A stretch of 64,000 nucleotides of DNA from an uncultured Dyadobacter sp. Its GTDB lineage: Bacteria > Bacteroidota > Bacteroidia > Cytophagales > Spirosomataceae. The stretch spans positions 186,001 to 250,000 of the forward strand of contig NZ_CAMLSE010000001.1 of NCBI RefSeq assembly GCF_946482605.1, in the 5' to 3' direction. The notes beneath the pieces were generated by a model, which worked only from the letters and a program-made list of their open reading frames with translations, was not told where the DNA came from and searched no databases. Position 1 is the stretch's first letter, and every line of letters begins with the position of its first letter. Below, piece by piece: positions 1-64,000 of this stretch. The translations under genes and the position numbers were made by a program.

Positions 1-193
1 GATCATCAGAGGAGCCCGCTTTTCGGTGGGTGCCCAGAATCTGGCGACAATTACGCGATACTCGGGGTTTGACCCGGAAGTGGGCGCATATGTGTCGCGG
101 GACGCCAGTCCGGGTAACCAGGCCATCGGGCTCGACTACGGGCGGTATCCGCTTACACCTGTTTATACATTCAGTTTAGGATTGGACTTCTAA
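1..193 (+). CDS. SusC/RagA-type TonB-dependent receptor, C-terminal end (partial)
   Basis: An open frame runs from base 2 to a TAA at 191-193, giving the last 63 residues of a protein that begins outside the window. It contains 'GAQNLATITRYSGFDPEV', the signature near the end of SusC-type receptors, and finishes with the aromatic beta-strand end 'YTFSLGLDF'. SusC proteins are outer-membrane barrels that import glycans or peptides with TonB energy. The SusD-like gene starts 10 bases downstream, the usual arrangement. Substrate cannot be told from this fragment. Confidence 0.9.
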   Translation, partial: IIRGARFSVGAQNLATITRYSGFDPEVGAYVSRDASPGNQAIGLDYGRYPLTPVYTFSLGLDF

Positions 194-203
194 ATCAATC
201 AAC

Positions 204-1883
204 ATGACTTACTTAAAAAATAGATACATCTGGCTCGTTACTATGCTAATAGCCGTCGTGTTTGCGGGCTGTTCGGAGGATTTTCTGGAAAGGCCGCCCA
301 AGGACTCCATTGTAGATGCTGGTTTTTATCAAACTGACGACCAGGTGCTGGGCAGCACTGCGCTCCTTTACAGCAAGGTTTGGTTCGATTACAATGACAA
401 AGCGTCGTACAACCTGGGTGATTTCAGGGCCGGGACGGCTTTTTCGGCATGGAACGATCGCGGCAACGTACTTTTCAACACGACCGGAAATACACCGGAG
501 AATGGGTCGGCCTGGCGGTCGTTTTTTATTGTGGTCGGGCAGTCGAACCTGGCCATCCAGAACATTCAGAAGTATGCCGGCGCAGCGGTTTCTCCCGCGA
601 TTAAGAAACATGCGATTGCCGAGGCGCGGTTTATGCGGGCGCTGGCCTATCGGTTCCTGGTCATGAATTGGGGCGCGGTGCCGGTGATCGAGAACAATCT
701 GACCCTGCTGTCGGACACGACCGTCCGGCGGAACACAGCAAAGAGCGTCTGGAAATTCATTACGAGTGAAATGCGCCAGATCGCAGAGGATCTTCCCGAA
801 AAGCCGGTACGTGCAGGACGCCTTACCAGGTGGTCGGCAGAAGGAATGCTGGCGCGTTTTTATCTGACGCGGTCGGGCGTGGACGCTGGCGCCACCGGGC
901 AACGCAACCAGGCATTTCTGGATAGCGCAAAATACTACGCTGAAAGAGTCATTACCATGAGCGGCGCATCGCTCCTGGGCAAGTATGCGGATCTTTTTCG
1001 CTATCCTTATGATAATAATGCAGAATCGCTGTTTTCGCTTCAGTGGGTTTACTCGCCCGGAGCCTGGGGTACCCAGAATTCGACACCAGCTTACCTCGCC
1101 TACGGCCCTGACATTGCGAACGGAGACGGCTGGGGCGGTGATAAAGGGGCCACGTGGTGGATCATGCAACAGTACGAAGGCATCAAAGCGATATCGGAAA
1201 ATGTGCTTCAGGGCCGCACTGTTGACCAGCGTCTGAAAGCGACTTTCATGCTTCCGGGGGCCAGTTATCCAGAGATCACGCAGACGATCCCCGGCGGTTC
1301 TCAGAAGCTGGTTTTTCCCTTCGTCGGCACGGATAATAATTTTATCGCCATTAAAAAGTACATTACCGGAAAAGCCGCGGATGTAGGCGGGCAAGCAGCT
1401 CAGCAAAACTATGGGCATGATACCTATATGATGCGGCTGGCCGAAATGTACCTGGTATATGCCGAAGCGGTGCTCGGCAATGGTGCGTCGACCACGGACG
1501 CGAAAGCGACGGAGTATTTCAATAAGGTACACACCCGTGCAGGGCTTTCGCCTGTGACTGCTGCCCTTACCTTCGATATGATCTTCAAAGAGCGCATCGT
1601 CGAGTTCGCCATGGAAGGAATGGCCTGGTACGACCTGGTCAGCCTGCATTATTACGATCCTGTCAAAGCATTCGGAATCCTGAATGCGCAGGACCGCGGA
1701 TTTTTCTTCACTAAACCGGATCAATTCCCGGACCCGACTTCCTGGACGTTCACAAAAACCGCCTGGGCAACTGCGGAGCGTAAGATCGACGCCAATAGCG
1801 GGAATTTCCTGTTGCCTATTCCGTCTGCTGAACTAAGCCAGGCGCCGAATCTTCAGAAGCCGGCGGTTGACTATCAACCTTAA
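204..1883 (+). CDS. SusD/RagB-family nutrient-binding surface lipoprotein
   Basis: The 559-residue product starts with a lipoprotein signal, with the lipobox 'VFAGC' placing the lipid-bearing cysteine at residue 23. The mature start 'CSEDFLERPPKDS' and the ending '..NFLLPIPSAELSQAPNLQKP..' are typical of SusD proteins, as is the TPR-like helical text 'AIAEARFMRALAYRFLVMNW'. SusD caps the SusC barrel outside the outer membrane and hands over ligand. It lies 10 bases after the SusC end and 19 bases before the surface glycan-binding gene, so the three are probably cotranscribed. The length is normal for the family. The substrate is unknown, because no glycoside hydrolase adjoins the cluster in this window. 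Confidence 0.93.
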   Translation: MTYLKNRYIWLVTMLIAVVFAGCSEDFLERPPKDSIVDAGFYQTDDQVLGSTALLYSKVWFDYNDKASYNLGDFRAGTAFSAWNDRGNVLFNTTGNTPENGSAWRSFFIVVGQSNLAIQNIQKYAGAAVSPAIKKHAIAEARFMRALAYRFLVMNWGAVPVIENNLTLLSDTTVRRNTAKSVWKFITSEMRQIAEDLPEKPVRAGRLTRWSAEGMLARFYLTRSGVDAGATGQRNQAFLDSAKYYAERVITMSGASLLGKYADLFRYPYDNNAESLFSLQWVYSPGAWGTQNSTPAYLAYGPDIANGDGWGGDKGATWWIMQQYEGIKAISENVLQGRTVDQRLKATFMLPGASYPEITQTIPGGSQKLVFPFVGTDNNFIAIKKYITGKAADVGGQAAQQNYGHDTYMMRLAEMYLVYAEAVLGNGASTTDAKATEYFNKVHTRAGLSPVTAALTFDMIFKERIVEFAMEGMAWYDLVSLHYYDPVKAFGILNAQDRGFFFTKPDQFPDPTSWTFTKTAWATAERKIDANSGNFLLPIPSAELSQAPNLQKPAVDYQP

Positions 1884-1902
1884 ACCTTCAACGGTAACTT
1901 AT

Positions 1903-3078
1903 ATGAAAAACTTCCCGAAATCCATATTATACGAATACCTGACGCTGTTGCTCGCACTGACGATGATCGGGACGTTGACCATTTCATGTCACGAAGACGA
2001 ACTGCCTAATCATGGTGAGCCGGTTATCAAGTACATCCGGGTAACAGCCCCCGGGTCGGCGGATTCCCTGCTGGTCCGGGCAGGACAGGGCCAACTGATC
2101 GCCATCATCGGTGAGAATCTGCAGGGCGCACGGGAAATCTGGTTCAATGACCGACGTGCCAGTGTGACTCCCACCTACATAACCAGCACGACGATCCTCG
2201 TCAGCGTTCCCACGATCATCCCGGAGGTGATCAGCAATAAGATGAAAATCATTTTTGATGACGGTAAAACACTGGAACATGATTTTCAGGTGAAGATCAG
2301 CGAGCCATTGATTTCCAGTATGCTCAGTGAGTACGTACCTGCGGGAGCCGTAGCGACCATCCGCGGAGATTTTTTTTACCAACCGCTGACAGTCACTTTT
2401 ACCGGTGGCAAAAAAGGTACGCCGGTAGCTGTGAAAGACCAGGAAATTCAGGTAACCGTGCCGGAAGGGGCAGAGCCAGGGCCAGTCACGGTTACGACCA
2501 GTTTTGGTGAGACGGTGTCGGACCTCTGGTTCCGCGACAACCGGAATATTTTCCTGAGCAGTGATCCTTTTACCGGCTGGTGGAATGCGACTTTCGTGGT
2601 TAGCAAGCCGGGACTGGGAGATCCGATAGCGATCAATGGAAATTACATTCGCGTAAAAAAGGCGATCGGCGGCTGGCAGTGGCTGGAAGTAGCAGGAGGC
2701 CCTCCGGATGCCATGGGCGCTATCAGCAAAAATATCCCCGACGAGGCGATTCTTAAACCCTCCGATTACAACTTCAAGTTTGAGGTCAATACGGTTAAGC
2801 CTTACAACAACAATGTGCTGAAGATCACCGCGGGGCTGGCCAGTGACTTCAACAACAGCCAATACACCTGGCTGCCCCCGTACGACACCAAAGGAGAATG
2901 GAGAACGGTCGTCATCCCTTTTGAGGAAATCGCTGCGAGCTACGAAAGCACAGGTTCCAAGTTGACTGTGAGCGAGAAAGGCTACTATACCCGGCTACTG
3001 TTTCACGGCGGCGGGGATCTGGACTGTGACATGTCGTTCGATAACTTCAGGATTGTTCCCAAAGTATCACACAAGTAA
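1903..3078 (+). CDS. IPT/TIG-domain surface glycan-binding lipoprotein (SGBP-B-like)
   Basis: The frame is open from 1867, but I place the start at the ATG at 1903 because it gives a clean lipoprotein signal (MKNFPKS..., lipobox 'LTISC', Cys29) and avoids overlap with susD. Residues about 35-220 look like two IPT/TIG immunoglobulin-like domains ('VRAGQGQLIAIIGENLQGAREIWFN'; 'VPAGAVATIRGDFF'). The C-terminal half ('FTGWWNATFVV', 'PSDYNFKFEVNT', 'DMSFDNFRI') resembles the xyloglucan-binding domain of Bacteroides SGBP-B. Such proteins stand on the cell surface beside SusCD and hold polysaccharide. The call rests on domain style and operon position; the ligand is not known. Confidence 0.82.
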   Translation: MKNFPKSILYEYLTLLLALTMIGTLTISCHEDELPNHGEPVIKYIRVTAPGSADSLLVRAGQGQLIAIIGENLQGAREIWFNDRRASVTPTYITSTTILVSVPTIIPEVISNKMKIIFDDGKTLEHDFQVKISEPLISSMLSEYVPAGAVATIRGDFFYQPLTVTFTGGKKGTPVAVKDQEIQVTVPEGAEPGPVTVTTSFGETVSDLWFRDNRNIFLSSDPFTGWWNATFVVSKPGLGDPIAINGNYIRVKKAIGGWQWLEVAGGPPDAMGAISKNIPDEAILKPSDYNFKFEVNTVKPYNNNVLKITAGLASDFNNSQYTWLPPYDTKGEWRTVVIPFEEIAASYESTGSKLTVSEKGYYTRLLFHGGGDLDCDMSFDNFRIVPKVSHK

Positions 3079-3164
3079 TCCATTCCAACCGATTGATATG
3101 AAGAGCCAGTATACCTGAGATTCGCTCATTCTACCTACCTTGGGTTCGAATTAAACCTGAACCC

Positions 3165-4454
3165 ATGAAGCGTAGAAAAGTTATTCAAAGTCTTTCATCC
3201 CTACCATTGATCGGCGCCTTGCCAGGCTCCGTTTCCCGCGCGGAGGCAGTTTCACGTAAGAAAAAAAGGGATATTATTGCAGAACTCGGCATCCGCTCAT
3301 TCATCAATGCGGCCGGGACGCTCACTTATATGTCGGGCTGCATTATGCACGATGAAGTCGTCGAGACCATCGAAAATACCTCGAAGCATTTTTGCATGAT
3401 CGACGAGGTGCAGGACAAGGTTGGAGAGAAGATCGCCAAACTCGTGCGTTCGGAGGCGGCAATGGTTACCTGCGGAGCCTTTTCCGCGATGACGCTAGGT
3501 CTGGCAGGCGTGCTTACCGGGCAGGATGTGGTTAAAGTAGAACAGCTGCCGCATCTGGAAGGCACCGGTATGAAGTCGGAGGTTGTTTGTCAGAAATCAC
3601 ACAACGAACGTTACAACCATGCTTTTCTGAACACGGGCTGTAAAGTGGTGGAGGTAGAGACGATCGAAGACGTCGAGAAAGCCATTAATGAAAAGACGGC
3701 GCTTTTACATTTCCTCAATATCACTGCCAATGAGGGCAAGATCAAGCATGAGGAATGGGTTGCGTTGGGTAAAAAGCATGGTATTCCTACATCCATCGAT
3801 ATCGCCGCGGATGTTCCTCCGGTGTCCAATCTCTGGAAATTCAATGACATGGGTTTCGATCTGGTATTCATTTCCGGCGGAAAAGCCATGCGCGGACCGC
3901 AGAGCGCAGGTATCCTGATGGGAAGGAAAGACATCGTCGCGGCAGCACGTCTTAATGCACCGCCAAGGGGGTTTACGGTCGCAAGGGGTCATAAAGTCAA
4001 TAAGGAGGAAATACTCGGAATGTATGTGGCGCTGGAGAAGTTTGTCTCCGGTGATCACGACCGCGAATGGAAGGAATGGGAGACCAAAATCGCCCATATC
4101 CAAAATACGGTCAAGGACATACCCGGCATCACGACGAAGGTAACGGTTCCTGAGCTCGGCAATATCACCCCCACGCTGACGATCAGCTGGGACGATAGTA
4201 TTGTGAGGCTCACGGGACGGGAACTGCGAGATAGGTTGCGCTACGGTTCACCATCGATCGAAGCAGGATTTTCTGGCTTACCGCTGTATCATTACCAGGC
4301 TGGTTCGGATTCTGTGGATCCGGCCGTTGCCGAAACATTGAAAGGCGGAAACCTGATCAGGGTAACGGCCTGGATGCTACAACCAGGCGAGGAAAAAACA
4401 GTGGCCCGGCGCCTGCGCGACGAACTGCTGGCAGGAACTGGCATTGGAGGTTAG
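3165..4454 (+). CDS. SelA/DgaE-like PLP-dependent enzyme with exported-protein leader
   Basis: This 429-residue fold-type I PLP enzyme resembles the family that includes selenocysteine synthase SelA and D-glucosaminate-6-phosphate ammonia-lyase. The cofactor lysine is expected at Lys240 in 'FISGGKAMRGPQSAG', after 'SIDIAADVPP', which should hold the PLP-nitrogen aspartate. The N-terminus 'MKRRKVIQSLSSLPLIGALPG' is basic then hydrophobic and ends in an Ala-rich site, like a Tat or Sec leader, which is unusual for a PLP enzyme. It starts 86 bases after the glycan-binding gene on the same strand and may belong to that locus, for instance by deaminating an amino sugar or amino acid. The exact reaction cannot be assigned. 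Confidence 0.75.
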   Translation: MKRRKVIQSLSSLPLIGALPGSVSRAEAVSRKKKRDIIAELGIRSFINAAGTLTYMSGCIMHDEVVETIENTSKHFCMIDEVQDKVGEKIAKLVRSEAAMVTCGAFSAMTLGLAGVLTGQDVVKVEQLPHLEGTGMKSEVVCQKSHNERYNHAFLNTGCKVVEVETIEDVEKAINEKTALLHFLNITANEGKIKHEEWVALGKKHGIPTSIDIAADVPPVSNLWKFNDMGFDLVFISGGKAMRGPQSAGILMGRKDIVAAARLNAPPRGFTVARGHKVNKEEILGMYVALEKFVSGDHDREWKEWETKIAHIQNTVKDIPGITTKVTVPELGNITPTLTISWDDSIVRLTGRELRDRLRYGSPSIEAGFSGLPLYHYQAGSDSVDPAVAETLKGGNLIRVTAWMLQPGEEKTVARRLRDELLAGTGIGG

Positions 4455-4457
4455 GAG

Positions 4458-5105
4458 TCAGAATCCCTCTCGTTCCTTCCTCAGTATCTGAACTTTCTGA
4501 TAAAGCTCGATGATCGTCGTGACATCGAGCTTTTCAAATATTCTGGTCTTGTAGGTACTGACGGAACTGCCCGAGATGCTCAGGATCGTAGCAATCTCTT
4601 TCGTCCATTTGCCGTCCAGCATCAAATCCATTACTTCGAGCTCGCGCTGAGATAATGTCCCAAGTGGATTGTCGTGCTTTTTTTGTTCAAATTGGGAGCT
4701 AGCCAGCTGCATATCCCGCACTTTTTTGCTTACATACCGGCCCCGCTCGAAAATGGTCGAAATGGCATTTCTGACTTCATTCACGGAAGCGTTCTTGGAA
4801 AGAAACCCGTCGGCACCGGCTTTGATATAATGGCCTGCGTAAATCTCTTCATCTACTCCCGAAAACATCAGGATCAGCACCTGCGGTTGAATGCTGCGTA
4901 TTTTTTCGATCATCTGAAAACCTTCGCCACCCGGGATATGAATGTCGAGGAGTATCAGATCAAGCGGATGATCGGTGACGATCGACAGCGCATCGGCGAA
5001 GTTGTCACTTTCCCAGTGCGCGACCGGGGCGATTACTTCGCGTATAATGAAAAGAGTAGCTAGCCTGACAATCGAATGGTCATCAACGATAAGAACGTGT
5101 TTCAT
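4458..5105 (-). CDS. NarL/FixJ-family response regulator (first of a pair)
   Basis: This 215-residue protein has an N-terminal receiver (acidic pocket 'VDDH', phosphoacceptor Asp54 in 'LLDIHIPGG', conserved Lys in 'LSKNASVNE') and a C-terminal LuxR-type helix-turn-helix ('LSQRELEVMDLMLDGKWTKEIA', residues about 150-212). It is closely similar to the regulator at 8662-9297; the two flank the histidine kinase at 5533-8658. It converges on the PLP gene with only 3 bases between stop codons. Its promoter is probably the TAACTTTG element at 5228-5235, which leaves a leader of about 115 bases with a predicted multi-stem fold. Confidence 0.93.
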   Translation of the reverse strand: MKHVLIVDDHSIVRLATLFIIREVIAPVAHWESDNFADALSIVTDHPLDLILLDIHIPGGEGFQMIEKIRSIQPQVLILMFSGVDEEIYAGHYIKAGADGFLSKNASVNEVRNAISTIFERGRYVSKKVRDMQLASSQFEQKKHDNPLGTLSQRELEVMDLMLDGKWTKEIATILSISGSSVSTYKTRIFEKLDVTTIIELYQKVQILRKEREGF

Positions 5106-5170
5106 TCATCAACTCAGGATAGGGTGTGGGTGTTCTGTCAACAAAATAGTAAATAGTTCGTAAGCATGAA

Positions 5171-5219
5171 GATGGCCGACCGACAGGTCGATGAACGAGC
5201 ACGTTCCATCCTGGCCATC
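5171..5219 (-). promoter_or_regulatory. Candidate structured 5' leader (three-way junction) of the response regulator transcript
   Basis: GATGGCC (5171-5177) pairs with GGCCATC (5213-5219). Inside lie two perfect hairpins: GACC/GGTC (78-81 with 86-89, extendable by one pair) and GAACG/CGTTC (5193-5197 with 5202-5206), both with 4-base loops. The set can form a compact three-way junction. It sits just downstream of the minus-strand -7 box, so it would be the first thing transcribed. The pairing is directly visible; function as a regulatory RNA is inference. Confidence 0.45.
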
Positions 5220-5227
5220 GTACTTCG

Positions 5228-5235
5228 CAAAGTTA
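5228..5235 (-). promoter_or_regulatory. Candidate -7 promoter box (TAACTTTG) for the response regulator at 4458-5105
   Basis: The minus strand reads TAACTTTG, an exact match to the Bacteroidetes -7 consensus TAnnTTTG. No clear TTTG -33 box lies 19-21 bases upstream. The same octamer precedes glnS and the parvulin gene at 63740. Confidence 0.45.
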
Positions 5236-5427
5236 AGTATCCGTTTTGTTATTATTTGTAGCGCTAGACCAAACGGGTAATAGAATCATTTCTATAAAAT
5301 ACATAAAATTTTTCAATTAAATATTCTGAAAATCAATTAATTACATTGTAGAATACAATTAGTTTTATTTTAGAAAACAACACTTTCTAGAACAGCGAGT
5401 TACTTGTGTAAGCAATGAGCGGAATAG

Positions 5428-5458
5428 TTTGATAGCAAATTTCCCCCGTCTATATTTG
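5428..5458 (+). promoter_or_regulatory. Promoter for the propeller histidine kinase
   Basis: TTTG (5428-5431), 19 bases, then TATATTTG (5451-5458) matches the Bacteroidetes consensus TTTG-N19-21-TAnnTTTG exactly. The predicted start near 5465 leaves a leader of about 68 bases before the GTG start at 5533. The rest of the 427-base gap (5106-5532) is AT-rich, with a short palindrome ATTGTA-GAA-TACAAT near 5347-5361; I see no gene in it. Confidence 0.7.
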
Positions 5459-5532
5459 CCCTAATTACTTTCCGGAGCCGTCATGGATTTGAATACTCAG
5501 ATTCGCCAGCGCTGATTACAAGTTTTCTTTTC

Positions 5533-8500
5533 GTGAACAAGCCATTCGTTGCCCTTGCGCTATTGACCGTACTCGTTGTATGCGGGTATGCGGCTGCCCA
5601 GAATGGGTATACGGTTGCTCACTATACGGATGACAACGGCATGCCTCAGAACAGCGTGAGGAGCCTTGCAGCCGACGCGGATGGCTTTATTTGGCTCGCA
5701 ACCGAAAACGGCCTGACCAGGTTCGATGGTCAGCGCTTCCATATTTTTGACAAAGATTTTATCGGAACGACCAGCAACCGCTTCTACCTTATCCAGCCGT
5801 CGTTCAACCAGATAAGCGGGCGCGAAAACAAGGGTAAGATTGCCGGGAAAGAAATCTATGCCGCGGCTGATTTCAATCAGTTTGTCAGGATTCAAAATGG
5901 AATTCCGAAGGTAGATTCCGCCTACTTTAAAAGCAAAATCAGCGGATTACCCTATTTCGACGGGACGCCGCGGACGTTTTTCTCGGTAGGCCTTCCGACT
6001 TACCTGCGGGATATCGTCAGGCCCCATCATTATATTATTCCGGATAGCCACGGGTATGGGGATTTTTGGGTCGTCGACAGCACTAAGATTGAGTTTTTTA
6101 CCGGGAAGATGAAGACCGGAGAAACACATTTCAGCAGCCGGGGTAAGTGGTGGAATTTTTTCAGCCATCAACGCAAGCTGTATCATCGTAATGAGGATGG
6201 GACCATCTTGACGATATCCAAAACAGGTACGAAAGCGATTACCGTCGGCGGCGATCTGCTTCGGGATAGTGGTTTTCAAGCAAATCTTGACAATAGCAAG
6301 GTTTTCTGGAACCCCACCAACGATCAGCTCTATTTTTATCGGCAAAGAAGATTGTACATGGCGGAGGAAGGCCCCGGGGGCGAATTATCGACCCGGCTTA
6401 TCGTGGACGGTTTTGATCTCGAAGAACGCGCAATTGAGTCCGTATATCGTGATGCGGTAACGCAGACCGTTTTTCTGGGAAGTCCGTCAAAAGGTCTTTA
6501 TGTGCTTACCAGGCAATCTTTCGAGGCTTTGACGTTTCCGGACGACGCATTCAAGAATGTGTTTTACGCAGTGCTGCCCAAAAGTCAGAGCAGTGTGCTC
6601 ACCCCGACCGGGATGATCCTGGGAAAGGACGTGAGCACTGGCGAGACAATTTACGACAGTATTCCGCTCCTGAGGAAACTCAACGCGGGAGATAAGCGGA
6701 GCCTTTGCTATGACAGCAATGGATTATTGTGGGTAAAGGCAGGTGATAGTCTGCATCAGCTGAGCAGGGAAGGCGACCGGCTTCTAAAAAGCTGGAATTT
6801 TGGGACCGAAATCAAGCATATCTATGCAGACCACCGGAGCAATATCTGGATTGCGACCGGGGACAAGGGATTGTTTATCATCGAGACATCGGTGGAATAT
6901 CCGCGTCCGAAACTGCTGCAAAAAACGGTCAAGGGGACTTATCTGCAGACTTACGGCGAACAGATGCTTGTAGGGAGTACCAGGGGGCTTTATATATTCG
7001 ATGTTGTTACTGGCAAACACAAACTGTTAGAGGGGACCGAAGGCATTTTTATCAAAAGCCTGTACGTAGACAACGGCAAGCGTATTTGGATGACCGCGAT
7101 CTCCGATGGTCTGCTGCTTTATCAAAACGGTAAATTGATACGTTTCCCGCTTGACAGAAACCGCTATCTCGGTAGTCCGCATTGCATTGTCGATGACGGG
7201 CACGGATTCTTTTGGGTACCGACCGACAAAGGACTTTTTCAGATTTCGGTCAAGGACCTGCTTGCTTATCAACGGACGCCCTTTGACATATTCTATCTTT
7301 ATCATGCCAAGGAAGAGGGTTTTCTGACCAACGAGTTCAATGGTGGCTGCCAGCCTTGCGGTTTGACGTTACCCAACGGCACCGTATCGTTGCCGTCGCT
7401 CAATGGGCTGATTTGGTTCCGGCCCGAAAAAACAATAGCCCGTCTGCCCGACGCCGGCATTATTTTGGACAAGGTGTTGGTCAATAGTCGGTTGTTGGCA
7501 GGCTTGGGTGATACGCTGCTTTTGCCGGCCAATCCGGTTCAGGCGCGTTTCTTCTTTTCGACGCCTTACTTCGGCAATGCGTACAATCTCAATCTCGCCT
7601 ACGCGTTGATCGGTGCGAATGAAAAAGTGTCGGCTCAGGACTGGATCCCGATTCAGAACAACGATTTCAGCATTGCATTCTCTAATTTCGCGCACGGAAC
7701 GCACACACTGCTCCTGCGTAAGGCTAATGGTTTTGGAAAGGATAATTACACGATCCGGAAGATCTGCGTGATCGTGCCGCCGTTGTGGTACCAGACTTGG
7801 TGGGCCAAAGGGCTGTTGGTGGTGTTGATTATTTACAGTTTTTACCTCTACAACGCCTTCCGGATACGGAACATATCGCGCGAGAAGGCGCGACTGGAAC
7901 AGGTAGTCGCCAAAAGGACCGAAAGTCTTAACGCCGCGCTGCATGATGCGGAAGCGTCGCGTAACGAGTTGCGCCGACAGTTGCATATGCTGTCGCGCCT
8001 GCTGACATCGATGACGCATGATATACAATCGCCGCTGAATTACATTATGCTTACCTCCGGATCGATCCCCGGGATGGTTGACAAGGGGGAACTGGATGTG
8101 GTTTCCGAGATTGGTCAGGTTATTTCAAACTCCTCGCGTCAGATGAGCGAGCTCCTGCGCGGGCTGCTGGACTACATCAAGGTGCATGTGTATGGCAACA
8201 GCATTCAGTTTGAACAAGTTAATCTGCGGACGCTTGTGGCGCATAAATACGAAATTTTCAAGGTTGCAAGCGAACAGAAAGGTAATACTTTCAGGAACGA
8301 AGTGCCGTTGGAGGCATCGGTGTCCTCAGATGCGCAAATGCTGGCGATCATGGTACATAACCTGATCGACAATGCTGTCAAATTTACGGATGATGGGATA
8401 ATCCGCATATGGGTCAGTGGGCAGGCAGATGAAAACATGGTACTGCACATTGCCAATACCGGAACAGGCATCCCGCCGCATGTGATCGGGATCATCAACC

Positions 8501-8658
8501 TGCCGGAGCGGGAGGAAGCGGGCGATATTGGTACACCACTTGGCCGTAAGACGGGGTTGGGCCTGTTGATTGTCAAGGAGGTAGCTGCGCTGATCAATAT
8601 CAGGCTCCACGTGGCTAGCGAAGATGGAGAAACCCGTTTTACGCTGCGTTTCGGCTAA
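5533..8658 (+). CDS. Two-component regulator propeller histidine kinase
   Basis: The 1041-residue protein starts with GTG at 5533, giving a signal peptide (residues 1-22, 'VCGYAAAQ'). Reg_prop beta-propeller blades follow ('YTDDNGMPQNSVRSLAADADGF', 'GFIWLATENGLTRFDG'), then a Y_Y_Y-like domain (about 680-745), one membrane helix (about 757-776), a coiled coil, a HisKA domain with phospho-acceptor His829 ('MTHDIQSPLN') and an ATPase domain with an N box ('NLIDNAVKF'). The G1 box reads 'NTGTG' where 'DxGxG' is usual, so the adenine-binding Asp is replaced by Asn. No receiver or AraC domain is fused, unlike classical hybrid systems; the two flanking NarL regulators are obvious partner candidates. 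In polysaccharide loci such propellers sense glycan fragments in the periplasm. Confidence 0.92.
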   Translation: MNKPFVALALLTVLVVCGYAAAQNGYTVAHYTDDNGMPQNSVRSLAADADGFIWLATENGLTRFDGQRFHIFDKDFIGTTSNRFYLIQPSFNQISGRENKGKIAGKEIYAAADFNQFVRIQNGIPKVDSAYFKSKISGLPYFDGTPRTFFSVGLPTYLRDIVRPHHYIIPDSHGYGDFWVVDSTKIEFFTGKMKTGETHFSSRGKWWNFFSHQRKLYHRNEDGTILTISKTGTKAITVGGDLLRDSGFQANLDNSKVFWNPTNDQLYFYRQRRLYMAEEGPGGELSTRLIVDGFDLEERAIESVYRDAVTQTVFLGSPSKGLYVLTRQSFEALTFPDDAFKNVFYAVLPKSQSSVLTPTGMILGKDVSTGETIYDSIPLLRKLNAGDKRSLCYDSNGLLWVKAGDSLHQLSREGDRLLKSWNFGTEIKHIYADHRSNIWIATGDKGLFIIETSVEYPRPKLLQKTVKGTYLQTYGEQMLVGSTRGLYIFDVVTGKHKLLEGTEGIFIKSLYVDNGKRIWMTAISDGLLLYQNGKLIRFPLDRNRYLGSPHCIVDDGHGFFWVPTDKGLFQISVKDLLAYQRTPFDIFYLYHAKEEGFLTNEFNGGCQPCGLTLPNGTVSLPSLNGLIWFRPEKTIARLPDAGIILDKVLVNSRLLAGLGDTLLLPANPVQARFFFSTPYFGNAYNLNLAYALIGANEKVSAQDWIPIQNNDFSIAFSNFAHGTHTLLLRKANGFGKDNYTIRKICVIVPPLWYQTWWAKGLLVVLIIYSFYLYNAFRIRNISREKARLEQVVAKRTESLNAALHDAEASRNELRRQLHMLSRLLTSMTHDIQSPLNYIMLTSGSIPGMVDKGELDVVSEIGQVISNSSRQMSELLRGLLDYIKVHVYGNSIQFEQVNLRTLVAHKYEIFKVASEQKGNTFRNEVPLEASVSSDAQMLAIMVHNLIDNAVKFTDDGIIRIWVSGQADENMVLHIANTGTGIPPHVIGIINLPEREEAGDIGTPLGRKTGLGLLIVKEVAALINIRLHVASEDGETRFTLRFG

Positions 8659-8661
8659 TGG

Positions 8662-9297
8662 TCAGAATTGTTTCAGGAGTGAAACTTTCTTAGACAACTC
8701 TATCGAATCCATGACGTCCAGTTTGTTAAAGATCCGTCGTTTGTAGGTGCTCACGGTATTTTCCTTAACATTCATGATGGCTGCAATCTCCTTCGTCCAT
8801 TTTCCTTCGGTGAGGAGCTGCATGACGCGCATCTCATTGGGAGAAAGGCTTGTGATCGGGTTCATCACCTTCCCGAGTGTGTTATCCTTGATCGTGTTGA
8901 GAAGGATCTGCTGCACATGGTAGCTTACGTACTTTCCTTTGCTCATCACAGCCTTCAGTGCGGTTTTGAATTCCTCGTGTGAAGCCTGTTTGGAAAGAAA
9001 CCCGTTTGCTCCTGCCTTGATGTACGGTAATGCATATACCTGCTCGTCGTAACCGGAATGAATGAGGATGAGGATATCGGGTTGCCGGGCGCGGACCATG
9101 TTCATCATCTTGATATTTTCTCCGCCTGGGATGTCGATATCCAGGATCAGCAGGTCAAACCGCTCGTGATCAAGCCTGGCGAGGCCTTCCGGAAATGTAT
9201 CGCATTGCGTGACATGAGCTTTGGAGTCGGATTCAGAAATCAGCAGTTTGAGCCCCATCCGGATCAGCGGGTGGTCCTCTACTATCAGGATCTTCAT
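8662..9297 (-). CDS. NarL/FixJ-family response regulator (second of a pair)
   Basis: The frame is open up to 9336, but the ATG at 9297 gives a protein beginning 'MKILIVEDHPLIRMG', aligned with its paralogue at 4458-5105, so I take 211 residues. The receiver has its phosphoacceptor Asp in 'LILDIDIPGG' (residue 53 from this start) and a Lys in 'LSKQASHEE'; the C-terminal LuxR helix-turn-helix reads 'LSPNEMRVMQLLTEGKWTKEIA'. It converges on the histidine kinase with 3 bases between stops. A TACATTTG -7 box at 9380-9387, overlapped by a 9-bp inverted repeat, is the likely control region. Confidence 0.92.
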   Translation of the reverse strand: MKILIVEDHPLIRMGLKLLISESDSKAHVTQCDTFPEGLARLDHERFDLLILDIDIPGGENIKMMNMVRARQPDILILIHSGYDEQVYALPYIKAGANGFLSKQASHEEFKTALKAVMSKGKYVSYHVQQILLNTIKDNTLGKVMNPITSLSPNEMRVMQLLTEGKWTKEIAAIMNVKENTVSTYKRRIFNKLDVMDSIELSKKVSLLKQF

Positions 9298-9360
9298 AAG
9301 GGCAAGGTCAAGCGGGGTGTTAGTGGGCAACTGCAAATCTAAGAATTTCCTGTTCTGGTA

Positions 9361-9387
9361 ATTTGTAGAAATGTATCTACAAATGTA
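9361..9387 (-). promoter_or_regulatory. -7 promoter box overlapped by a 9-bp inverted repeat (possible operator)
   Basis: ATTTGTAGA (9361-9369) and TCTACAAAT (9376-9384) form a perfect inverted repeat with a 6-base spacer. The minus strand reads TACATTTG at 9387-9380, an exact TAnnTTTG box, so the right arm lies on the -7 element of the promoter for the regulator at 8662-9297. This geometry suits repression or autoregulation; the binding protein is unknown. Confidence 0.5.
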
Positions 9388-9424
9388 AAGTTAGAACTCT
9401 ATAAACCTGCTTGCCATAACAAGG

Positions 9425-9496
9425 TAGATTTGTGCATTAAATAACGTTGAGTAATCATAAATATCCTTCCGGCCCTGTCGGAGGGCTATTTTATTT
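9425..9496 (+). promoter_or_regulatory. Candidate promoter followed by an intrinsic-terminator-like hairpin (attenuator or small RNA)
   Basis: TAGATTTG (9425-9432) is an exact -7 box on the plus strand. About 30 bases on, CCTTCCG (9465-9471) pairs with CGGAGGG (9479-9485, one G-T pair), followed by CTATTTTATTT. A transcript from this promoter would meet a terminator-like structure after about 55 bases and 100 bases before the AraC gene, so it could be an attenuated leader or a short RNA. No good -33 box is present. Confidence 0.35.
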
Positions 9497-9594
9497 GAGG
9501 CATCTACGGCGTATTTTCAGTCTTTCCACGACAATCAGTTACCATTACGCGACCGTTGCTTTCAGGATCAGGAGCAGGAGTTTAAATTAGCTCC

Positions 9595-10602
9595 ATGAAC
9601 GAACAGCAAAAGCAATTTGTACTCGCATTTCTGGCTTATGCGGCCCAGCGTGACCTGTCTCCGGAGAAACTCTGCCAGCTTTCCCGCATTGACATGGACA
9701 CCATTACTGCGGACAATCCGATGGAAATCAGCCCGAAACAGTTGAATGACTTATGGATCAATGCATGCAGCCTGAGTAATGATCCGCTCTTTGGTCTGCA
9801 CCTTGGGGAATCGCTCCAACTGGCAGCGCTGGGAATAGTGGGAGAGATCATCAAAAGTAGTACGACCGTCGGCGAGGGCGTCGGGCACGCCGTCGCGCTG
9901 ACACCGCTAATGACCGACCTCTTCGGTATGACCGTCGAACGCGATGCACATACGTTTACGCTGCGCCTCACACCACAGGACGAAAAACGGTCCCGCTCGC
10001 CGGCCGCCTTTGAACAAATGACCGCGTTTTTTCTGGTGTTTGCCGTGCACGAGCTGGACGGCCTCGTCCTCGCACGCATTCGCCCGGAGCGGGTCGTGAT
10101 GCCGTTTCAAGAGGCGGATATACATGAACTAGAGCGGGTATTGCGACGCCGTCCTGAATACGCCGAAAATCAGTACGCGATTACGTTTGACAACCGTTAC
10201 TGGGATTTACCTGTGCTCACAGCGAACTACGCATTACAGGAAAGCCTATTGCAGAAGGTAGGTGCCATGCAGGAAACAGGGGCGGCACATTCCTGGCAAA
10301 AGCGGGTACATCAGTATCTGTTGAAAAATGCATACCTGGGTATTGTCTCCCTGGACGAGATGGCTGCCAATTTCAATGTCAGCCCACGCAGTCTGCAACG
10401 AAAGCTAAAAGACGAGAACGTTACTTACCAGGAATTGGCAGACGAGGTACGGCGGTCATTGGCATTGCATTACCTGGAGTCGGGGGGCTATTACGTAAAA
10501 GAAATTTCTTACATGCTGGGCTACAATGAACTCAGCGCCTTTTCCAGGGCCTTCAAAAGATGGACAGGCACAACGCCGGCGCTGTATCAGCGGAATGGGT
10601 AA
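9595..10602 (+). CDS. AraC-family transcriptional regulator with arabinose-binding-like N domain
   Basis: This 335-residue protein has an N-terminal half (about 15-190) resembling the 'Arabinose_bd' domain of OruR/ToxR-type regulators ('WINACSLSNDPLFGLHLGE', 'LGIVGEIIKSSTTVGEGV'). The C-terminal AraC DNA-binding domain (about 240-333) has the motifs 'VSLDEMAANFNVSPRSLQRKLK' (trimmed here from a longer match) and 'YMLGYNELSAFSRAFKRWTG'. It stands alone, with a 250-base upstream region holding a possible attenuator. It converges on the mannosidase gene across a large repeat. The effector is unknown; family members often respond to small metabolites. Confidence 0.88.
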   Translation: MNEQQKQFVLAFLAYAAQRDLSPEKLCQLSRIDMDTITADNPMEISPKQLNDLWINACSLSNDPLFGLHLGESLQLAALGIVGEIIKSSTTVGEGVGHAVALTPLMTDLFGMTVERDAHTFTLRLTPQDEKRSRSPAAFEQMTAFFLVFAVHELDGLVLARIRPERVVMPFQEADIHELERVLRRRPEYAENQYAITFDNRYWDLPVLTANYALQESLLQKVGAMQETGAAHSWQKRVHQYLLKNAYLGIVSLDEMAANFNVSPRSLQRKLKDENVTYQELADEVRRSLALHYLESGGYYVKEISYMLGYNELSAFSRAFKRWTGTTPALYQRNG

Positions 10603-10603
10603 T

Positions 10604-10935
10604 TTTGAATGAGTGAATGAGTGAATGAGTGAATGAATTTTGAATGATTGACCGGGTCGCCGGAACGATGAGCCGCCGTGGAACGCGGAATTAGTGAATG
10701 AATTTCAAATGATAGTTCATCGCTCATTGAAAATTCAGTTACTCTATCCTTGAATACTCAGGCTTGGCCCGAGCGAATTATCAAGTCATTCAATAATTCT
10801 CCGTTCCAGGGCAGCTCATCGCTCCGGCGACCCGGTCACTCATTTAATCATTCGGCCATTCACTCATTCAGTCATCGCCCGGCGACCCGGCCAATCATTC
10901 AAACATTCACTCATTCAGTCATTCAGTCATTCAAA
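10604..10935. repeat. Intergenic inverted and tandem repeat (GAATGAGT units, CCGGGTCGCCGG arms)
   Basis: The gap between two convergent genes is almost wholly repetitive. The left side has tandem TGAATGAG-type 8-mers (10607-10640), and the right side has the complementary TCATTCAG/CACTCATT units (10836-10935). The 30-base arms at 10644-10673 and 10814-10843 are inverted complements with only two mismatches; each contains the CCGGGTCGCCGG core, and a third core copy lies near 10877-10890. The repeat runs right up to the mannosidase stop codon at 10931-10933. It may act as a two-sided terminator or be a non-coding mobile palindrome. No ORF in it looks real. Confidence 0.75.
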
Positions 10936-13180
10936 ATTCTCTCACTCCCCACGCCTTATTCGGCAGCGGGCCCATTTCTAATTCCAGTGTCCCGCCGGCG
11001 GTTAGTTCTTTGTGCGTGAAAGTCGGGGTATTTAATGGCTGGCCGTTCATTTTGGCACTCTGGATGTATTTGTTGACTACCGAGCAATTTTTGGCGATGA
11101 CTTTGAATTGCTTGCCATTGGGCAGGTCAATCGTGATTTTCTCAAACACAGGGCTGCCGATCGTATAGGTAGGCACTCCCGGTGTCAGGGGATAGAAGCC
11201 CATCGAAGAGAAGACCACGAAGGCGGTCATGCCGCCGCCATCCTCATCTCCGGGAATTCCAAAAATGTTGTCTTTGAACCATACATCCAGCAGGAAGCGA
11301 ATTCTTTTTTGCGTTTTCCAGGGAGCGTCAGTGAAATTGTAAAGATAAGGAATGTGAAAACTGGGCTCATTGCCCATGGAATACTGCCCTACAAGCCCGG
11401 TTGCATCCGGAAATTTGCCCCAGAACTCGTACTTACTTCGTCCAAGGCCTTCGCGGAAGAGCTGGTCGAGGTCGTTTTCAAACTGCTTTTTGCCACCCAT
11501 GAGACCAATGAGCCCTTTTACGTCGTGCTGCACCTGCCATTTGTATGTCCAGCCGTTGTTTTCGTCGTAAAAATCGCGTCCGCCCATACCACCATCGAAT
11601 TTTGGGTCAATGGAGATCCAGTTGCCCTGGCTGTCCTTGGGCATAAACATATTTTGGTCCTTATTCCACAAGTTCTTGTAGTTGGAGGCCCTTGCATGGA
11701 ACTTCTGGTAGTCGGCCTGGTGACCCAGGTCTTTGGCAAACTCACCCACAGCCCAGTCGTCGTAGCTGCCTCCCAGCGTGACGGCCACCGCCTGCCGTTT
11801 TTCAAATTTATCCACCAGTTTTACCATCTCTTTTTCACCTGGTTTGAGTGCAGGAAAGAAGCCTTTGGAGTGGTAAATGTCATCCAGCTCACATTTCGGG
11901 CCATTTCGCCACGGAAGCATCGTCGCCTGTTCCGCATTCTTTTTAATGCCCTCGTAGGCTTTGTTAATATCAAAATTTTTCAGGCCTTTTCGATAGCCAT
12001 CCAGCAACGTTACCGAAGAATGGAATCCGTTCATACAGGCGTGATCGCCGAACAGAACGGGGAATGTGGGCATCCAGCCGCTTTGCTCATACATATCGAC
12101 AAACGATTGCAGCATATCCTCCTCCTGAGCGGGATTCAGGATTACACGTAACGGGTGATGTGCGAGGTAAGTGTCCCAGGTCCAGTCATCCACGTAGAAT
12201 GGCCGGTTGCTGGTATGGATTTTCTTGTCGAAACCGCTGTAATACTGATTGCCCTCGGTAATGTCGACCATACGTTCGTAGGTACGGTACAGCGACGAGT
12301 AAAAGCTCCGCATTTGTGCCTCGGTACCGCCTTCCACGGTGATTTGACCGACCGTTTTTGCCCAGACTTGTGCGCCGGCCTGCTTCAAATCTTCAAAACC
12401 GGAGGTCTTCACTTCCGCTTCGAAATTTTTCTTCGCCTGTTCCGGGCTGACGTATGAAATCGCATACCTGAACTCGACCGCCGAGGCATTTTCCGGGAAA
12501 GCGATCCAGGCCCTGGCTTTTTTTCCTTGAATCTCTTCTCCTGCTGTAACTTTGCCGCCATTCAGCGACCCGGTTTTACCTTTTTGGCTGAACGTGCCAT
12601 ACAGATATACGGGAATGTCGTCGTGGTAAACTTCACGTGCCACGAGTTCCTGGCCTCCTTTGAATTTCCAGGAGCCCTCGCCATTGTTGTAAAGGTCGAG
12701 GAGAATGTTTTTGTCGCCTTTTTCGGGAAATGTAAAGCGATAGATTCCCGTCTTTTTTCCCGGCACAAACTCCACTTTGACTTCATCGTCGATCAGATAG
12801 GTGGAATAGTAGTACGGTCTCAAAACTTCCAGGTCATGGTCGTAAGCCATCTTCTTTTCCCATGCCGAGGCCGTCATGGGCTGCACGGATGGACGCAATG
12901 CGAATGCCTGGCCGAGCCGGTGGGACACGACGATGGCGGGGAAACTGGTGATCTGGTCGTCGAGGTAGTCCTGCCTGACTGGGAACATCCGCATCATCTG
13001 ATTGGGAAGCTGGATTGTCGGTCGGGTAGGTTCCAGGAGCTGGCCCACATTGCCGACACGCAGGTCGACGTGCCTCAGGTTATCTTTTTCAGGAATCTGC
13101 TGTGCGGGGGCATGGAGCGAGTGAAGACAAATGGCAAGGATGAACGAGGAGGTTGTCAGGTTTTTCAAAGATTGAATCAT
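10931..13180 (-). CDS. GH92-family alpha-mannosidase
   Basis: The 749-residue product has a signal peptide (about 1-26, 'LHSLHAPAQQ') and reads through the whole GH92 fold: an N-terminal beta-sandwich, then an (alpha/alpha)6 barrel. Hallmarks are 'WDTYLAHHPL', 'GNEPSFHIPYLYNF' and the acid/calcium-site text 'GDEDGGGMTAFVVFSSMGFYP'. GH92 enzymes remove alpha-1,2/1,3-linked mannose with a calcium-assisted inverting mechanism, usually from N-glycans or yeast mannan. No lipobox is seen, so a periplasmic or secreted place is likely. It is not next to a SusCD pair; the convergent AraC gene and the divergent Kelch regulator are its neighbours. Its stop codon lies inside the repeat. Confidence 0.93.
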   Translation of the reverse strand: MIQSLKNLTTSSFILAICLHSLHAPAQQIPEKDNLRHVDLRVGNVGQLLEPTRPTIQLPNQMMRMFPVRQDYLDDQITSFPAIVVSHRLGQAFALRPSVQPMTASAWEKKMAYDHDLEVLRPYYYSTYLIDDEVKVEFVPGKKTGIYRFTFPEKGDKNILLDLYNNGEGSWKFKGGQELVAREVYHDDIPVYLYGTFSQKGKTGSLNGGKVTAGEEIQGKKARAWIAFPENASAVEFRYAISYVSPEQAKKNFEAEVKTSGFEDLKQAGAQVWAKTVGQITVEGGTEAQMRSFYSSLYRTYERMVDITEGNQYYSGFDKKIHTSNRPFYVDDWTWDTYLAHHPLRVILNPAQEEDMLQSFVDMYEQSGWMPTFPVLFGDHACMNGFHSSVTLLDGYRKGLKNFDINKAYEGIKKNAEQATMLPWRNGPKCELDDIYHSKGFFPALKPGEKEMVKLVDKFEKRQAVAVTLGGSYDDWAVGEFAKDLGHQADYQKFHARASNYKNLWNKDQNMFMPKDSQGNWISIDPKFDGGMGGRDFYDENNGWTYKWQVQHDVKGLIGLMGGKKQFENDLDQLFREGLGRSKYEFWGKFPDATGLVGQYSMGNEPSFHIPYLYNFTDAPWKTQKRIRFLLDVWFKDNIFGIPGDEDGGGMTAFVVFSSMGFYPLTPGVPTYTIGSPVFEKITIDLPNGKQFKVIAKNCSVVNKYIQSAKMNGQPLNTPTFTHKELTAGGTLELEMGPLPNKAWGVREF

Positions 13181-13474
13181 GCTTAATCAAATTTTAATTG
13201 CAGTTTCGGCGCTTATATTTCGGTTTGTTTTTGTTTTAAAGAGTATAGTTAACAGTTTGAGCCGGGCTTTCCTGTAAAAAACGGGATGTATTCGGCGGGT
13301 TATTAAAAACCCTGGTTATTGTTTAACTTTAAATCAGTATCGTCCAAGAGCAGATGGGAAAACGGCACTAAATAAGCCGGCGCTACTTAAGAAAAACTTA
13401 ACAATCGATTAACGGAACCCTTAAATGCATTGCAGAAGGAAACTTTTCCCCGGTTTTCTTTCTGACCCGTTCTT

Positions 13475-16057
13475 ATGAAATTCAGGTCTATTTTACTTTT
13501 TGTGTGTTTGTGTCTGCTTGCCGGCCTGTTCAATCATAGCTATGCGCAATCTTATGGGGTTGGCTTTGAGAGCTTTGAGGTGGTGCAGGATAAGCGCACC
13601 GGGCTTGACCTGAGTCCGGAAGGGCCCATTTGTATGGAGGGCGACTTCGAATTATCATTTGAATTGTCCTTTCTTCGCAACAAAAAGACGTATTTCGGAT
13701 ATATCGTCCGTGTTCTCGCCGATGATCAGCAGAATATAGACCTTATCTACGACAACAGCTCAGTAGGACAAAATCACTTCAAGCTGATCATCGGCGAGCA
13801 GTTTGCGCCGGTCGCATTCGATTTTCATGGTGACGACCTGTTTTCGAAATGGAACCGGATCATCCTGCGTTTTCAAAAGAAAAAACAACAGATCACCGTA
13901 GTGTACGGTGATCGCAGCTTCTCTCAGCCCGTTAAATATGCCTCCAAGGGCTGCTACAAAATCCTTTTTGGGGCCAATGAATACAAGGAGTTCCGCACTA
14001 CGGATGTCCCGCCGATGAAAATCAGGCACGTGGCGCTCCGGGAGGACCAACGGGTGCTTTACAGCTGGCCGCTCAATGAAACCGACGGTGTGAAAGCGAC
14101 CGAGGAGGTGAGGGGCAAAGCGGCGCTGGCAACGAACCCGGTGTGGATCAAGAAGTTGCATTACGAATGGAAACTGCTGGAAACCATCACGCTAAAGGGC
14201 TACGTCAGGGTAGGTTTCGATGAAAAGAACAGCCATGTATTTGTGGTAGGGCAGGACTCGCTGGTGCGTTTCAGTCTGGCTGGAAACCGCCGGGTGGCAA
14301 TGCCTTACCAAAGTGGGACACAGCCTGTTTATGTGGATAACCAGGTGTTGTTCGACTCGCGAACGGACCGGCTTTACAATGTTTTCCTGAACGAAAGGCA
14401 GGTTTCAGCTTTCGACACCGTGACCAGAAGCTGGGACAAAAGCGATATCGTCCCTCAGGCAAAAACGTACTACCTGCATGCCAATAAATTTCTCTCCCCC
14501 GCCGACTCATCGATTTATGTGGTGGGCGGGTATGGACATCTGGCTTATAAAAGCGAGGTGCAACGCTATCATTTGCCTACCGGAACCTGGCAGCAGCTGG
14601 ATATAAGGGACTCTGTTTTTACCCCCCGGTACCTGGCAGCTTTGGGTACTACGAGGCAGGGCGCGTACGTGATGGGCGGCTACGGAAGCTCTACAGGACA
14701 GCAAATGCTGAATCCCCGTAACTGGTACGATCTGCTTTACTTCGATCGCCAAAAGCGGACTTTCAAGAAGGTTTTCGAATTTCAGGCACCTAAGGAGGAT
14801 TTTGTATTTGCCAATTCCATGATTGTCAATGAGCAGGACAGTTCCTATTATGCATTGATTTTTCCCAAAAATAAATTCAATTCTCAACTTCAGCTGATCA
14901 GGGGATCGCTCAACCGCCCGGAGTTCAAACACGTGGGCTCAAAAGTACCCTACCAATTTGTGGATATTGAATCCTTCGCGGACCTTTTCTATGACAAAGC
15001 AAACGGTCGTTTTGTGGCCGTGACCCTTTTTCGCGACGCTAACCAGCAAACCAAAGTCTCTATTTACTCCCTGTATGCGCCTCCGCTCGAAATTGTGGCG
15101 CCACAAACAGCCGCAACATCCGGTTCGGGGAGCCGGGCCTTGTGGATAGCAGGCATACTGTTGGTTGTATCGGCGACCGGCTATGCATTGTACAGATACT
15201 TTTCGGCAGCCAAGCGGATTACTCCCCTCCATGCGCCTTCCGTTCATCCTGTAACGGAAGATGCGTTCGTTCAGGGCGAGCAAGCACCAGAAAGTGAGGC
15301 AGAAATGCAGGTTGAAAATGAAAAGTCCGCGCCTTACAAAAGTTGTGTTTTGCTTTTTGGTAACCTGCAACTCTACGACGAGGAAGGGAATGAGATCACG
15401 AAGCAATTCAGTCCATTGGTGAAAGAGCTTTTTCTGGTGATACTGCTGTATTCGATCCGCTGGGATGGCATTAGTTCCGAGAAGTTGAAGGAATTGCTGT
15501 GGTTTGATAAACCTTCCGAAAGCGCGCGGAATAACCGCTCCGTGAACATTGCCAAGCTGAAAGCCATTCTGGATAAGATGAAGTACTGCCAGGTGTCGAA
15601 GGAAACCGGCTATTGGCGGATCAAGATCGATTATGAGCGCATACAGGTTGATTATACCCATTACCTCTCGCTGATTGGTAACCGGAAGCTGCTCGATAAG
15701 CAGAGTATTGTCGAACTGGCAGGCATTACCAAGCGCGGAAACTTTCTCTCCAATGTGGAATATGAATGGCTCGACACCTTTAAATCCGAGATTTCGAACG
15801 AGATTGTTGATGCCTACCTGCGCTACGCCGCTTCCGTTAAAATTCCCGACGACGCCGAATTTCTGGTGAAACTGGCAAACTACGTCTTCTATTTTGACCC
15901 GGTGAATGAGGAAGCGATGATCCTGAAATGCAAGGCGCTCGCGCATTTGGGCAAGCATTCAATGGCCAAAAGTACGTTTGAAAACTTCGCCCGGGAATAC
16001 AACCGCATTTACGGAGAGGATTTCCGGAAAGATATGCCGGAAGTGCTGCATTCGTAA
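13475..16057 (+). CDS. Membrane-spanning regulator: LamG-like and Kelch sensor with SARP-like DNA-binding tail
   Basis: The 860-residue protein has a signal peptide (1-24), a concanavalin/LamG-like beta region (about 30-225), a Kelch-type propeller (about 240-540; 'YVVGGYGHLAYKSEVQRY', 'AYVMGGYGSSTGQQ'), one membrane helix (about 555-575) and a cytoplasmic tail. The tail holds an OmpR-like winged helix (about 624-705; 'FSPLVKELFLVILLYSIRW', 'LLWFDKPSESARNNRSVNIAKLK', given here in two pieces) and a helical BTAD-like domain to the end. It would sense a periplasmic ligand and bind DNA directly, without phosphotransfer. It is divergent from the GH92 gene with 294 bases between them, so control of that enzyme is plausible but unproven. 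Confidence 0.75.
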   Translation: MKFRSILLFVCLCLLAGLFNHSYAQSYGVGFESFEVVQDKRTGLDLSPEGPICMEGDFELSFELSFLRNKKTYFGYIVRVLADDQQNIDLIYDNSSVGQNHFKLIIGEQFAPVAFDFHGDDLFSKWNRIILRFQKKKQQITVVYGDRSFSQPVKYASKGCYKILFGANEYKEFRTTDVPPMKIRHVALREDQRVLYSWPLNETDGVKATEEVRGKAALATNPVWIKKLHYEWKLLETITLKGYVRVGFDEKNSHVFVVGQDSLVRFSLAGNRRVAMPYQSGTQPVYVDNQVLFDSRTDRLYNVFLNERQVSAFDTVTRSWDKSDIVPQAKTYYLHANKFLSPADSSIYVVGGYGHLAYKSEVQRYHLPTGTWQQLDIRDSVFTPRYLAALGTTRQGAYVMGGYGSSTGQQMLNPRNWYDLLYFDRQKRTFKKVFEFQAPKEDFVFANSMIVNEQDSSYYALIFPKNKFNSQLQLIRGSLNRPEFKHVGSKVPYQFVDIESFADLFYDKANGRFVAVTLFRDANQQTKVSIYSLYAPPLEIVAPQTAATSGSGSRALWIAGILLVVSATGYALYRYFSAAKRITPLHAPSVHPVTEDAFVQGEQAPESEAEMQVENEKSAPYKSCVLLFGNLQLYDEEGNEITKQFSPLVKELFLVILLYSIRWDGISSEKLKELLWFDKPSESARNNRSVNIAKLKAILDKMKYCQVSKETGYWRIKIDYERIQVDYTHYLSLIGNRKLLDKQSIVELAGITKRGNFLSNVEYEWLDTFKSEISNEIVDAYLRYAASVKIPDDAEFLVKLANYVFYFDPVNEEAMILKCKALAHLGKHSMAKSTFENFAREYNRIYGEDFRKDMPEVLHS

Positions 16058-16257
16058 AACCAGTGGGGTTAGGGGTTTTGAAACTCTCTTCATCGCGTTG
16101 GATCAACTCAGGAAAGTACATTTCGGCTTCTTGTGTCACTATGGCCATTTGTAGGTTTGTCGCCTGATGTGCGTCGATCCCGTCGTAGTGATATACCTGC
16201 AACCGGCTGATGGCTTTTAGACTGCCCTGAAATGATGGTGCGACAGATTTGCATGCA

Positions 16258-16291
16258 TCGTAAAACAAAACGAAGACCGCTAAAATAGCGG
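16258..16291 (-). terminator. Rho-independent terminator of the T9SS cargo gene
   Basis: On the minus strand CCGCTA and TAGCGG (16277-16291) form a 6-bp stem with a 3-base loop, followed by the T-rich run TCTTCGTTTTGTTTTA. It lies 25 bases after the stop of the gene at 16316-17011. Confidence 0.7.
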
Positions 16292-16315
16292 CCCCCGTCA
16301 AACCCCAGTTAACCC

Positions 16316-17011
16316 TTATTGATAAATCAGCCTGGTCGTTTTGCTGCCGACAGGCGTGTCGATTTGTAGCATAAATGAACCGGCAAACGGTAACGTGATG
16401 ATCTTTTGTGTATCCGGAGCGTCGAACTGGCCGAGCTTCCGGCCGAGTTGATCGAATAGAAAGAGTCGTTGTGTTTTTTCGGGCATCCGTACCAACACGT
16501 TGTTCTCGCGCGAGGGGTTAGGATAAACATAAAACCGGTCGAGGCTTTCTTTTTCGGGAATGACACAGACGACCTTGCTATATGTATAAGAATCATCGTG
16601 GTCAACCTGGCGCAGACGGTAATAGCTGGTGGTGTTGAACTCCTCGTCGATAAATCGGTAGCTGTGCTCAACGGTAGCATTGGCAGCACCATCTACCCAA
16701 CCCGTAAGCTCCCAGGTTTTGGCGTCCGTCGATTTCTGGATCTCGAAACCCAGGTTGTTGACTTCTTCTGCTGTTTTCCACCTGAGTTCTGCCAGCCCGT
16801 TTGCTGTCAGATGGCCCTCGAAACTAACCAACCGCACGGGCAATGCCGAAAGCTCAGAAAATGTATTGAGATTACCGAGCACCCAATGGACGCTAACACC
16901 ATTGGACGAGTTGCTGCCGCTGGCGGCGAAGATGCCGCCGGGAGATATGCTTTGGGCAAATAAAGGAGAAGAGAAGATGCCCGTGAGGATGGTTAGATAT
17001 AATTTTTTCAT
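16316..17011 (-). CDS. Small secreted protein with T9SS C-terminal sorting domain
   Basis: This 231-residue protein has a signal peptide (1-19, 'SSPLFAQ'), a short 'GNLNTFSEL' segment, then a fibronectin-like module ('LPVRLVSFEGHLTANGLAEL', 'VNNLGFEIQKSTDAKTW', 'SYYRLRQVDHD') and a Por_Secre_tail-type end ('FYVYPNPSRENNVLVRM', 'FDQLGRKLGQFD'). The last part targets cargo through the type IX machinery across the outer membrane. Little is left for an enzymatic domain, so it may be a surface adhesion protein or reduced paralogue. The tail is like that of the large FG-GAP protein nearby. Confidence 0.83.
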   Translation of the reverse strand: MKKLYLTILTGIFSSPLFAQSISPGGIFAASGSNSSNGVSVHWVLGNLNTFSELSALPVRLVSFEGHLTANGLAELRWKTAEEVNNLGFEIQKSTDAKTWELTGWVDGAANATVEHSYRFIDEEFNTTSYYRLRQVDHDDSYTYSKVVCVIPEKESLDRFYVYPNPSRENNVLVRMPEKTQRLFLFDQLGRKLGQFDAPDTQKIITLPFAGSFMLQIDTPVGSKTTRLIYQ

Positions 17012-17390
17012 ATGGCGGTTTTTAAATTTCGTTTAGACCTGCCTCAACACAGATTTTGACTTCGCTTCCGTGCATGAGTTTCTAATTCGCTGTAATCTAT
17101 GTGAGAGGATCGGGAAAGAAGGGAATCACTAATCCTTCGGCAATCGCTGAAATATCCTTCGGTATTTCGGTCGTCCGGAGTGGCATTTGTTCATCAGGTT
17201 GACGAGTGGGATCGGTCATCAACACCGGCACCGCCAAAGTGTTAATTCAAACCCGATACTTCACCATTAATTCATTGATCGTGTTCCGTTGCACATCGAT
17301 TTATGAAATCAGTTTGCCAGACCCCAAGTTGTCATTTCTTGACTCACCCGATGGCCAAGATGACTGGTATTTTATTCAAACAAACGTTTT
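17012..17390. other. Intergenic gap without recognisable gene
   Basis: These 379 bases separate two divergently read T9SS cargo genes. Stop codons break all frames into short pieces, no tRNA-like fold is seen, and I could not find a consensus TTTG/TAnnTTTG promoter pair. Promoters for both flanking genes should lie here. Confidence 0.5.
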
Positions 17391-20300
17391 ATGAAGATGA
17401 AAAGAAGCAGCGGACTAAAAGTCATTTCGATGCTTTTCCTGTTGGTTGTGCTACCAGGGAGGGAATTAGTGAAAGAGATCCCATCGTCCGTGGGAAAGGT
17501 CAATCGGAACGGCATCGTCAAAAATAAGCCCCTTGCCACGATTCCGGAGGCTGTTCCGGACCGCAACGGGTTGATCATGGGAATGATTGCGGAAAGGGAG
17601 TACCACATTTCGCCGGATGCAAAGGGACGCCTGCAAAGCCCCAACCGGGAGCAGGATTTACGTGCTTATTATGAACCGGGTGTTCTGCAAGTTCAAAGTC
17701 GAAGAGCAGTAAGTGACAATTCTTTCAAACTAAAACTAATCAACAACGGAATTTATGCGGATGGCGAAAAACTCTACATTACCCGGAATGATGCAAGTGT
17801 CGATGGTTCAGCTAACAAGCTCGTTTTTGACCACCATGGCTTTAAGGAAGAGTTTGTTAACAGCAGCGAAGGAGTTCGTCAGAATTTCATAGTCGATCAA
17901 GTGCCGGGTGAAGTCAATCATCTGGCGGTTCACCTGAAGGCGGAAGGGTTGATCGTGGAAGATTTGAAAAATAATCAATTGCGGCTGTACTCTCAAAACG
18001 ACGGAGTCAAACAGCAGCAGTTGACCTACGACGATATCCGCTGTTGGGACGCGAATGGTCAAGTCCTGGCATCTTCATTGTCGTATGTGGACAACGAGAT
18101 CCTTCTGGATGTGGATGTTCGTCATGCCGCCTATCCGGTCACCATTGACCCTATCATCAAAAATGGAAACCCCGCGAATGCTGCGGCGACGGTAGAGGGT
18201 GCTCAGGATAATGCAGGGCTTGGATGCTCTGTGGCCAGTGCTGGCGACATCAATGGCGACGGATATAGTGATGTGGTGGCGGGTGCTTATGCCTATGATA
18301 ACGGAGAATTGAATGAAGGTGCGGCGTTTATCTATTATGGATCTTCATCAGGTATAGCGACAACGGCCGCCGGAGTGCTGGAAATCAATCAGGCAGATGC
18401 GAAATTTGGATTTTCGGTGGCGGGAGCCGGAGATGTCAATCGGGATGGTTTCAGCGACGTCATTGTAGGTGCTCCCAATTATAGCAACGGGCAGGTGGGA
18501 GAAGGAGCTGCATTTGTTTACTATGGTTCGGGAGCCGGATTACTGCCATCGTCTGTGACAACAATTGAGCGAAACCAGGCTCAGGCAAATCTCGGGCACT
18601 CAGTTTCAACGGGTGGCGATGTTAATGGCGATGGATATAGCGATGTGTTGGTAGGCGCTCCATTTTACGATCAGGGAGACGCCAATGAAGGTTTGATCTT
18701 TGCTTACTACGGTTCATCCGCCGGAGCAGCAAACGGAACTTTCAGCTTTGTTCAAAGCAATCGGCAGGATGCGTTACTGGGTTTTTCAGTTGCTTGCGCG
18801 GGTGACGTCAACGGCGATGGGTTCAGCGATGTGATCGTCGGGGCCATCGGTTATCAGAATGCAATGGCCTCCAACACCACTGGCGCGGCGCTGGTGTTTC
18901 ATGGCTCTGCGGCTGCCGGCTTGATTTACTCCGTCACACTCTGGGCTAATACCTCTGCTAATATGGGATTCTCGGTGGCAGGTGCGGGTGATGTCAACGG
19001 CGATGGTTATAGCGATGTTGTTGTTGGAGCTAACAAATTCCGGGAAGATGACGGCGCTGCATTTGTATTTCATGGCTCCTCTCTTGGTGTGAGTGCAAGT
19101 GCCGCTGCCACATTGACCCTTGTTGACGCCGATGCGGGAGTCGGGAATTCCGTCGCATGTGCAGGGGATGTGAATGGAGACAATTTCAGCGATGTGATCG
19201 TAGGTGCCTCCAACTATTCAAACGGGCAGAACAAGGAAGGGGCCGCACTGGTGTTTCATGGTTCCCTGCCTGGCGTGAAAACGGAAACTGCCGCTGTTAT
19301 TGAAGGTGATCAGGCCAATGCTAATATGGGTTTCTCCGTGGCTAGCGCGGGTGACGTCAATGGAGATGGCTACAGTGATATTGTTACCGGTGCTTACACG
19401 TACGATAACGGAAACGCAGATGAGGGCGCTGCATTTGTATTCCATGGTTCGGCAAGCAGCAGCAGCACCACCTTCAAGATCACCAAAGAGATGAACCAGG
19501 CGGACGCCTCTTTCGGATATTCCGTATCGAGTGCAGGAGATGTGAATGGGGATGGTTTCAGTGACGTAATCGTCGGAGCGCCCTATTTTGATCAGGGGGA
19601 AGAAAACGAGGGAGCAGCTTTTGTTTTCCATGGCAGCATTTCCGGATTGTTGTTCCCGGGCGGAAGCATTGACGGTGGTCAGAAAGACGCGAATATGGGT
19701 TATTCGGTAAGCTGTGCCGGTGATATGAATGGCGATGGATACAGTGATGTGATTATCGGTGCGGTTGGTTACGACAATGGTAAAGCAAAAGAAGGAGCAG
19801 CATTCGTTCTTAAGGGATCTTCTAACGGGGTAAGTTTTGGTTGGTGGCAACTCATACTGGATGCCGATCAGGCCGACGCAGCTTATGGGAATTCAGTCGC
19901 CGGTGCGGGTGATGTGAACGGAGATGGTTATGGCGATGTGATTGTAGGTGCTTTACTTTATGATAATGATCAGGTGGATGAGGGAGCTGCATTTGTTTAT
20001 CACGGATCCGAACAGGGCATTAGCTTAGTGCCCGAAAAGATGATCGAGGCAGATCAATCGCTCGGAGTGATGGGTTATGCGGTGAATGGTGCCGGCGACA
20101 TCAATGGGGATGGCTTCAGTGATATCGTTGTGAGCGCAGTTCTTTATACGAAAACCCAGACAGAGGAAGGAATGGTAAGCATCTATTACGGCTCGAAAAA
20201 CGGGCTGGTCTATGATTCACCACAAACATTTTTTGGGGAACAATTAGGGGCCGGCCTTGGATCGTCGGTGTCAAGTGCTGGCGACGTCAATGGGGATGGT

Positions 20301-21704
20301 TTCGGAGATGTAGTGATCGGTGCGTATCAATACTTTAACGGAGAGCTTCAAGAGGGGGCCGCGCTGGTATACCAGGGAACGTCAACAGGACTTGACCTTG
20401 GTTCAGCGAGAATATTGGATAGCAATCAAAGTGATTCCTGGATGGGAAGCGCATCGGCAAGTGCAGGTGATGTGAATGGGGATGGTTACAGCGATGTGAT
20501 TGTTGGAGCGCGTAACTATAATATGGGTGCAGGGAACGAGGGCGCTGCTTTTATCTATCATGGCTCAGCTTCAGGAATCGGTTCCGTGGCGATAGGTACG
20601 ATTAGTTTAGGGCAGGTTGGAGCGGATTTTGGGCTCTCAGTAGGTAGTGCCGGAGATATCAATGGTGACGGGTACAGTGATGTCATCATCGGTGCGGACC
20701 ATTATACCAACGTTCAAAACAATGAGGGAGGTGCGTTTGTTTATCTGGGCAACCAGGGGAGTGCGACCGGAACAAGGAACAATCTCGTGCTATACAACTC
20801 CGACCTGAGTACACTGATAGAACATAGCAGTATTTCCAAGAACGATTTTGGCATTGGGTTGCAGGAAAAGTCCTTTCTGGGCCGCACGAAAGGAAAGCTG
20901 GTTTGGGAGTCCAGGAAAGAGGGGGAGGGCTTTTCTAACATGCCCATCACGAACAGCACGCAATCGACTGCCCAACAGAGTGCCTACACTGATCTGGGCG
21001 TATTTACCCTGGAGTTGAAAGACGTTGTCGCGAAGTTGGGGAAGGCAACGAAAGTGAGGGCCAGAACCAGATTCGACCCGGTAACGGCCATGACAGGCCA
21101 GATGTATAGTCCATGGCGTTATGTAAGTGCGTTCTCAGCAGGTTGGAGCTTGAATGAAAGCACGCCTTTACCGGTGACGCTCACCAGCTTTTCAGCAAAA
21201 CGGGTAGAAGAGCACACATTCATCGAATGGTCAACATCTGAGGAAATCAATAGCAAGACTTTTGAGATCCACCGGAGCGCAGATGGTAGAAGCTGGCAGG
21301 TGTTGGGCGAGGTTGCGGCCCAGGGAACGGGGCAGGGAACACGTTATGATTTTAGCGATTTAAAGCCATTGGCCGGGGAAAACCTGTACAGATTGAAAAT
21401 GATCGATCATGATGGCACATTTGCATATAGCCAAATCCAGGCGGTCGCATTTGATAACTCGCTACGAAGTCTGATGAGCATTTATCCTAACCCAGCCTCG
21501 AAGAAGATACTCCTGCACGGAGACACCGGTGGAATAGGCTCCCTGCGACTTTTGAATGCTTCGGGTCAGGTTGTAATGGCTATCCAAAATTTCGTGGAAG
21601 AGATCAATGTGGAAAAACTGCCAACAGGCATATATGTTCTTTTGACCGTGTATAAAGACGGTACTCAAGAGTCCCGGAAAGTAGCTGTTCGCCACGATCT
21701 GTAA
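17391..21704 (+). CDS. Giant FG-GAP (integrin-alpha-like) repeat protein with T9SS sorting tail
   Basis: The 1437-residue protein starts with a short hydrophobic leader ('VISMLFLLVVLPG'), and about 250 residues of unrecognised beta-rich sequence follow. Then come 14 consecutive FG-GAP/VCBS repeats of about 60 residues, each with a calcium-loop motif such as 'AGDVNGDGYSDVIVGA' and then 'EGAAFVYHGS'. A fibronectin-like module ('LPVTLTSFSAKRVEEHTF') and a Por_Secre_tail end ('SIYPNPASKKILLHGD', 'TGIYVLLTVY') follow. The repeats should fold into two seven-bladed calcium-binding propellers, as in integrin alpha chains, and the tail directs T9SS export to the surface. A role in adhesion is inferred; there is no enzymatic motif. 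Confidence 0.9.
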   Translation: MKMKRSSGLKVISMLFLLVVLPGRELVKEIPSSVGKVNRNGIVKNKPLATIPEAVPDRNGLIMGMIAEREYHISPDAKGRLQSPNREQDLRAYYEPGVLQVQSRRAVSDNSFKLKLINNGIYADGEKLYITRNDASVDGSANKLVFDHHGFKEEFVNSSEGVRQNFIVDQVPGEVNHLAVHLKAEGLIVEDLKNNQLRLYSQNDGVKQQQLTYDDIRCWDANGQVLASSLSYVDNEILLDVDVRHAAYPVTIDPIIKNGNPANAAATVEGAQDNAGLGCSVASAGDINGDGYSDVVAGAYAYDNGELNEGAAFIYYGSSSGIATTAAGVLEINQADAKFGFSVAGAGDVNRDGFSDVIVGAPNYSNGQVGEGAAFVYYGSGAGLLPSSVTTIERNQAQANLGHSVSTGGDVNGDGYSDVLVGAPFYDQGDANEGLIFAYYGSSAGAANGTFSFVQSNRQDALLGFSVACAGDVNGDGFSDVIVGAIGYQNAMASNTTGAALVFHGSAAAGLIYSVTLWANTSANMGFSVAGAGDVNGDGYSDVVVGANKFREDDGAAFVFHGSSLGVSASAAATLTLVDADAGVGNSVACAGDVNGDNFSDVIVGASNYSNGQNKEGAALVFHGSLPGVKTETAAVIEGDQANANMGFSVASAGDVNGDGYSDIVTGAYTYDNGNADEGAAFVFHGSASSSSTTFKITKEMNQADASFGYSVSSAGDVNGDGFSDVIVGAPYFDQGEENEGAAFVFHGSISGLLFPGGSIDGGQKDANMGYSVSCAGDMNGDGYSDVIIGAVGYDNGKAKEGAAFVLKGSSNGVSFGWWQLILDADQADAAYGNSVAGAGDVNGDGYGDVIVGALLYDNDQVDEGAAFVYHGSEQGISLVPEKMIEADQSLGVMGYAVNGAGDINGDGFSDIVVSAVLYTKTQTEEGMVSIYYGSKNGLVYDSPQTFFGEQLGAGLGSSVSSAGDVNGDGFGDVVIGAYQYFNGELQEGAALVYQGTSTGLDLGSARILDSNQSDSWMGSASASAGDVNGDGYSDVIVGARNYNMGAGNEGAAFIYHGSASGIGSVAIGTISLGQVGADFGLSVGSAGDINGDGYSDVIIGADHYTNVQNNEGGAFVYLGNQGSATGTRNNLVLYNSDLSTLIEHSSISKNDFGIGLQEKSFLGRTKGKLVWESRKEGEGFSNMPITNSTQSTAQQSAYTDLGVFTLELKDVVAKLGKATKVRARTRFDPVTAMTGQMYSPWRYVSAFSAGWSLNESTPLPVTLTSFSAKRVEEHTFIEWSTSEEINSKTFEIHRSADGRSWQVLGEVAAQGTGQGTRYDFSDLKPLAGENLYRLKMIDHDGTFAYSQIQAVAFDNSLRSLMSIYPNPASKKILLHGDTGGIGSLRLLNASGQVVMAIQNFVEEINVEKLPTGIYVLLTVYKDGTQESRKVAVRHDL
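18190..20750 (+). repeat. 14 coding FG-GAP repeats, period about 180-195 bases
   Basis: Fourteen copies of a GGxGAxxTxAAxGGxGATGGxTxxAGxGATGT-like segment encode the calcium loop D-x-N-G-D-G-[YF]-S-D. One copy has D-x-N-R-D-G (repeat 2) and one N-G-D-N (repeat 6). The copies differ at many synonymous sites, so the array is old rather than freshly duplicated. Confidence 0.85.
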
Positions 21705-21722
21705 TAAAAAATTACGATTGGA

Positions 21723-21755
21723 AAGAAGGTCTGTGGTATCCTTGCAGACCTTCTT
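21723..21755 (+). terminator. Terminator of the FG-GAP gene
   Basis: AAGAAGGTCTG (21723-21733) and CAGACCTTCTT (21745-21755) form a perfect 11-bp stem with an 11-base loop, 18 bases after the stop codon. The following AATCCTTT is only weakly T-rich. Confidence 0.65.
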
Positions 21756-21864
21756 AATCCTTTAAATAACCGACACATTTCGATTAATCAATATTTGATT
21801 CAATGTTGCGCTGAGGAATGGAAATTAGGTTGTCATTCAAGCCAAGCTTCCAAATTAGCATCCA

Positions 21865-22092
21865 ATGAAGTATGATGTCAAATCGCCGGTCTGGGCGATG
21901 ATTTTGCTGGCCATTTGCGTTACCCTCAGGTTTTGCGATCCATGGCTTTTTGATGAAGAAGCAGTTCAGACGGTGGGTGGGGGAAGATCAGAGAAAAAGC
22001 GTGCATGGAACGTCCGCGTTTCGGACTTCCCTTCTTCCAAAATAAATGTGCCGGTCGATTCGGTTGCTCAATCACGTCATTTCTTCCGGTAG
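21865..22092 (+). CDS. Possible small exported or membrane protein (75 residues)
   Basis: An ATG-started frame encodes a short protein with one hydrophobic stretch ('AMILLAICVTLRF') and a polar tail. I do not recognise it. It overlaps the end of the histidine kinase on the other strand by 16 bases, which argues for a small but tolerable overlap or for a chance ORF. It fills the space between the FG-GAP terminator and the kinase, and no promoter is clear. Confidence 0.25.
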   Translation: MKYDVKSPVWAMILLAICVTLRFCDPWLFDEEAVQTVGGGRSEKKRAWNVRVSDFPSSKINVPVDSVAQSRHFFR

Positions 22093-24434
22093 GAAGCAAT
22101 CTTGGCATATAGTTCCGCAGGAGAGAATGGTTTACTGATATAATCATTCATTCCTACTGTAAATGCAATGTCCTTGATGTCCATCATGGCGGAAGCCGTC
22201 AGGGCGATAATCGGAAGCTGCCGGTATTTTTCTTCGGGAAGTTGCCGTATCCGGGACGTAGCTTCATAACCATCCATTTCGGGCATCTGAAGATCCATGA
22301 GCACAAGATCATAGTCATTGGCTTGCACCTTTTCCAAAGCAATAAGTCCGTTTTCGGCCAGGTCGTACTGTACTTCCCATTGTTTCATGAAGTTTTTCAT
22401 CAACAGGACATTGATATGATTGTCCTCTACAATGAGCAGTTTCGTTCCCTTAAGATTGAAATGGTTGGTTGTAGTACCGTTCGTTTGTTCGGCCAGGTGC
22501 TTGTCGCTGACGCGCAGATTGAGGCTGAAATAGAAAACGGAGCCTTTCCCGGGTTCGCTTTCCACATGGATGCTGCTTTGTTGTAGTTCAAGGAGCCGCT
22601 TGGTAATCGTAAGACCGAGTCCGGAACCGCCGTACTTGCGCGTGGTGTCGGAAGTAGCCTGGGTAAAACTGTCGAAGATGTTCTCAAATTTATCAGCGGG
22701 GATGCCGATGCCGGTATCTTCCACGCGAAAGTCGATGGTCACGCGTTCGTTTCCACGGGAAGAAACTGTCGCAGCGAGGGTTACTTTACCGGTTTCCGTG
22801 AATTTAACGGCATTGCTGACCAGGTTGGTGAGAATCTGGCCCAATCGCACAGGGTCGCCTATTACCGTAATGTTGACGTCATTGCCAACGTTCAATTTCA
22901 GCATGATCCCTTTTTCATTGGCTTTTTGCAGGATGCCGGAGCGAATATTTTCCAGCAAGGAAAGTACATTGAAATCAACTTCCTCAAACTCGATCTTGCC
23001 GGCTTCTATTTTGCTAAAATCCAGAATGTCGTTGATCAGCACCAGCAGGTTCTCCGCAGAGAATTTCAGGATGTTCAGATACTCCATTTGCTCAGGCCTG
23101 GGGTTCTGTTGCAACAGCAAATGGGTGAAACCGATGACAGCGTTCATGGGAGTACGTATCTCATGGCTCATAGTCGAGAGGAACTGCGATTTGGCTATGG
23201 CGGCTGCTTCGGCCTGTTCTTTCGCTTTAATGAGTTCCTGCTCGGTTTTCTTCTGATCGTCAATGTCCATAATTGCGCCGTAGAGCTTGGTAACCCTGCC
23301 GCTGGCATCGACGAAAGGCTTGCCGATTGCATGTATGAATTTGACCCGGCCATCGGGCAATATGATACGCAAATGAAAACTGGCCGGTTTCAATTCGTTG
23401 ATCGCCTCGCGGATATGGGATTTGTACGACGGTAGATCGTCGGGGTGGATCATGTGTGAGAACAGCTCGGTTTGGGGACCCGCTTGCCCGGGCTCGAGGC
23501 CGAATATGCGGAATGCCTCGTCGGACCAAAAGTTCTGTCCGGTCATCAGATCTGCCTCCCAACTGCCGCTATGGGTGAGTTGCTGGGATTCAGCCAACAT
23601 CGCTTCGTTGCGGCGGATCACCTCCTCGGCACGTTTCCGGTGGGTAATGTCGTGCCACACCACCAGCAGTACTTTTTTGTTATTGATCAGAACGGGGTTC
23701 AGGGTTACTTCCACCGGAAATTCTTCCCCATCCATTCTTTTGTGGATCCATTCAAAGCGGTTGTAGCCTCTTTCGTAGGCCAGCCGGTCCATTTCCACGG
23801 ATTTTTCGGATGATAACCGCCCGTCCGGCTGTAACTCGGGTGAAAAACGGGCCGGGTGGATCGAAAGCAGCTCACTTTTGTTTTTGCAACGGAGCATTTT
23901 GACGGCCGCTTCATTGCAATCCATGATCCCCGTGTGATCCAGCAACAGATGGGCGTCGGTGGAATATTGGAAGATAACGCTCAGCTTCTCTTCAACCAGC
24001 TTGCGCTGGGTCAGGTCCTGTAGAACACCGTCCAGCTTCCCGGGTTGCTCCTTTTGCATTACATTTTCATGGATGTCCGCAACCGAACCGACCATCCGCT
24101 CAGGCCGCCCGTCTTCGAACCGCACATTGCCCCGGCATTCAAAATAGCGATAACCGCTCCTTTTGGTTTTCAGCCGGACATGTACCAGATAAGGAATATT
24201 GTTTTCGAGCTGTTGCCGAATCGCGTCGGCAACGATCGACTTGTCTTCCGGATGCACGAGTACTTCCGTAAATGATTCATATCCAGGAGTTATTTCCCCT
24301 GGCTCGTATTCGAGCAGTTCAAAGAAGCGATCAGACCAAACCTGGTGGTTAGTTTCGAAAACCCAATCCCAGATTCCGGCATTGACGCCTGCGATCACCA
24401 TAGCCAGGGATTCGATGGAGAACTTGGACTGCAT
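22077..24434 (-). CDS. PAS-containing hybrid histidine kinase with C-terminal receiver
   Basis: The 785-residue protein has no membrane helix. Three PAS/PAC domains (about 12-115, 150-265 and 285-400; 'WDWVFETNHQVWSDRFFEL', 'HPEDKSIV', 'WHDITHRKRAEE') are followed by HisKA with phospho-acceptor His424 ('STMSHEIRTPMNAVIGF'), an ATPase domain with complete N, G1 and G2 boxes ('NLVSNAVKF', 'DTGIGIP', 'GSGLGLTITKRLLEL') and a receiver with phosphoacceptor Asp714 ('LVLMDLQMPEMDG'). It is a cytoplasmic hybrid kinase; output must pass to another protein. Upstream is a TAATTTTG box (24460-24467). The divergent neighbour is a lone receiver gene, a possible partner. Confidence 0.93.
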   Translation of the reverse strand: MQSKFSIESLAMVIAGVNAGIWDWVFETNHQVWSDRFFELLEYEPGEITPGYESFTEVLVHPEDKSIVADAIRQQLENNIPYLVHVRLKTKRSGYRYFECRGNVRFEDGRPERMVGSVADIHENVMQKEQPGKLDGVLQDLTQRKLVEEKLSVIFQYSTDAHLLLDHTGIMDCNEAAVKMLRCKNKSELLSIHPARFSPELQPDGRLSSEKSVEMDRLAYERGYNRFEWIHKRMDGEEFPVEVTLNPVLINNKKVLLVVWHDITHRKRAEEVIRRNEAMLAESQQLTHSGSWEADLMTGQNFWSDEAFRIFGLEPGQAGPQTELFSHMIHPDDLPSYKSHIREAINELKPASFHLRIILPDGRVKFIHAIGKPFVDASGRVTKLYGAIMDIDDQKKTEQELIKAKEQAEAAAIAKSQFLSTMSHEIRTPMNAVIGFTHLLLQQNPRPEQMEYLNILKFSAENLLVLINDILDFSKIEAGKIEFEEVDFNVLSLLENIRSGILQKANEKGIMLKLNVGNDVNITVIGDPVRLGQILTNLVSNAVKFTETGKVTLAATVSSRGNERVTIDFRVEDTGIGIPADKFENIFDSFTQATSDTTRKYGGSGLGLTITKRLLELQQSSIHVESEPGKGSVFYFSLNLRVSDKHLAEQTNGTTTNHFNLKGTKLLIVEDNHINVLLMKNFMKQWEVQYDLAENGLIALEKVQANDYDLVLMDLQMPEMDGYEATSRIRQLPEEKYRQLPIIALTASAMMDIKDIAFTVGMNDYISKPFSPAELYAKIASYRKK

Positions 24435-24459
24435 AGCGGATGTGTAGAATTAATTTGTA

Positions 24460-24488
24460 CAAAATTAAGACAATTTCCATTCCCCAAA
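24460..24488 (-). promoter_or_regulatory. Candidate promoter for the hybrid kinase
   Basis: On the minus strand TTTG (24488-24485), 17 bases, then TAATTTTG (24467-24460) resembles TTTG-N19-21-TAnnTTTG with slightly short spacing. It leaves a leader of about 19 bases. The rest of the 328-base gap to 24762 has no gene. Confidence 0.5.
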
Positions 24489-24608
24489 CCCGCGAACGAC
24501 TATTGCCTACTCTCTATATATCGACTAAAATCTTTTAAGGATCAGCAAATGCCCCCGGGCAAATTTCCGGACAGCGGGTCGTATCCCTTTAATTTTACAA
24601 GATAACCT

Positions 24609-24641
24609 TTTGATTTTTCATTGTGACCAATTGGTAATTTG
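24609..24641 (+). promoter_or_regulatory. Weak promoter candidate with palindrome ACCAATTGGT
   Basis: TTTG (24609-24612), 22 bases, then TAATTTG (24635-24641, one base shorter than TAnnTTTG). The perfect 10-bp palindrome ACCAATTGGT (24626-24635) touches the -7 box. It would drive the receiver gene at 24763. Confidence 0.3.
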
Positions 24642-24762
24642 ATTCTGGTTTTTTTGCCTGGAAAACAGATATTCAAAGCGATTCCAAATTCCACAAAGCA
24701 GTTGAAAAAACAAGTCATGCAAATGCCCAGGAATTCTTCCTACTCTGTTCAACAAACTAATT

Positions 24763-25170
24763 ATGAAAAAAGCAAAGGAAATAAATGTGCTTTATGTAGA
24801 TGATGAAACCAACAATCTGAATTCATTTAAAGCGACCTTTCGTAAGGAGTTTAATGTATTGATAGGCGGATCTGCTGCTGAGGGACTGGATCTTATGAAA
24901 AGCAACACCGTGCACATCGTTATTACCGATCACCGTATGCCCGGAATAGCTGGGGTTGATTTTTTGGTTGAAATTAAGGAACGATATCCTGACACAGTAA
25001 GGATTTTGCTTACCGGCTTCACAGAGCTCACTGCTATTGCCGAAGCGGTAAGCAAAGGGGAGGTTCATTATCGAATGGAGAAGCCCTGGGATGAGGAACA
25101 GGTCAGAGGGGTAATCAACGCTGCTTACGAGATTTATTTTTTAAGAAAGATGACATCTGGTCGCCAGTGA
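24763..25170 (+). CDS. Stand-alone receiver-domain response regulator
   Basis: The 135 residues make a single receiver: 'VLYVDDETNNLNSFKATF' acidic pocket, phosphoacceptor Asp56 in 'IVITDHRMPG', Thr in 'LLTGFTE' and Lys in 'MEKPWDEEQ'. The sequence style (TDHRMPG, YRMEKPWD) is that of receivers usually joined to HD-GYP or other output domains in RpfG-like proteins, but no output domain follows. It lies between two PAS kinases, divergent from the hybrid kinase and 207 bases ahead of the next, so it may be a shared phosphate acceptor. Confidence 0.9.
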   Translation: MKKAKEINVLYVDDETNNLNSFKATFRKEFNVLIGGSAAEGLDLMKSNTVHIVITDHRMPGIAGVDFLVEIKERYPDTVRILLTGFTELTAIAEAVSKGEVHYRMEKPWDEEQVRGVINAAYEIYFLRKMTSGRQ

Positions 25171-25377
25171 GTTGAGTTTGTCGAACGGCAGAACCTTTAT
25201 CCTAAAGACGCATACCAAAAAGTGCCTGCACACATTCAAGTTTGCTACACAGTTACGATGTTACAGTAGCAGTTTTTTCTTCAAATCGCAGCGTGCACAC
25301 CCGTTATTCAGTCTCCCGCTTTGCTATTTTGTCCTCGTCGGCGTAAATTGTAGGGAGTTGAACTGGCGAACCTCTAT

Positions 25378-27393
25378 ATGAATGCAGAAGTGGATGCCTT
25401 GCAAAAGCGCATTGAAGAACTTGAGGCGGAATTGGATGCCGTGCGGCTCACGCAAGCAGCCGGTGCCGATACGCTGGCGCGTATACAGGAAACCGAAGAT
25501 CGTTTCCGGGCCATCGCCGACACGGCTCCTGTACTCATATGGCTCTCAGGGCCGGATAAGCTTTGCTATTTCTTTAACAAAGGATGGCTGGATTTTACAG
25601 GAAGGACTATCGAGCAGGAATTGGGGAACGGTTGGGCGGAAGGTGTGCATCCGGATGACTTCGACCGTTGCCTGGCTATTTATTCTGCTCATTTTGATGC
25701 GCGCAAGGAGTTCAGTATGGACTATCGTCTCAAAAGGCATGATGGCGAATACCGATGGATCTGGGATAAGGGCGTGCCCAGATATACCGCCAGCGGTTCT
25801 TTTGTAGGTTATGTGGGAGGCTGTATGGATATTCACGACCAGAAAACCTTCTCCGAACAACTGGAAAGGAGCGTAGAGGAGCGGACCCTGCAACTGAAAA
25901 GATCGGAACAATTTCTCCAGGCGATCCTGAACACCGCCGGTGACAGCATTGCGTCGTATGAAGCCGTCCGGAACGAGGCAGGGAAGATCATGGATTTCAG
26001 GATTGTCTATACCAACGAAGATACATTTTCGCAGGTCGGAAAGCGGGGGGCTGATATTGTGGGACGAACCTGCAGGGAAGTGTACCCCGGTATTTTCCGA
26101 AACGGAGTTTTTGAAAAACTGGTGCGATGCATTGAGACCGGGCAGCCGGATACGTACCAGATCGATCTTCGCCGCGACGGCCAGATTTTCTGGTTCGATG
26201 CTTCCATTGAGAAGCTGGGCGACAGTGTCACCGTGACAGCCAGGAATATCTCTGATGAGATGAAAGCAGATCTGAAACTGAAAGATCTGAACCGTCAGCT
26301 GAAAATCCAGAATTCTATTTTCAAACATTCTGAAGAAAATGCTGGCATGGGCAGCTACGCGTGGAATGTGGCTACCAACGAGCTGGAATGCTCGGATAAC
26401 CTTTTCCGGCTCGTCGGTTACGGACCAAGGGAGTTTACACCATCCTTTGAACAGATCTTGTCTTTTTTGCACCCCGACGACCGCCATCAGGCTATTCGTG
26501 ACGGAATACGGGCTTACGAAACAAAAGTGATCGTGCAGAACACCTACCGCGTCATTACCAAAGACGGGAGCGTCAGGCATTTCAGGTTGAGCGGCAATTT
26601 TATACGTGAGGATGATAATCAGTTGATGATCGGGGCATTGCAGGATGTGACCAAGGATATCGAGCTGAATGATACTCTGCATCAAAAAAACATGGAATTG
26701 CGCCGGAATAACGAAGAACTCGCCTCTTTCAGCTACGTGGCTTCTCATGACCTGCAGGAGCCGCTGCGCAAGATCCGGGCATTCAGCAGCCGGATCATGG
26801 AAAAGGAGTCCGAACATTTTTCGGAAAATACCAGGGATTACTTTTCCAGGATCATAGCGGCCTCGGCGCGCATGCAAAAGTTGATCGAGGCCTTGCTGAG
26901 CTACTCCGGCACGAGCGGCGTTAATTTTAAATTGGTTTATACAGACCTGAACGTGATTATGGACGAGGTCAGGAGCGACCTGGAAGAGCTGATCGATGAA
27001 AAGGCTGCGGTCGTTGAAATTGAGAAGCTTCCGTCGTTAAAAGTGATCCCTGTACAGTTCCATCAGCTCATGCAGAACCTCATCGGCAATGGTATCAAAT
27101 ACAGCAGCCCGGAACGCACGCCGGTCGTGCGGGTCACGTCCCAGATGACCGACGCTGCGGAGCAAGGCGTATTCTGCCAGATCAGCGTGGCCGATAATGG
27201 AATCGGCTTTGACCAGCGTTACGAAGACCGCATTTTCGACCTGTTCCAAAGATTGCATGGCAAAAACGAGTACGAGGGTACAGGGATTGGACTGGCGATT
27301 TGCAAGAAAATCGCGCAGAATCACCACGGGTACATCACCGCAGAGGGAACCCCGGGCATCGGATCCGTATTCCATGTATTTATTCCCGCCTGA
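25378..27393 (+). CDS. PAS-containing cytoplasmic histidine kinase
   Basis: The 671-residue protein begins with a coiled coil (residues 1-40), then has three PAS/PAC domains (about 45-160, 175-290 and 325-425; 'NKGWLDFTGRTIEQELGNG', 'HPDDFDRC', 'HPDDRHQAI'). HisKA follows with phospho-acceptor His457 ('VASHDLQEPLRKIRAF') and an ATPase domain with 'NLIGNGIKYSS' (N box; Ala replaced by Gly), 'DNGIGFD' and 'GTGIGLAICKKIAQNH'. 'SHDLQEPLRK' marks the bacteriophytochrome-like HK class. It closely resembles the kinase at 46598-48985. No membrane helix or receiver is fused; the receiver gene just upstream is the likely partner. Confidence 0.92.
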   Translation: MNAEVDALQKRIEELEAELDAVRLTQAAGADTLARIQETEDRFRAIADTAPVLIWLSGPDKLCYFFNKGWLDFTGRTIEQELGNGWAEGVHPDDFDRCLAIYSAHFDARKEFSMDYRLKRHDGEYRWIWDKGVPRYTASGSFVGYVGGCMDIHDQKTFSEQLERSVEERTLQLKRSEQFLQAILNTAGDSIASYEAVRNEAGKIMDFRIVYTNEDTFSQVGKRGADIVGRTCREVYPGIFRNGVFEKLVRCIETGQPDTYQIDLRRDGQIFWFDASIEKLGDSVTVTARNISDEMKADLKLKDLNRQLKIQNSIFKHSEENAGMGSYAWNVATNELECSDNLFRLVGYGPREFTPSFEQILSFLHPDDRHQAIRDGIRAYETKVIVQNTYRVITKDGSVRHFRLSGNFIREDDNQLMIGALQDVTKDIELNDTLHQKNMELRRNNEELASFSYVASHDLQEPLRKIRAFSSRIMEKESEHFSENTRDYFSRIIAASARMQKLIEALLSYSGTSGVNFKLVYTDLNVIMDEVRSDLEELIDEKAAVVEIEKLPSLKVIPVQFHQLMQNLIGNGIKYSSPERTPVVRVTSQMTDAAEQGVFCQISVADNGIGFDQRYEDRIFDLFQRLHGKNEYEGTGIGLAICKKIAQNHHGYITAEGTPGIGSVFHVFIPA

Positions 27394-27536
27394 GAACCAC
27401 GTCCTGGTTGCCATGTGGTGAGGAAGTTGGATAAGTCGGTGTTGTGATTGTAAAAATCCGGTAATGTGATTGTAAAAGAGGACCTTTTGAAAAGTTCCGG
27501 TAAAAATCCTTGCGTTTTAATTTTTAAGAAGTTTAC

Positions 27537-27570
27537 TTTGTCTATCATATTTATAGACTATATAAATATG
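27537..27570 (+). promoter_or_regulatory. Candidate promoter with overlapping 10-bp palindromic operator ahead of the sulfatase locus
   Basis: TTTG (27537-27540), 22 bases, then TAAATATG (27563-27570; one mismatch to TAnnTTTG). Across it lies a perfect inverted repeat, CATATTTATA (27546-27555), spacer GACTA, TATAAATATG (27561-27570). The right arm contains the whole -7 box, so a dimeric regulator bound here would block the polymerase. Just upstream, TGTGATTGTAAAA occurs twice (about 27440 and 27465). A start near 27577 would leave about 50 bases before the small leader ORF. Confidence 0.5.
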
Positions 27571-27628
27571 GTTTGCCGGATTAACCACCAGTCGGGCAGC
27601 TATTCATCCAAAATTTCTTATCGTACCT

Positions 27629-27730
27629 ATGAAAGCGAAAGATTTACTTCTTATCCAACGGCCTCACGCCGGGAGGATGGTGGTTTCTGATTGTCTCCGT
27701 TCCACAGCTCCGTGCTGTTCTTATTGTTGA
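27629..27730 (+). CDS. Cysteine-rich leader peptide (candidate attenuator uORF)
   Basis: An ATG at 27629 opens a 33-codon frame whose product starts MKAKDLLLIQRPHAGRM and ends SDCLRSTAPCCSYC, then TGA. Four of the last 12 residues are cysteine, with codons 29, 30 and 33 next to the stop. It lies about 180 bases before the SusC start of a locus with three sulfatases. Within it ACAGC (27704-27708) and GCTGT (27714-27718) can pair, the right arm covering the Cys-Cys codons. Polycysteine leader ORFs act as cysteine-responsive attenuators in mycobacteria; that this one does so is inference. It is too short to be a usual structural protein. Confidence 0.5.
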   Translation: MKAKDLLLIQRPHAGRMVVSDCLRSTAPCCSYC

Positions 27731-27906
27731 CCTCAAGGGGTTGATCCCGCCTGTCTGAATATTACTGCCTTAGCACCTTCAAATGCGACGGGCTTTGCTT
27801 TCGTGCATACCCATTCCCGGATCTTTTAAGGTCGATCGGCTTGACGTATATGCATGATGGTTTGCCTTTGCCCGTCCGGATTACTCATCTTTATTAACCA
27901 CAAATA
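27731..27906 (+). promoter_or_regulatory. Leader region between the Cys-rich uORF and susC
   Basis: These 176 bases have no ORF but contain possible pairings: GGG/CCC around 27737-27748 and the 7-bp complement GACGGGC (27787-27793) with GCCCGTC (27870-27876). The latter could close a large loop just ahead of the SusC start. No clear run of T marks a classical terminator, so any attenuation would be Rho-dependent or translational. Confidence 0.3.
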
Positions 27907-30900
27907 ATGATTAAGAAACTTTACTGCCTGCTCGTTCTGACAGGTGCATTACTCACAGGCGCTTTTCACGCCCTGGCCCAGGATGCTATCACGGGTGTGG
28001 TCAAAGACGAATCGGGCCAGGGACTTCCCGGCGCCACGGTAGTCGAGAAGGGCTCCGCAAAATATGCGCTGACCGATATAGACGGGAAATTCAGCATCCC
28101 GCCTGCGAAAGAATTTCCATTTACTTTACAGATCAGCATCACCGGTTTTCAGCAGCAGGAAATAGAGATCTACGAACAGCCGACCGAGGCCGTTGAGATC
28201 GTTTTGAAAACTGCGAATCTACTCGACGAGGTTGTCGTGGTGGGTTATGGTGAGCAAAAAAGGAAGGATATCACCGGTTCCGTGGCTTCCGTACCCATTG
28301 AAATCAAAAGCCAGCCGGTAGCCTCGGTAGAGCGCCTTCTGCAGGGCTCGGTCGCGGGTGCGGTCGTGACACAAACATCCGGTCAGCCGGGTGGGGGTGT
28401 GAGCGTGCAGATCCGTGGAAACAACTCCATTACGGCGGGAAGCGATCCACTATATGTCATCGATGGCTTTCCGATCAACAACGACTACGGCCTCACCGAT
28501 GCCGGCGTGACCGACGGATCGAAAATTAACCCGTTGTCATCCATCAATACCGCTGATATTGAGAACATTGATGTGTTGAAAGATGCCTCTGCCACAGCAA
28601 TTTACGGTTCGCGCGGTGCCAATGGTGTGGTGATTATCACTACCAAAAGCGGCAGTAAAAATAAATCATCCATTAATTACGATGCCTATTACGGATCGCA
28701 GAAAGTACTGCGCACATTGCCTTTGCTGAATGCGGGACAATGGTGGCAACTGAGAAAAGATGCGGCCGCCAACTCGGGCAAAACCGTTTCTGTTCCTACT
28801 ATTTCGGGTTACTCGCTGGATACTACCGGCGCGGGGACCGACTGGCAGGATGCCGCGTTTCGCAGTGCGTCCATTCAAAGCCATAATCTATCCATTCTGT
28901 CAGGATCGGATAAGACGAAGCTTGCGATCTCTGGTAACTATTTCAAACAGAACGGTATCCTGCAAAACACTGATTTCCGTCGTTTCTCTGCGCGGATTAA
29001 CCTGGATCACCAGTACAACGACCGCTTCCGCATTTTCACCAGTCTGAATGCCAGTAATACCAAAGCCAATGTAGCGCCTACCGCCATTGTAGCGAACCTG
29101 CTGCTGACGCCTCCGGCGCTGCCGATTTATCAGGACAATGGCAATTTCGTAGTGAACAGCCCGTTCGAATCGGCGTTGCAGAACCCGATCAACTCCCTTT
29201 ATAACCAGCTGAACGAGACCATTACCAACCGTTTCCTGGGTAGTGTTTCCGGAGAATATACGATTGCAGACGGTTTGAAAGCCAAAATCCTCGTCGGTGC
29301 CGACGTGGTGGGGAACAAGCAGAACCGCTACCTGCCGAGTACGACCGCCGAAGGCCAGGCATTGAGCGGTGACGCCATCGTAGGTTCCGTGTTCACTACC
29401 AACTGGCTGAATGAGAACACCGTAAGTTACGATAAGGAAATCAACGAGAAGAATAAGATCAATGCCGTAGCCGGTTTTACAGCCCAGGTGTCGCAAACCA
29501 AGGGCGCTATTGCCGAAGCCGCCGGTTTTGCAACCGACGCATTTGAATATAACAATCTAGCAACCGGTATAACCAATATTGCGCCGCGTTCGCTGGCCAG
29601 CAAATGGTCTCTGGCTTCCTACCTGGGGCGTATCAACTATATTTTCGACGAGCGCTATCTGTTCACGCTTACATTGCGCGCCGACGGGTCGTCGAAATTC
29701 GGTAGCGGCAACAAATGGGGCTATTTCCCATCCGCGGCGATCGGCTGGAATGTCAACGAAGAAAAATTCTTCCAGCGTTTCAAAAAGATCAGTCTGCTGA
29801 AAGTGAGGCTCAGCGCGGGCCAGACGGGTAATCAGAATATTCCGGCCTATCAGTCACTGTCCCAGCTAAGTTATTTCCGCTACAACTTCTCGAACACGAC
29901 GGTATCCGGGTTCGCACCCAACACGGTACCCAACCCGAACCTCGGCTGGGAGAAGACATTCCAGGTGGATGCGGGTGTGGATATTGGTTTGTTCAAAAAC
30001 CGCATTAACATTATCGCCGACTACTATTACAAGAAAACCACTGACCTGCTCCTGACCCGTACCGTTCCCGGTACCTCCGGTTTATCCGATTTCTATAACG
30101 GGCAGGCGTCGGTGGTGTACCAGAACATTGGTGCCGTATCCAACCAGGGAATTGAGTTGTTTGTCAATTCAAGGAACCTGGAAGGCCCGCTGAAATGGAA
30201 CACGATCTTTATTTTTTCAAAAAACACCAACAAGATCCTGAGCCTTGGAGACGGTGTGAATCAGATTATTCCGGTGATTTCAGCGCCATCCATTGCGAAG
30301 GTGGGCTATCCGCTGGGTTCCTTCATCGTCTATAAAACAGACGGCATTATCCAGCAGGGAGAAACGCCTTTGACGCCGCAACAGAACAAAAGCCCCGGTG
30401 GACAGAAGTATAAGGACATCGACGGAGATGGTGTGATCACGCAGGCCGGTGACCGTGTGGTAGTGAAAAATCAGCCTGCTTTTACAGGAGGTATTACCAA
30501 CACATTCAACTACAAGGGATTTGACCTGACCGTATTCTTCCAGGCATCGATCGGCGGCAAACTTTACAATGCCAACCGTGCGAACCTCGAACTCGGTACC
30601 GGTTATGTCAACGCCTCGGACGTTTTACTCAACCGCTGGACACCCGCTAACACCAATACCGACGTGAAAGCGGCATTCCAGGATCCTGCGATCACTATTT
30701 CGGACCGTTTTATCGAGGACGCGACCTACTATCGTTTGAAAAACCTTTCAATCGGCTACAACTTTCCGAAAGAATTGCTTTCGAGACTGCGCATCGAGAA
30801 CCTCAGACTGTATGTCTCGGCTCAAAATCCGAAAACATGGACGAAATACACCGGTTTCGATCCGGAGGTCAGCTTGAACGGTCAGTCGCTGATCAACAAG

Positions 30901-30966
30901 GGTGTCGACCAGGGTGTGTATCCGAACAACAAATCTTACCAGGTAGGCCTATCCCTCACTTTCTGA
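27907..30966 (+). CDS. SusC/RagA-type TonB-dependent outer-membrane receptor of the sulfatase locus
   Basis: The complete 1019-residue receptor has a signal peptide (1-24, 'FHALAQ'), a CarboxypepD-reg-like domain (about 27-105, 'ITGVVKDESGQGLPGATVVE'), a plug with the SusC marker 'VVVVGYGEQKRKDITGSV' (about 113-130) and 'NGVVIITTKSG', then the 22-strand barrel ending '...YQVGLSLTF'. It imports its ligand with TonB energy. It leads an evident operon: SusD (26 bases on), three sulfatases and a rhodanese-thioredoxin protein, so the cargo is probably a sulfated compound. It differs clearly from the partial SusC at the start of the window. Confidence 0.95.
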   Translation: MIKKLYCLLVLTGALLTGAFHALAQDAITGVVKDESGQGLPGATVVEKGSAKYALTDIDGKFSIPPAKEFPFTLQISITGFQQQEIEIYEQPTEAVEIVLKTANLLDEVVVVGYGEQKRKDITGSVASVPIEIKSQPVASVERLLQGSVAGAVVTQTSGQPGGGVSVQIRGNNSITAGSDPLYVIDGFPINNDYGLTDAGVTDGSKINPLSSINTADIENIDVLKDASATAIYGSRGANGVVIITTKSGSKNKSSINYDAYYGSQKVLRTLPLLNAGQWWQLRKDAAANSGKTVSVPTISGYSLDTTGAGTDWQDAAFRSASIQSHNLSILSGSDKTKLAISGNYFKQNGILQNTDFRRFSARINLDHQYNDRFRIFTSLNASNTKANVAPTAIVANLLLTPPALPIYQDNGNFVVNSPFESALQNPINSLYNQLNETITNRFLGSVSGEYTIADGLKAKILVGADVVGNKQNRYLPSTTAEGQALSGDAIVGSVFTTNWLNENTVSYDKEINEKNKINAVAGFTAQVSQTKGAIAEAAGFATDAFEYNNLATGITNIAPRSLASKWSLASYLGRINYIFDERYLFTLTLRADGSSKFGSGNKWGYFPSAAIGWNVNEEKFFQRFKKISLLKVRLSAGQTGNQNIPAYQSLSQLSYFRYNFSNTTVSGFAPNTVPNPNLGWEKTFQVDAGVDIGLFKNRINIIADYYYKKTTDLLLTRTVPGTSGLSDFYNGQASVVYQNIGAVSNQGIELFVNSRNLEGPLKWNTIFIFSKNTNKILSLGDGVNQIIPVISAPSIAKVGYPLGSFIVYKTDGIIQQGETPLTPQQNKSPGGQKYKDIDGDGVITQAGDRVVVKNQPAFTGGITNTFNYKGFDLTVFFQASIGGKLYNANRANLELGTGYVNASDVLLNRWTPANTNTDVKAAFQDPAITISDRFIEDATYYRLKNLSIGYNFPKELLSRLRIENLRLYVSAQNPKTWTKYTGFDPEVSLNGQSLINKGVDQGVYPNNKSYQVGLSLTF

Positions 30967-30992
30967 TAACCACCATTCCAAAAACGATTGAA

Positions 30993-32561
30993 ATGAAAGC
31001 ATTCAAATATATCCTGTTGGGTTTCACGGTATTTGCTTCGCTGTCCTGCGAGGAATTCCTGAAAGAAGAACCCGAGGCTTTTTTGTCCGAAGACCAGTAT
31101 TACAAGACGCAGGCCGACGCTGTCAATGCTGTCAATGCGGTATACTTTTTCCTGAATTCGGGAGGGTCTTCCATTCAGACACCTTACAATACTTTGTTCA
31201 ATACCGGGATGAACATGGCTGGTGACGACGAAGACCCGGGACCAGGAGCCACGAACCCGGACGTGCGATCGCTGTCGGTGCTGGCGCATTCATCCACCAA
31301 CCTGCGGATCTACGAAATCTGGCAACAGCATTTTGCAGCGATCAAAAAGGCGAACGTGGTGCTGGAAAAGGTTCCAGCCATCAGTTTTGATGATGCATTG
31401 AAAACACGCTTGCTGGGTGAGACCAAGTTTTTACGTGCATTGTATTATTTCAATCTGGTGCGTTTGTACGGCGACGTTCCGCTGATTCTCGAATACCAGA
31501 AGTTTGTGAATGCCTCCGATTATGCCATTGCAAAATCTCCTGCTGCGGACATTTACAAGCAGATCGAGAAGGATCTCACCGAGGCCGCTGCGGTGCTCCC
31601 CGCCACATACGCGTCGCCTAATGTGGGCCGCGCAACCGCCGGTGCTGCCAAGGCATTGCTGGCCAAAGTGTACCTGGCTCAGGCTTCGTTTCCATCCAAA
31701 GTGAATGCACGCTATCAGGATGCGGTGAATAAGGCGGAAGAAGCACTCTCGTCGACCGATGGCGGAACGGGTACTTACGGATATGACCTGGTGAGCAACT
31801 ATGCGGAAGTCTTTTTACCTGCCTTCAAAAACAATAAAGAGCATATCTTTTCTGCTCAGTTTAAATCGAATTCGCTGGCGCAGGGCAACAATGAATGGCC
31901 CCGTTCGATCTTGTCCGCCGTTCCTGGCCTGACGGGTAACTATGCGCACATGGTGCGGTTTTACACGCAGGGGAACGACAAGTTTTTCAGTATTTACAAA
32001 TTGTATAAACCCGGCGATAAACGGCGCGATGTCACATTCGTCAGAAGCTTCACCAGCCCGTCGAATGGCCGTAAGTATGCGCTTCCTATCGCGAATGCGG
32101 CCGTGCCCGGCGATTCGACGCCGTTCTGGAATAAATGGGCCGACCCTGCGTCGACTGCCGTGACCAACCAATCGGCTGCGAATGTGCCCATTATCCGTTA
32201 TGCGGAATTGCTGCTGATCCATGCAGAGGCTGAAAATGAGGCCAATGGGCCTACCCAGAAGGCTTATAAATCGTTGAACAGGGTTCGTAAACGCGCAGGA
32301 TTGCCCGATCTGACAGCCGGCCTTACCAAAGACCAGTTCCGCGACTCGGTATACCTCGACCGCCGTTTGGAACTGACCTATGAATACCAGCGCTGGTTCG
32401 ACCTGATCCGCCAGCGTGATGCGGCCTACAACAGCACATTTGTGGCAAACCAGCAGAAAGTAGGTAAGACCAATGCGGCACCCAAGCATGTGTACTATCC
32501 GATCCCGCAATCGGAGATCGACAACAATGCATTGCTGAAACAAAACCCGCTCTGGGAGTAG
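30993..32561 (+). CDS. SusD/RagB-family surface lipoprotein of the sulfatase locus
   Basis: The frame is open from 30837 inside susC, but the ATG at 30993 gives a proper lipoprotein signal (lipobox 'FASLSC', Cys19) and follows the susC stop by 26 bases, so I use it (522 residues). 'CEEFLKEEPEAFLSEDQYY' and 'LLGETKFLRALYYFNLVRLY' are SusD hallmarks, as is the end 'HVYYPIPQSEIDNNALLKQNP' (21 residues, quoted in spirit as YPIPQSEIDNN). It should bind the substrate for the adjacent SusC. Confidence 0.94.
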   Translation: MKAFKYILLGFTVFASLSCEEFLKEEPEAFLSEDQYYKTQADAVNAVNAVYFFLNSGGSSIQTPYNTLFNTGMNMAGDDEDPGPGATNPDVRSLSVLAHSSTNLRIYEIWQQHFAAIKKANVVLEKVPAISFDDALKTRLLGETKFLRALYYFNLVRLYGDVPLILEYQKFVNASDYAIAKSPAADIYKQIEKDLTEAAAVLPATYASPNVGRATAGAAKALLAKVYLAQASFPSKVNARYQDAVNKAEEALSSTDGGTGTYGYDLVSNYAEVFLPAFKNNKEHIFSAQFKSNSLAQGNNEWPRSILSAVPGLTGNYAHMVRFYTQGNDKFFSIYKLYKPGDKRRDVTFVRSFTSPSNGRKYALPIANAAVPGDSTPFWNKWADPASTAVTNQSAANVPIIRYAELLLIHAEAENEANGPTQKAYKSLNRVRKRAGLPDLTAGLTKDQFRDSVYLDRRLELTYEYQRWFDLIRQRDAAYNSTFVANQQKVGKTNAAPKHVYYPIPQSEIDNNALLKQNPLWE

Positions 32562-32601
32562 GGCGGGACCCGGTTTGTAATCTGTGGTTATTGAATATAG
32601 A

Positions 32602-34197
32602 ATGAACAAAAAGACTTCCCTTTGGATGAGCATGGTGTGGGCACTGGCGGTCATGACGCCGGTGTCCGCCTTTGCGCAACGCCCGTCTGAAAAGCCCAAC
32701 ATCGTGCTGATACTGGCCGATGATCTGGGTTTTTCGGATCTGGGAAGTTTTGGTTCCGAAATCCGGACCCCGAATCTCGACCGGCTGGCACAGGAGGGCT
32801 TACGCATTACCCAGTTCTATAATAGTGGCCGCTGCTGCCCCTCGCGTGCGGCGCTGCTCACGGGCCTGTACCCGCATCAGGCGGGCGTGGGCGACATGGT
32901 TCAGGACAAGGGCACACCGGCTTATCAGGGGTATCTGAGCAAGCACAGTGCGACTATCGCTCAACTGCTGAAAACAGGAGGTTATAATACCATCGTGTCG
33001 GGAAAATGGCATGTGGGGCTGGTACAGTCGGCCTGGGCCGTGAACCGTGGCTTCGACCAGTCTTTTACGATGCAAAACAATGGAAGCAGCTATTTCAACT
33101 CGGAGCCGCTTTACAATGATGGCCGGACGGTTACTTTTCAGTTGAATGGCCGCCAGATACAGCGATACGACACTTCACGCTATCTCACACAAGCCATTAC
33201 AGATTTTGCGATCCAGTCGATCGACCGCATTAAGGATCAAAGCAATCCATTCTTTCTATACCTGGCCTACAATGCGCCGCACTGGCCCATTCAGGCGCTC
33301 CCGGAAGACATCGCCCGGTACAAAGGCAGCTATATGCAAGGATGGGACGCTCTTCGGACTGCCCGTTACAAAAAGCTGGTTTCGCTGGGAATTATTCAAA
33401 AAGAATGGATACTCTCACCCCGCTATGAAAAGGCGCCGGAGTGGAAGGCACTATCGGCGATTGAAAAGGATCAATGGGATACCCGAATGGCCATTTATGC
33501 GGCCATGATAGACCGGATGGACCAATGCATCGGGCAAGTGCTCGATAAGCTCAGGGCCACAGGGCGCGACCGGAATACGCTGGTCCTTTTTGTTTCGGAC
33601 AATGGAGGGAGCGGAGATACGGTCCGGGAGTGGAGCTATGTAACCCAAAAGACGGGTGATCCCGGCTCTGTCAATTCGATTGACAGCTATGATCCGCCCT
33701 GGGGCAATGCAAGTAACACACCGTTCAGGCTTTTCAAGAAGAATACCCATGAAGGCGGCATTGCATCCCCGTTCATTGCATGGTTTCCCGGAAAGATCAG
33801 GCCCAACAGATTAAGCAAGCAAATCGGCCACATTACCGACATCATGCCGACGCTGCTGGACGTAGCGGGCGTTCGGTATCCTGAAACATTTGGAAATGAG
33901 CAACTCACACCGCTCGCGGGCAGTTCGCTGATCCGGCTGTTCCAGCATCCTGAACAAGTTGAGAAGAAAACCATTTTCTGGGAGCATGAGGGCAGCCGGG
34001 CCGTTCGAAAGCAGGATTGGAAACTGGTCGCCGAAATCGGCCAGCCCTGGGAGCTCTACGACCTGAAAACCGACCGCACGGAAACTACCAATCTGGCTGG
34101 CCGCTATCCTGGAAAAGTGAGGGAGCTCGAAAGGGAATACCTCGAGTGGGCGGAAAAAGTAGGAGTAGTGGATTGGAATACAATTAAATTGAACTAA
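32602..34197 (+). CDS. Type I sulfatase (CCPSR motif)
   Basis: The frame is open from 32584; the ATG at 32602 gives a signal peptide 'MNKKTSLWMSMVWALAVM...SAFAQ' and 531 residues. 'NIVLILADDLGFSDLG' carries the calcium-binding aspartates. 'CCPSRAALLTG' is the formylglycine signature with Cys78 as the residue to be oxidised, and 'GKWHVG' and 'VSDNGG' complete the site. The enzyme hydrolyses sulfate esters in the periplasm. It is 40 bases after susD and 18 before the next sulfatase. The exact substrate is not predictable; the C-terminus ('WELYDLKTDRTETTNLAG') is normal. Confidence 0.93.
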   Translation: MNKKTSLWMSMVWALAVMTPVSAFAQRPSEKPNIVLILADDLGFSDLGSFGSEIRTPNLDRLAQEGLRITQFYNSGRCCPSRAALLTGLYPHQAGVGDMVQDKGTPAYQGYLSKHSATIAQLLKTGGYNTIVSGKWHVGLVQSAWAVNRGFDQSFTMQNNGSSYFNSEPLYNDGRTVTFQLNGRQIQRYDTSRYLTQAITDFAIQSIDRIKDQSNPFFLYLAYNAPHWPIQALPEDIARYKGSYMQGWDALRTARYKKLVSLGIIQKEWILSPRYEKAPEWKALSAIEKDQWDTRMAIYAAMIDRMDQCIGQVLDKLRATGRDRNTLVLFVSDNGGSGDTVREWSYVTQKTGDPGSVNSIDSYDPPWGNASNTPFRLFKKNTHEGGIASPFIAWFPGKIRPNRLSKQIGHITDIMPTLLDVAGVRYPETFGNEQLTPLAGSSLIRLFQHPEQVEKKTIFWEHEGSRAVRKQDWKLVAEIGQPWELYDLKTDRTETTNLAGRYPGKVRELEREYLEWAEKVGVVDWNTIKLN

Positions 34198-34215
34198 ATC
34201 ACCAAAGGGAAAGGT

Positions 34216-36528
34216 ATGAAAAAAGTGTATCGCAAAGGGATCCGGTTGCCGATGGGTGCCCTCGTCGCGCTGGCATTATATAACGGAGCAAATGCCCAGT
34301 ACGCACCCACGCCCGCTTACCAGGGGAAAATCGGTAAGACCGTCGCTGAAACGCAGCAGTCATGGCCGGAAAAGAAAAAGGCGGCTGCGGGCGCGCCCAA
34401 TGTGGTCTGGATCCTGCTTGACGACATTGGTTACGGTGCCATCAGTACATTTGGAGGATTGATCCATACCCCCACGCTGGATAGTCTGGCGAATAATGGG
34501 CTTCGTTATACCAACTTCCATACAACGGCCATTTGTGCACCTACCCGCGCATCGCTGCTTACGGGCCGGAACCAGCATTCGGCGCACATGGGGCTTTTTC
34601 CCGAAACAGCCATTGGTACACCGGGCTATGATGCCATTATTCCTTTTGAAAAAGGGACCGTTGCTGAAATCCTGAAAGACAATGGTTACAACACTTTTGC
34701 ATTGGGCAAGTGGCATATTACTCCGTTGGCGGACCTTACGCCGGCCGGGCCATTTAACCGCTGGCCTACTGGTCGTGGATTTGAGCAGTTTTACGGGTTT
34801 CCGTCCAGAGGAAGCATTGACCAGTGGCATCCTGAGTTGTGGGAAGGCACGCACCGCGAGCCGGACCGGCAGGACGGCAAGCATTTCAACGAGCTGATCG
34901 CCGACCGTGCGATCAGTTACCTGGCGAGCCAGAAATCGGGGAACCCCGAGAAGCCCTTTTTCCTGTATGTGGCCACGGGCGCGGGTCATGCGCCGCACCA
35001 GGTGGCGAAGCAATGGTCGGATAAGTACAAAGGTAAATTCGATGCGGGTTGGGATGCTTACCGCGAGCAGGTGCTGGCGAATCAGATCAAACTGGGGGTA
35101 GTACCCAAGAATGCCAAACTCGGGCCGCGTAACCCCGGTGTGAAGGATTGGAATACGCTTGGGGCCGACGAGAAGAAATTATACGCCCGTTTTATGGAAA
35201 CTTATGCGGGCTTCCTCGAATACACCGATTATGAGATCGGCCGGGTCATTAACCATATCCGTGAATCGGGAGAGTTGGACAATACCATTGTGATCGTATC
35301 AGTGGGGGACAATGGAGCTAGCAAGGAAGGCACTTTTGTAGGAACCGTCAATAATTTCGGCACTGGTATCACGGAAGAAGAGCGTTTGAAAAAGAATATA
35401 GAACAGATCGATCTGATCGGAACCGAGTTCTCCAAAGTGAATTACCCGCTCGGCTGGGCAGCAGCCACGAATGTACCATTCAGGCATTGGAAGCAGGATG
35501 CGAATGCGGAGGGCGGCACGCATAATCCACTGATCGTTTTTTATCCAAAAGGCATTAAGGAAAAAGGCGGGCTGCGTAATCAGTACGGCCATGTTTCGGA
35601 TATTTTGCCCACGACATTGGAATTGCTGAACATCAAAGCACCGGCAACGCTGAACGGCATCAAGCAGGATCCGATCGAAGGGACCAGCCTTGCTTACAGC
35701 CTGAACGACGCCGGGGCGAAAAGCCGCCATACCATTCAGTACTACGAAATCCGCGGCTCGCGCTCGATCTACAAAGACGGCTGGAAAGCGGGATCCCTAC
35801 ATGTTAAAGGTCAGGATTTTGAAAAAGATAAATGGGAGCTGTACAATCTCAATGAAGATTTTAACGAAACGAACGACCTGGCAGCGGCTCAACCAGCCCG
35901 GTTGAAGGAACTCAAAGCATTGTTCGACAGTGAGGCATTGAAATACAATGTGTATCCATTGAAAGACGGGACGGAGCCATTTACGTTGCCGACCGCCTAC
36001 AATCATGTGGATCGGGTGGTGCTGTATCCCGGGCAATCGACAATCATCGATGTGGCGAGCCCGTTTGCGTTGAAGCGCTCCTTTTCCATTGTTGCGGATG
36101 CGGAATTGTCGGGCGTGGAGACGGAAGGCGTGTTGCTTTCACGCGGTGGAGCAGCCGGCGGTCTGAGCTTTTTTATCCAAAACCAAAGACTCCAGTTGGT
36201 GTACGCGGTTGGAGACGGGAGTAAATATGTGGTCACTTCGGCCAACGCGACCTTGCCAAGCGGAAGGGTAGAGTTGAAGGCCAGCGTGCAGTACGACCAG
36301 AATGGCGGCGGAGTGGTGACTTTGTATGCGAACAATGCAAAAATAGGCGAAGGGACGCTGGCCAAAACCTCGGAAGCATTGTACCTGCACGAGGGCGTCA
36401 ACGTTGGTTTTGACGATCTGACGCCGGTAGGGGATACCTATAAAGTTCCTTTTGCATTTACTGGTAAAATCAATAAGGTAACCATCGATCTCGCGCCGAC
36501 GCAACAGGCGGCATTGGGTGCGAAATAG
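34216..36528 (+). CDS. Large arylsulfatase-like type I sulfatase with C-terminal lectin-like domain
   Basis: The 770-residue enzyme has a signal peptide (1-27, 'NGANAQ'), 'NVVWILLDDIGYGAISTFGG' for the metal site, and the signature 'CAPTRASLLTG' with formylglycine Cys107. CxPTR, with Thr for Ser, is seen in AtsA-type arylsulfatases. It also has 'GKWHITPLADLTPAG' and 'VGDNGASKEGT'. After the sulfatase domain (to about 590) residues about 600-765 form a beta-rich LamG/concanavalin-like region ('FSIVADAELSGVETEGVL', 'GVNVGFDDLTPVG'), as in long bacterial arylsulfatases. It differs from both neighbouring sulfatases, suggesting a varied set of sulfate esters. Confidence 0.92.
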   Translation: MKKVYRKGIRLPMGALVALALYNGANAQYAPTPAYQGKIGKTVAETQQSWPEKKKAAAGAPNVVWILLDDIGYGAISTFGGLIHTPTLDSLANNGLRYTNFHTTAICAPTRASLLTGRNQHSAHMGLFPETAIGTPGYDAIIPFEKGTVAEILKDNGYNTFALGKWHITPLADLTPAGPFNRWPTGRGFEQFYGFPSRGSIDQWHPELWEGTHREPDRQDGKHFNELIADRAISYLASQKSGNPEKPFFLYVATGAGHAPHQVAKQWSDKYKGKFDAGWDAYREQVLANQIKLGVVPKNAKLGPRNPGVKDWNTLGADEKKLYARFMETYAGFLEYTDYEIGRVINHIRESGELDNTIVIVSVGDNGASKEGTFVGTVNNFGTGITEEERLKKNIEQIDLIGTEFSKVNYPLGWAAATNVPFRHWKQDANAEGGTHNPLIVFYPKGIKEKGGLRNQYGHVSDILPTTLELLNIKAPATLNGIKQDPIEGTSLAYSLNDAGAKSRHTIQYYEIRGSRSIYKDGWKAGSLHVKGQDFEKDKWELYNLNEDFNETNDLAAAQPARLKELKALFDSEALKYNVYPLKDGTEPFTLPTAYNHVDRVVLYPGQSTIIDVASPFALKRSFSIVADAELSGVETEGVLLSRGGAAGGLSFFIQNQRLQLVYAVGDGSKYVVTSANATLPSGRVELKASVQYDQNGGGVVTLYANNAKIGEGTLAKTSEALYLHEGVNVGFDDLTPVGDTYKVPFAFTGKINKVTIDLAPTQQAALGAK

Positions 36529-36540
36529 GAATTTTTGATA

Positions 36541-36652
36541 TGTTGTTACATGCCTGACGGCATTTTATGCGGCCAAGTCGCGTAGCGACGCAACATTGGT
36601 AGCATGCATGAAGGAAGCTATTTTAGGTAAATCGCGTAGCGATGTAACAACA
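36541..36652. repeat. REP/MITE-like palindromic repeat (TCGCGTAGCGA) between sulfatase genes
   Basis: TCGCGTAGCGACGCAACA (36578-36595) and TCGCGTAGCGATGTAACA (36632-36649) are near-identical direct copies, each with a TCGC-GTA-GCGA hairpin. TGTTGTTACAT (36541-36551) is the exact reverse complement of ATGTAACAACA (36642-36652), giving terminal inverted repeats about 110 bases apart. A frame opening at 36596 inside it is fused by chance to the next sulfatase. Confidence 0.6.
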
Positions 36653-36694
36653 ATGCGAACAACAGAACGGAGCCTAAGAACAACAAGAATGCAA

Positions 36695-38518
36695 ATGAAC
36701 AAATTGATCCGCAAAATCCTTCTGGCGATACTCGCGATCGCATTACACCCGGCCATTGCGCAGGATCGGCCTAACATACTCTGGATCGTGAGTGAGGACA
36801 ATACTACGTTGCTCGGCAGCTACGGTGATCAATTCGCGACGACACCTAATCTGGACAAGTTTGCGACGGAAAGCATCCGGTATACCAACGCATTTTCCAC
36901 CGCTCCCGTGTGCGCACCTTCGCGTAACACGCTCATCACAGGCATGTATCCGCCCTCGCTCGGGACCGAGCATATGCGGAGCGTCTACCCGTCGCCTGCA
37001 TTCGTGAAGTTTTTTCCGAAATACCTGCGGGAAGTAGGTTACTACACGACCAACAATGCAAAAAAGGACTATAACACAACGGACCAGCTCGATGCGTGGG
37101 ATGAATCGAGTAACAAAGCGACTTACAAAAACCGGAAGTCCGGCCAGCCTTTTTTCGCAGTATTTAATTTGAATGTATCGCACGAAAGCTCGCTGCACGA
37201 GTCACTGCCTGCATTGAAGCACCATCCGGAAAAAGTGCCTTTGCCGCCATATCACCCGGCGACGCCCGAGCTGAAACACGATTGGGCGCAGTATTACGAC
37301 AAGCTGGAAGAGATGGACCGGCAGTTTGGCAAGCTTTTGCAAGAGTTGAAAGACGAAGGACTGGCCGAAAATACCATCGTCTTTTACTATGCCGATAATG
37401 GTGGCGTACTGGCGCGCAGCAAGCGGTTTATGTACGAATCAGGTCTCCATGTGCCTTTGATTGTGCATTTGCCACCGAAATACGCGCATTTGGCTACTCA
37501 GAAACAGGGTAGCGTGTCGGACAGACTCGTGACCTTCCTGGATTTTGCGCCGACGATTTTGAGTCTGGCCGACATCCGGGTGCCCGATTATATGCAGGGC
37601 GGTGCATTTCTGGGTAAACAACAAAAGCCGGAGCCTGCATATGCCTACGGTTTCAGGGGACGAATGGACGAGCGGATCGATATGTCGCGATCGGTGCGGG
37701 ACAAGAAATTCCGGTACATACGCAACTATCTGCCCAATAAAATTTACGGCCAGTACCTGGAATATCTCTGGCGGGCTCCGTCGGTGAAATCCTGGGAAGA
37801 TCTTTACAAAGCAGGTAAACTGAATGCGGTCCAGTCGAAATTCTGGGAGCCGAAGCCGGCAGAAGAGCTATTCGATGTGACCGCCGATCCGCATAACATC
37901 CGGAACCTGGCCGATGATCCGAAGTACAAAAAGGAGCTGGAAAGACTTCGCGGGGCCAACGAACAATGGATTCGGGGCTACAAGGATGTTGGTTTTATTC
38001 CCGAAGCCATTATCTATGAACTTGCAAAGACCACGCCATTGTACGATTATGCCCGCAGCGGAGCATATGATATCGAAAAGGTGCTCGCGACAGCAGACGC
38101 AGCTTCATCACGGAATGCGGTGCACACGAAGACGTTGATCAAGGCATTATCCGATGCTGATCCGGTCGTGCGCTACTGGGCAGCTACCGGGTTGACGGTA
38201 CTGAAAGCGCCGGCCGGTAAAACCGAATTGCAGAAGGCGCTTCAGGACCGGGAACCGGCAGTTCGCATTGCCGCCGCCGAAGCGCTTTATGTATCGGGAG
38301 CAGATAGGCAAGGTGCCGTCACGGCGCTTGTTGAAGCATTGAAAAGTGACAATCCTTATGCACGCCTGCAAGCGCTGAACGTGCTCGATCTGACCGGTAA
38401 GGACGCCGCACCAGCCGCTGCCGAGGCTGGGAAAATCGCCGACCAGAAAGCAGCCATGTTTGATTACGATATCCGGGCAGCAAAGGTTTTGCTCGAACAT
38501 CTCAGGAATACGAAATAA
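36695..38518 (+). CDS. Type I sulfatase fused to C-terminal HEAT-like repeats
   Basis: The frame is open from 36596 through the palindromic repeat, but the ATG at 36695 (or 36689, two residues longer) begins a signal peptide 'MNKLIRKILLAILAIALHP', so I use 607 residues. 'NILWIVSEDNTTLLGSYG' and 'CAPSRNTLITGMYP' (formylglycine Cys73) mark the sulfatase. Unusually, residues about 480-600 form HEAT-like helical pairs ('ALSDADPVVRYWAATGL', 'ALQDREPAVRIAAAEAL', 'ALKSDNPYARLQALNVLDL'). This layout is like heparan-type N-sulfatases with HEAT tails. It is the third sulfatase of the operon, after the repeat insertion. Confidence 0.9.
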   Translation: MNKLIRKILLAILAIALHPAIAQDRPNILWIVSEDNTTLLGSYGDQFATTPNLDKFATESIRYTNAFSTAPVCAPSRNTLITGMYPPSLGTEHMRSVYPSPAFVKFFPKYLREVGYYTTNNAKKDYNTTDQLDAWDESSNKATYKNRKSGQPFFAVFNLNVSHESSLHESLPALKHHPEKVPLPPYHPATPELKHDWAQYYDKLEEMDRQFGKLLQELKDEGLAENTIVFYYADNGGVLARSKRFMYESGLHVPLIVHLPPKYAHLATQKQGSVSDRLVTFLDFAPTILSLADIRVPDYMQGGAFLGKQQKPEPAYAYGFRGRMDERIDMSRSVRDKKFRYIRNYLPNKIYGQYLEYLWRAPSVKSWEDLYKAGKLNAVQSKFWEPKPAEELFDVTADPHNIRNLADDPKYKKELERLRGANEQWIRGYKDVGFIPEAIIYELAKTTPLYDYARSGAYDIEKVLATADAASSRNAVHTKTLIKALSDADPVVRYWAATGLTVLKAPAGKTELQKALQDREPAVRIAAAEALYVSGADRQGAVTALVEALKSDNPYARLQALNVLDLTGKDAAPAAAEAGKIADQKAAMFDYDIRAAKVLLEHLRNTK

Positions 38519-38581
38519 CCATAAAGTAGATAGCCAACGCCAACCGCCGAAAGCAAACCATCACTTTAAAACCCAGTTACA

Positions 38582-39304
38582 ATGAAAACTTTAAAACCAA
38601 TGCTCACATTGGTATGGGTACTTTTTGCCTGTACCACATTATTCGCACAGACAGCCCCTAAGCGGGACCTCGTTTCTTTTGAGGAGTTTGAGGCCCGGTT
38701 GGCCAAAGCCGGACAGCATGCGCAGATCCTGGATGCGCGCCTGCCGGAAGAGTACGCGCAAAATCATCTGGAAAGGGCGGTCAGTTTCAGTGTTGCCAAT
38801 GAGGCCGATTTTACGAAAAGCATTGCGAAACTGGACAAAACCAAACCAACCTTCATCTACTCAATCGGAAACGGCCGGAGTGGTAAATTGGCCAAAGACC
38901 TGCGGGACAATGGTTTTCGGGAAGTTACCGAACTGCCGGGCGGTTTGAGCAAATGGATTGGTTTGGGCAAACCCGTCGTTTCGACCGTTGGTGCAGGTCT
39001 GTCACTCGGCGATTACCAGGCGTCACTGAAATCGGACAAACTCGTGCTGGTGGATTTCGGCTCACGTTACTGCGGATCGTGCAAGCGGCTGGCCCCGATC
39101 GTCGACTCTCTGAAACACGAGCAGGCCGGGAATCTGAAAGTGATCAACATCGAAGCTTACGAAAATAAAGCCCTCACCAAAGAACTGGGCGTAACTGCAT
39201 TACCGACACTGATCCTTTACCGGGGTAACCAGGTGGTGTGGAAAAAGACCGGCGTAACGCCGAAAGCGGAGATTGAAAGAGTGCTGGCAGAGGCGAATTT
39301 GTAG
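38582..39304 (+). CDS. Periplasmic rhodanese-like/thioredoxin fusion with serine at the rhodanese active site
   Basis: The 240 residues comprise a signal peptide (1-22, 'TTLFAQ'), a rhodanese domain (about 30-130) and a thioredoxin domain (about 140-238). The thioredoxin site is intact: 'SRYCGSCKRLAP' with Cys164 and Cys167. The rhodanese loop reads 'FIYSIGNGRSG', so Ser94 stands where the sulfur-carrying Cys should be; this domain can hardly transfer sulfur and may bind a ligand instead. It is 63 bases after the third sulfatase and ends at a strong terminator, so it is the last gene of the operon. A role in thiol or sulfite handling, or in protecting formylglycine formation, is speculation. 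Confidence 0.85.
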   Translation: MKTLKPMLTLVWVLFACTTLFAQTAPKRDLVSFEEFEARLAKAGQHAQILDARLPEEYAQNHLERAVSFSVANEADFTKSIAKLDKTKPTFIYSIGNGRSGKLAKDLRDNGFREVTELPGGLSKWIGLGKPVVSTVGAGLSLGDYQASLKSDKLVLVDFGSRYCGSCKRLAPIVDSLKHEQAGNLKVINIEAYENKALTKELGVTALPTLILYRGNQVVWKKTGVTPKAEIERVLAEANL

Positions 39305-39314
39305 GATTGTTATG

Positions 39315-39353
39315 AAAACCAGTCGCTTGCTAAATTAGAAAGCGACTGGTTTT
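39315..39353 (+). terminator. Strong Rho-independent terminator of the sulfatase operon
   Basis: AAAACCAGTCGCTT (39315-39328) and AAGCGACTGGTTTT (39340-39353) pair perfectly over 14 bp, followed by TGTTTTAATTTTTT. It starts 11 bases after the last stop codon. Confidence 0.9.
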
Positions 39354-39380
39354 TGTTTTAATTTTTTGATAATCAATTAT

Positions 39381-39593
39381 TTATTTTTCGATTTTAGTTT
39401 GACCCTCTTGTTGGAAGGTCTCCCAATTTTTTACTGAGCTCAGATCCTTAATAGCCTGAGCCATCTTTTGCTGATAAAATGGAGATGAGTCAAAAATAGC
39501 GTTTAATTCATCTTCCGACATTGACAAAATTTGTTGCAACAGCTTCTCATTTCTAGGGTCCTGCGCTGGTCCTATGGTTCTTTTGATATTCAT
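39381..39593 (-). CDS. Small partner protein of the DUF6934-like gene (70 residues)
   Basis: The frame is open to 39644, but the ATG at 39593 ('MNIKRTIGPAQDPRNEKLL') avoids overlap and follows the upstream stop by 20 bases. The product is charged and helical ('ILSMSEDELNAIFDSSPFYQQ'), with no signal or membrane helix. I do not recognise a family. Its place behind the DUF6934-like gene and the AT-rich codons suggest the two form a module, perhaps of the toxin-antitoxin type. Confidence 0.6.
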   Translation of the reverse strand: MNIKRTIGPAQDPRNEKLLQQILSMSEDELNAIFDSSPFYQQKMAQAIKDLSSVKNWETFQQEGQTKIEK

Positions 39594-39613
39594 GGCATTC
39601 GTTTTTGAATGAT

Positions 39614-40177
39614 TTACAATTTGAATTGCACCCAAATCTGACAATACGGTTTAGCAGGTACATACGCTTCCCTGTAACCGTTCACAATCCCCCCAAACTG
39701 AAACCTCGGGCGCAGGCTATCCATGTTGGAGTCAATAATTTTTTGATAGAGACGCATACGCTGATTAGCGTATGCCGGAATATATTGGCCATTCTGATAT
39801 CCTGAAAATGACAAGATTGTGTTTCTGTTTCTGGCCATGAATGCTTCCATAATGCGGACTATCGTCGCCAATACTTTTCGCATGTCCCCGTTGTTGCTTC
39901 TTGCGCTGTCGTCGAGTATTACCTTTTCATTTACTTCTTTCAGATCTCCAAAAGCGATGTTGTAGAGCGTAGTTTCAGCAATGTTGTGCTCAGAATCAGG
40001 AATTTGGGAGATTCGGACCAATTTTGTTATCTCACCCCTGGGACCGCAACTTAAAGATGTATAGAAATATTCGCTTCCAGTTTTTTGATAAGAATAAGTA
40101 GGGTAGTTAATGACATGTGTGTGGCTAGTCCTATGTAAAGCTTGGCTTCGACAAAAAACTATCAGGTAATTGAACAC
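39614..40177 (-). CDS. DUF6934-like protein
   Basis: The 187-residue product contains 'INYPTYSYQKTGSEYFYTSLS', then 'GPRGEITKLVRI', 'YNIAFGDL', 'DDSARSNNGDMRKVLATI' and 'ANQRMRLYQKIID', the pattern I know from the DUF6934 family of Cytophagales. The usual family start is near Tyr26-Pro27, so the first 20 or so residues may be untranslated; no better ATG is in frame. The gene is AT-rich relative to its neighbours and paired with a small downstream ORF. Function is unknown. Confidence 0.7.
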   Translation of the reverse strand: MFNYLIVFCRSQALHRTSHTHVINYPTYSYQKTGSEYFYTSLSCGPRGEITKLVRISQIPDSEHNIAETTLYNIAFGDLKEVNEKVILDDSARSNNGDMRKVLATIVRIMEAFMARNRNTILSFSGYQNGQYIPAYANQRMRLYQKIIDSNMDSLRPRFQFGGIVNGYREAYVPAKPYCQIWVQFKL

Positions 40178-40193
40178 TAATTACCAAAAGGCA

Positions 40194-40225
40194 AACCGCC
40201 CATCCAGTTTCCTGAATGGGCGGTT
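40194..40225 (-). terminator. Terminator of the GapN-like gene
   Basis: AACCGCCCAT (40194-40203) and ATGGGCGGTT (40216-40225) form a perfect 10-bp stem; on the minus strand TTTGCCTTTTGG follows. It lies 23 bases after the dehydrogenase stop. Confidence 0.8.
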
Positions 40226-40247
40226 GGTATTAAACTTCAAACAAATT

Positions 40248-41873
40248 CTAAAATATAAACTTCGTACTTAAAAAGTTCGAAGAATCCTCATGTACGATCT
40301 CGTTGATAAGCTGCTTGTTGGCGTCGTTCATTTTGAAGGCCACGAGCGAGCGGATGGAAAAGGCGCGGATGGCGTCGGGGACGGATAATGTTCCCTCGGC
40401 GCTGTCTTTACGGCCGGTGAATGGGAATACGTCCGGCCCGCGCTGGCATTGGGTGTTGATATTCACCCGGCTCACCTGGTTCACAAGCGGGTCGATCAAT
40501 GCCGCCACTTCGTCGGCGTTGTTGCTGAAAATGCTCACCTGCTGGCCGTGGGTCGATTCGATCAGGAATTCGATCGTTTCTTCCAGATCGTCGAAGGGCA
40601 CCACCGGTACGATCGGTCCGAATTGCTCTTCGTGGTAGAGTTTCATCTTGTCGTTGACCGGATATACGACGGCGGGATAGAAGAAAGAGCCTTCCGATTT
40701 GCCGCCGTTTTCGTTGACGACCTTCGCCCCGTGTGCTTCCGCGTCCGCGATGCAGTCATTGAGGTAGTCGATCTTATTGGTTTCCGGAAGCGGGGTAAGC
40801 GATACACCTTTCTCCCAGGGCATTCCGAATTTCAGCTCCGCAACGGCCGCATTGAATTTTTCGAGGAACGAGTCGGCCACGCTGCGGTGCACCCACACGA
40901 TCTTCAACGCCGTACAACGCTGACCATTAAACGAAAGCGACCCGGTGATGATTTCTTTCACAGCAAGGCCGAGATCTGCATTCGGGGTGACGATGGCCGC
41001 ATTTTTAGCGTCCAAGCCAAGCACAGCGCGGAGACGGTTCACCTTCGGGTGGGACTTTTTCAGTTCGTTAGCCACTTTGCTGGAACCGATGAGCGTCAGG
41101 ACGTTGATCTTGCCCGAATGCATCAGTCCCGGAACAATGGCGTTGCCGCGGCCGTAGATGATGTTAACGACACCTTTGGGGAAGCAATCACGAAATGCTT
41201 CCTGCAACGGGTAATGCAGCAGCGTACCAAATTTCGGCGGCTTGAACAAAATGGTATTGCCCATAATGAGCGCCGGGATCAGGGTTGTGAACGTCTCGTT
41301 CAGCGGGTAGTTGAAAGGTCCCATGCAAAGCACCACGCCCAGCGGTGAGCGTCGTACCTGCGCCGCAATGCCGTCGACAATATCAAAACCGGACGAATCG
41401 CGGTCGAGGTTTTTGAGAGAATCGATTGTGGCATAGATATATTCGACGGTACGGTCGAATTCCTTGACGGAATCGGCAAACGACTTGCCGATTTCCCACA
41501 TAATGAGCTTGACGATGATGTCCTTTTGCTCGATCATCCTGCCTGTGAACTGTTCGACACAGTGAATTCTTTCGGCAACGCCCATCGTGGGCCATTCTCC
41601 GCGACCGTTATTGTAGGCAATCACAGCAGCATCGAGTGCTTCCGCGGCTTCGGCGGCGGTGCATACCGGGTAACTCCCGATGAGCTTGCGTTCGAGGCCG
41701 TTCGGGGTGTTCACGCAAATAGGTGAAAACACCTCGTGAAACGGGCCATCCCAGGTTTTCATTTCGCCATTGCACAGGTATTCGCGCTGGTGGATCAGGG
41801 ATGGCAGGCTGAATTCTGCCGGGATGTCTTTTTCTTCAACAAAGATGTTCCTTAGCGTGGAATTAAAATCCAT
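40248..41873 (-). CDS. gapN: NADP-dependent glyceraldehyde-3-phosphate dehydrogenase-like aldehyde dehydrogenase
   Basis: The 541-residue aldehyde dehydrogenase resembles the non-phosphorylating GapN group, which oxidises glyceraldehyde 3-phosphate to 3-phosphoglycerate with NADP in the cytoplasm. Catalytic Cys320 lies in 'FNGQRCTALK'; 'MGPFNYPLNETFTTLIPAL' and 'FTGRKDSAEGTLSV' fit the group. Where most aldehyde dehydrogenases have 'ELGGK', this one reads 'GLDAK', so the usual general-base Glu is not in its normal place; related sequences with 'GLEAK' exist in my memory. Alone between a MATE gene (same strand, 110 bases) and a terminator. Confidence 0.8.
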   Translation of the reverse strand: MDFNSTLRNIFVEEKDIPAEFSLPSLIHQREYLCNGEMKTWDGPFHEVFSPICVNTPNGLERKLIGSYPVCTAAEAAEALDAAVIAYNNGRGEWPTMGVAERIHCVEQFTGRMIEQKDIIVKLIMWEIGKSFADSVKEFDRTVEYIYATIDSLKNLDRDSSGFDIVDGIAAQVRRSPLGVVLCMGPFNYPLNETFTTLIPALIMGNTILFKPPKFGTLLHYPLQEAFRDCFPKGVVNIIYGRGNAIVPGLMHSGKINVLTLIGSSKVANELKKSHPKVNRLRAVLGLDAKNAAIVTPNADLGLAVKEIITGSLSFNGQRCTALKIVWVHRSVADSFLEKFNAAVAELKFGMPWEKGVSLTPLPETNKIDYLNDCIADAEAHGAKVVNENGGKSEGSFFYPAVVYPVNDKMKLYHEEQFGPIVPVVPFDDLEETIEFLIESTHGQQVSIFSNNADEVAALIDPLVNQVSRVNINTQCQRGPDVFPFTGRKDSAEGTLSVPDAIRAFSIRSLVAFKMNDANKQLINEIVHEDSSNFLSTKFIF

Positions 41874-41983
41874 TGAGTGAAATTTTTGTGGATAAGATTT
41901 GATTTAGAAAAGCGCACTGGGATAATGACGAAGTTTCGCAATTATATCCTTATCAACAAGTCAAATTTCACAGAAGTTTTTAT

Positions 41984-43312
41984 TTAAATCTGATTTCTTC
42001 TCGTCATTTTGAAGAAACGCGTCATCAGAAAAACCGATGCGAGTGTAAGCCCGAGGATCAATCCGAGCCACATACCCGGCGCCCCCATGTCGAAATGGAA
42101 GGCAAATGCATAGCCCACCGGAATGCCGATCACCCAATAGGCGATGCCGATGAGCACCGTTGGTGTTTTGACGTCCTTGATCCCCCGCAACAAGCCCGCT
42201 CCAATGGCCTGCGTGCTGTCCGAAATCTGGAAAACCGCGGCGAAAAGCAGCAGCAATGCGGCCAGTCCGAGCACTTCCGCATTGTCGTTGAATGCTTTGG
42301 GAAGCTGATTGCGGAATACGCCGAATGCAAGCGCGCAGATGGTGCCGTACACGAGCGCGGTGAGCAATGTACTCTTGCCGATGACGAAGATCTTTGTCCA
42401 ATCGTTTCGCCCGAGCGCATTGCTTACCCGGATGGAGCCTGCCTGCGCGAGGCCCATCGATACCATGAAAGTAAAGGAGGCGCTGCTCAATGCGATCTGG
42501 TGCGCTGCCTGTGCCACCGCTCCCAATGTCCCGATGATAATCCCCGATACGGCGAATGCACCGGCCTCCATACCGATCTGTAAGCTGCTCGGAACGCCGA
42601 TATGGAGCAGTTCACGCCATGTGCGGGCTTTCAGGTGCCATTGGCTGCGGCCTACGGCAATGTACTTTTTGAATGTACGGTGTTTTAGTATTACAAAAAG
42701 CAATGCGAGGAACATGCAGGTACGCGTGATGAGCGTCGCCCAACCCGCTCCTTCGAGTTCGAGGCGGGGAAAACCCCAGTTACCGTAGATCAGCAGCCAG
42801 TTGAGGAGGATGTTCAACGGCATACCGGCCAGTGAAAAGATCATCGCCGTGCGGGTGTGTTCCAGGCCGTCGGCAAATTGCTTCAGGGTCATAAACAGCA
42901 GCATCGGGATAATGGAGAGCCCCATCAGTTGCATAAAAGGAATGGCGAGTTCGACAACCTCGGGGTCCTGGCCCAGATTATGCAGGTAGCTTTTGCCGAA
43001 AACCAATACCATCGAAATGGCCAGCGCGGTTAATGTGCACAGACAGAACCCGTTGAACAGGTAATGCGAAACTTGCAGGGCGTCGCGGCGGCCGTTGGCG
43101 AGGGATACCATTTGTGAAACCGAGATCGTCATACCGATCCCGATGACGAATGGAATGTTCATCGCATTGATCACCAGCGCTGCCGCGGCCAGCTGTTTGT
43201 AGCTGATGGCTCCTACCATTGCGCTGTCGATCAGGTGAAGGGCCATTTGGGCGAGTTCACCGATGATAATGGGAAATGCAAGTCTTAAAGTTTGTGATGC
43301 TTCGTCTTTCAT
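41984..43312 (-). CDS. MATE-family (NorM-type) multidrug efflux transporter
   Basis: The 442-residue protein has about 12 hydrophobic helices and no signal peptide. 'LAFPIIIGELAQMALHLIDS' and 'GIGMTISVSQMVSLANGR' in the first half, with 'GVPSSLQIGMEAGAFAVSGI' in the second, are the paired MATE repeats. MATE proteins expel cationic drugs in exchange for Na+ or H+. Ends with a basic tail 'RFFKMTRRNQ'. A TACCTTTG box (43341-43348) stands 29 bases upstream. It precedes gapN by 110 bases, and cotranscription is possible. Confidence 0.93.
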   Translation of the reverse strand: MKDEASQTLRLAFPIIIGELAQMALHLIDSAMVGAISYKQLAAAALVINAMNIPFVIGIGMTISVSQMVSLANGRRDALQVSHYLFNGFCLCTLTALAISMVLVFGKSYLHNLGQDPEVVELAIPFMQLMGLSIIPMLLFMTLKQFADGLEHTRTAMIFSLAGMPLNILLNWLLIYGNWGFPRLELEGAGWATLITRTCMFLALLFVILKHRTFKKYIAVGRSQWHLKARTWRELLHIGVPSSLQIGMEAGAFAVSGIIIGTLGAVAQAAHQIALSSASFTFMVSMGLAQAGSIRVSNALGRNDWTKIFVIGKSTLLTALVYGTICALAFGVFRNQLPKAFNDNAEVLGLAALLLLFAAVFQISDSTQAIGAGLLRGIKDVKTPTVLIGIAYWVIGIPVGYAFAFHFDMGAPGMWLGLILGLTLASVFLMTRFFKMTRRNQI

Positions 43313-43340
43313 GGCGTAGTCGTGAAGTGCAAAAAGTCTG

Positions 43341-43348
43341 CAAAGGTA
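43341..43348 (-). promoter_or_regulatory. -7 box TACCTTTG for the MATE gene
   Basis: The minus strand matches TAnnTTTG exactly, 29 bases before the start codon. No convincing -33 TTTG is seen. Confidence 0.4.
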
Positions 43349-43477
43349 CGAAAACCGTCGCAGGGAAGGGAATGTTTCTTTTTAATATATCATTACAGTA
43401 GAGTAAAACAGGGCCGTAATGCGGTTTGTAAGGGTAACAACTTTTAAAAGGATTTGAGAAAACACTACAAGGAAATA

Positions 43478-45949
43478 ATGGCGATTCAGAGCAGGTTGAA
43501 GCAGAGCGTCCCGCATGGGAAATTACAGGTGTGTGTGTGGTTGGGGGTAAGTTTAATGATGTCGCTGGCCATTCCAGCGGGTTCTTTTGCCCAGAATGCA
43601 GGGAAGTTGAAAGTGACGGGAAAGGTGATCGACGGGGCCAGCAGTGCGCCGTTGGGTTATGCGAGTATCAGACTATTCAAAACCGCGGACAGTTCGTTTG
43701 TATCCGGAGCAATTACGGATGAAGCGGGAGGTTTCGTGGTCGACATTGCGGCAGGTTCTTATTATGCATTGTCTGAATTTATCGGTTATAAACCACAGTA
43801 TACGCCCGGTATCAAACTGACGGCCGCAAACTCCCCACTTCATCTAGGCTCCATCAAAGTGGCGGCTTCGGCGCGAACGCTGGACGAGGTGACCGTACAG
43901 GCGGAAAAGAGTTCGATGGAGCTGTCGCTGGACAAGCGGGTTTTTAATGTCGGGAAGGACTTGGCCAATGCAGGAGGCACGGCGGTTGACATTCTCACCA
44001 ACGTGCCGTCCGTCGCGGTGGATGTGGAAGGTAATGTCAGCCTGAGGGGAAGTGGTAATGTACGTATCCTGATCGACGGCAAGCCCTCGGGCCTGGTGAG
44101 TATCAAAGGTGCAAGCGGATTGGCCCAGTTACAGGGCAGTATGATCGAGCGGGTGGAGATCATCACTAACCCATCGGCGCGTTATGAGGCCGAGGGGATG
44201 GGCGGTGTAATTAATATTGTCCTCAAAAAGGAGCGCAAGGAAGGCATCAATGGTTCTTTCGATGTGATTACCGGACATCCGACCAATTTTGGCGGTGCCG
44301 CCAATGTCAATTACCGGAAGAAAAACCTCAATTTTTTCGTCAACTACACCATGTCTTACCGGAATACGCCGGGCAGGAACTACGTGTATCAGGAGCTTTA
44401 CCGCAACGATTCGACGTTCATCATGGAGCGCGATATGCGCAGCAACCTGAAAGGGATGGCCAACAGTGCCCGTGGCGGGATCGATTATTATTTCAATGCT
44501 AAAAATGTGCTCACGGGTGCATATACCTGGCGTACGAGCAAGGGCAAGCGTTTTTCCACGCTCAATTACCGGGATTATCTGTCCAATCTGAACAACATGA
44601 CCGGCTATACACGTCGTACGCAGGACGAAACGGAGACGGAACCGAACTCGGAATATGCATTGACCTACAAAAAAACATTCAACCGCAAGGGACAGGAATT
44701 TACCGCGGATGTGCGATACCTCGACAACTGGGAGGATTCGGACCAATACTATCACGAGAATGTGTTTAAGCCGGATGGCAGCCCGTCGGGTATTCCGCCG
44801 CTTTTGCAGCGTGCAGTAAACTATGAAACGGAAAAGCAACTCCTTTTTCAGGCCGATTACATTCACCCGTTTGGGAAGGACGGGAAACTGGAAATGGGGG
44901 CGAGAAGCAGTTCGCGGGATATGACCAACGACTATACCGTGACGCAGCAAACGAGCGACGGGGGCTGGGTGACGCTCCCCGGGCTTACCAACGACTTTTT
45001 GTACGAAGAGAATATCAATGCGGCGTACGGGATTATCGGCAACAAAACCGGCAAGTTTTCTTACCAGGCGGGCTTGCGGGCTGAATGGACGGGGGTGACT
45101 ACCACACTCCGGCAGACTAATGAGGTCAATGACCGGAAGTATGCCAATTTATTCCCGAGCGTTCACGCGACCTATGATTTTGCCAAACAAAATGCATTGC
45201 AGCTCAGTTATAGCCGACGCGTTCGCAGGCCGCAATACAACGACCTGACCCCTTTTGCGACTTATAGCGATAACCGGAACTATTGGAGCGGTAATCCCGA
45301 TCTGAACCCCGAATTCACCCATGCTTTCGAGCTGGGTCATATAAAGTATATGTCGAAAGGCTCATTGACGTCCTCGATCTACTACCGTCATACCAATGGG
45401 AAGATCACGAGTATCCGCCGCGTACAGGATGATGGAAGCTCGTATACGCGCCCCGAAAACCTGGGTACGGAAGATGCCTACGGTGCCGAATTCGCCGGTT
45501 CATTTACACCGTATCCATGGTGGAAACTCGACGGAAGCGCTAACTTTTTCAGGGCCATTACCGACGGGACCGGCCTCGATGAAGAATTCAAAAGCGATAC
45601 TTACAGTTGGTTCGTGCGGATGATGTCACGCTTTACCCTTTGGAAATCGGCTGATGTGCAGCTGAGAGGTAACTACGAGGCACCGCAACAGACACCTCAG
45701 GGCCGGAGAAAAGCACTGGCCACGCTGGATCTCTCCGCGACCCGCGACATCCTGAAAAACAATGGAACGCTTACATTGAGCATTGTGGATGTCTTTAATT
45801 CCCGCAAATTCCGTTCGATCACAGAAGGCGCTAATTTTTATGCACGCAACAGCTCCCAGGGGCGTTTGAGGCAGATTAACCTCACTTTAAACTACCGTCT
45901 GCACCAGGCTAAAAAGAAGCCGAAGGAGTCTTTGGAAGGGGAGTTTTAA
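43478..45949 (+). CDS. Outer-membrane beta-barrel receptor (OMP_b-brl_3/TonB-dependent type)
   Basis: The frame is open from a TTG at 43454; I choose the ATG at 43478 because AAGGA precedes it and it gives 823 residues with a signal peptide ending 'IPAGSFAQ'. Next come a CarboxypepD-reg-like domain ('KVTGKVIDGASSAPLGYASI'), a TonB plug ('VDILTNVPSVAVDVEGNVSL', 'VRILIDGKPSG', 'ITNPSARYEAEGMGGVINIV') and a long barrel ending 'LRQINLTLNYRLHQ'. These proteins are alone, without SusD, and their substrates (peptides, metal chelates or others) are mostly unknown. The C-terminal extension of lysines and Glu after the barrel is short. Confidence 0.9.
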   Translation: MAIQSRLKQSVPHGKLQVCVWLGVSLMMSLAIPAGSFAQNAGKLKVTGKVIDGASSAPLGYASIRLFKTADSSFVSGAITDEAGGFVVDIAAGSYYALSEFIGYKPQYTPGIKLTAANSPLHLGSIKVAASARTLDEVTVQAEKSSMELSLDKRVFNVGKDLANAGGTAVDILTNVPSVAVDVEGNVSLRGSGNVRILIDGKPSGLVSIKGASGLAQLQGSMIERVEIITNPSARYEAEGMGGVINIVLKKERKEGINGSFDVITGHPTNFGGAANVNYRKKNLNFFVNYTMSYRNTPGRNYVYQELYRNDSTFIMERDMRSNLKGMANSARGGIDYYFNAKNVLTGAYTWRTSKGKRFSTLNYRDYLSNLNNMTGYTRRTQDETETEPNSEYALTYKKTFNRKGQEFTADVRYLDNWEDSDQYYHENVFKPDGSPSGIPPLLQRAVNYETEKQLLFQADYIHPFGKDGKLEMGARSSSRDMTNDYTVTQQTSDGGWVTLPGLTNDFLYEENINAAYGIIGNKTGKFSYQAGLRAEWTGVTTTLRQTNEVNDRKYANLFPSVHATYDFAKQNALQLSYSRRVRRPQYNDLTPFATYSDNRNYWSGNPDLNPEFTHAFELGHIKYMSKGSLTSSIYYRHTNGKITSIRRVQDDGSSYTRPENLGTEDAYGAEFAGSFTPYPWWKLDGSANFFRAITDGTGLDEEFKSDTYSWFVRMMSRFTLWKSADVQLRGNYEAPQQTPQGRRKALATLDLSATRDILKNNGTLTLSIVDVFNSRKFRSITEGANFYARNSSQGRLRQINLTLNYRLHQAKKKPKESLEGEF

Positions 45950-46040
45950 TCCGTTTAGGTTTCGGATGCCGGTTTAAATGCGTACCTTGTATATTCATAG
46001 CAGGGATTGATTGCTGCCGTACCTCGTCAGGTTGAATGTA

Positions 46041-46072
46041 TTTGGGCAACGTTTATGTTATTTCTACCTTAA
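46041..46072 (+). promoter_or_regulatory. Candidate promoter of the receiver-kinase pair
   Basis: TTTG (46041-46044), 20 bases, then TACCTTAA (46065-46072; six of eight to TAnnTTTG, correct spacing), 18 bases before the start codon at 46091. Confidence 0.4.
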
Positions 46073-46090
46073 AAACTCAATGTTTAGGTT

Positions 46091-46540
46091 ATGAGCACAA
46101 AACCGAATAAATCCATATACTTAGCGGACGACGATGAAGACGATTGCATGCTGTTTGAAGACGCGCTGAGAGAGGTAAGTACATCCGCAGAACTGCTGAC
46201 CGCCAATGATGGGGTTGAGTTGATCGACCTGATGGAAAAACGGGTTCCACCTCCGCCGGATGTCATTTTTCTGGACTTGAATATGCCCCGCAAAAACGGC
46301 TTCGAGTGCCTGGACCAGATCCGTAAGACCAAAGCCTGGGAACACATTCCCGTCGTTATATTTTCGACCACCGGGCAGGAAGAAATGGTCCGTAAAGTAC
46401 ACGAGAAAGGAGCCAATTTTTTCATCCGTAAACCAGGCTCTTTTCCAAAACTGAAACAGGCGATCAAGCAGATACTGGACATCGACTGGGCCAGCCATAA
46501 CTGGAAGCCGGTACCTGAAAACTTTTATTACCAATTTTGA
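46091..46540 (+). CDS. Rcp1-like stand-alone response regulator
   Basis: The single 149-residue receiver has 'LADDDEDDCMLFEDAL' (acidic pocket), phosphoacceptor Asp62 in 'IFLDLNMPRKNG', Thr in 'FSTTGQEE' and Lys in 'IRKPGSFPKLKQ'. 'DLNMPRKNGFECL' and the spacing are those of Rcp1-type regulators that pair with phytochrome-like kinases. The PAS kinase starts about 57 bases downstream (10 bases if the earlier TTG is used) and carries the matching 'SHDLQEPLRK' histidine box, so they likely form one phosphorelay. Confidence 0.93.
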   Translation: MSTKPNKSIYLADDDEDDCMLFEDALREVSTSAELLTANDGVELIDLMEKRVPPPPDVIFLDLNMPRKNGFECLDQIRKTKAWEHIPVVIFSTTGQEEMVRKVHEKGANFFIRKPGSFPKLKQAIKQILDIDWASHNWKPVPENFYYQF

Positions 46541-46597
46541 TCTGATGACTTGTTTGCTGTCTATTTTTGGAATGTATCTTCTCAAGAGGCAATCCAG

Positions 46598-48985
46598 GTG
46601 AACAAGTCAGAGAAAACAGGCCAGCATACAACTAACTACACCGAAAATCAGTCAAATCGAACTGATAACGAAAGCAAGTTCAGAAATACGGTAAAACAGG
46701 CCCCGGTAGGGATGGTCATCCTGCGCGGTGAGGATTTCGTAGTGGAAATGGCGAATGATACTTATCTGGCCATTGTCGACCGAGAAGAAGAAGAGTTTGT
46801 CGGGAAATCCCTGTTTACCGGTTTGCCGGAGGTGCGGACCTATGTGGAACCCATCCTGCTGAATGTACTGAAAACCGGCATAGCCTACCACGGATATGAA
46901 TTTGAAGTGACGCTCCGCCGGTTCGGAAAACCTCAGTTGTGCTATTTCAATTTTGTTTATCAACCGCTTTTTGAGGACTCGGAGGAGGCTTCGGGCGTAA
47001 TGGTCGTGGCGACGGAAGTTACGCAGCAGGTTTTATCCAAACACGCACTGCAGCGGAGCGAAAATCAGTTTCGTAACCTTGTAACACAGTCGCAATTTGC
47101 AAAGGCCATATTCAAGGGGCCTGACCTCATCATCAGCATTGCAAACGAAAGTATGCTGCATATTTGGCGGCGAAGCCTGAATGAAGTGGTTGGAAGGCCG
47201 CTTTACGACGTTTTTCCCGAATTGAACAACCAGAAATTTCCGGCGCTGCTGCGGCAGGTATATGAGAGCGGTACCGTATACCGCGAAAATGAAGCGGTTG
47301 TTTTTGTCGACGGCCCCGGTGGAATCCGGGAGCATTACCTGGATTTCCAGTATGCACCGATGTTTGAATTAGACGGCACGGTCTCCGGCATCATGGTATC
47401 GGTGAACGACGTGACCGACAAGGTCAGGCTGCGGCAGCAGATCGCCGAAGCAGCGGAGCGGCTGTCACTCGCAACCGATGGCACCAGACTTGCTACCTGG
47501 GACCTGAACCTTCAAACCGGAGAGATCATCTATTCGGGAAGACTGGCTACCATATTCGGATACGATGAAACGGCAGTCGTAAGCCACCGGGAACTGAGAA
47601 ACCAGGTCCATCCGGACGATAGGCATAGCATTATTGAGAAAGCATTTGAAGCCGCCCTGGTGAGCGGGACCTACTATTACGAGGCGAGAATCATCCATCA
47701 GGACGGGTCAATTCACTGGGTCAGGACGCACGGGAAGATCCTGTTTTCGGAAGGTGATGTGCCGCAGCGTATGCTGGGTACCATGATGGATATCACGGAC
47801 CAGAAAGAGTCGGAACTTGCATTGAAAGCCAGTGAAGGTAAGTTCAGGACACTGGCCGACTCGATGCCGCAGTTTGTCTGGACCTGTGACGCGCAGGGCA
47901 ACCTGAATTATTTCAACCGCTCCATGACGGACTATTCGGGATTGGCGGCCACACAGATCGACCGGGAAGGATGGCTGCAAATGGTGCATCCCGACGATCG
48001 GGAGGATTACCGGCAGCGATGGCAGCAATCGGAGCTGGAAGGGACGGAGTTCATATGTGAGCATCGTCTCAGACGCGTCGACGGGGAATACCGATGGTAC
48101 CAAAGCCGCGCGATACCGCAGGGCAATCCGGGCAGCAGTAGCCGGACTTGGGTGGGGACCAGTTCCGACATACACGACAGCCGCTTGTTCATCGATCAGC
48201 TCGAAACCAAAGTACAGCAGCGTACCCAGGAGTTGATCGTCGCTAACAATGAACTGGTAAGGACAAACATGGAACTGGCGCAGTTTGCCTACGTCGCGAG
48301 TCACGACTTACAGGAGCCATTAAGAAAAATTCAGACTTTCGCAGTCCGCATTCAGGAAACTGAAATCGAGAACCTGTCCGAAAGGGGAAAGGATTACTTT
48401 CAACGCATGCAGGCGGCATCGATGCGCATGCAACAGCTGATCGTCGATTTGCTGGCCTTTTCCAAAGCCAATGTCGCCGAGAAGCATCTCGAACGCACGG
48501 ATCTGAACCAGTTGCTTCAAAACGTGCGGGAGCAGCTGAGCGATGTGATCCAGGCTAGGAATGCGGTCATCACCAGTGACAATTTGCCGGTGCGGCATGT
48601 GATCGGATACCAGTTTGAACAGCTTTTCATGAACCTGATCACCAACGCGCTTAAATTTGTTAGTCCGGACAGGGTACCGCTCATCGAGGTACGCTCAGGA
48701 GAAGTAGCCGGGGCAGCCATTCCATTAGCGGAAGCACAGCCTGGTCAGCAGTACCAGTACATTGCTTTTGCAGATAATGGAATCGGTTTCGATCCGCAGT
48801 ACAAGCAACGGATCTTTCAGTTGTTTCAGCGTTTGCACAACCGGACCACCTACGAGGGTACGGGCATCGGGCTGGCGATCTGTAAGAAGATTGTCGAGAA
48901 TCATCAAGGACTGATCGATGCTGTTGGAAAACCGGACGTCGGCTCTACCTTTATTATCTACCTGCCTGTGGACGACAGGCGTTAG
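46598..48985 (+). CDS. Multi-PAS cytoplasmic histidine kinase paired with the Rcp1-like regulator
   Basis: The frame is open from a TTG at 46550; a GTG at 46598, with AAGAGG before it, gives 795 residues and is my preferred start, though not certain. Four PAS/PAC domains (about 30-155, 160-280, 290-410 and 415-540; 'HPDDRHSII', 'HPDDREDYR') are followed by HisKA with phospho-acceptor His569 ('YVASHDLQEPLRKIQTF') and an ATPase domain ('NLITNALKF', 'DNGIGFD', 'GTGIGLAICKKIVENH'). No membrane helix is seen. The last 250 residues closely match the kinase at 25378-27393, so the two are paralogues. It overlaps the convergent EamA gene's stop by 4 bases. Confidence 0.9.
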   Translation: MNKSEKTGQHTTNYTENQSNRTDNESKFRNTVKQAPVGMVILRGEDFVVEMANDTYLAIVDREEEEFVGKSLFTGLPEVRTYVEPILLNVLKTGIAYHGYEFEVTLRRFGKPQLCYFNFVYQPLFEDSEEASGVMVVATEVTQQVLSKHALQRSENQFRNLVTQSQFAKAIFKGPDLIISIANESMLHIWRRSLNEVVGRPLYDVFPELNNQKFPALLRQVYESGTVYRENEAVVFVDGPGGIREHYLDFQYAPMFELDGTVSGIMVSVNDVTDKVRLRQQIAEAAERLSLATDGTRLATWDLNLQTGEIIYSGRLATIFGYDETAVVSHRELRNQVHPDDRHSIIEKAFEAALVSGTYYYEARIIHQDGSIHWVRTHGKILFSEGDVPQRMLGTMMDITDQKESELALKASEGKFRTLADSMPQFVWTCDAQGNLNYFNRSMTDYSGLAATQIDREGWLQMVHPDDREDYRQRWQQSELEGTEFICEHRLRRVDGEYRWYQSRAIPQGNPGSSSRTWVGTSSDIHDSRLFIDQLETKVQQRTQELIVANNELVRTNMELAQFAYVASHDLQEPLRKIQTFAVRIQETEIENLSERGKDYFQRMQAASMRMQQLIVDLLAFSKANVAEKHLERTDLNQLLQNVREQLSDVIQARNAVITSDNLPVRHVIGYQFEQLFMNLITNALKFVSPDRVPLIEVRSGEVAGAAIPLAEAQPGQQYQYIAFADNGIGFDPQYKQRIFQLFQRLHNRTTYEGTGIGLAICKKIVENHQGLIDAVGKPDVGSTFIIYLPVDDRR

Positions 48986-49851
48986 TCCGCCTGCGCTCTT
49001 TTCCGGCGCCCGGTATAAGTGACGGCGATCCCCAGCAGGATAATTACGCCACCCACGATCATCTGAGAAGTGATCTTTTCCCCGATAAACGCCCACGCAA
49101 AAAGTCCGGTGACAACCGCCTGACTTAGCAGGCTCAGCGATACGCTTTTTGCATCCATTTGTTTCATAGCGGCACTGATCGTTAACCAACCGATCAGCTG
49201 GCAGACCAATCCCTGGATCAGAAAAACAATCCAGATGTCGGTAGTGAAATGCGAGACCGGTTGATCGAAAAACAGGCAGACCGCGAGCAGGTAAATGCTG
49301 GATACCGTCATGCTGATAGTCATAAAGCTGACGATGTCGATGCGATTCAGAACCGTCTTGCTGATCAGCATGTACGTGGCGTACAGGACTCCGGAAAGGA
49401 CAGCCAATGCAAAACCTTTATCCAGCTGCATGGAGGTGAATGCTTCCAGGCCAATTAATACAACCATTCCCAGCAACGCAATCAATGTCCCGATCCAAAA
49501 CCGTGAGCCTGGTTTGTCGGGAAGGAAGAGGAATGTCCCGACGCCCACCCACACCGGCGATAGATTGGTGAGCAGTGTCGCCTGCGTTGCATTGGAATAA
49601 TGTATAGAAAGATTCCACACCGCGATGTCCGTCGCAAAGATGATACCGCAAATACCGATGGGCACCCAAAGGGCTTTTGGTGGAATTCGGAATTTCCTCC
49701 GCAAAATCACATACGGCAGTAAAAACAACAAACCGAAAAGCATGCGGTAAAATGCAGAGGTGATACCGGATACCGGGGCCCATTTGACAAGCACAGGGAA
49801 AATGCTGATGCTGATGATCCCGATAATCAGGTTAATGCGGGGATTTGACAT
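48982..49851 (-). CDS. EamA/DMT-family transporter
   Basis: The frame is open to 49887, but an exact TATCTTTG promoter box lies at 49871-49878, inside it, so the ATG at 49851 ('MSNPRINLIIGIISISIF') is the likely start (289 residues). Ten hydrophobic helices form two EamA repeats ('SGITSAFYRMLFGLLFLLPY', 'TNLSPVWVGVGTFLF', 'LLSQAVVTGLFAWAFIGE'), with a final basic tail. Such proteins export amino acids, nucleobases or other metabolites across the inner membrane. Substrate unknown. Confidence 0.88.
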   Translation of the reverse strand: MSNPRINLIIGIISISIFPVLVKWAPVSGITSAFYRMLFGLLFLLPYVILRRKFRIPPKALWVPIGICGIIFATDIAVWNLSIHYSNATQATLLTNLSPVWVGVGTFLFLPDKPGSRFWIGTLIALLGMVVLIGLEAFTSMQLDKGFALAVLSGVLYATYMLISKTVLNRIDIVSFMTISMTVSSIYLLAVCLFFDQPVSHFTTDIWIVFLIQGLVCQLIGWLTISAAMKQMDAKSVSLSLLSQAVVTGLFAWAFIGEKITSQMIVGGVIILLGIAVTYTGRRKRAQAD

Positions 49852-49870
49852 AAATCGGATAAATTCAGGG

Positions 49871-49878
49871 CAAAGATA
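49871..49878 (-). promoter_or_regulatory. -7 box TATCTTTG for the EamA gene
   Basis: Exact TAnnTTTG match on the minus strand, 20 bases before the ATG at 49851; it decides that start over the longer frame. Confidence 0.5.
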
Positions 49879-49902
49879 AGGATTCATTCAAATGCCACCT
49901 GT

Positions 49903-50244
49903 ATGAGGGATATCGACCGTTATTTCGAACAACATGATGAACCTGCCAAAAGCTGCTTGCTTGCACTACGCGCTTACATACTCGGATTTGCGCCGGAGGT
50001 AACCGAAATGTGGCGGTACCGCATGCCATTCTACGCTCATCGCGGCAAGCGCTTTTGCTACCTGTGGACGGAGAAGAAGAGTGGAAAGCCTTACCTGGGC
50101 GTAGTGGATGGTTTTCGGATGGATCACCCAGCGTTGATAGCGGAACAACGTTCGCGGATGAAAATAATGCTTATTGCGCCAGAAGAGGACCTGCCCATGC
50201 AGGATTTGAATGAGGTGCTGTCGGCTGCCATCTCGCTTTTGTGA
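49903..50244 (+). CDS. DUF1801 (YdhG-like) protein
   Basis: The 113-residue soluble protein has the DUF1801 pattern: 'LRAYILGFAPEVTEMWRYRMPFY' (shortened: PEVTEMWRYRMPFY), 'FCYLWTEKKSGKPYLGVVDG' and 'LIAEQRSRMKIMLI'. The fold is related to frataxin/YdhG; function is unknown. It is divergent from the EamA gene (51 bases), and its stop abuts the ywbE stop without a gap. Confidence 0.85.
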   Translation: MRDIDRYFEQHDEPAKSCLLALRAYILGFAPEVTEMWRYRMPFYAHRGKRFCYLWTEKKSGKPYLGVVDGFRMDHPALIAEQRSRMKIMLIAPEEDLPMQDLNEVLSAAISLL

Positions 50245-50460
50245 TTATTCGTCTGCTGAGTCTGCAATGGTCTTGACCCGACCGATTTCTCCCGATTCTA
50301 ACCTGACTTTGATACCATGTGTGTGGACCGGCGCTTTCGTCAGGATATCTTTCACAATTCCCTGAGTCAATTTTCCGGAGCGCTGGTCTTTTTTTAACAC
50401 AATGGATACGGCCAATCCCGGTTTAATGTTCTTTCTTTCTGTGCCAGTTAGTAACGACAT
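50245..50460 (-). CDS. ywbE: YwbE-family small protein
   Basis: The 71 residues from the ATG at 50460 ('MSLLTGTERKNIKPGLAVSI') match the YwbE/DUF2196 family ('VLKKDQRSGKLTQGIVKDIL', 'HTHGIKVRLESGEIGRV'), a small SH3-like domain of unknown function. It starts 4 bases after the stop of the FUSC gene, so the two are probably cotranscribed. The frame could extend to 50481, but this would overlap the FUSC gene. Confidence 0.9.
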   Translation of the reverse strand: MSLLTGTERKNIKPGLAVSIVLKKDQRSGKLTQGIVKDILTKAPVHTHGIKVRLESGEIGRVKTIADSADE

Positions 50461-50464
50461 GATT

Positions 50465-52705
50465 TTAATGGGTTTGCGCAATTTTGATTTTCTGCAATAT
50501 TTTGATTTCGTCGATCGAGATCGTGCTGATCAGTTCGAATAATCCGTTAATGGTTTTAAGATCGGACAGCATTTTCCGGGCCGGCGACTGATCGGCCTTT
50601 TCAATGCCCAGTTCCTTAATTTCTTTTTTTCGCTGGGCCAGAAGCTCCACCAGCCGCTGGTTTTGCGGCAACGATTCCCGGACGATTTCCAGGCTGTTGC
50701 TCGTCTTGCCGTCGATTACGTCCATAGCCGCCTGCAACTGACGGTCGATCTGTCGAATCATCATTTCAAATTCAACTGAAAACTCGGAGTACTCGAGTGT
50801 CTGCGCGTAGGTGGAAAGCGATGCGATGTAGGAGGTCAGCATGTGGCTCGTCGCTACAAACTGATGGTACTCCTCCATGTTCAGCTGCTGCCGCTTTGGC
50901 TCGGAAAGCATTTTCTGGAAGTTGTCGGAAAGATTGGCCATGGCGATGATGGCATCTTTTCGGAGTACTTTCAATTCATTGATATCCAGCTGTTTTCCTG
51001 CAAATTTGGCGGCAACGATGTCAAAATATTTTCGATTGGCATTCAATGCCTCTTTCATGTACTGTTTAATCTGCGAATGCTCCCATACGGGCAACACATA
51101 GGACGAGATTATGTAGGCGATCACCGAGCCGATTACCGTATCGACCACACGGTCCTGCAATACCGCGGTCACGTGCTGTGGGCTCAGAAAATCGAAAGAC
51201 AGTATTACATACAATGTAATGCTGGTAGAGGCAACGAAATAGTTGATCTTTAAAAAACTGTAAGCCAATATCATCGCTACCATCATCAGAATAAACAGCA
51301 CCGTACGGTCATCGATGAGGTACAAGAATAGGAAACCTGTGATGACACCGAGAATGGTCCCTCCAATCCGGTGAATGTTGCGTTGCTTGGTGATGCTGAA
51401 TGCTGGTTTCAGAATAACGGCAATCGTGAGCAATATCCAGTAACCGTGTCCGACGTCGAAGAATAATGAGGCGGTATAACCCGCAAGCAGACCCAGTGTT
51501 ACCCGTACCGCGTGCCGGAAATGGCTGGATTTCAGCGAAAGGTTATCCAGCAGAATGCGGGGGTGGTAGTCCTGCTTCGGAGTGAAATCGTCCGCTTCGA
51601 CGGTTACCTGGTAATCGGTGCTGGCGTCGGCTTCATACCTGGTCGCCCGGTGCAGCTTCTTGACACGTTCGGTGACGTCCTGTAGACTGTTCAGGATTTG
51701 GCGGAGCATGATGAAATCTTCCATATTGTCATGGTTCATCTTGTGTTCGCGCATACGTTCGAATGCCCGCTGGCATTTGTTAAAAGCTTCGTCGAGGTCG
51801 TGTTTGGGGTGGGAAGCAAAGCCGCTTTGGACCGCGAGGCCGATCTGCTGGATTTCGGCTGCAAGCCAGGTAATGTAGGTCCCGAAAAGCCTCAGTACTT
51901 TGGTATGATCGAAGGCCCGGTGGAGGTTAGCGTAGTTTTGCTGGGAATTCAGGATCCTTTCAAAGAGATCGATGCTGTCGAGAAACATCAGCATCAGGAT
52001 ACGGCTTTTGATGGTGGATTCAGTGACGATCTCACGGGTACGGAAAAGGATTTCGCGTAGGTTCTCGTGGTTTTCGCGCAGGATGACCTGCTGGTGCACC
52101 ATGCGATTGAACAACTCGTCGTAGTCCGGTTTGGCAAAATAATAATCCGCTTTGATGTAAAGCAATTTCCCCAGCTCCACAAAATTTTCTCCCAGTAATT
52201 GCTGAATCAGCTTGTAAGGAAGGAGTTTTTGAAGAATCATAAAGAGGATGAAATACCATACTCCACCCGCCGAGAAGATAGCCGCCGTGCGCAGCACCAT
52301 ATCGCCGCTCAGGTGGTCATCAATGTTAAATACAAAAACGAGCAGGGAAATCAAACCAATGCTGTTCACGCGGTTGCCGTAAACACCCACCAGCGAGAAA
52401 AACATTCCGAATACGATGATTTCGATAAATATGACAAAATGAAAATGCCGGAGATACCCCGTGATGCACGCGACCACAAAACAGGTGGCGATCGCGACTA
52501 GCAATGCATTCTGCCTTCTGTGATAGGGGCCGGGATTATCGGTTCCGCCGATGAGTAATGTACCGAGCGGAAACGCAATCATCTCACTTAGAATGCCATA
52601 GTGCTGAAAAATAAGGCTAGGGATAATCGTACCCAGGGTTAAACGGACACCGGTTGACAGGTAATGGCTGGAAATAAATTTTTTGAATTCGTCGAGGTAA
52701 TTCAT
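50465..52705 (-). CDS. FUSC-family inner-membrane protein (YccS/YhfK-like)
   Basis: The 746-residue protein has two groups of membrane helices (about 18-165 and 405-530), each followed by a long soluble helical region. 'YLSTGVRLTLGTIIPSLIF' and 'RVTLGLLAGYTASLFFDVG' begin the paired halves; 'GYWILLTIAVILKPAFSITK' and 'RIGGTILGVITGFLFLYLID' are the FUSC consensus. The family includes fusaric-acid and aromatic-acid exporters, but many members have no known substrate. It is divergent from an HPP-family gene with 247 bases between. Confidence 0.9.
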   Translation of the reverse strand: MNYLDEFKKFISSHYLSTGVRLTLGTIIPSLIFQHYGILSEMIAFPLGTLLIGGTDNPGPYHRRQNALLVAIATCFVVACITGYLRHFHFVIFIEIIVFGMFFSLVGVYGNRVNSIGLISLLVFVFNIDDHLSGDMVLRTAAIFSAGGVWYFILFMILQKLLPYKLIQQLLGENFVELGKLLYIKADYYFAKPDYDELFNRMVHQQVILRENHENLREILFRTREIVTESTIKSRILMLMFLDSIDLFERILNSQQNYANLHRAFDHTKVLRLFGTYITWLAAEIQQIGLAVQSGFASHPKHDLDEAFNKCQRAFERMREHKMNHDNMEDFIMLRQILNSLQDVTERVKKLHRATRYEADASTDYQVTVEADDFTPKQDYHPRILLDNLSLKSSHFRHAVRVTLGLLAGYTASLFFDVGHGYWILLTIAVILKPAFSITKQRNIHRIGGTILGVITGFLFLYLIDDRTVLFILMMVAMILAYSFLKINYFVASTSITLYVILSFDFLSPQHVTAVLQDRVVDTVIGSVIAYIISSYVLPVWEHSQIKQYMKEALNANRKYFDIVAAKFAGKQLDINELKVLRKDAIIAMANLSDNFQKMLSEPKRQQLNMEEYHQFVATSHMLTSYIASLSTYAQTLEYSEFSVEFEMMIRQIDRQLQAAMDVIDGKTSNSLEIVRESLPQNQRLVELLAQRKKEIKELGIEKADQSPARKMLSDLKTINGLFELISTISIDEIKILQKIKIAQTH

Positions 52706-52826
52706 GCAGGCAGATCAACGGTGCTATTGCAATACTACTATTTTTAATTTCGCAACCCAACAAAAGGTGTACCAAAATTTGATGCCGGTGTTGGGCACAG
52801 ATCGATCTGGCCTGGGCCCTTTTTTG

Positions 52827-52834
52827 TATATTTG
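52827..52834 (+). promoter_or_regulatory. -7 box TATATTTG ahead of the HPP gene
   Basis: Exact TAnnTTTG match, about 119 bases before the HPP start; the -33 region has only TCTG. The long leader has no convincing ORF of its own. Confidence 0.35.
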
Positions 52835-52952
52835 GGAGGGAATAGGAGATGCCGACAGCAGAAAGTTGAGAATGCTTTCTACATTTTACGAACCATTGGC
52901 ATCCCGTTATAGTTCTATTTTCAATGCGACTTGAACCAAAAGTTTTGATATT

Positions 52953-53543
52953 TTGAGAAAAAGGATCAAACGTAATGCCAGATTGGTCCGTTACGTAGTT
53001 TACAAGGAAACGCTCATCGATTTTAAGGACCATTTCTGGACCTTCCTGGGATCGTTCCTCGGAATAGGGCTCATTGGTCTGCTCAACGACCAAAAATTCA
53101 CGGACGCCGATCATTTGTTTTTAATAGGATCCTTCGGGGCGTCGTCGGTGCTTATCTACGGCATCGTCAACAGTCCGCTTGCGCAGCCGCGGAACCTCAT
53201 CGGCGGGCATCTGGTGTGCGCGCTGGTAGGAGTGACTGTTCACAAAATTATCCCGGACCAGATGTGGCTGTCGTCCGCATTCGCGGTTTCGGTTTCGATT
53301 GTACTGATGCAGGTGACCAAAACACTGCACCCACCCGGTGGTGCGACGGCATTGATCGCCAATATCGGGTCGGAAAAGATCAAAGCGCTAGGTTATATGT
53401 ATGTTGTGAGCCCGGTGTTGAGCGGTGTGATGATCCTGCTCTTTGTAGCGGTGATGGTCAACCGGTTTGCAGCGCATCGCAAATATCCTGCCAACAAAAA
53501 TTGGTACCGGGTTTGGGAGCGAAAGTATTTTACCAGGGTATAA
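52953..53543 (+). CDS. HPP-family integral membrane protein
   Basis: The start is a TTG at 52953 (196 residues); no ATG lies nearby in frame. Four to five membrane helices and the signature 'KTLHPPGGATALIANIG' define the HPP family, together with 'LFLIGSFGASSVLIYGI' and 'PLAQPRNLIGGHLVCALVGV'. Some homologues transport nitrite into plastids; bacterial roles are open. Divergent from FUSC, it ends at a bidirectional terminator shared with ferritin. Confidence 0.88.
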   Translation: MRKRIKRNARLVRYVVYKETLIDFKDHFWTFLGSFLGIGLIGLLNDQKFTDADHLFLIGSFGASSVLIYGIVNSPLAQPRNLIGGHLVCALVGVTVHKIIPDQMWLSSAFAVSVSIVLMQVTKTLHPPGGATALIANIGSEKIKALGYMYVVSPVLSGVMILLFVAVMVNRFAAHRKYPANKNWYRVWERKYFTRV

Positions 53544-53545
53544 AA

Positions 53546-53576
53546 GCAAAATAGCTGCACGAGGCAGCTATTTTGC
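53546..53576. terminator. Bidirectional terminator between HPP and ferritin genes
   Basis: GCAAAATAGCTGC (53546-53558) and GCAGCTATTTTGC (53564-53576) pair perfectly over 13 bp with a 5-base loop, in the 50-base gap between two convergent stops. The A/T ends serve as T-run in either direction. Confidence 0.8.
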
Positions 53577-53593
53577 AGGATAAGAAACTAATA

Positions 53594-54118
53594 TTATTCG
53601 TCGTGGCCGATTTTCGCGATCGCTTTATCGATCACATACAGGCCGGTACCATCCTCACCAATGACGTCAAACAACTCGATCGCGCGGCGTGCATTGTCTT
53701 CTTCTTCGATCTGCTCGTTCACAAACCATTGCAGGAAGTTCTCGGTCGCGTAATCTTCTTCCTTGCGGCTTTGGGTAATGATGCGGTTGATAGATTGCGT
53801 TACTGCGATTTCGCTTTGCAGTGCGGTTTCAAATACACTTCTGAAAGTAGGATACTCCTGCTTTACACCTGAAACTTCGGGAGAGATCGCTGTTCCGCCA
53901 ACGGTCATCAGGTAGTTGAAGATTTTCAGCATGTGCCCGCGCTCTTCGTCCGACTGTTTAAGGAAGTAGGTTGCGCTGTGTTTGAAACCGTTACGGTCGC
54001 ACCACGAAGCCATCGCCAGATATTTGGCAGAAGCCTCGGCTTCCATCTTCACCTGGTTGTTTAAAAGTATCTCTATCTCCTCTTTGAGGGAAGTACGTTG
54101 TCTGAGTAAGTCTTTCAT
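53594..54118 (-). CDS. ftnA: Bacterial non-haem ferritin
   Basis: From the ATG at 54118 ('MKDLLRQRTSLKEEIEILL') there are 174 residues, the normal FtnA length; the frame to 54154 adds 12 unlikely residues. 'LNNQVKMEAEASAKYLAMASW' (given in part: EAEASAKYLAMASW), 'SDEERGHMLKIFNYL' and 'FLQWFVNEQIEEEDNARRAI' provide the four-helix bundle and the ferroxidase Glu/His ligands. It oxidises Fe(II) and stores it as a mineral core inside a 24-mer in the cytoplasm. The DUF6686-like gene lies 111 bases upstream on the same strand. Confidence 0.95.
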   Translation of the reverse strand: MKDLLRQRTSLKEEIEILLNNQVKMEAEASAKYLAMASWCDRNGFKHSATYFLKQSDEERGHMLKIFNYLMTVGGTAISPEVSGVKQEYPTFRSVFETALQSEIAVTQSINRIITQSRKEEDYATENFLQWFVNEQIEEEDNARRAIELFDVIGEDGTGLYVIDKAIAKIGHDE

Positions 54119-54229
54119 GATTTTGCTTGTTTTTACGTGTATTAGTAAGTGCAAATATCATGCGAAAGTTCAGCATTCCAAATCGTTTTAGAAATTTGGA
54201 ACCGGTCTAATATAGTCTGTATGAGTAAT

Positions 54230-54640
54230 TTAGACTAATTCTTGTTCAGTAAACAGAATTTGATGGAGCATTGAATTCAGCTCTATTGCGAAGTGAGTGC
54301 CGTTGACAAGTTCCCGCAACTGGATCACCTCACAGAGCGTCATTTTGTGGTGGAGGTTGAGGCGGGGAGCTTCAACAAACTCATAGTCAGACTCATCGGA
54401 CAGGTCGAAAATCTTGCTGTGGATATCGATGCCGTTGATGAACCGACGGAAATTCAGGAAATCGTGGATTTTAAAAGAAGCTTGTATTTCGCCAAAATGA
54501 AGAACAATCCGGGAGGTTAGATCACACTGTACGCAGAAGCCTTTGGCGGTACTAAACAATTCATTCTGGGTATTCACTGACGGCAAAGAATTTGAATCGT
54601 GGAAATTGTTACACAAAGATAGATTCAAACTTTTTGACAC
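54230..54640 (-). CDS. DUF6686-like small protein
   Basis: The 136-residue protein has 'STAKGFCVQCDLTSRIVLHFG' as its best-conserved part (here: GFCVQCDLTSRIVLHFG), a short Cys-x-x-Cys near residues 36-39, and 'FLNFRRFIN'. I recall this pattern from DUF6686, a Bacteroidota family often near ferritin or metal genes, but the recall is not firm. The rest is charged and soluble. It is upstream of and in the same direction as ferritin, so iron-linked function is possible. The gene is not much like the opposite-strand ORF at 54293, which I reject. Confidence 0.7.
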   Translation of the reverse strand: MSKSLNLSLCNNFHDSNSLPSVNTQNELFSTAKGFCVQCDLTSRIVLHFGEIQASFKIHDFLNFRRFINGIDIHSKIFDLSDESDYEFVEAPRLNLHHKMTLCEVIQLRELVNGTHFAIELNSMLHQILFTEQELV

Positions 54641-54662
54641 GCAAGTTTATTTGTAAGCAATC

Positions 54663-54702
54663 TAATTAAATGCCGCGAGATTTAGCAGGCGGCATTTAAT
54701 TA
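54663..54702 (-). terminator. Terminator of glnS
   Basis: TAATTAAATGCCGC (54663-54676) and GCGGCATTTAATTA (54689-54702) form a perfect 14-bp stem with a 12-base loop, 16 bases after the glnS stop. Confidence 0.85.
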
Positions 54703-54717
54703 ATGCTCTTCAGCTGA

Positions 54718-56388
54718 TCAGTTGCCGGCTTTCGCCCAGTTGTCACGCAATGTCGCGGTGCGGTTGAAAACCGGTTTTTCAGGTGTGCTGTCTGGATCTT
54801 TGGCAAAATACCCCTTGCGCAGGAATTGGAACGATTCTCCTTCCTTTGCTTCGAGCAGCGCCGGTTCCGCATGGCCGGTGATGATGTGCAATGAGTCGCG
54901 ATTGAGATATTCCTTGAAGTCACCGTCTTCTGAAGAAACGTCTTCGACTGAGAACAGGCGATCGTACAGGCGGATTTCTACTTCCACACCGTGCGCGGCT
55001 GATACCCAATGCAGGGTTCCCTTTACGTTGATGCCTGTGGTGTCCTGGCCGCTCTTGCTGTTTTCAATGTAAGTACAGCGCACTTCGGTGATTTCACCAT
55101 TTTCGTCCTTAACAAAGTCGTCGCACTGAATGATGTAGGCTCCCTTCAAGCGGACCATTTTACCGGGTGCAAGACGGAAGTATTTCTTCGATGGAATCTC
55201 CATGAAATCTTCTTTCTCGATGAACAGCTCCCTGGTGAAAGGAATTTCACGTACGCCCGCTGCAACATCTTCCGGGTTGTTTTCGCTGTGGCACATTTCA
55301 GTAATGCCGTCCGGGAAGTTGGTAATCACCACCTTTAATGGATCCAGTACTACCATCCTCCGCAATGCTTTCTTGTTCAGATCCTCCCGCACGCAGAATT
55401 CGAGCAGGCCCACGTCGACCATATTCTCGCGTTTCGCAATGCCGATCCGCTCGCAGAAGTCCCGAATACTTTCGGGCGTGTAGCCTCTTCTCCGCATTCC
55501 GCTGATCGTCGGCATACGGGGGTCGTCCCACCCGTTTACGTGTCCTTCCTGAACCAATTGGAGCAGCTTGCGCTTGCTGGTGACAGTATAATTGAGGTTG
55601 CGGCGCGCAAATTCGTATTGATGAGAGGTATAAATACCCAGTTTTTCAATCAGCCAGTCGTACAATTCGCGATGCGGTGCGAATTCGAGCGTACAAATGG
55701 AATGCGTTACGGTTTCAATGGCATCGCTCTGCCCGTGTGCGAAGTCGTACATCGGGTAAATGCACCATTTGTCACCCGTGCGGTGGTGGTGCGCATGCTT
55801 GATCCGGTACAGGATCGGGTCGCGCATGAGCATATTGATGTGCGCCATATCGATTCTGGCGCGCAATGTGCGACTGCCGTCGGGGAATGCGCCATTCTTC
55901 ATTTGTTCGAAAAGTGCAAGATTTTCCTCCACGGTGCGATCACGGTAGGGACTGTCTTTGCCCGGTTCGGTGGGTGTTCCTTTCAGCGCAGCGATCTCTT
56001 CGGAAGTAGAATCGTCCACATAAGCCAGTCCTTCGTTGATCAGCTTGATCGCGTAGCCGTAAAGGGTATCGAAATAGTCGGAAGCGTAATGCTCGTTCTC
56101 CCATTCAAAACCCATCCAGCGAATGTCATTCTTGATATTTTCAACATATTCGGTGTCTTCCGTCACCGGGTTGGTATCGTCAAATCGCAGATTGGTATAA
56201 CCCGGAAACCTCTTGGTAAGACCGAAATTCAGGCATATACTGGTAGCATGCCCAATGTGCAGATAACCATTGGGTTCGGGTGGAAAGCGTGTGATAATCC
56301 GGGTATATTTTCCTGATTGCAGATCAGCGTCAATAATCTCCTCGATAAAATTCAGGCTTTTCTCTTCTTTTTTCTCTTCCGTAATCAT
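54718..56388 (-). CDS. glnS: Glutaminyl-tRNA synthetase
   Basis: The frame reaches 56415, but an exact promoter box lies at 56413-56420, so the ATG at 56388 ('MITEEKKEEKSLNFIEEII') is the start (556 residues, normal for GlnS). 'PPEPNGYLHIGHATSICLNF' holds the class I HIGH motif; 'DDTNPVTEDTEYV' and the KMSKS-like 'TVTSKRKLLQLV' follow, and the C-terminal anticodon-binding beta-barrels contain 'YIIQCDDFVKDENGEI' and 'GTLHWVSAAHGVEVEIRLYD'. It loads glutamine on tRNA(Gln) directly. A housekeeping gene; it is divergent from truA. Confidence 0.97.
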   Translation of the reverse strand: MITEEKKEEKSLNFIEEIIDADLQSGKYTRIITRFPPEPNGYLHIGHATSICLNFGLTKRFPGYTNLRFDDTNPVTEDTEYVENIKNDIRWMGFEWENEHYASDYFDTLYGYAIKLINEGLAYVDDSTSEEIAALKGTPTEPGKDSPYRDRTVEENLALFEQMKNGAFPDGSRTLRARIDMAHINMLMRDPILYRIKHAHHHRTGDKWCIYPMYDFAHGQSDAIETVTHSICTLEFAPHRELYDWLIEKLGIYTSHQYEFARRNLNYTVTSKRKLLQLVQEGHVNGWDDPRMPTISGMRRRGYTPESIRDFCERIGIAKRENMVDVGLLEFCVREDLNKKALRRMVVLDPLKVVITNFPDGITEMCHSENNPEDVAAGVREIPFTRELFIEKEDFMEIPSKKYFRLAPGKMVRLKGAYIIQCDDFVKDENGEITEVRCTYIENSKSGQDTTGINVKGTLHWVSAAHGVEVEIRLYDRLFSVEDVSSEDGDFKEYLNRDSLHIITGHAEPALLEAKEGESFQFLRKGYFAKDPDSTPEKPVFNRTATLRDNWAKAGN

Positions 56389-56412
56389 ACTAAAATGAAA
56401 TTTTCCAATTCT

Positions 56413-56420
56413 CAAAGTTA
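56413..56420 (-). promoter_or_regulatory. -7 box TAACTTTG of glnS
   Basis: Exact TAnnTTTG on the minus strand, with ATTG (near TTTG) 21 bases upstream (56445-56442). It gives a leader of about 18 bases and settles the glnS start. Confidence 0.55.
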
Positions 56421-56481
56421 ACCTTCTTCCGGCAAATTCCGCAATCGGCCTGCCTAAATCGTAAATCCCGGCGCTTTGGCT

Positions 56482-56489
56482 TATTTTTG
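56482..56489 (+). promoter_or_regulatory. -7-like box TATTTTTG at the truA start
   Basis: Exact TAnnTTTG match ending 4 bases before the ATG at 56494. If used, the truA message would be leaderless; no -33 box supports it, so it may be chance. Confidence 0.3.
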
Positions 56490-56493
56490 CAGA

Positions 56494-57240
56494 ATGCGTT
56501 ATTTTCTAGAATTCAGTTACCGCGGTACAGCCTATAATGGTTGGCAAAAACAGAACAATGCATTGGGCATTCAGCAAGTGCTGGAAGAAGCGCTTGCCAA
56601 AGCATTAAGAATGCCGGTCGAACTGACCGGGAGCAGCCGCACGGATACCGGGGTTCATGCGGAACAGCAATTCGCACACTTTGATTTACCCCTCGTCATC
56701 GACAACCCCGATCTGATGGCTTATAAAGTGAATGCGCTGATTCCGAGGGATGTGGCCGTCCGCAGGTTTATCCCGGTGGCCGATGATGTTCATTCGCGTT
56801 TCGCCGCGACGCACAGGAAATACGAATACAGGATCATCCGTCATAAAAACCCTTTTCTGAGTGATCTGGCACATCAGCTCAGAGGGGAACTCGATGTGGA
56901 TGGTATGAACCGGGCTGCCGCGCTGTTGCTGGTGCACAACGATTTTGAGAGTTTCAGCAAGATCCACACCAATGTCAACAACTTTCGTTGCAGCATTGTG
57001 CAGGCCGAATGGATCGATTCAGGCGAGACGCTTGTATTCCACGTCAAGGCGAACCGGTTTTTGAGGGGAATGGTGAGAGCGCTGGTAGGGACCATGCTGG
57101 AAGTAGGACGAGGTAAGCTGACGGTAGAAGATTTTGAACAAATCATTCTGTCGAGAAACAGACAAAGCGCCGGAGCGCAGGCCCCGGCGGCAGGTTTGTT
57201 TTTAGTAGAAGTCGGCTATCCGGAGCATCTTTTTTCATAA
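56494..57240 (+). CDS. truA: tRNA pseudouridine synthase A
   Basis: The frame is open from a TTG at 56476; the ATG at 56494 gives 248 residues starting 'MRYFLEFSYRGTAYNGWQ', as in known TruA. Catalytic Asp51 is in 'GSSRTDTGVHAEQQFAHF', and 'FRCSIVQAEW' and 'NRFLRGMVRALVGTMLEVGRG' (given in part) are family motifs. TruA makes pseudouridine at positions 38-40 of tRNA anticodon arms. Divergent from glnS, so two tRNA-related genes share one 105-base control region. Confidence 0.97.
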   Translation: MRYFLEFSYRGTAYNGWQKQNNALGIQQVLEEALAKALRMPVELTGSSRTDTGVHAEQQFAHFDLPLVIDNPDLMAYKVNALIPRDVAVRRFIPVADDVHSRFAATHRKYEYRIIRHKNPFLSDLAHQLRGELDVDGMNRAAALLLVHNDFESFSKIHTNVNNFRCSIVQAEWIDSGETLVFHVKANRFLRGMVRALVGTMLEVGRGKLTVEDFEQIILSRNRQSAGAQAPAAGLFLVEVGYPEHLFS

Positions 57241-57255
57241 CCCGGACCGGACCGA

Positions 57256-58848
57256 TCAAATACCGGCTTGGGTCGGTACATTGTTGACAAGCCTGAGAAT
57301 GCCCAGCGGATTGCCGTTTTTCAGTTCTTCGGGTAACAGGGCGTCGGGCCAATTCTGGTAAGACTGTGGTCGCACAAAACGCAAAATTGAATGCCTGCCT
57401 ACCGATGTGAATTTGGAGTCGGCTGTGGCGGGAAACGGCCCGCCATGGTGAATCGAAGGGCATACCTCGACACCGGTCGGTACACCGTTCATGATAAAAC
57501 GCCCTGCAATCCTGGCCAACTGACGCGCGATGGCCGGATATGCACCGACTTCCGCTTCTTCCGCCATGAGCGTCGCGGTGAGCTGTCCTTTTAAATGCGA
57601 AATGGCTTCTGAAAGCTCTTCGGTGCCATCGCAGACGATCAGAAGGGAGAATGGACCGAATACCTCTTCGTGTAGCTTCGGGTTACTGATAAAATGTTTT
57701 CCGGATACCATGGCGATGGAAGCCTCCGCCTGGTTTTTACCGTCGCCGGGACGGTGCGAAATAGCCAGGGACGAAACTTCGGGCTGCTCCAATGCTTCTC
57801 CGCGTAGTTTATAATAGTTTTTACAAATCCCCGCGGTCAGCATCGTTGCGGACGCCGTGTTTTGTATATCCTCCTTGTAAGCATCCCTGAATGCCTCGAA
57901 ACCCTCCGATTGTGTTACGAAAACCAGTCCTGGATTAGTACAGAATTGGCCTGCGCCCAGGCCAACCGAAGCTGCAAGGGTTTGACCCAATTCCGAAGCA
58001 TGATTTTTCAGATATTGCGGCAGAACCACGATCGGATTGACGCTGCCCATTTCAGCATAAACAGGAATTGGTTCGTCTCGTTCTTGCGCCAGCCGGTACA
58101 AGGCCATTCCGCCTTTGTACGACCCGGTGAACCCTACCGCTTTACTAGCCGGATGTCTGACCAAGGCCGTCCCGACCTCGAAACCATCATCGTAGAGCAT
58201 TGAAAATGTACCGTCGGGCATCCCTGTGCGCACAGCCGCGCGCACCACTGCCTGGGCAGTCAGATCACTCACGCCGGGGTGTGCGGCATGTGCTTTGACG
58301 ATGACCGGGTTTCCGGCCGCCAGTGCGGGTGCGGTGTCAACGCCGGCGACAGAATAGGCAAACGGGAAGTTGCTCGAACCGAAAACAATGACGGGGCCGA
58401 TAGGAACCAGCATTTTCCGAATGTCGGGTTTGGGGACCGGTGCCCGGTCAGGTTGGGCGGTGTCGATCGAAGCCTCTATCCAGGATCCTTCCCGGAGTAG
58501 GTCTGCAAACTGCATAAGCTGATTGATCGTCCGGGCCCGTTCCCCCTGTAACCGGGCTAGCGGTAGCCCTGTTTCGAAATTCGCCCTTTGGAGAAGCTGG
58601 TCACCCAATGCAAGTATTTCTTCCGTGATCGCGACCAGGAAATCTGCACGTCGGGCGGCCGGGACGCTCGAATAGCTGTCAAAAGCGCTTTCAGCGAGTT
58701 GCATGGTGCGCTCTACTTCTTCGGCGGTTGCACTGTAAAAATCTTCCGCCAGGAATGTGTCTGTCGCGGGGGCATAGGCTTTCAATTTCCGGTTTCCCTC
58801 GGCAGAAAGTGAGTATCCTATATAGTTCTTTCCTTGAATGGATGTCAT
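57256..58848 (-). CDS. 2-oxoglutarate-semialdehyde-type aldehyde dehydrogenase (NADP-dependent)
   Basis: The ATG at 58848 ('MTSIQGKNYIGYSLSAEGNR') gives 530 residues; the frame to 58914 adds unlikely sequence. 'FGSSNFPFAYSVAGVDTAPALAAGNPV' (part: SSNFPFAYSVAGVDTA), 'GFTGSYKGGMALYRLA', 'YAEMGSVNPIVVLP' and the catalytic 'GAGQFCTNPG' are those of the alpha-ketoglutarate semialdehyde dehydrogenase group used in pentose, glucarate and hydroxyproline breakdown. The pathway partners are not in the window. It converges on truA with 15 bases between, and lies after the moxR gene on the same strand. Confidence 0.88.
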   Translation of the reverse strand: MTSIQGKNYIGYSLSAEGNRKLKAYAPATDTFLAEDFYSATAEEVERTMQLAESAFDSYSSVPAARRADFLVAITEEILALGDQLLQRANFETGLPLARLQGERARTINQLMQFADLLREGSWIEASIDTAQPDRAPVPKPDIRKMLVPIGPVIVFGSSNFPFAYSVAGVDTAPALAAGNPVIVKAHAAHPGVSDLTAQAVVRAAVRTGMPDGTFSMLYDDGFEVGTALVRHPASKAVGFTGSYKGGMALYRLAQERDEPIPVYAEMGSVNPIVVLPQYLKNHASELGQTLAASVGLGAGQFCTNPGLVFVTQSEGFEAFRDAYKEDIQNTASATMLTAGICKNYYKLRGEALEQPEVSSLAISHRPGDGKNQAEASIAMVSGKHFISNPKLHEEVFGPFSLLIVCDGTEELSEAISHLKGQLTATLMAEEAEVGAYPAIARQLARIAGRFIMNGVPTGVEVCPSIHHGGPFPATADSKFTSVGRHSILRFVRPQSYQNWPDALLPEELKNGNPLGILRLVNNVPTQAGI

Positions 58849-58961
58849 GGGTTGTGAAGCGGATTGATGATGGGTATAAAAAAGAAAAGTTTGTGCCATC
58901 CGGAGACCACACAAACTTATAAATGCTGTATTTGCAAAACCTACTGTCTCCGGAACGCCGG

Positions 58962-59924
58962 TCAGACCAGCCTGCCGATAATATCATCCACTGAAATGCC
59001 TTCGGCCTCTGCTTTGAAATTCCGGATAATGCGGTGGCGTAATACCGGCAATGCGACGGCCTTCACATCCTCGATATCGGGAGAGTATTTGCCGGATAGC
59101 AATGCATTGCATTTCGCCGCCAGGATCAAGGCTTGCGATGCACGCGGCCCGGCGCCCCATTCCAGGTAATCATTGGTATCCTTCACCGCCAATCCGCCGG
59201 AGGGCCGCGTTTTATGGACGAGCTTAACGGCGTATTCGATCACATGGTCGGTTACGGGGACACGGCGCACCAGGTGTTGAAAATCGGTGATCTCCTCGGC
59301 GCTGATTACCTTTTTAACCTCATAGCGGTTGTCGGTAGTGGTACTCTTTACGATATTGACTTCCTCCGCATACGATGGGTAGTCGAGCTGGATCATAAAC
59401 ATAAACCGGTCGAGCTGTGCTTCGGGCAGGGGATAGGTGCCTTCCTGCTCGATCGGGTTTTGAGTGGCCAGTACAAAGAATGGCCTGTCCAGAGAATGTT
59501 TTGCACCGGCAATGGTCACCGAATATTCCTGCATCGCTTCGAGCAACGCCGACTGGGTTTTGGGAGGTGTCCGGTTGATCTCGTCCGCCAGGATAATGTT
59601 GGCGAATATGGGGCCTTTAATGAATTTGAAGTTACGGTTCTGATCCAGGGTTTCGGAGCCCAGGATATCGGAAGGCATCAGGTCGGGTGTAAACTGTATC
59701 CGGTTGAAATCGAGGTCAAGGGAGGAGGCGATCGTTTGAATGAGTAGCGTCTTGGCGAGACCCGGAACGCCTACCAGCAGGCAGTGCCCCTGGCAAAAAA
59801 TAGCGGTGAGCAGCCTTTTCACTACATCATCCTGTCCGATGATCACATTCCCGATTTCACTACGGATTTTATCATAAGCTACTTTCATAGCTTCGGCAGC
59901 CTCTACGTCCGATGAATACTTCAC
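58962..59924 (-). CDS. MoxR-family AAA+ ATPase
   Basis: The start is a GTG at 59924 (320 residues); the ATG at 59888 would remove 12 residues. Walker A is 'GVPGLAKT' (52-59), Walker B 'IILADEINR' (Asp112-Glu113), and 'TQNPIEQEGTYPLPEAQLDRF' (part: NPIEQEGTYPLPEAQ) is the MoxR signature. MoxR ATPases act as chaperones for metal insertion or assembly of partner proteins, most often with DUF58 and von Willebrand factor A genes beside them. None follows here: the next gene is a dehydrogenase, and two foldases precede it at 56 bases, suggesting an envelope folding role. Confidence 0.93.
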   Translation of the reverse strand: MKYSSDVEAAEAMKVAYDKIRSEIGNVIIGQDDVVKRLLTAIFCQGHCLLVGVPGLAKTLLIQTIASSLDLDFNRIQFTPDLMPSDILGSETLDQNRNFKFIKGPIFANIILADEINRTPPKTQSALLEAMQEYSVTIAGAKHSLDRPFFVLATQNPIEQEGTYPLPEAQLDRFMFMIQLDYPSYAEEVNIVKSTTTDNRYEVKKVISAEEITDFQHLVRRVPVTDHVIEYAVKLVHKTRPSGGLAVKDTNDYLEWGAGPRASQALILAAKCNALLSGKYSPDIEDVKAVALPVLRHRIIRNFKAEAEGISVDDIIGRLV

Positions 59925-59980
59925 GTTATGTTTGGATTAGATTTTCAACTCGTTTAAAGCAAGACTGTCGTCCGTGAACG

Positions 59981-61354
59981 CTATAAATCGTCCCCTTTGG
60001 CGGCCAGGCCAAGGACCTTACAATTTCTGTACTCGGGTTCAATGCTGATAAATACATCGCCCTGTGCTTTTTTAAACCACTCTTCCAGCGCGTTGTTGCG
60101 TTTATTACTCAACACGATCTGAGCCAGTTTTTCGTAGTCATCGTGTAAATTGGCAGTATGCGGCTCCGACTTGCTTTTGTACCAGAGTACCCGCATTGCG
60201 CTGCTGCCGTCTTCCAAACGATAGGACACGGGCATGCTGAGATCCCCCACCTTCATAGTATCGATCGCGAAGTATAGCGCAGGGTCCATTGAAGCATCCA
60301 GCGTGAGTTTAGACAGGCCTGTGTTTCGGTCCTGGATCAGTCCACCTGATTCGGCGGTCTCTTTGTCGTCCGAATTGTCCAGGGCTGCTTTGGCGAATTT
60401 CAGAGAGTCACTTTTAATCAGGATCCGGAGGCTGTCGAGTGCACGGGTCGCCTGGGTCATATCGGTGCCCTTGTTATAGTCGGGGCGGAGCAGGATGTGG
60501 CGGGTGTGGTATTCAGCACCCCTGGTTTCCAGCATTTTAATCAAGTGGAAGCCGAACTGGGATTCGATGATGCCTGACATTTCGCCTGGTTTAAGTGCAA
60601 GTGCCGCACCTTCAAACTCAGGTACCATTGCACCGCGTTTAGCGAAACCGAGGTCACCACCGACTTTGGCAGAACCAAGATCTTCGGAATAGATCTGCGC
60701 CAGATTGGCAAAATCTTCACCTTTTTCAGCCCGCTGCCGGAGGTCCTGCAATTGCTGGCGTAACTTCTCCTTTTGCTCACGGGTAACGGTTCCCTTTTTG
60801 ACAATGTGGCCTACCTCAACTTCCGATGGAATGTAGGGCAAGCTGTCTTTGGGGATGGAATTGAAAAACTTGCGTACCTCGGAAGGTGTGATTTTCACAT
60901 TCCCCGAAATGGTGCGCTGCATTTTTTCTACGATTTTCTGGTCCTTAACCTGCTGGCGAAGCTCGCCTTTCAGGTTTTCGACGCTTTTTCCGTACGCTTC
61001 GACGATGTTCTTCTCCGAGCCGAAGCGCTGGATCATGTAGTTCATTTTAGCATTGAGTTCTCCGTCCACTTCCTTGTCTTCCACGGTCACGGAGTCGATC
61101 TCAGCCTTGGCCAGCAACATTTTGTTGATGATGAGCGATTCGAGCAGCTGGCATTTCTCGGGCGCTGTCCTTCCTTCGGCCTTGTACTGATTGTACATTT
61201 CTTCCAGCTCCGAATTCAGGATGTAGTGGTTATCGACTCGGGCGATAATCTTATCCAGGCTCACTCCCTGCTGACCTTGTCCGTAGCTGATTGCGCTGAT
61301 AAACAGCGAAAGAACTACGATTAAATGAGCCGTGATCAATTTATTTACTTTCAT
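59981..61354 (-). CDS. SurA-like periplasmic peptidyl-prolyl isomerase
   Basis: The 457-residue protein has a signal peptide (1-25, 'ISAISYGQ'), a SurA-like N-terminal helical domain ('DKIIARVDNHYILNSELEEM', about 32-175) and two parvulin domains ('VEVGHIVKKGTVTREQKEKL', 'EDFANLAQIYSEDLGSAKVGGDLGF' in part, 'GFHLIKMLETRG', then 'YHTRHILLRPDYN'). SurA helps outer-membrane proteins fold in the periplasm, which suits a cell rich in TonB receptors. A good ribosome site (AAGGAG) precedes the ATG. The gene follows another parvulin gene by 94 bases and precedes moxR. Confidence 0.92.
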   Translation of the reverse strand: MKVNKLITAHLIVVLSLFISAISYGQGQQGVSLDKIIARVDNHYILNSELEEMYNQYKAEGRTAPEKCQLLESLIINKMLLAKAEIDSVTVEDKEVDGELNAKMNYMIQRFGSEKNIVEAYGKSVENLKGELRQQVKDQKIVEKMQRTISGNVKITPSEVRKFFNSIPKDSLPYIPSEVEVGHIVKKGTVTREQKEKLRQQLQDLRQRAEKGEDFANLAQIYSEDLGSAKVGGDLGFAKRGAMVPEFEGAALALKPGEMSGIIESQFGFHLIKMLETRGAEYHTRHILLRPDYNKGTDMTQATRALDSLRILIKSDSLKFAKAALDNSDDKETAESGGLIQDRNTGLSKLTLDASMDPALYFAIDTMKVGDLSMPVSYRLEDGSSAMRVLWYKSKSEPHTANLHDDYEKLAQIVLSNKRNNALEEWFKKAQGDVFISIEPEYRNCKVLGLAAKGDDL

Positions 61355-61448
61355 ATAACTCCTTGGATTCTGATTGGATTACTGGGGGTTTTATTGTATT
61401 AAATTCCTAAAAATGAAACAGATTCGATTTGTGAATGCTAAAATAAGG

Positions 61449-63740
61449 CTAACGCTTAATTTTTTCTAATTCCTGTGCATTGACTTTAACCGGGAACGTT
61501 TGCTGTAACCTGGCCAGCCACTGCTTTTCCAGCTCTTTTTGGTAGTCGTTGATTACACTTCCGCGGGCTTCCAAAAACGTTTTCGGCCGCGGAGGGTCGA
61601 TTTTCGCAATATTCGCCCATTTTACAGCGCCGTTTTCAGTAAGTGTCTGTTCGCCAGCCTGCCATTTGAACGCATTCAGAAGCGGGTCTTCTTTTGTAAA
61701 ATACCCTTCCCGGATGGTTACAGCATCAGGATTTTCTGAATTGTAAACCTTTTCCACATCCTTTTTGGATAAGCTGTAAAACTGGAAACTGACCCTTCTG
61801 TTGCGTTCTGATTCAGCACTCTGACGGAACGAGCCGTAGTCTTTCTCTATGATACGCAAAATTGGGATGTTTCGTGCATTTAAATATTTCACAACATTCC
61901 TGACGCGGGTCGCTGATGTGGTTTCAGGCTCATCGCCGGCCCGGTATCCGGCTATCTCAACGATATAGTCCGCATTCTTTTCCATAATAATGTAAAGGTC
62001 ATTCAGTACATCCAGTTGTGGATTCCCGATCTCTGCGGAATTAGCCGGGAAAAGGATCTCCTGAGACCTTCTTTCGAGCTTATATGGACTGGTGGCCAGT
62101 GTTTTTCTGACCGAGTTCAACAGTTGCGTGTCTTTCGCGGCTACGATTGTTGCCATGGCACGTTCGGGAAAATTGTACCGACCTTTGCTGCGTTCGTAAA
62201 AATTCCGCTGTCCGGTCGAATCGGATAGCGAACGCTGCCACACCTGTTCTTCCATAATCTGTGATAGCAATACTCCCTCGCGGATCTCGTTCATCAGGCT
62301 GCGGAATTCAGGGCTGCTTTCTTCCAGATGCTCCCTTTCGTAGGCGGCGAGGCTCTCCGTGACATAGTCATCATAGTAATGCCGGAAGAGCACGCTCGGA
62401 GAAGTATCTTTGGGTTTGGGTTGCTGTCTTCTTTTGACGTAGTTCAGGAAAGAAAGTGCGTCGTAAGGTTTTTCTCCGATCCGGAACAGGATTATGTTTG
62501 CCCAGTCCGCAGTTACCGCACGCTGGTAATCCCATTTGCCTGTGCGCAGGGTGCTGTCGCCTAGGGGCGCGATGAGGTTCCATTGGTCTGCTGCTTCTTG
62601 GACAGGGTACTTTTCTCTCAATCTTTTTGCATTAGCCTGCTCGATCACTTTTGCGCGTGAATCGTTGACAACCTTTTTCCGGAGTGTTGGGGCCATATTC
62701 GCGAACGTTTCCAGCGGCTTCTTTTCAACCAGACGGATAATATGCCATCCGTACATCGTCAGCACCGGTTTTGAATACGAATTCGCCCGGGTCAGTCCAA
62801 ATGCGGCTTCTTCGATTTCAGGCACCATCTGGCCTGTGCCGAAGATTGGCAGCAAGCCCCCATTCTTTCTCGACTCGCTGTCATCCGAGTAATTTGCGGC
62901 GACCAGATTCCATTCGTCCCCGTTCTGCAACCGGGTATAGGCCTCTTCGATCCGGGTTTTTGCCGATTCTTTTTGTGCGGCTATGGCAGCAGTGTCCACT
63001 TTTATCATAATATGTGCTACCCGCACCATTCCTCTGTTGGGACGTCGTTCATTCACCTTAATGAGGTGATAGCCGGTTTTGGTGCGCACAGGCTGGGATA
63101 TCTTGCCGACAGCCAATGTATAGGCTGAGGATTCTATTGGATAGAGGGTCTGAAAAGCGGTGAAGTAGCCCAGGTCACCACTGGTAGTCTTAGCCGTAGG
63201 ATCTTTCGAAAACCTGACCGCCATATCTCCGAAATCGGCACCTTCTTCCAGCCTTCCGCGGAGCGAAATGGCAGCCCTGTAAGCTTCCAGCGTATCTGCC
63301 GGGGAGGCGTCTTCCGAAACGCCGACCAGTATATGGGAGGCGCGGACCTCGTACTTCAGACGATTGTAGGCTTCGGTGGTTAGTTTTTCAACGAACGCTT
63401 TGTCGACCAGGTGATTTTTTGCCAACTGGTCGCGATAGGAGGAAATTTCCTCCCGGTAATCGAGCGTGGTGTCTTTTCCTTCGGCTTTCGCTTGAAGGAC
63501 CTTCACCTTCTGATCCGTATAAAGTGGCAGATATTCTTCCGGTGTCAATGGTTTGGCGGAGTCGGAGGCAAATTTGTTCTTGTTGTAAGAGTCCTGGTAT
63601 TCGTCAATGGAGAATTGCTCGTTGCCGATTTCGATGAGGGGTTGGGTTTCGGCGACCGTCTGCACAGGCGGAGCCGAGGTTTTACATGCGGTGACAATGA
63701 AAATCGTAATGAAACCAATATGGAACTGGAATTTGGACAT
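61449..63740 (-). CDS. PpiD/SurA-type parvulin lipoprotein with embedded OmpA-like domain
   Basis: The 763-residue product has a lipoprotein signal (lipobox 'IVTAC', Cys19), two parvulin domains (about 130-225 'VRASHILVGVSEDASPADTL', and about 240-345 'VRVAHIMIKVDTAAI'), a long helical part, and near 565-655 a stretch of OmpA-like form: 'IVEIAGYRAGDEPETTSATR', 'VVKYLNARNIPILRIIEKDYG', ending 'ERNRRVSFQFYSL'. In OmpA domains the last arginines grip peptidoglycan. Such a foldase would be tied to the cell wall. It is the first gene of the foldase-MoxR cluster, with a TAACTTTG box 74 bases upstream. Confidence 0.85.
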   Translation of the reverse strand: MSKFQFHIGFITIFIVTACKTSAPPVQTVAETQPLIEIGNEQFSIDEYQDSYNKNKFASDSAKPLTPEEYLPLYTDQKVKVLQAKAEGKDTTLDYREEISSYRDQLAKNHLVDKAFVEKLTTEAYNRLKYEVRASHILVGVSEDASPADTLEAYRAAISLRGRLEEGADFGDMAVRFSKDPTAKTTSGDLGYFTAFQTLYPIESSAYTLAVGKISQPVRTKTGYHLIKVNERRPNRGMVRVAHIMIKVDTAAIAAQKESAKTRIEEAYTRLQNGDEWNLVAANYSDDSESRKNGGLLPIFGTGQMVPEIEEAAFGLTRANSYSKPVLTMYGWHIIRLVEKKPLETFANMAPTLRKKVVNDSRAKVIEQANAKRLREKYPVQEAADQWNLIAPLGDSTLRTGKWDYQRAVTADWANIILFRIGEKPYDALSFLNYVKRRQQPKPKDTSPSVLFRHYYDDYVTESLAAYEREHLEESSPEFRSLMNEIREGVLLSQIMEEQVWQRSLSDSTGQRNFYERSKGRYNFPERAMATIVAAKDTQLLNSVRKTLATSPYKLERRSQEILFPANSAEIGNPQLDVLNDLYIIMEKNADYIVEIAGYRAGDEPETTSATRVRNVVKYLNARNIPILRIIEKDYGSFRQSAESERNRRVSFQFYSLSKKDVEKVYNSENPDAVTIREGYFTKEDPLLNAFKWQAGEQTLTENGAVKWANIAKIDPPRPKTFLEARGSVINDYQKELEKQWLARLQQTFPVKVNAQELEKIKR

Positions 63741-63813
63741 ATTCGGAAATTGTATTAAGCTATCGGTGCTGCCTTAGTTAACCCGCAATAGCGCTCAAAT
63801 ATTGTAAAGCCAG

Positions 63814-63821
63814 CAAAGTTA
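63814..63821 (-). promoter_or_regulatory. -7 box TAACTTTG for the parvulin lipoprotein gene
   Basis: Exact TAnnTTTG on the minus strand, about 74 bases before the start codon. The rest of 63822-64000 is AT-rich with no gene; it probably holds the control region of whatever lies beyond the window. Confidence 0.4.
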
Positions 63822-64000
63822 GCCGCTTTCTGGTCAGGAAAAAAAATGCGGGCAGGTATGTGATTTGTCTGTATGAATTTCCCCATTCCAGATCGCACGG
63901 CTAGGGCGATTTGACCCCATTTAAAGCGCGTAATTTTTGTAACTGATTTTAATAAAAAAGCTTATTTACGATATATTATAACTTAAAAAAGATTTAGTGT

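Follow-up and report, generated by a model that had tools for sequence, protein, structure and literature searches.

Ahead of a SusCD/sulfatase operon in an uncultured Dyadobacter sp., a short open reading frame ends in a cluster of cysteine codons, and comparison with related genomes indicates that this 33-codon ORF is real and one of a family. We propose that it is a translated leader that probably serves as the cysteine gauge of a sulfur-scavenging operon, by ribosome-mediated cysteine attenuation. The elements of such a device are present: a short leader ORF before an operon, a Cys-codon cluster at its end, and sulfur genes downstream, some of these links being unclear. The starting point was a 64,000-nt stretch of one contig, referred to here as the window.

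Results

Cys-ended leaders precede orthologous and unrelated operons

A preliminary description of the window had pointed to a 33-codon ORF ending in a Cys cluster, followed by SusCD, three sulfatases and a thiol-redox protein. Both parts are borne out: Cys occupies codons 29, 30 and 33, i.e., three of the last five, with a further Cys at codon 22, and TIGR04056 and Pfam matches identify the genes behind the ORF (Table 1). SusC of the window shares 94% identity with the Dyadobacter endophyticus protein, which puts the host in or next to that genus (Spirosomataceae, Cytophagales). Neither the window at the gathering threshold nor the region 27400–28100 at E values up to 5 matches any Rfam family, and the folding energy of the leader is little better than that of its own shuffles (z −0.99).

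Table 1. Features of the leader region and the operon behind it (window coordinates).
Feature	Position	Strand	Details
Bacteroidota-type promoter candidate	27510-27540	+	TTG 27510-27512, 21 nt, TACTTTG 27534-27540
Palindrome GTCTAT-N7-ATAGAC	27540-27558	+	near expected start of transcription
Hairpin H1	27575-27597	+	7 of 8 pairs standard; loop AACCACC 27583-27589
Leader peptide ORF	27629-27730	+	33 codons, ATG start, TGA stop; peptide MKAKDLLLIQRPHAGRMVVSDCLRSTAPCCSYC
GGTGGTT inside leader	27679-27685	+	codon 18 is GTG; complement of H1 loop; first terminal Cys follows 11 codons later
Small hairpin over Cys-Cys codons	27704-27718	+	by eye confined to this susC ortholog group
Terminal Cys cluster TGC TGT TCT TAT TGT	27713-27727	+	adjoins TGA at 27728; peptide end CCSYC
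Untranslated stretch, leader stop to susC	27731-27906	+	without terminator-like site
SusC/RagA TonB-linked receptor	27907-30966	+	TIGR04056, 868 bits
SusD-family lipoprotein	30993-32561	+	PF07980, PF14322; start 30993 inferred, ORF open from 30837
Sulfatase	32584-34197	+	PF00884, 232 bits
Sulfatase	34216-36528	+	PF00884, 211 bits
Sulfatase with HEAT repeats	36596-38518	+	PF00884, 132 bits; PF13646
Rhodanese-thioredoxin fusion	38582-39304	+	PF00581 + PF00085

A SusC search of genome contigs yielded 77 loci (L001–L077). An orthologous leader stands before the same susC in ten Dyadobacter loci (L001–L008, L037, L038), at −397 to −171 relative to the start of the susC match. The 11 ortholog leaders, that of the window included, begin with MKAKD[LV]LL and range from 33 to 53 codons, while start, GGTGG site and terminal Cys cluster are kept in one frame. 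Individual Cys positions do vary, the leader of L006 ending SCSCC and that of L007 CCPRC. Selection at the protein level, which the preliminary description had also considered, came out neutral or against it: over 29 ungapped codons the 11 orthologs give a pN/pS of 0.59, and the same letters read in the shifted frames give 0.67 and 0.81. Because these values hardly differ, amino-acid conservation of the leader beyond its ends appears weak. This would be expected if start, frame, Cys and stop are what mainly matter, and it is no positive proof of that.

Are such leaders confined to this operon? An unbiased scan, using no other motif, took the first 5001 bases of the 77 loci (preceding the susC match in 76; in L047 the match begins at 1079) and retained ATG-initiated ORFs of 14–60 codons, outside longer ORFs, with at least three Cys in the last six codons. 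The coding strand yielded 27 such ORFs, distributed over 26 of the 77 loci, and the opposite strand gave none in the entire set of 77. All positive loci fall within L001–L043, and none within L044–L077, which are mostly remoter SusC relatives. Seven genera are represented: Dyadobacter, Larkinella, Pseudarcicella, Lacihabitans, Xanthocytophaga, Pseudochryseolinea and Olivibacter; according to NCBI taxonomy, Larkinella and Dyadobacter belong to the Spirosomataceae, Lacihabitans and Pseudarcicella to other families of Cytophagales, and Olivibacter to another class. Examples of the recovered peptides are MKNRFTSHWLCQYSVDGLGASFSRPRNANNACCCC and MKDFCNYPLFVVNHSISIFGLTSRMCCCC. Short ORFs ending in MCC also precede susC in Prevotella, and do not pass this stricter scan.

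In the same genomes, unrelated leaders ending in CC, CCC or CCCC precede other operons, several of which contain sulfur genes, and outside their ends the leader sequences are dissimilar between operons. For two of these leaders (L110, L134), more than one start is possible. Across 51 distinct leaders Cys is most frequent at the very end, the final two positions having 73% and 71%; since the set was preselected for at least two Cys in the last nine codons, the enrichment as such is by choice. Their 191 Cys codons comprise 148 TGT and 43 TGC, as against 33 TGT and 59 TGC among the 92 in 26 ORFs of the window, a preference that might slow down reading or be a consequence of the A+T-rich leaders.

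A covarying hairpin with a partner inside the leader

Most leaders of Dyadobacter and its near kin share a common layout, in which a palindrome at the promoter is followed by a hairpin (H1), the leader ATG, an in-frame GGTGG and the Cys cluster. Palindrome-like sites pooled from the loci amounted to 94 distinct sequences, and H1 was scored where at least five of eight pairs can form around [AG]CCACC, so that the loop letters are a search criterion and not a result. An ATG ORF with at least two Cys in its last eight codons follows 40 of the 53 H1 sites; dinucleotide shuffling, repeated 60 times, gave 2.6 on average and never more than 7. At least three Cys are found at 30 of the 53, against 0.2; the 41 palindrome sites without H1 yield ten Cys-ended ORFs, against 1.6 in shuffles. 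Many of the sites in all these counts are close orthologs and hence not independent events. The 13 H1 sites that fail the test include five (L006, L012, L015, L022, L156) with Cys-bearing leaders by reading, missed because the test stretch was too short in L006 and because Cys lies further from the stop in the other four. The remaining failures, among them sites before rhodanese-thioredoxin and sulfatase genes, are without a Cys-bearing leader. At the first sites of L138, L116 and L122, all before rhodanese-thioredoxin genes, H1 and GGTGG occur with no clear Cys-ended ORF, so the hairpin/GGTGG pair may work without a Cys leader.

The pairing of H1 itself is well maintained. Across 62 distinct sequences, 6.19 of the eight inner pairs are standard, compared with 3.89 when the 3′ arms are redealt (sd 0.18, maximum 4.56, 2000 runs). 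An alignment of 33 leaders was made from 45 extracted sequences with a 7-nt loop, from which seven near-duplicates, four sequences lacking a leader and one whose leader is atypical had been removed. Its covariation score is 0.605, as opposed to 0.202 after shuffling and at most 0.208 when slid, and 75.8% of its H1 cells are paired, as opposed to 49.1%; none of 500 shuffles reached either value. Two of the five measures are unremarkable, namely pairs with two-sided change (8 vs 7.2) and further pair types (27 vs 24.0).

The H1 loop is complementary to the GGTGG within the leader. At 60 of 73 sites GGTGG lies 40–190 nt after the loop, where 200 mononucleotide shuffles give 6.0 and at most 13; in a few of the 60 it falls within the following gene. 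Inside leaders, 37 of its 39 occurrences are in the ORF frame, and its distance to the Cys cluster is 11–13 codons in 31 of the 39 and 16–24 in the remaining eight; 12 of 50 leaders have no GGTGG. The base after CCACC pairs with the base before GGTGG in 38 cases, where shuffled partners give 27.2 (2 of 2000 as high), and the second loop base pairs weakly above shuffled partners (49 vs 46.8; 0.03), while the third position has no excess (20 vs 21.1), all of these statistics being inflated by the relatedness of the sites. In L006 both sides have changed, with AGCCACC facing GGTGGCT in place of the AACCACC and GGTGGTT of its relatives, which turns MVV of the peptide into MVA.

To follow H1 further we used a covariance model, R1, comprising H1 and the first approximately five leader codons and leaving out the leader end. 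The window matches it at 27574–27644 (58.5 bits, E 6.8e-10), by construction, since it is among the model's 33 sequences. In 222 genomes of the family, R1 matched 71 places in 40 genomes, and 29 of the 31 family loci that were read have at least two Cys in the last nine codons, taking the first ATG only. This recount was made because the initial rule favoured Cys-ended ORFs, and it again gave 29 of 31; shuffled downstream sequence, computed with a rule preferring Cys-ended ORFs, gave 0.5 of 31 (maximum 2). The two failures are L179, with one Cys, and L181, whose two adjacent Cys occupy positions 9 and 10 counted from the stop. Eight of the loci were new to the set; all eight have a Cys run at the end and GGTGG in frame, and all eight resemble leaders of the earlier set. 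In the phylum at large (296 genomes, with strict filters that lose weak matches), three genomes matched at E ≤ 0.05 and only the hit in the centre genome was convincing; the other two, L167 and L168 from outside the family, look like chance on reading. Among 26 non-Dyadobacter or remoter SusC loci R1 matched L029 and L041. Cys-run leaders of Larkinella and Olivibacter have no R1 match. As R1 matches concentrate in Dyadobacter's family while the scan finds Cys-run leaders beyond it, this form of H1 appears to belong mainly to that family and near kin, and Cys-run leaders to extend further. A separate weak R1 match in the susC/susD gap of the window (30960–31010, 20.3 bits, E 0.056), with AACCACCA, is probably chance.

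A palindrome at the promoter and the genes behind it

The promoter candidate, predicted from sequence alone by the Bacteroidota consensus, is conserved in the ortholog alignment and is seen before other palindrome sites too. The palindrome that follows it is the window's sole match to its pattern (allowing up to two mismatches, 0.03 would be expected), and the orthologs carry it just before the leader as TTTACTTTGTCTATN7ATAGAC. It is probably the operator of a sulfur regulator. Six Dyadobacter genomes contain 47 sites with one core mismatch allowed, compared with ten for the reversed pattern, so that about ten of the 47 may be chance. CCACC follows within 70 nt at 28 of them and is absent at 19, and a Cys-ended ORF is found at 18. 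Under a stricter form of the palindrome, 12 of 101 genomes of the family, as grouped by the search tool, have sites, 19 in all as opposed to 0, and the centre genome alone contributes four.

Ten example genes behind palindrome sites were run against Pfam. They comprise sulfatases (L111, L119), a rhodanese-thioredoxin (L116), an aminotransferase class V that reads as a cysteine desulfurase (L118), a Cys/Met metabolism PLP enzyme (L153), fatty-acid hydroxylase-like proteins (L115 and L110, the latter followed by a gene that reads as a sulfatase), a TonB receptor (L131), and two proteins without a Pfam family at E 1e-5 (L126 and L120, where the second gene reads as a sulfatase). Behind several of the 47 sites the genes show no clear connection to sulfur. 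Going by the gene families behind the sites, the palindrome marks a group of operons among which sulfur genes turn up repeatedly. At L118, a SAM riboswitch (421–514, 45.8 bits, cut-off 44.4) lies between the palindrome and the cysteine desulfurase-like gene; similar sequence is seen by reading at L135, L142 and L144.

Some Dyadobacter loci had seemed to have a susC without palindrome, as if the leader had been lost. This was rejected: in nine of them (L009, L010, L012–L015, L019, L022, L035) the palindrome lies further upstream, and by reading eight of the nine have a Cys-bearing leader.

We also met a second conserved structured RNA of approximately 85–95 nt, its core holding an invariant TCGGTGGTTG and enclosed by long paired arms, at L148, L149, L137, L110, L123, L151, L153, L154, L157, L162 and others. 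It precedes sulfatase, fatty-acid hydroxylase-like, Cys/Met PLP and susC genes, sometimes after a Cys leader. Of 20 sequences 19 were aligned, with two-sided change kept in 14 of 23 predicted pairs, and in the six loci searched no Rfam match up to E 5 overlaps it. It is a candidate new regulatory RNA. Before susC of Spirosoma and Larkinella, inverted repeats of the type GCCAGTCCTG..CAGGACTGGC recur in similar form at L024, L025, L026 and L028; an A run flanks them 5′, and they read like a terminator of the opposite strand.

Search for a switch downstream of the leader

Terminator-like matches in 27380–28000 of the window number two, with 0.7 expected (sd 0.9), which is near chance, and 52 regions after leaders hold six such sites where 7.1 are expected. 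Pairing with the downstream RNA is hardly above shuffles for the Cys run (15.7 vs 14.6), and GGTGG has no clear partner there (15.2 vs 15.5). Given neither terminator enrichment nor a downstream partner for Cys run or GGTGG, classical attenuation by terminator and antiterminator was rejected, and the read-out is probably not a classical terminator. Energy folding of 13 whole leaders gave no common picture by eye, and a pairing of GGTGG with the susC start region (ACCAC before the ATG in the orthologs) was dropped, as by eye it is not common to other operons. The small hairpin proposed on the Cys-Cys codons does exist in the window, and by eye is not a general part of the leaders. Behind the stop codon, 37 of 51 leaders have more C than G (ratio 1.27), which may be taken as a weak hint of Rho.

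Discussion

The idea of a Cys-codon attenuator survives this analysis in part. Cys-ended leaders stand before orthologous and non-orthologous operons, several with sulfur genes, as expected from the idea; terminators are not enriched after the leaders, and a hairpin on the Cys codons is, by eye, not general. When Cys-tRNA is short, a ribosome would stall on the Cys codons of the leader and the downstream operon would be read; when Cys is plentiful, the ribosome would complete the leader and the operon would be damped. How could this be read out? As no conserved RNA contact was found other than H1 and its pairing with GGUGG, we place the read-out behind the ribosome, with less confidence than the gauge itself. 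With one ribosome stalled and another queued in its wake, GGUGG would be covered. Without stalling, GGUGG would be free to pair with H1 near the leader start, which would shut off further ribosome loading and expose bare RNA to Rho or decay; attenuation of the operon would perhaps be Rho-dependent or translational. Going by typical ribosome footprint sizes, a ribosome held at the first Cys would have GGTGG immediately at its rear, where the queued second one would cover it, and this geometry, taken with the GGTGG-to-Cys spacing, favours a read-out behind the ribosome at moderate confidence. The proposal in full, that an A[AG]CCACC loop pairs with the leader GGUGG, mostly 11–13 codons before the Cys cluster, and so senses stalling or queuing instead of using a terminator, across a sulfur regulon of one bacterial family, is tentative, and we rate it as possible and short of probable. 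The palindrome, with its binding regulator, would add control of initiation.

Which other readings could account for these leaders? The working part might be the RNA element, that is, H1 and a pseudoknot between its loop and GGUGG, bound by a protein or ligand, with the Cys-ended ORF secondary. The covariation of H1 is indeed far stronger than purifying selection on the peptide, H1 and GGTGG stand before rhodanese genes with no clear Cys-ended ORF, and the paired change in L006 alters the peptide. Such an element would not, however, predict the in-frame Cys cluster after H1 at 29 of 31 loci against 0.5 in shuffles, nor the existence of Cys-run leaders that R1 fails to match, as in Larkinella and Olivibacter, and we consider it unlikely, if the most serious competitor to the cysteine gauge.

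The ORFs could instead encode working small peptides, e.g., metal- or sulfur-binding ones; small Cys peptides can bind metals, and runs of up to four Cys would suit this. Their sequences are too dissimilar between operons and their length too variable within one for this to be more than very improbable, and the one leader peptide searched has no match in NCBIfam. We give equally little credence to regulation by the palindrome alone, with leader and hairpin as bystanders: the 19 of 47 sites without CCACC within 70 nt, some before sulfatases (L119), speak for it, but it leaves the Cys enrichment and the covariation of H1 unexplained. A chance ORF can practically be dismissed, for although a single 33-codon ORF is ordinary, chance is refuted by the shuffle (40 of 53 vs 2.6), strand (26 vs 0 of 77) and R1 (29 of 31 vs 0.5) counts.

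Finally, we would like to place the cysteine gauge proposed here in the context of known leaders. Ribosome stalling at the end of TnaC, the leader of the E. coli tna operon, blocks Rho, in response to free Trp and not to starvation. The form proposed here is alike in that stalling at the leader end would keep Rho off, and differs in that the Cys-ended leaders have no homology to TnaC. Mycobacterial leader ORFs with a leaderless start are reportedly, by the title of Canestrari et al. (2020), responsible for cysteine-responsive attenuation. In the window, the leader ATG lies 71 nt after the palindrome with a covarying hairpin between, which would speak against a leaderless start if transcription begins near the palindrome as predicted. 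The S-box (SAM-I riboswitch) is connected to the present system by the palindrome, which leads into a SAM riboswitch at L118, and is distinct from the window's leader region, which has no Rfam match.

The closest relatives in form are polycysteine leaders of Actinobacteria, described before cys operons of Mycobacterium and Propionibacterium and before cbs of Bifidobacterium; the sections of that report on which we draw describe them as lacking conserved terminator hairpins, suggest Rho-dependent termination and make the tna comparison for these leaders themselves (PMC1262725). To the extent of those sections, they share with ours the short ORF, the Cys run near the stop, the position before sulfur genes and the lack of a conserved terminator, whereas the present leaders come from another phylum, carry H1, an in-frame GGTGG and the palindrome, serve uptake and sulfate-ester operons, and have their ATG well behind the promoter candidate. 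In Rhodobacterales, uORFC-8-2 before cysS is a leader ORF with tandem Cys codons and predicted ribosome-mediated attenuation, its Cys codons lying in a stem and a U run being consistent with an intrinsic terminator, as given in the relevant part of that study (PMC8632094). Judged by that part, the tandem Cys codons are common to both, while stem-borne Cys codons and a terminator do not hold in general here, and no cysS lies behind the window leader. A Bacteroides transcriptome study notes short ORFs, reminiscent of leader peptides, within long 5′ UTRs, its pertinent passages leaving Cys codons unmentioned (PMC7366714). The preliminary description knew of no Bacteroidota Cys leader, and the open-licence literature, which mostly excludes subscription papers, likewise yielded none, which is not proof of absence. 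What is known, then, is Cys-codon leaders elsewhere; what is new here is the phylum, the target genes and the H1/GGTGG layout.

If the proposal is true, Bacteroidota would possess a Cys-codon gauge that acts on genes for scavenging sulfate esters and not on cysteine synthesis, and SusCD/sulfatase loci, usually read as sugar-harvesting, would be tied to sulfur hunger. A hairpin partner at near-fixed spacing from the stall site would be an unusual and directly testable read-out, and the H1 model together with the palindrome could be used to find and name the regulon.
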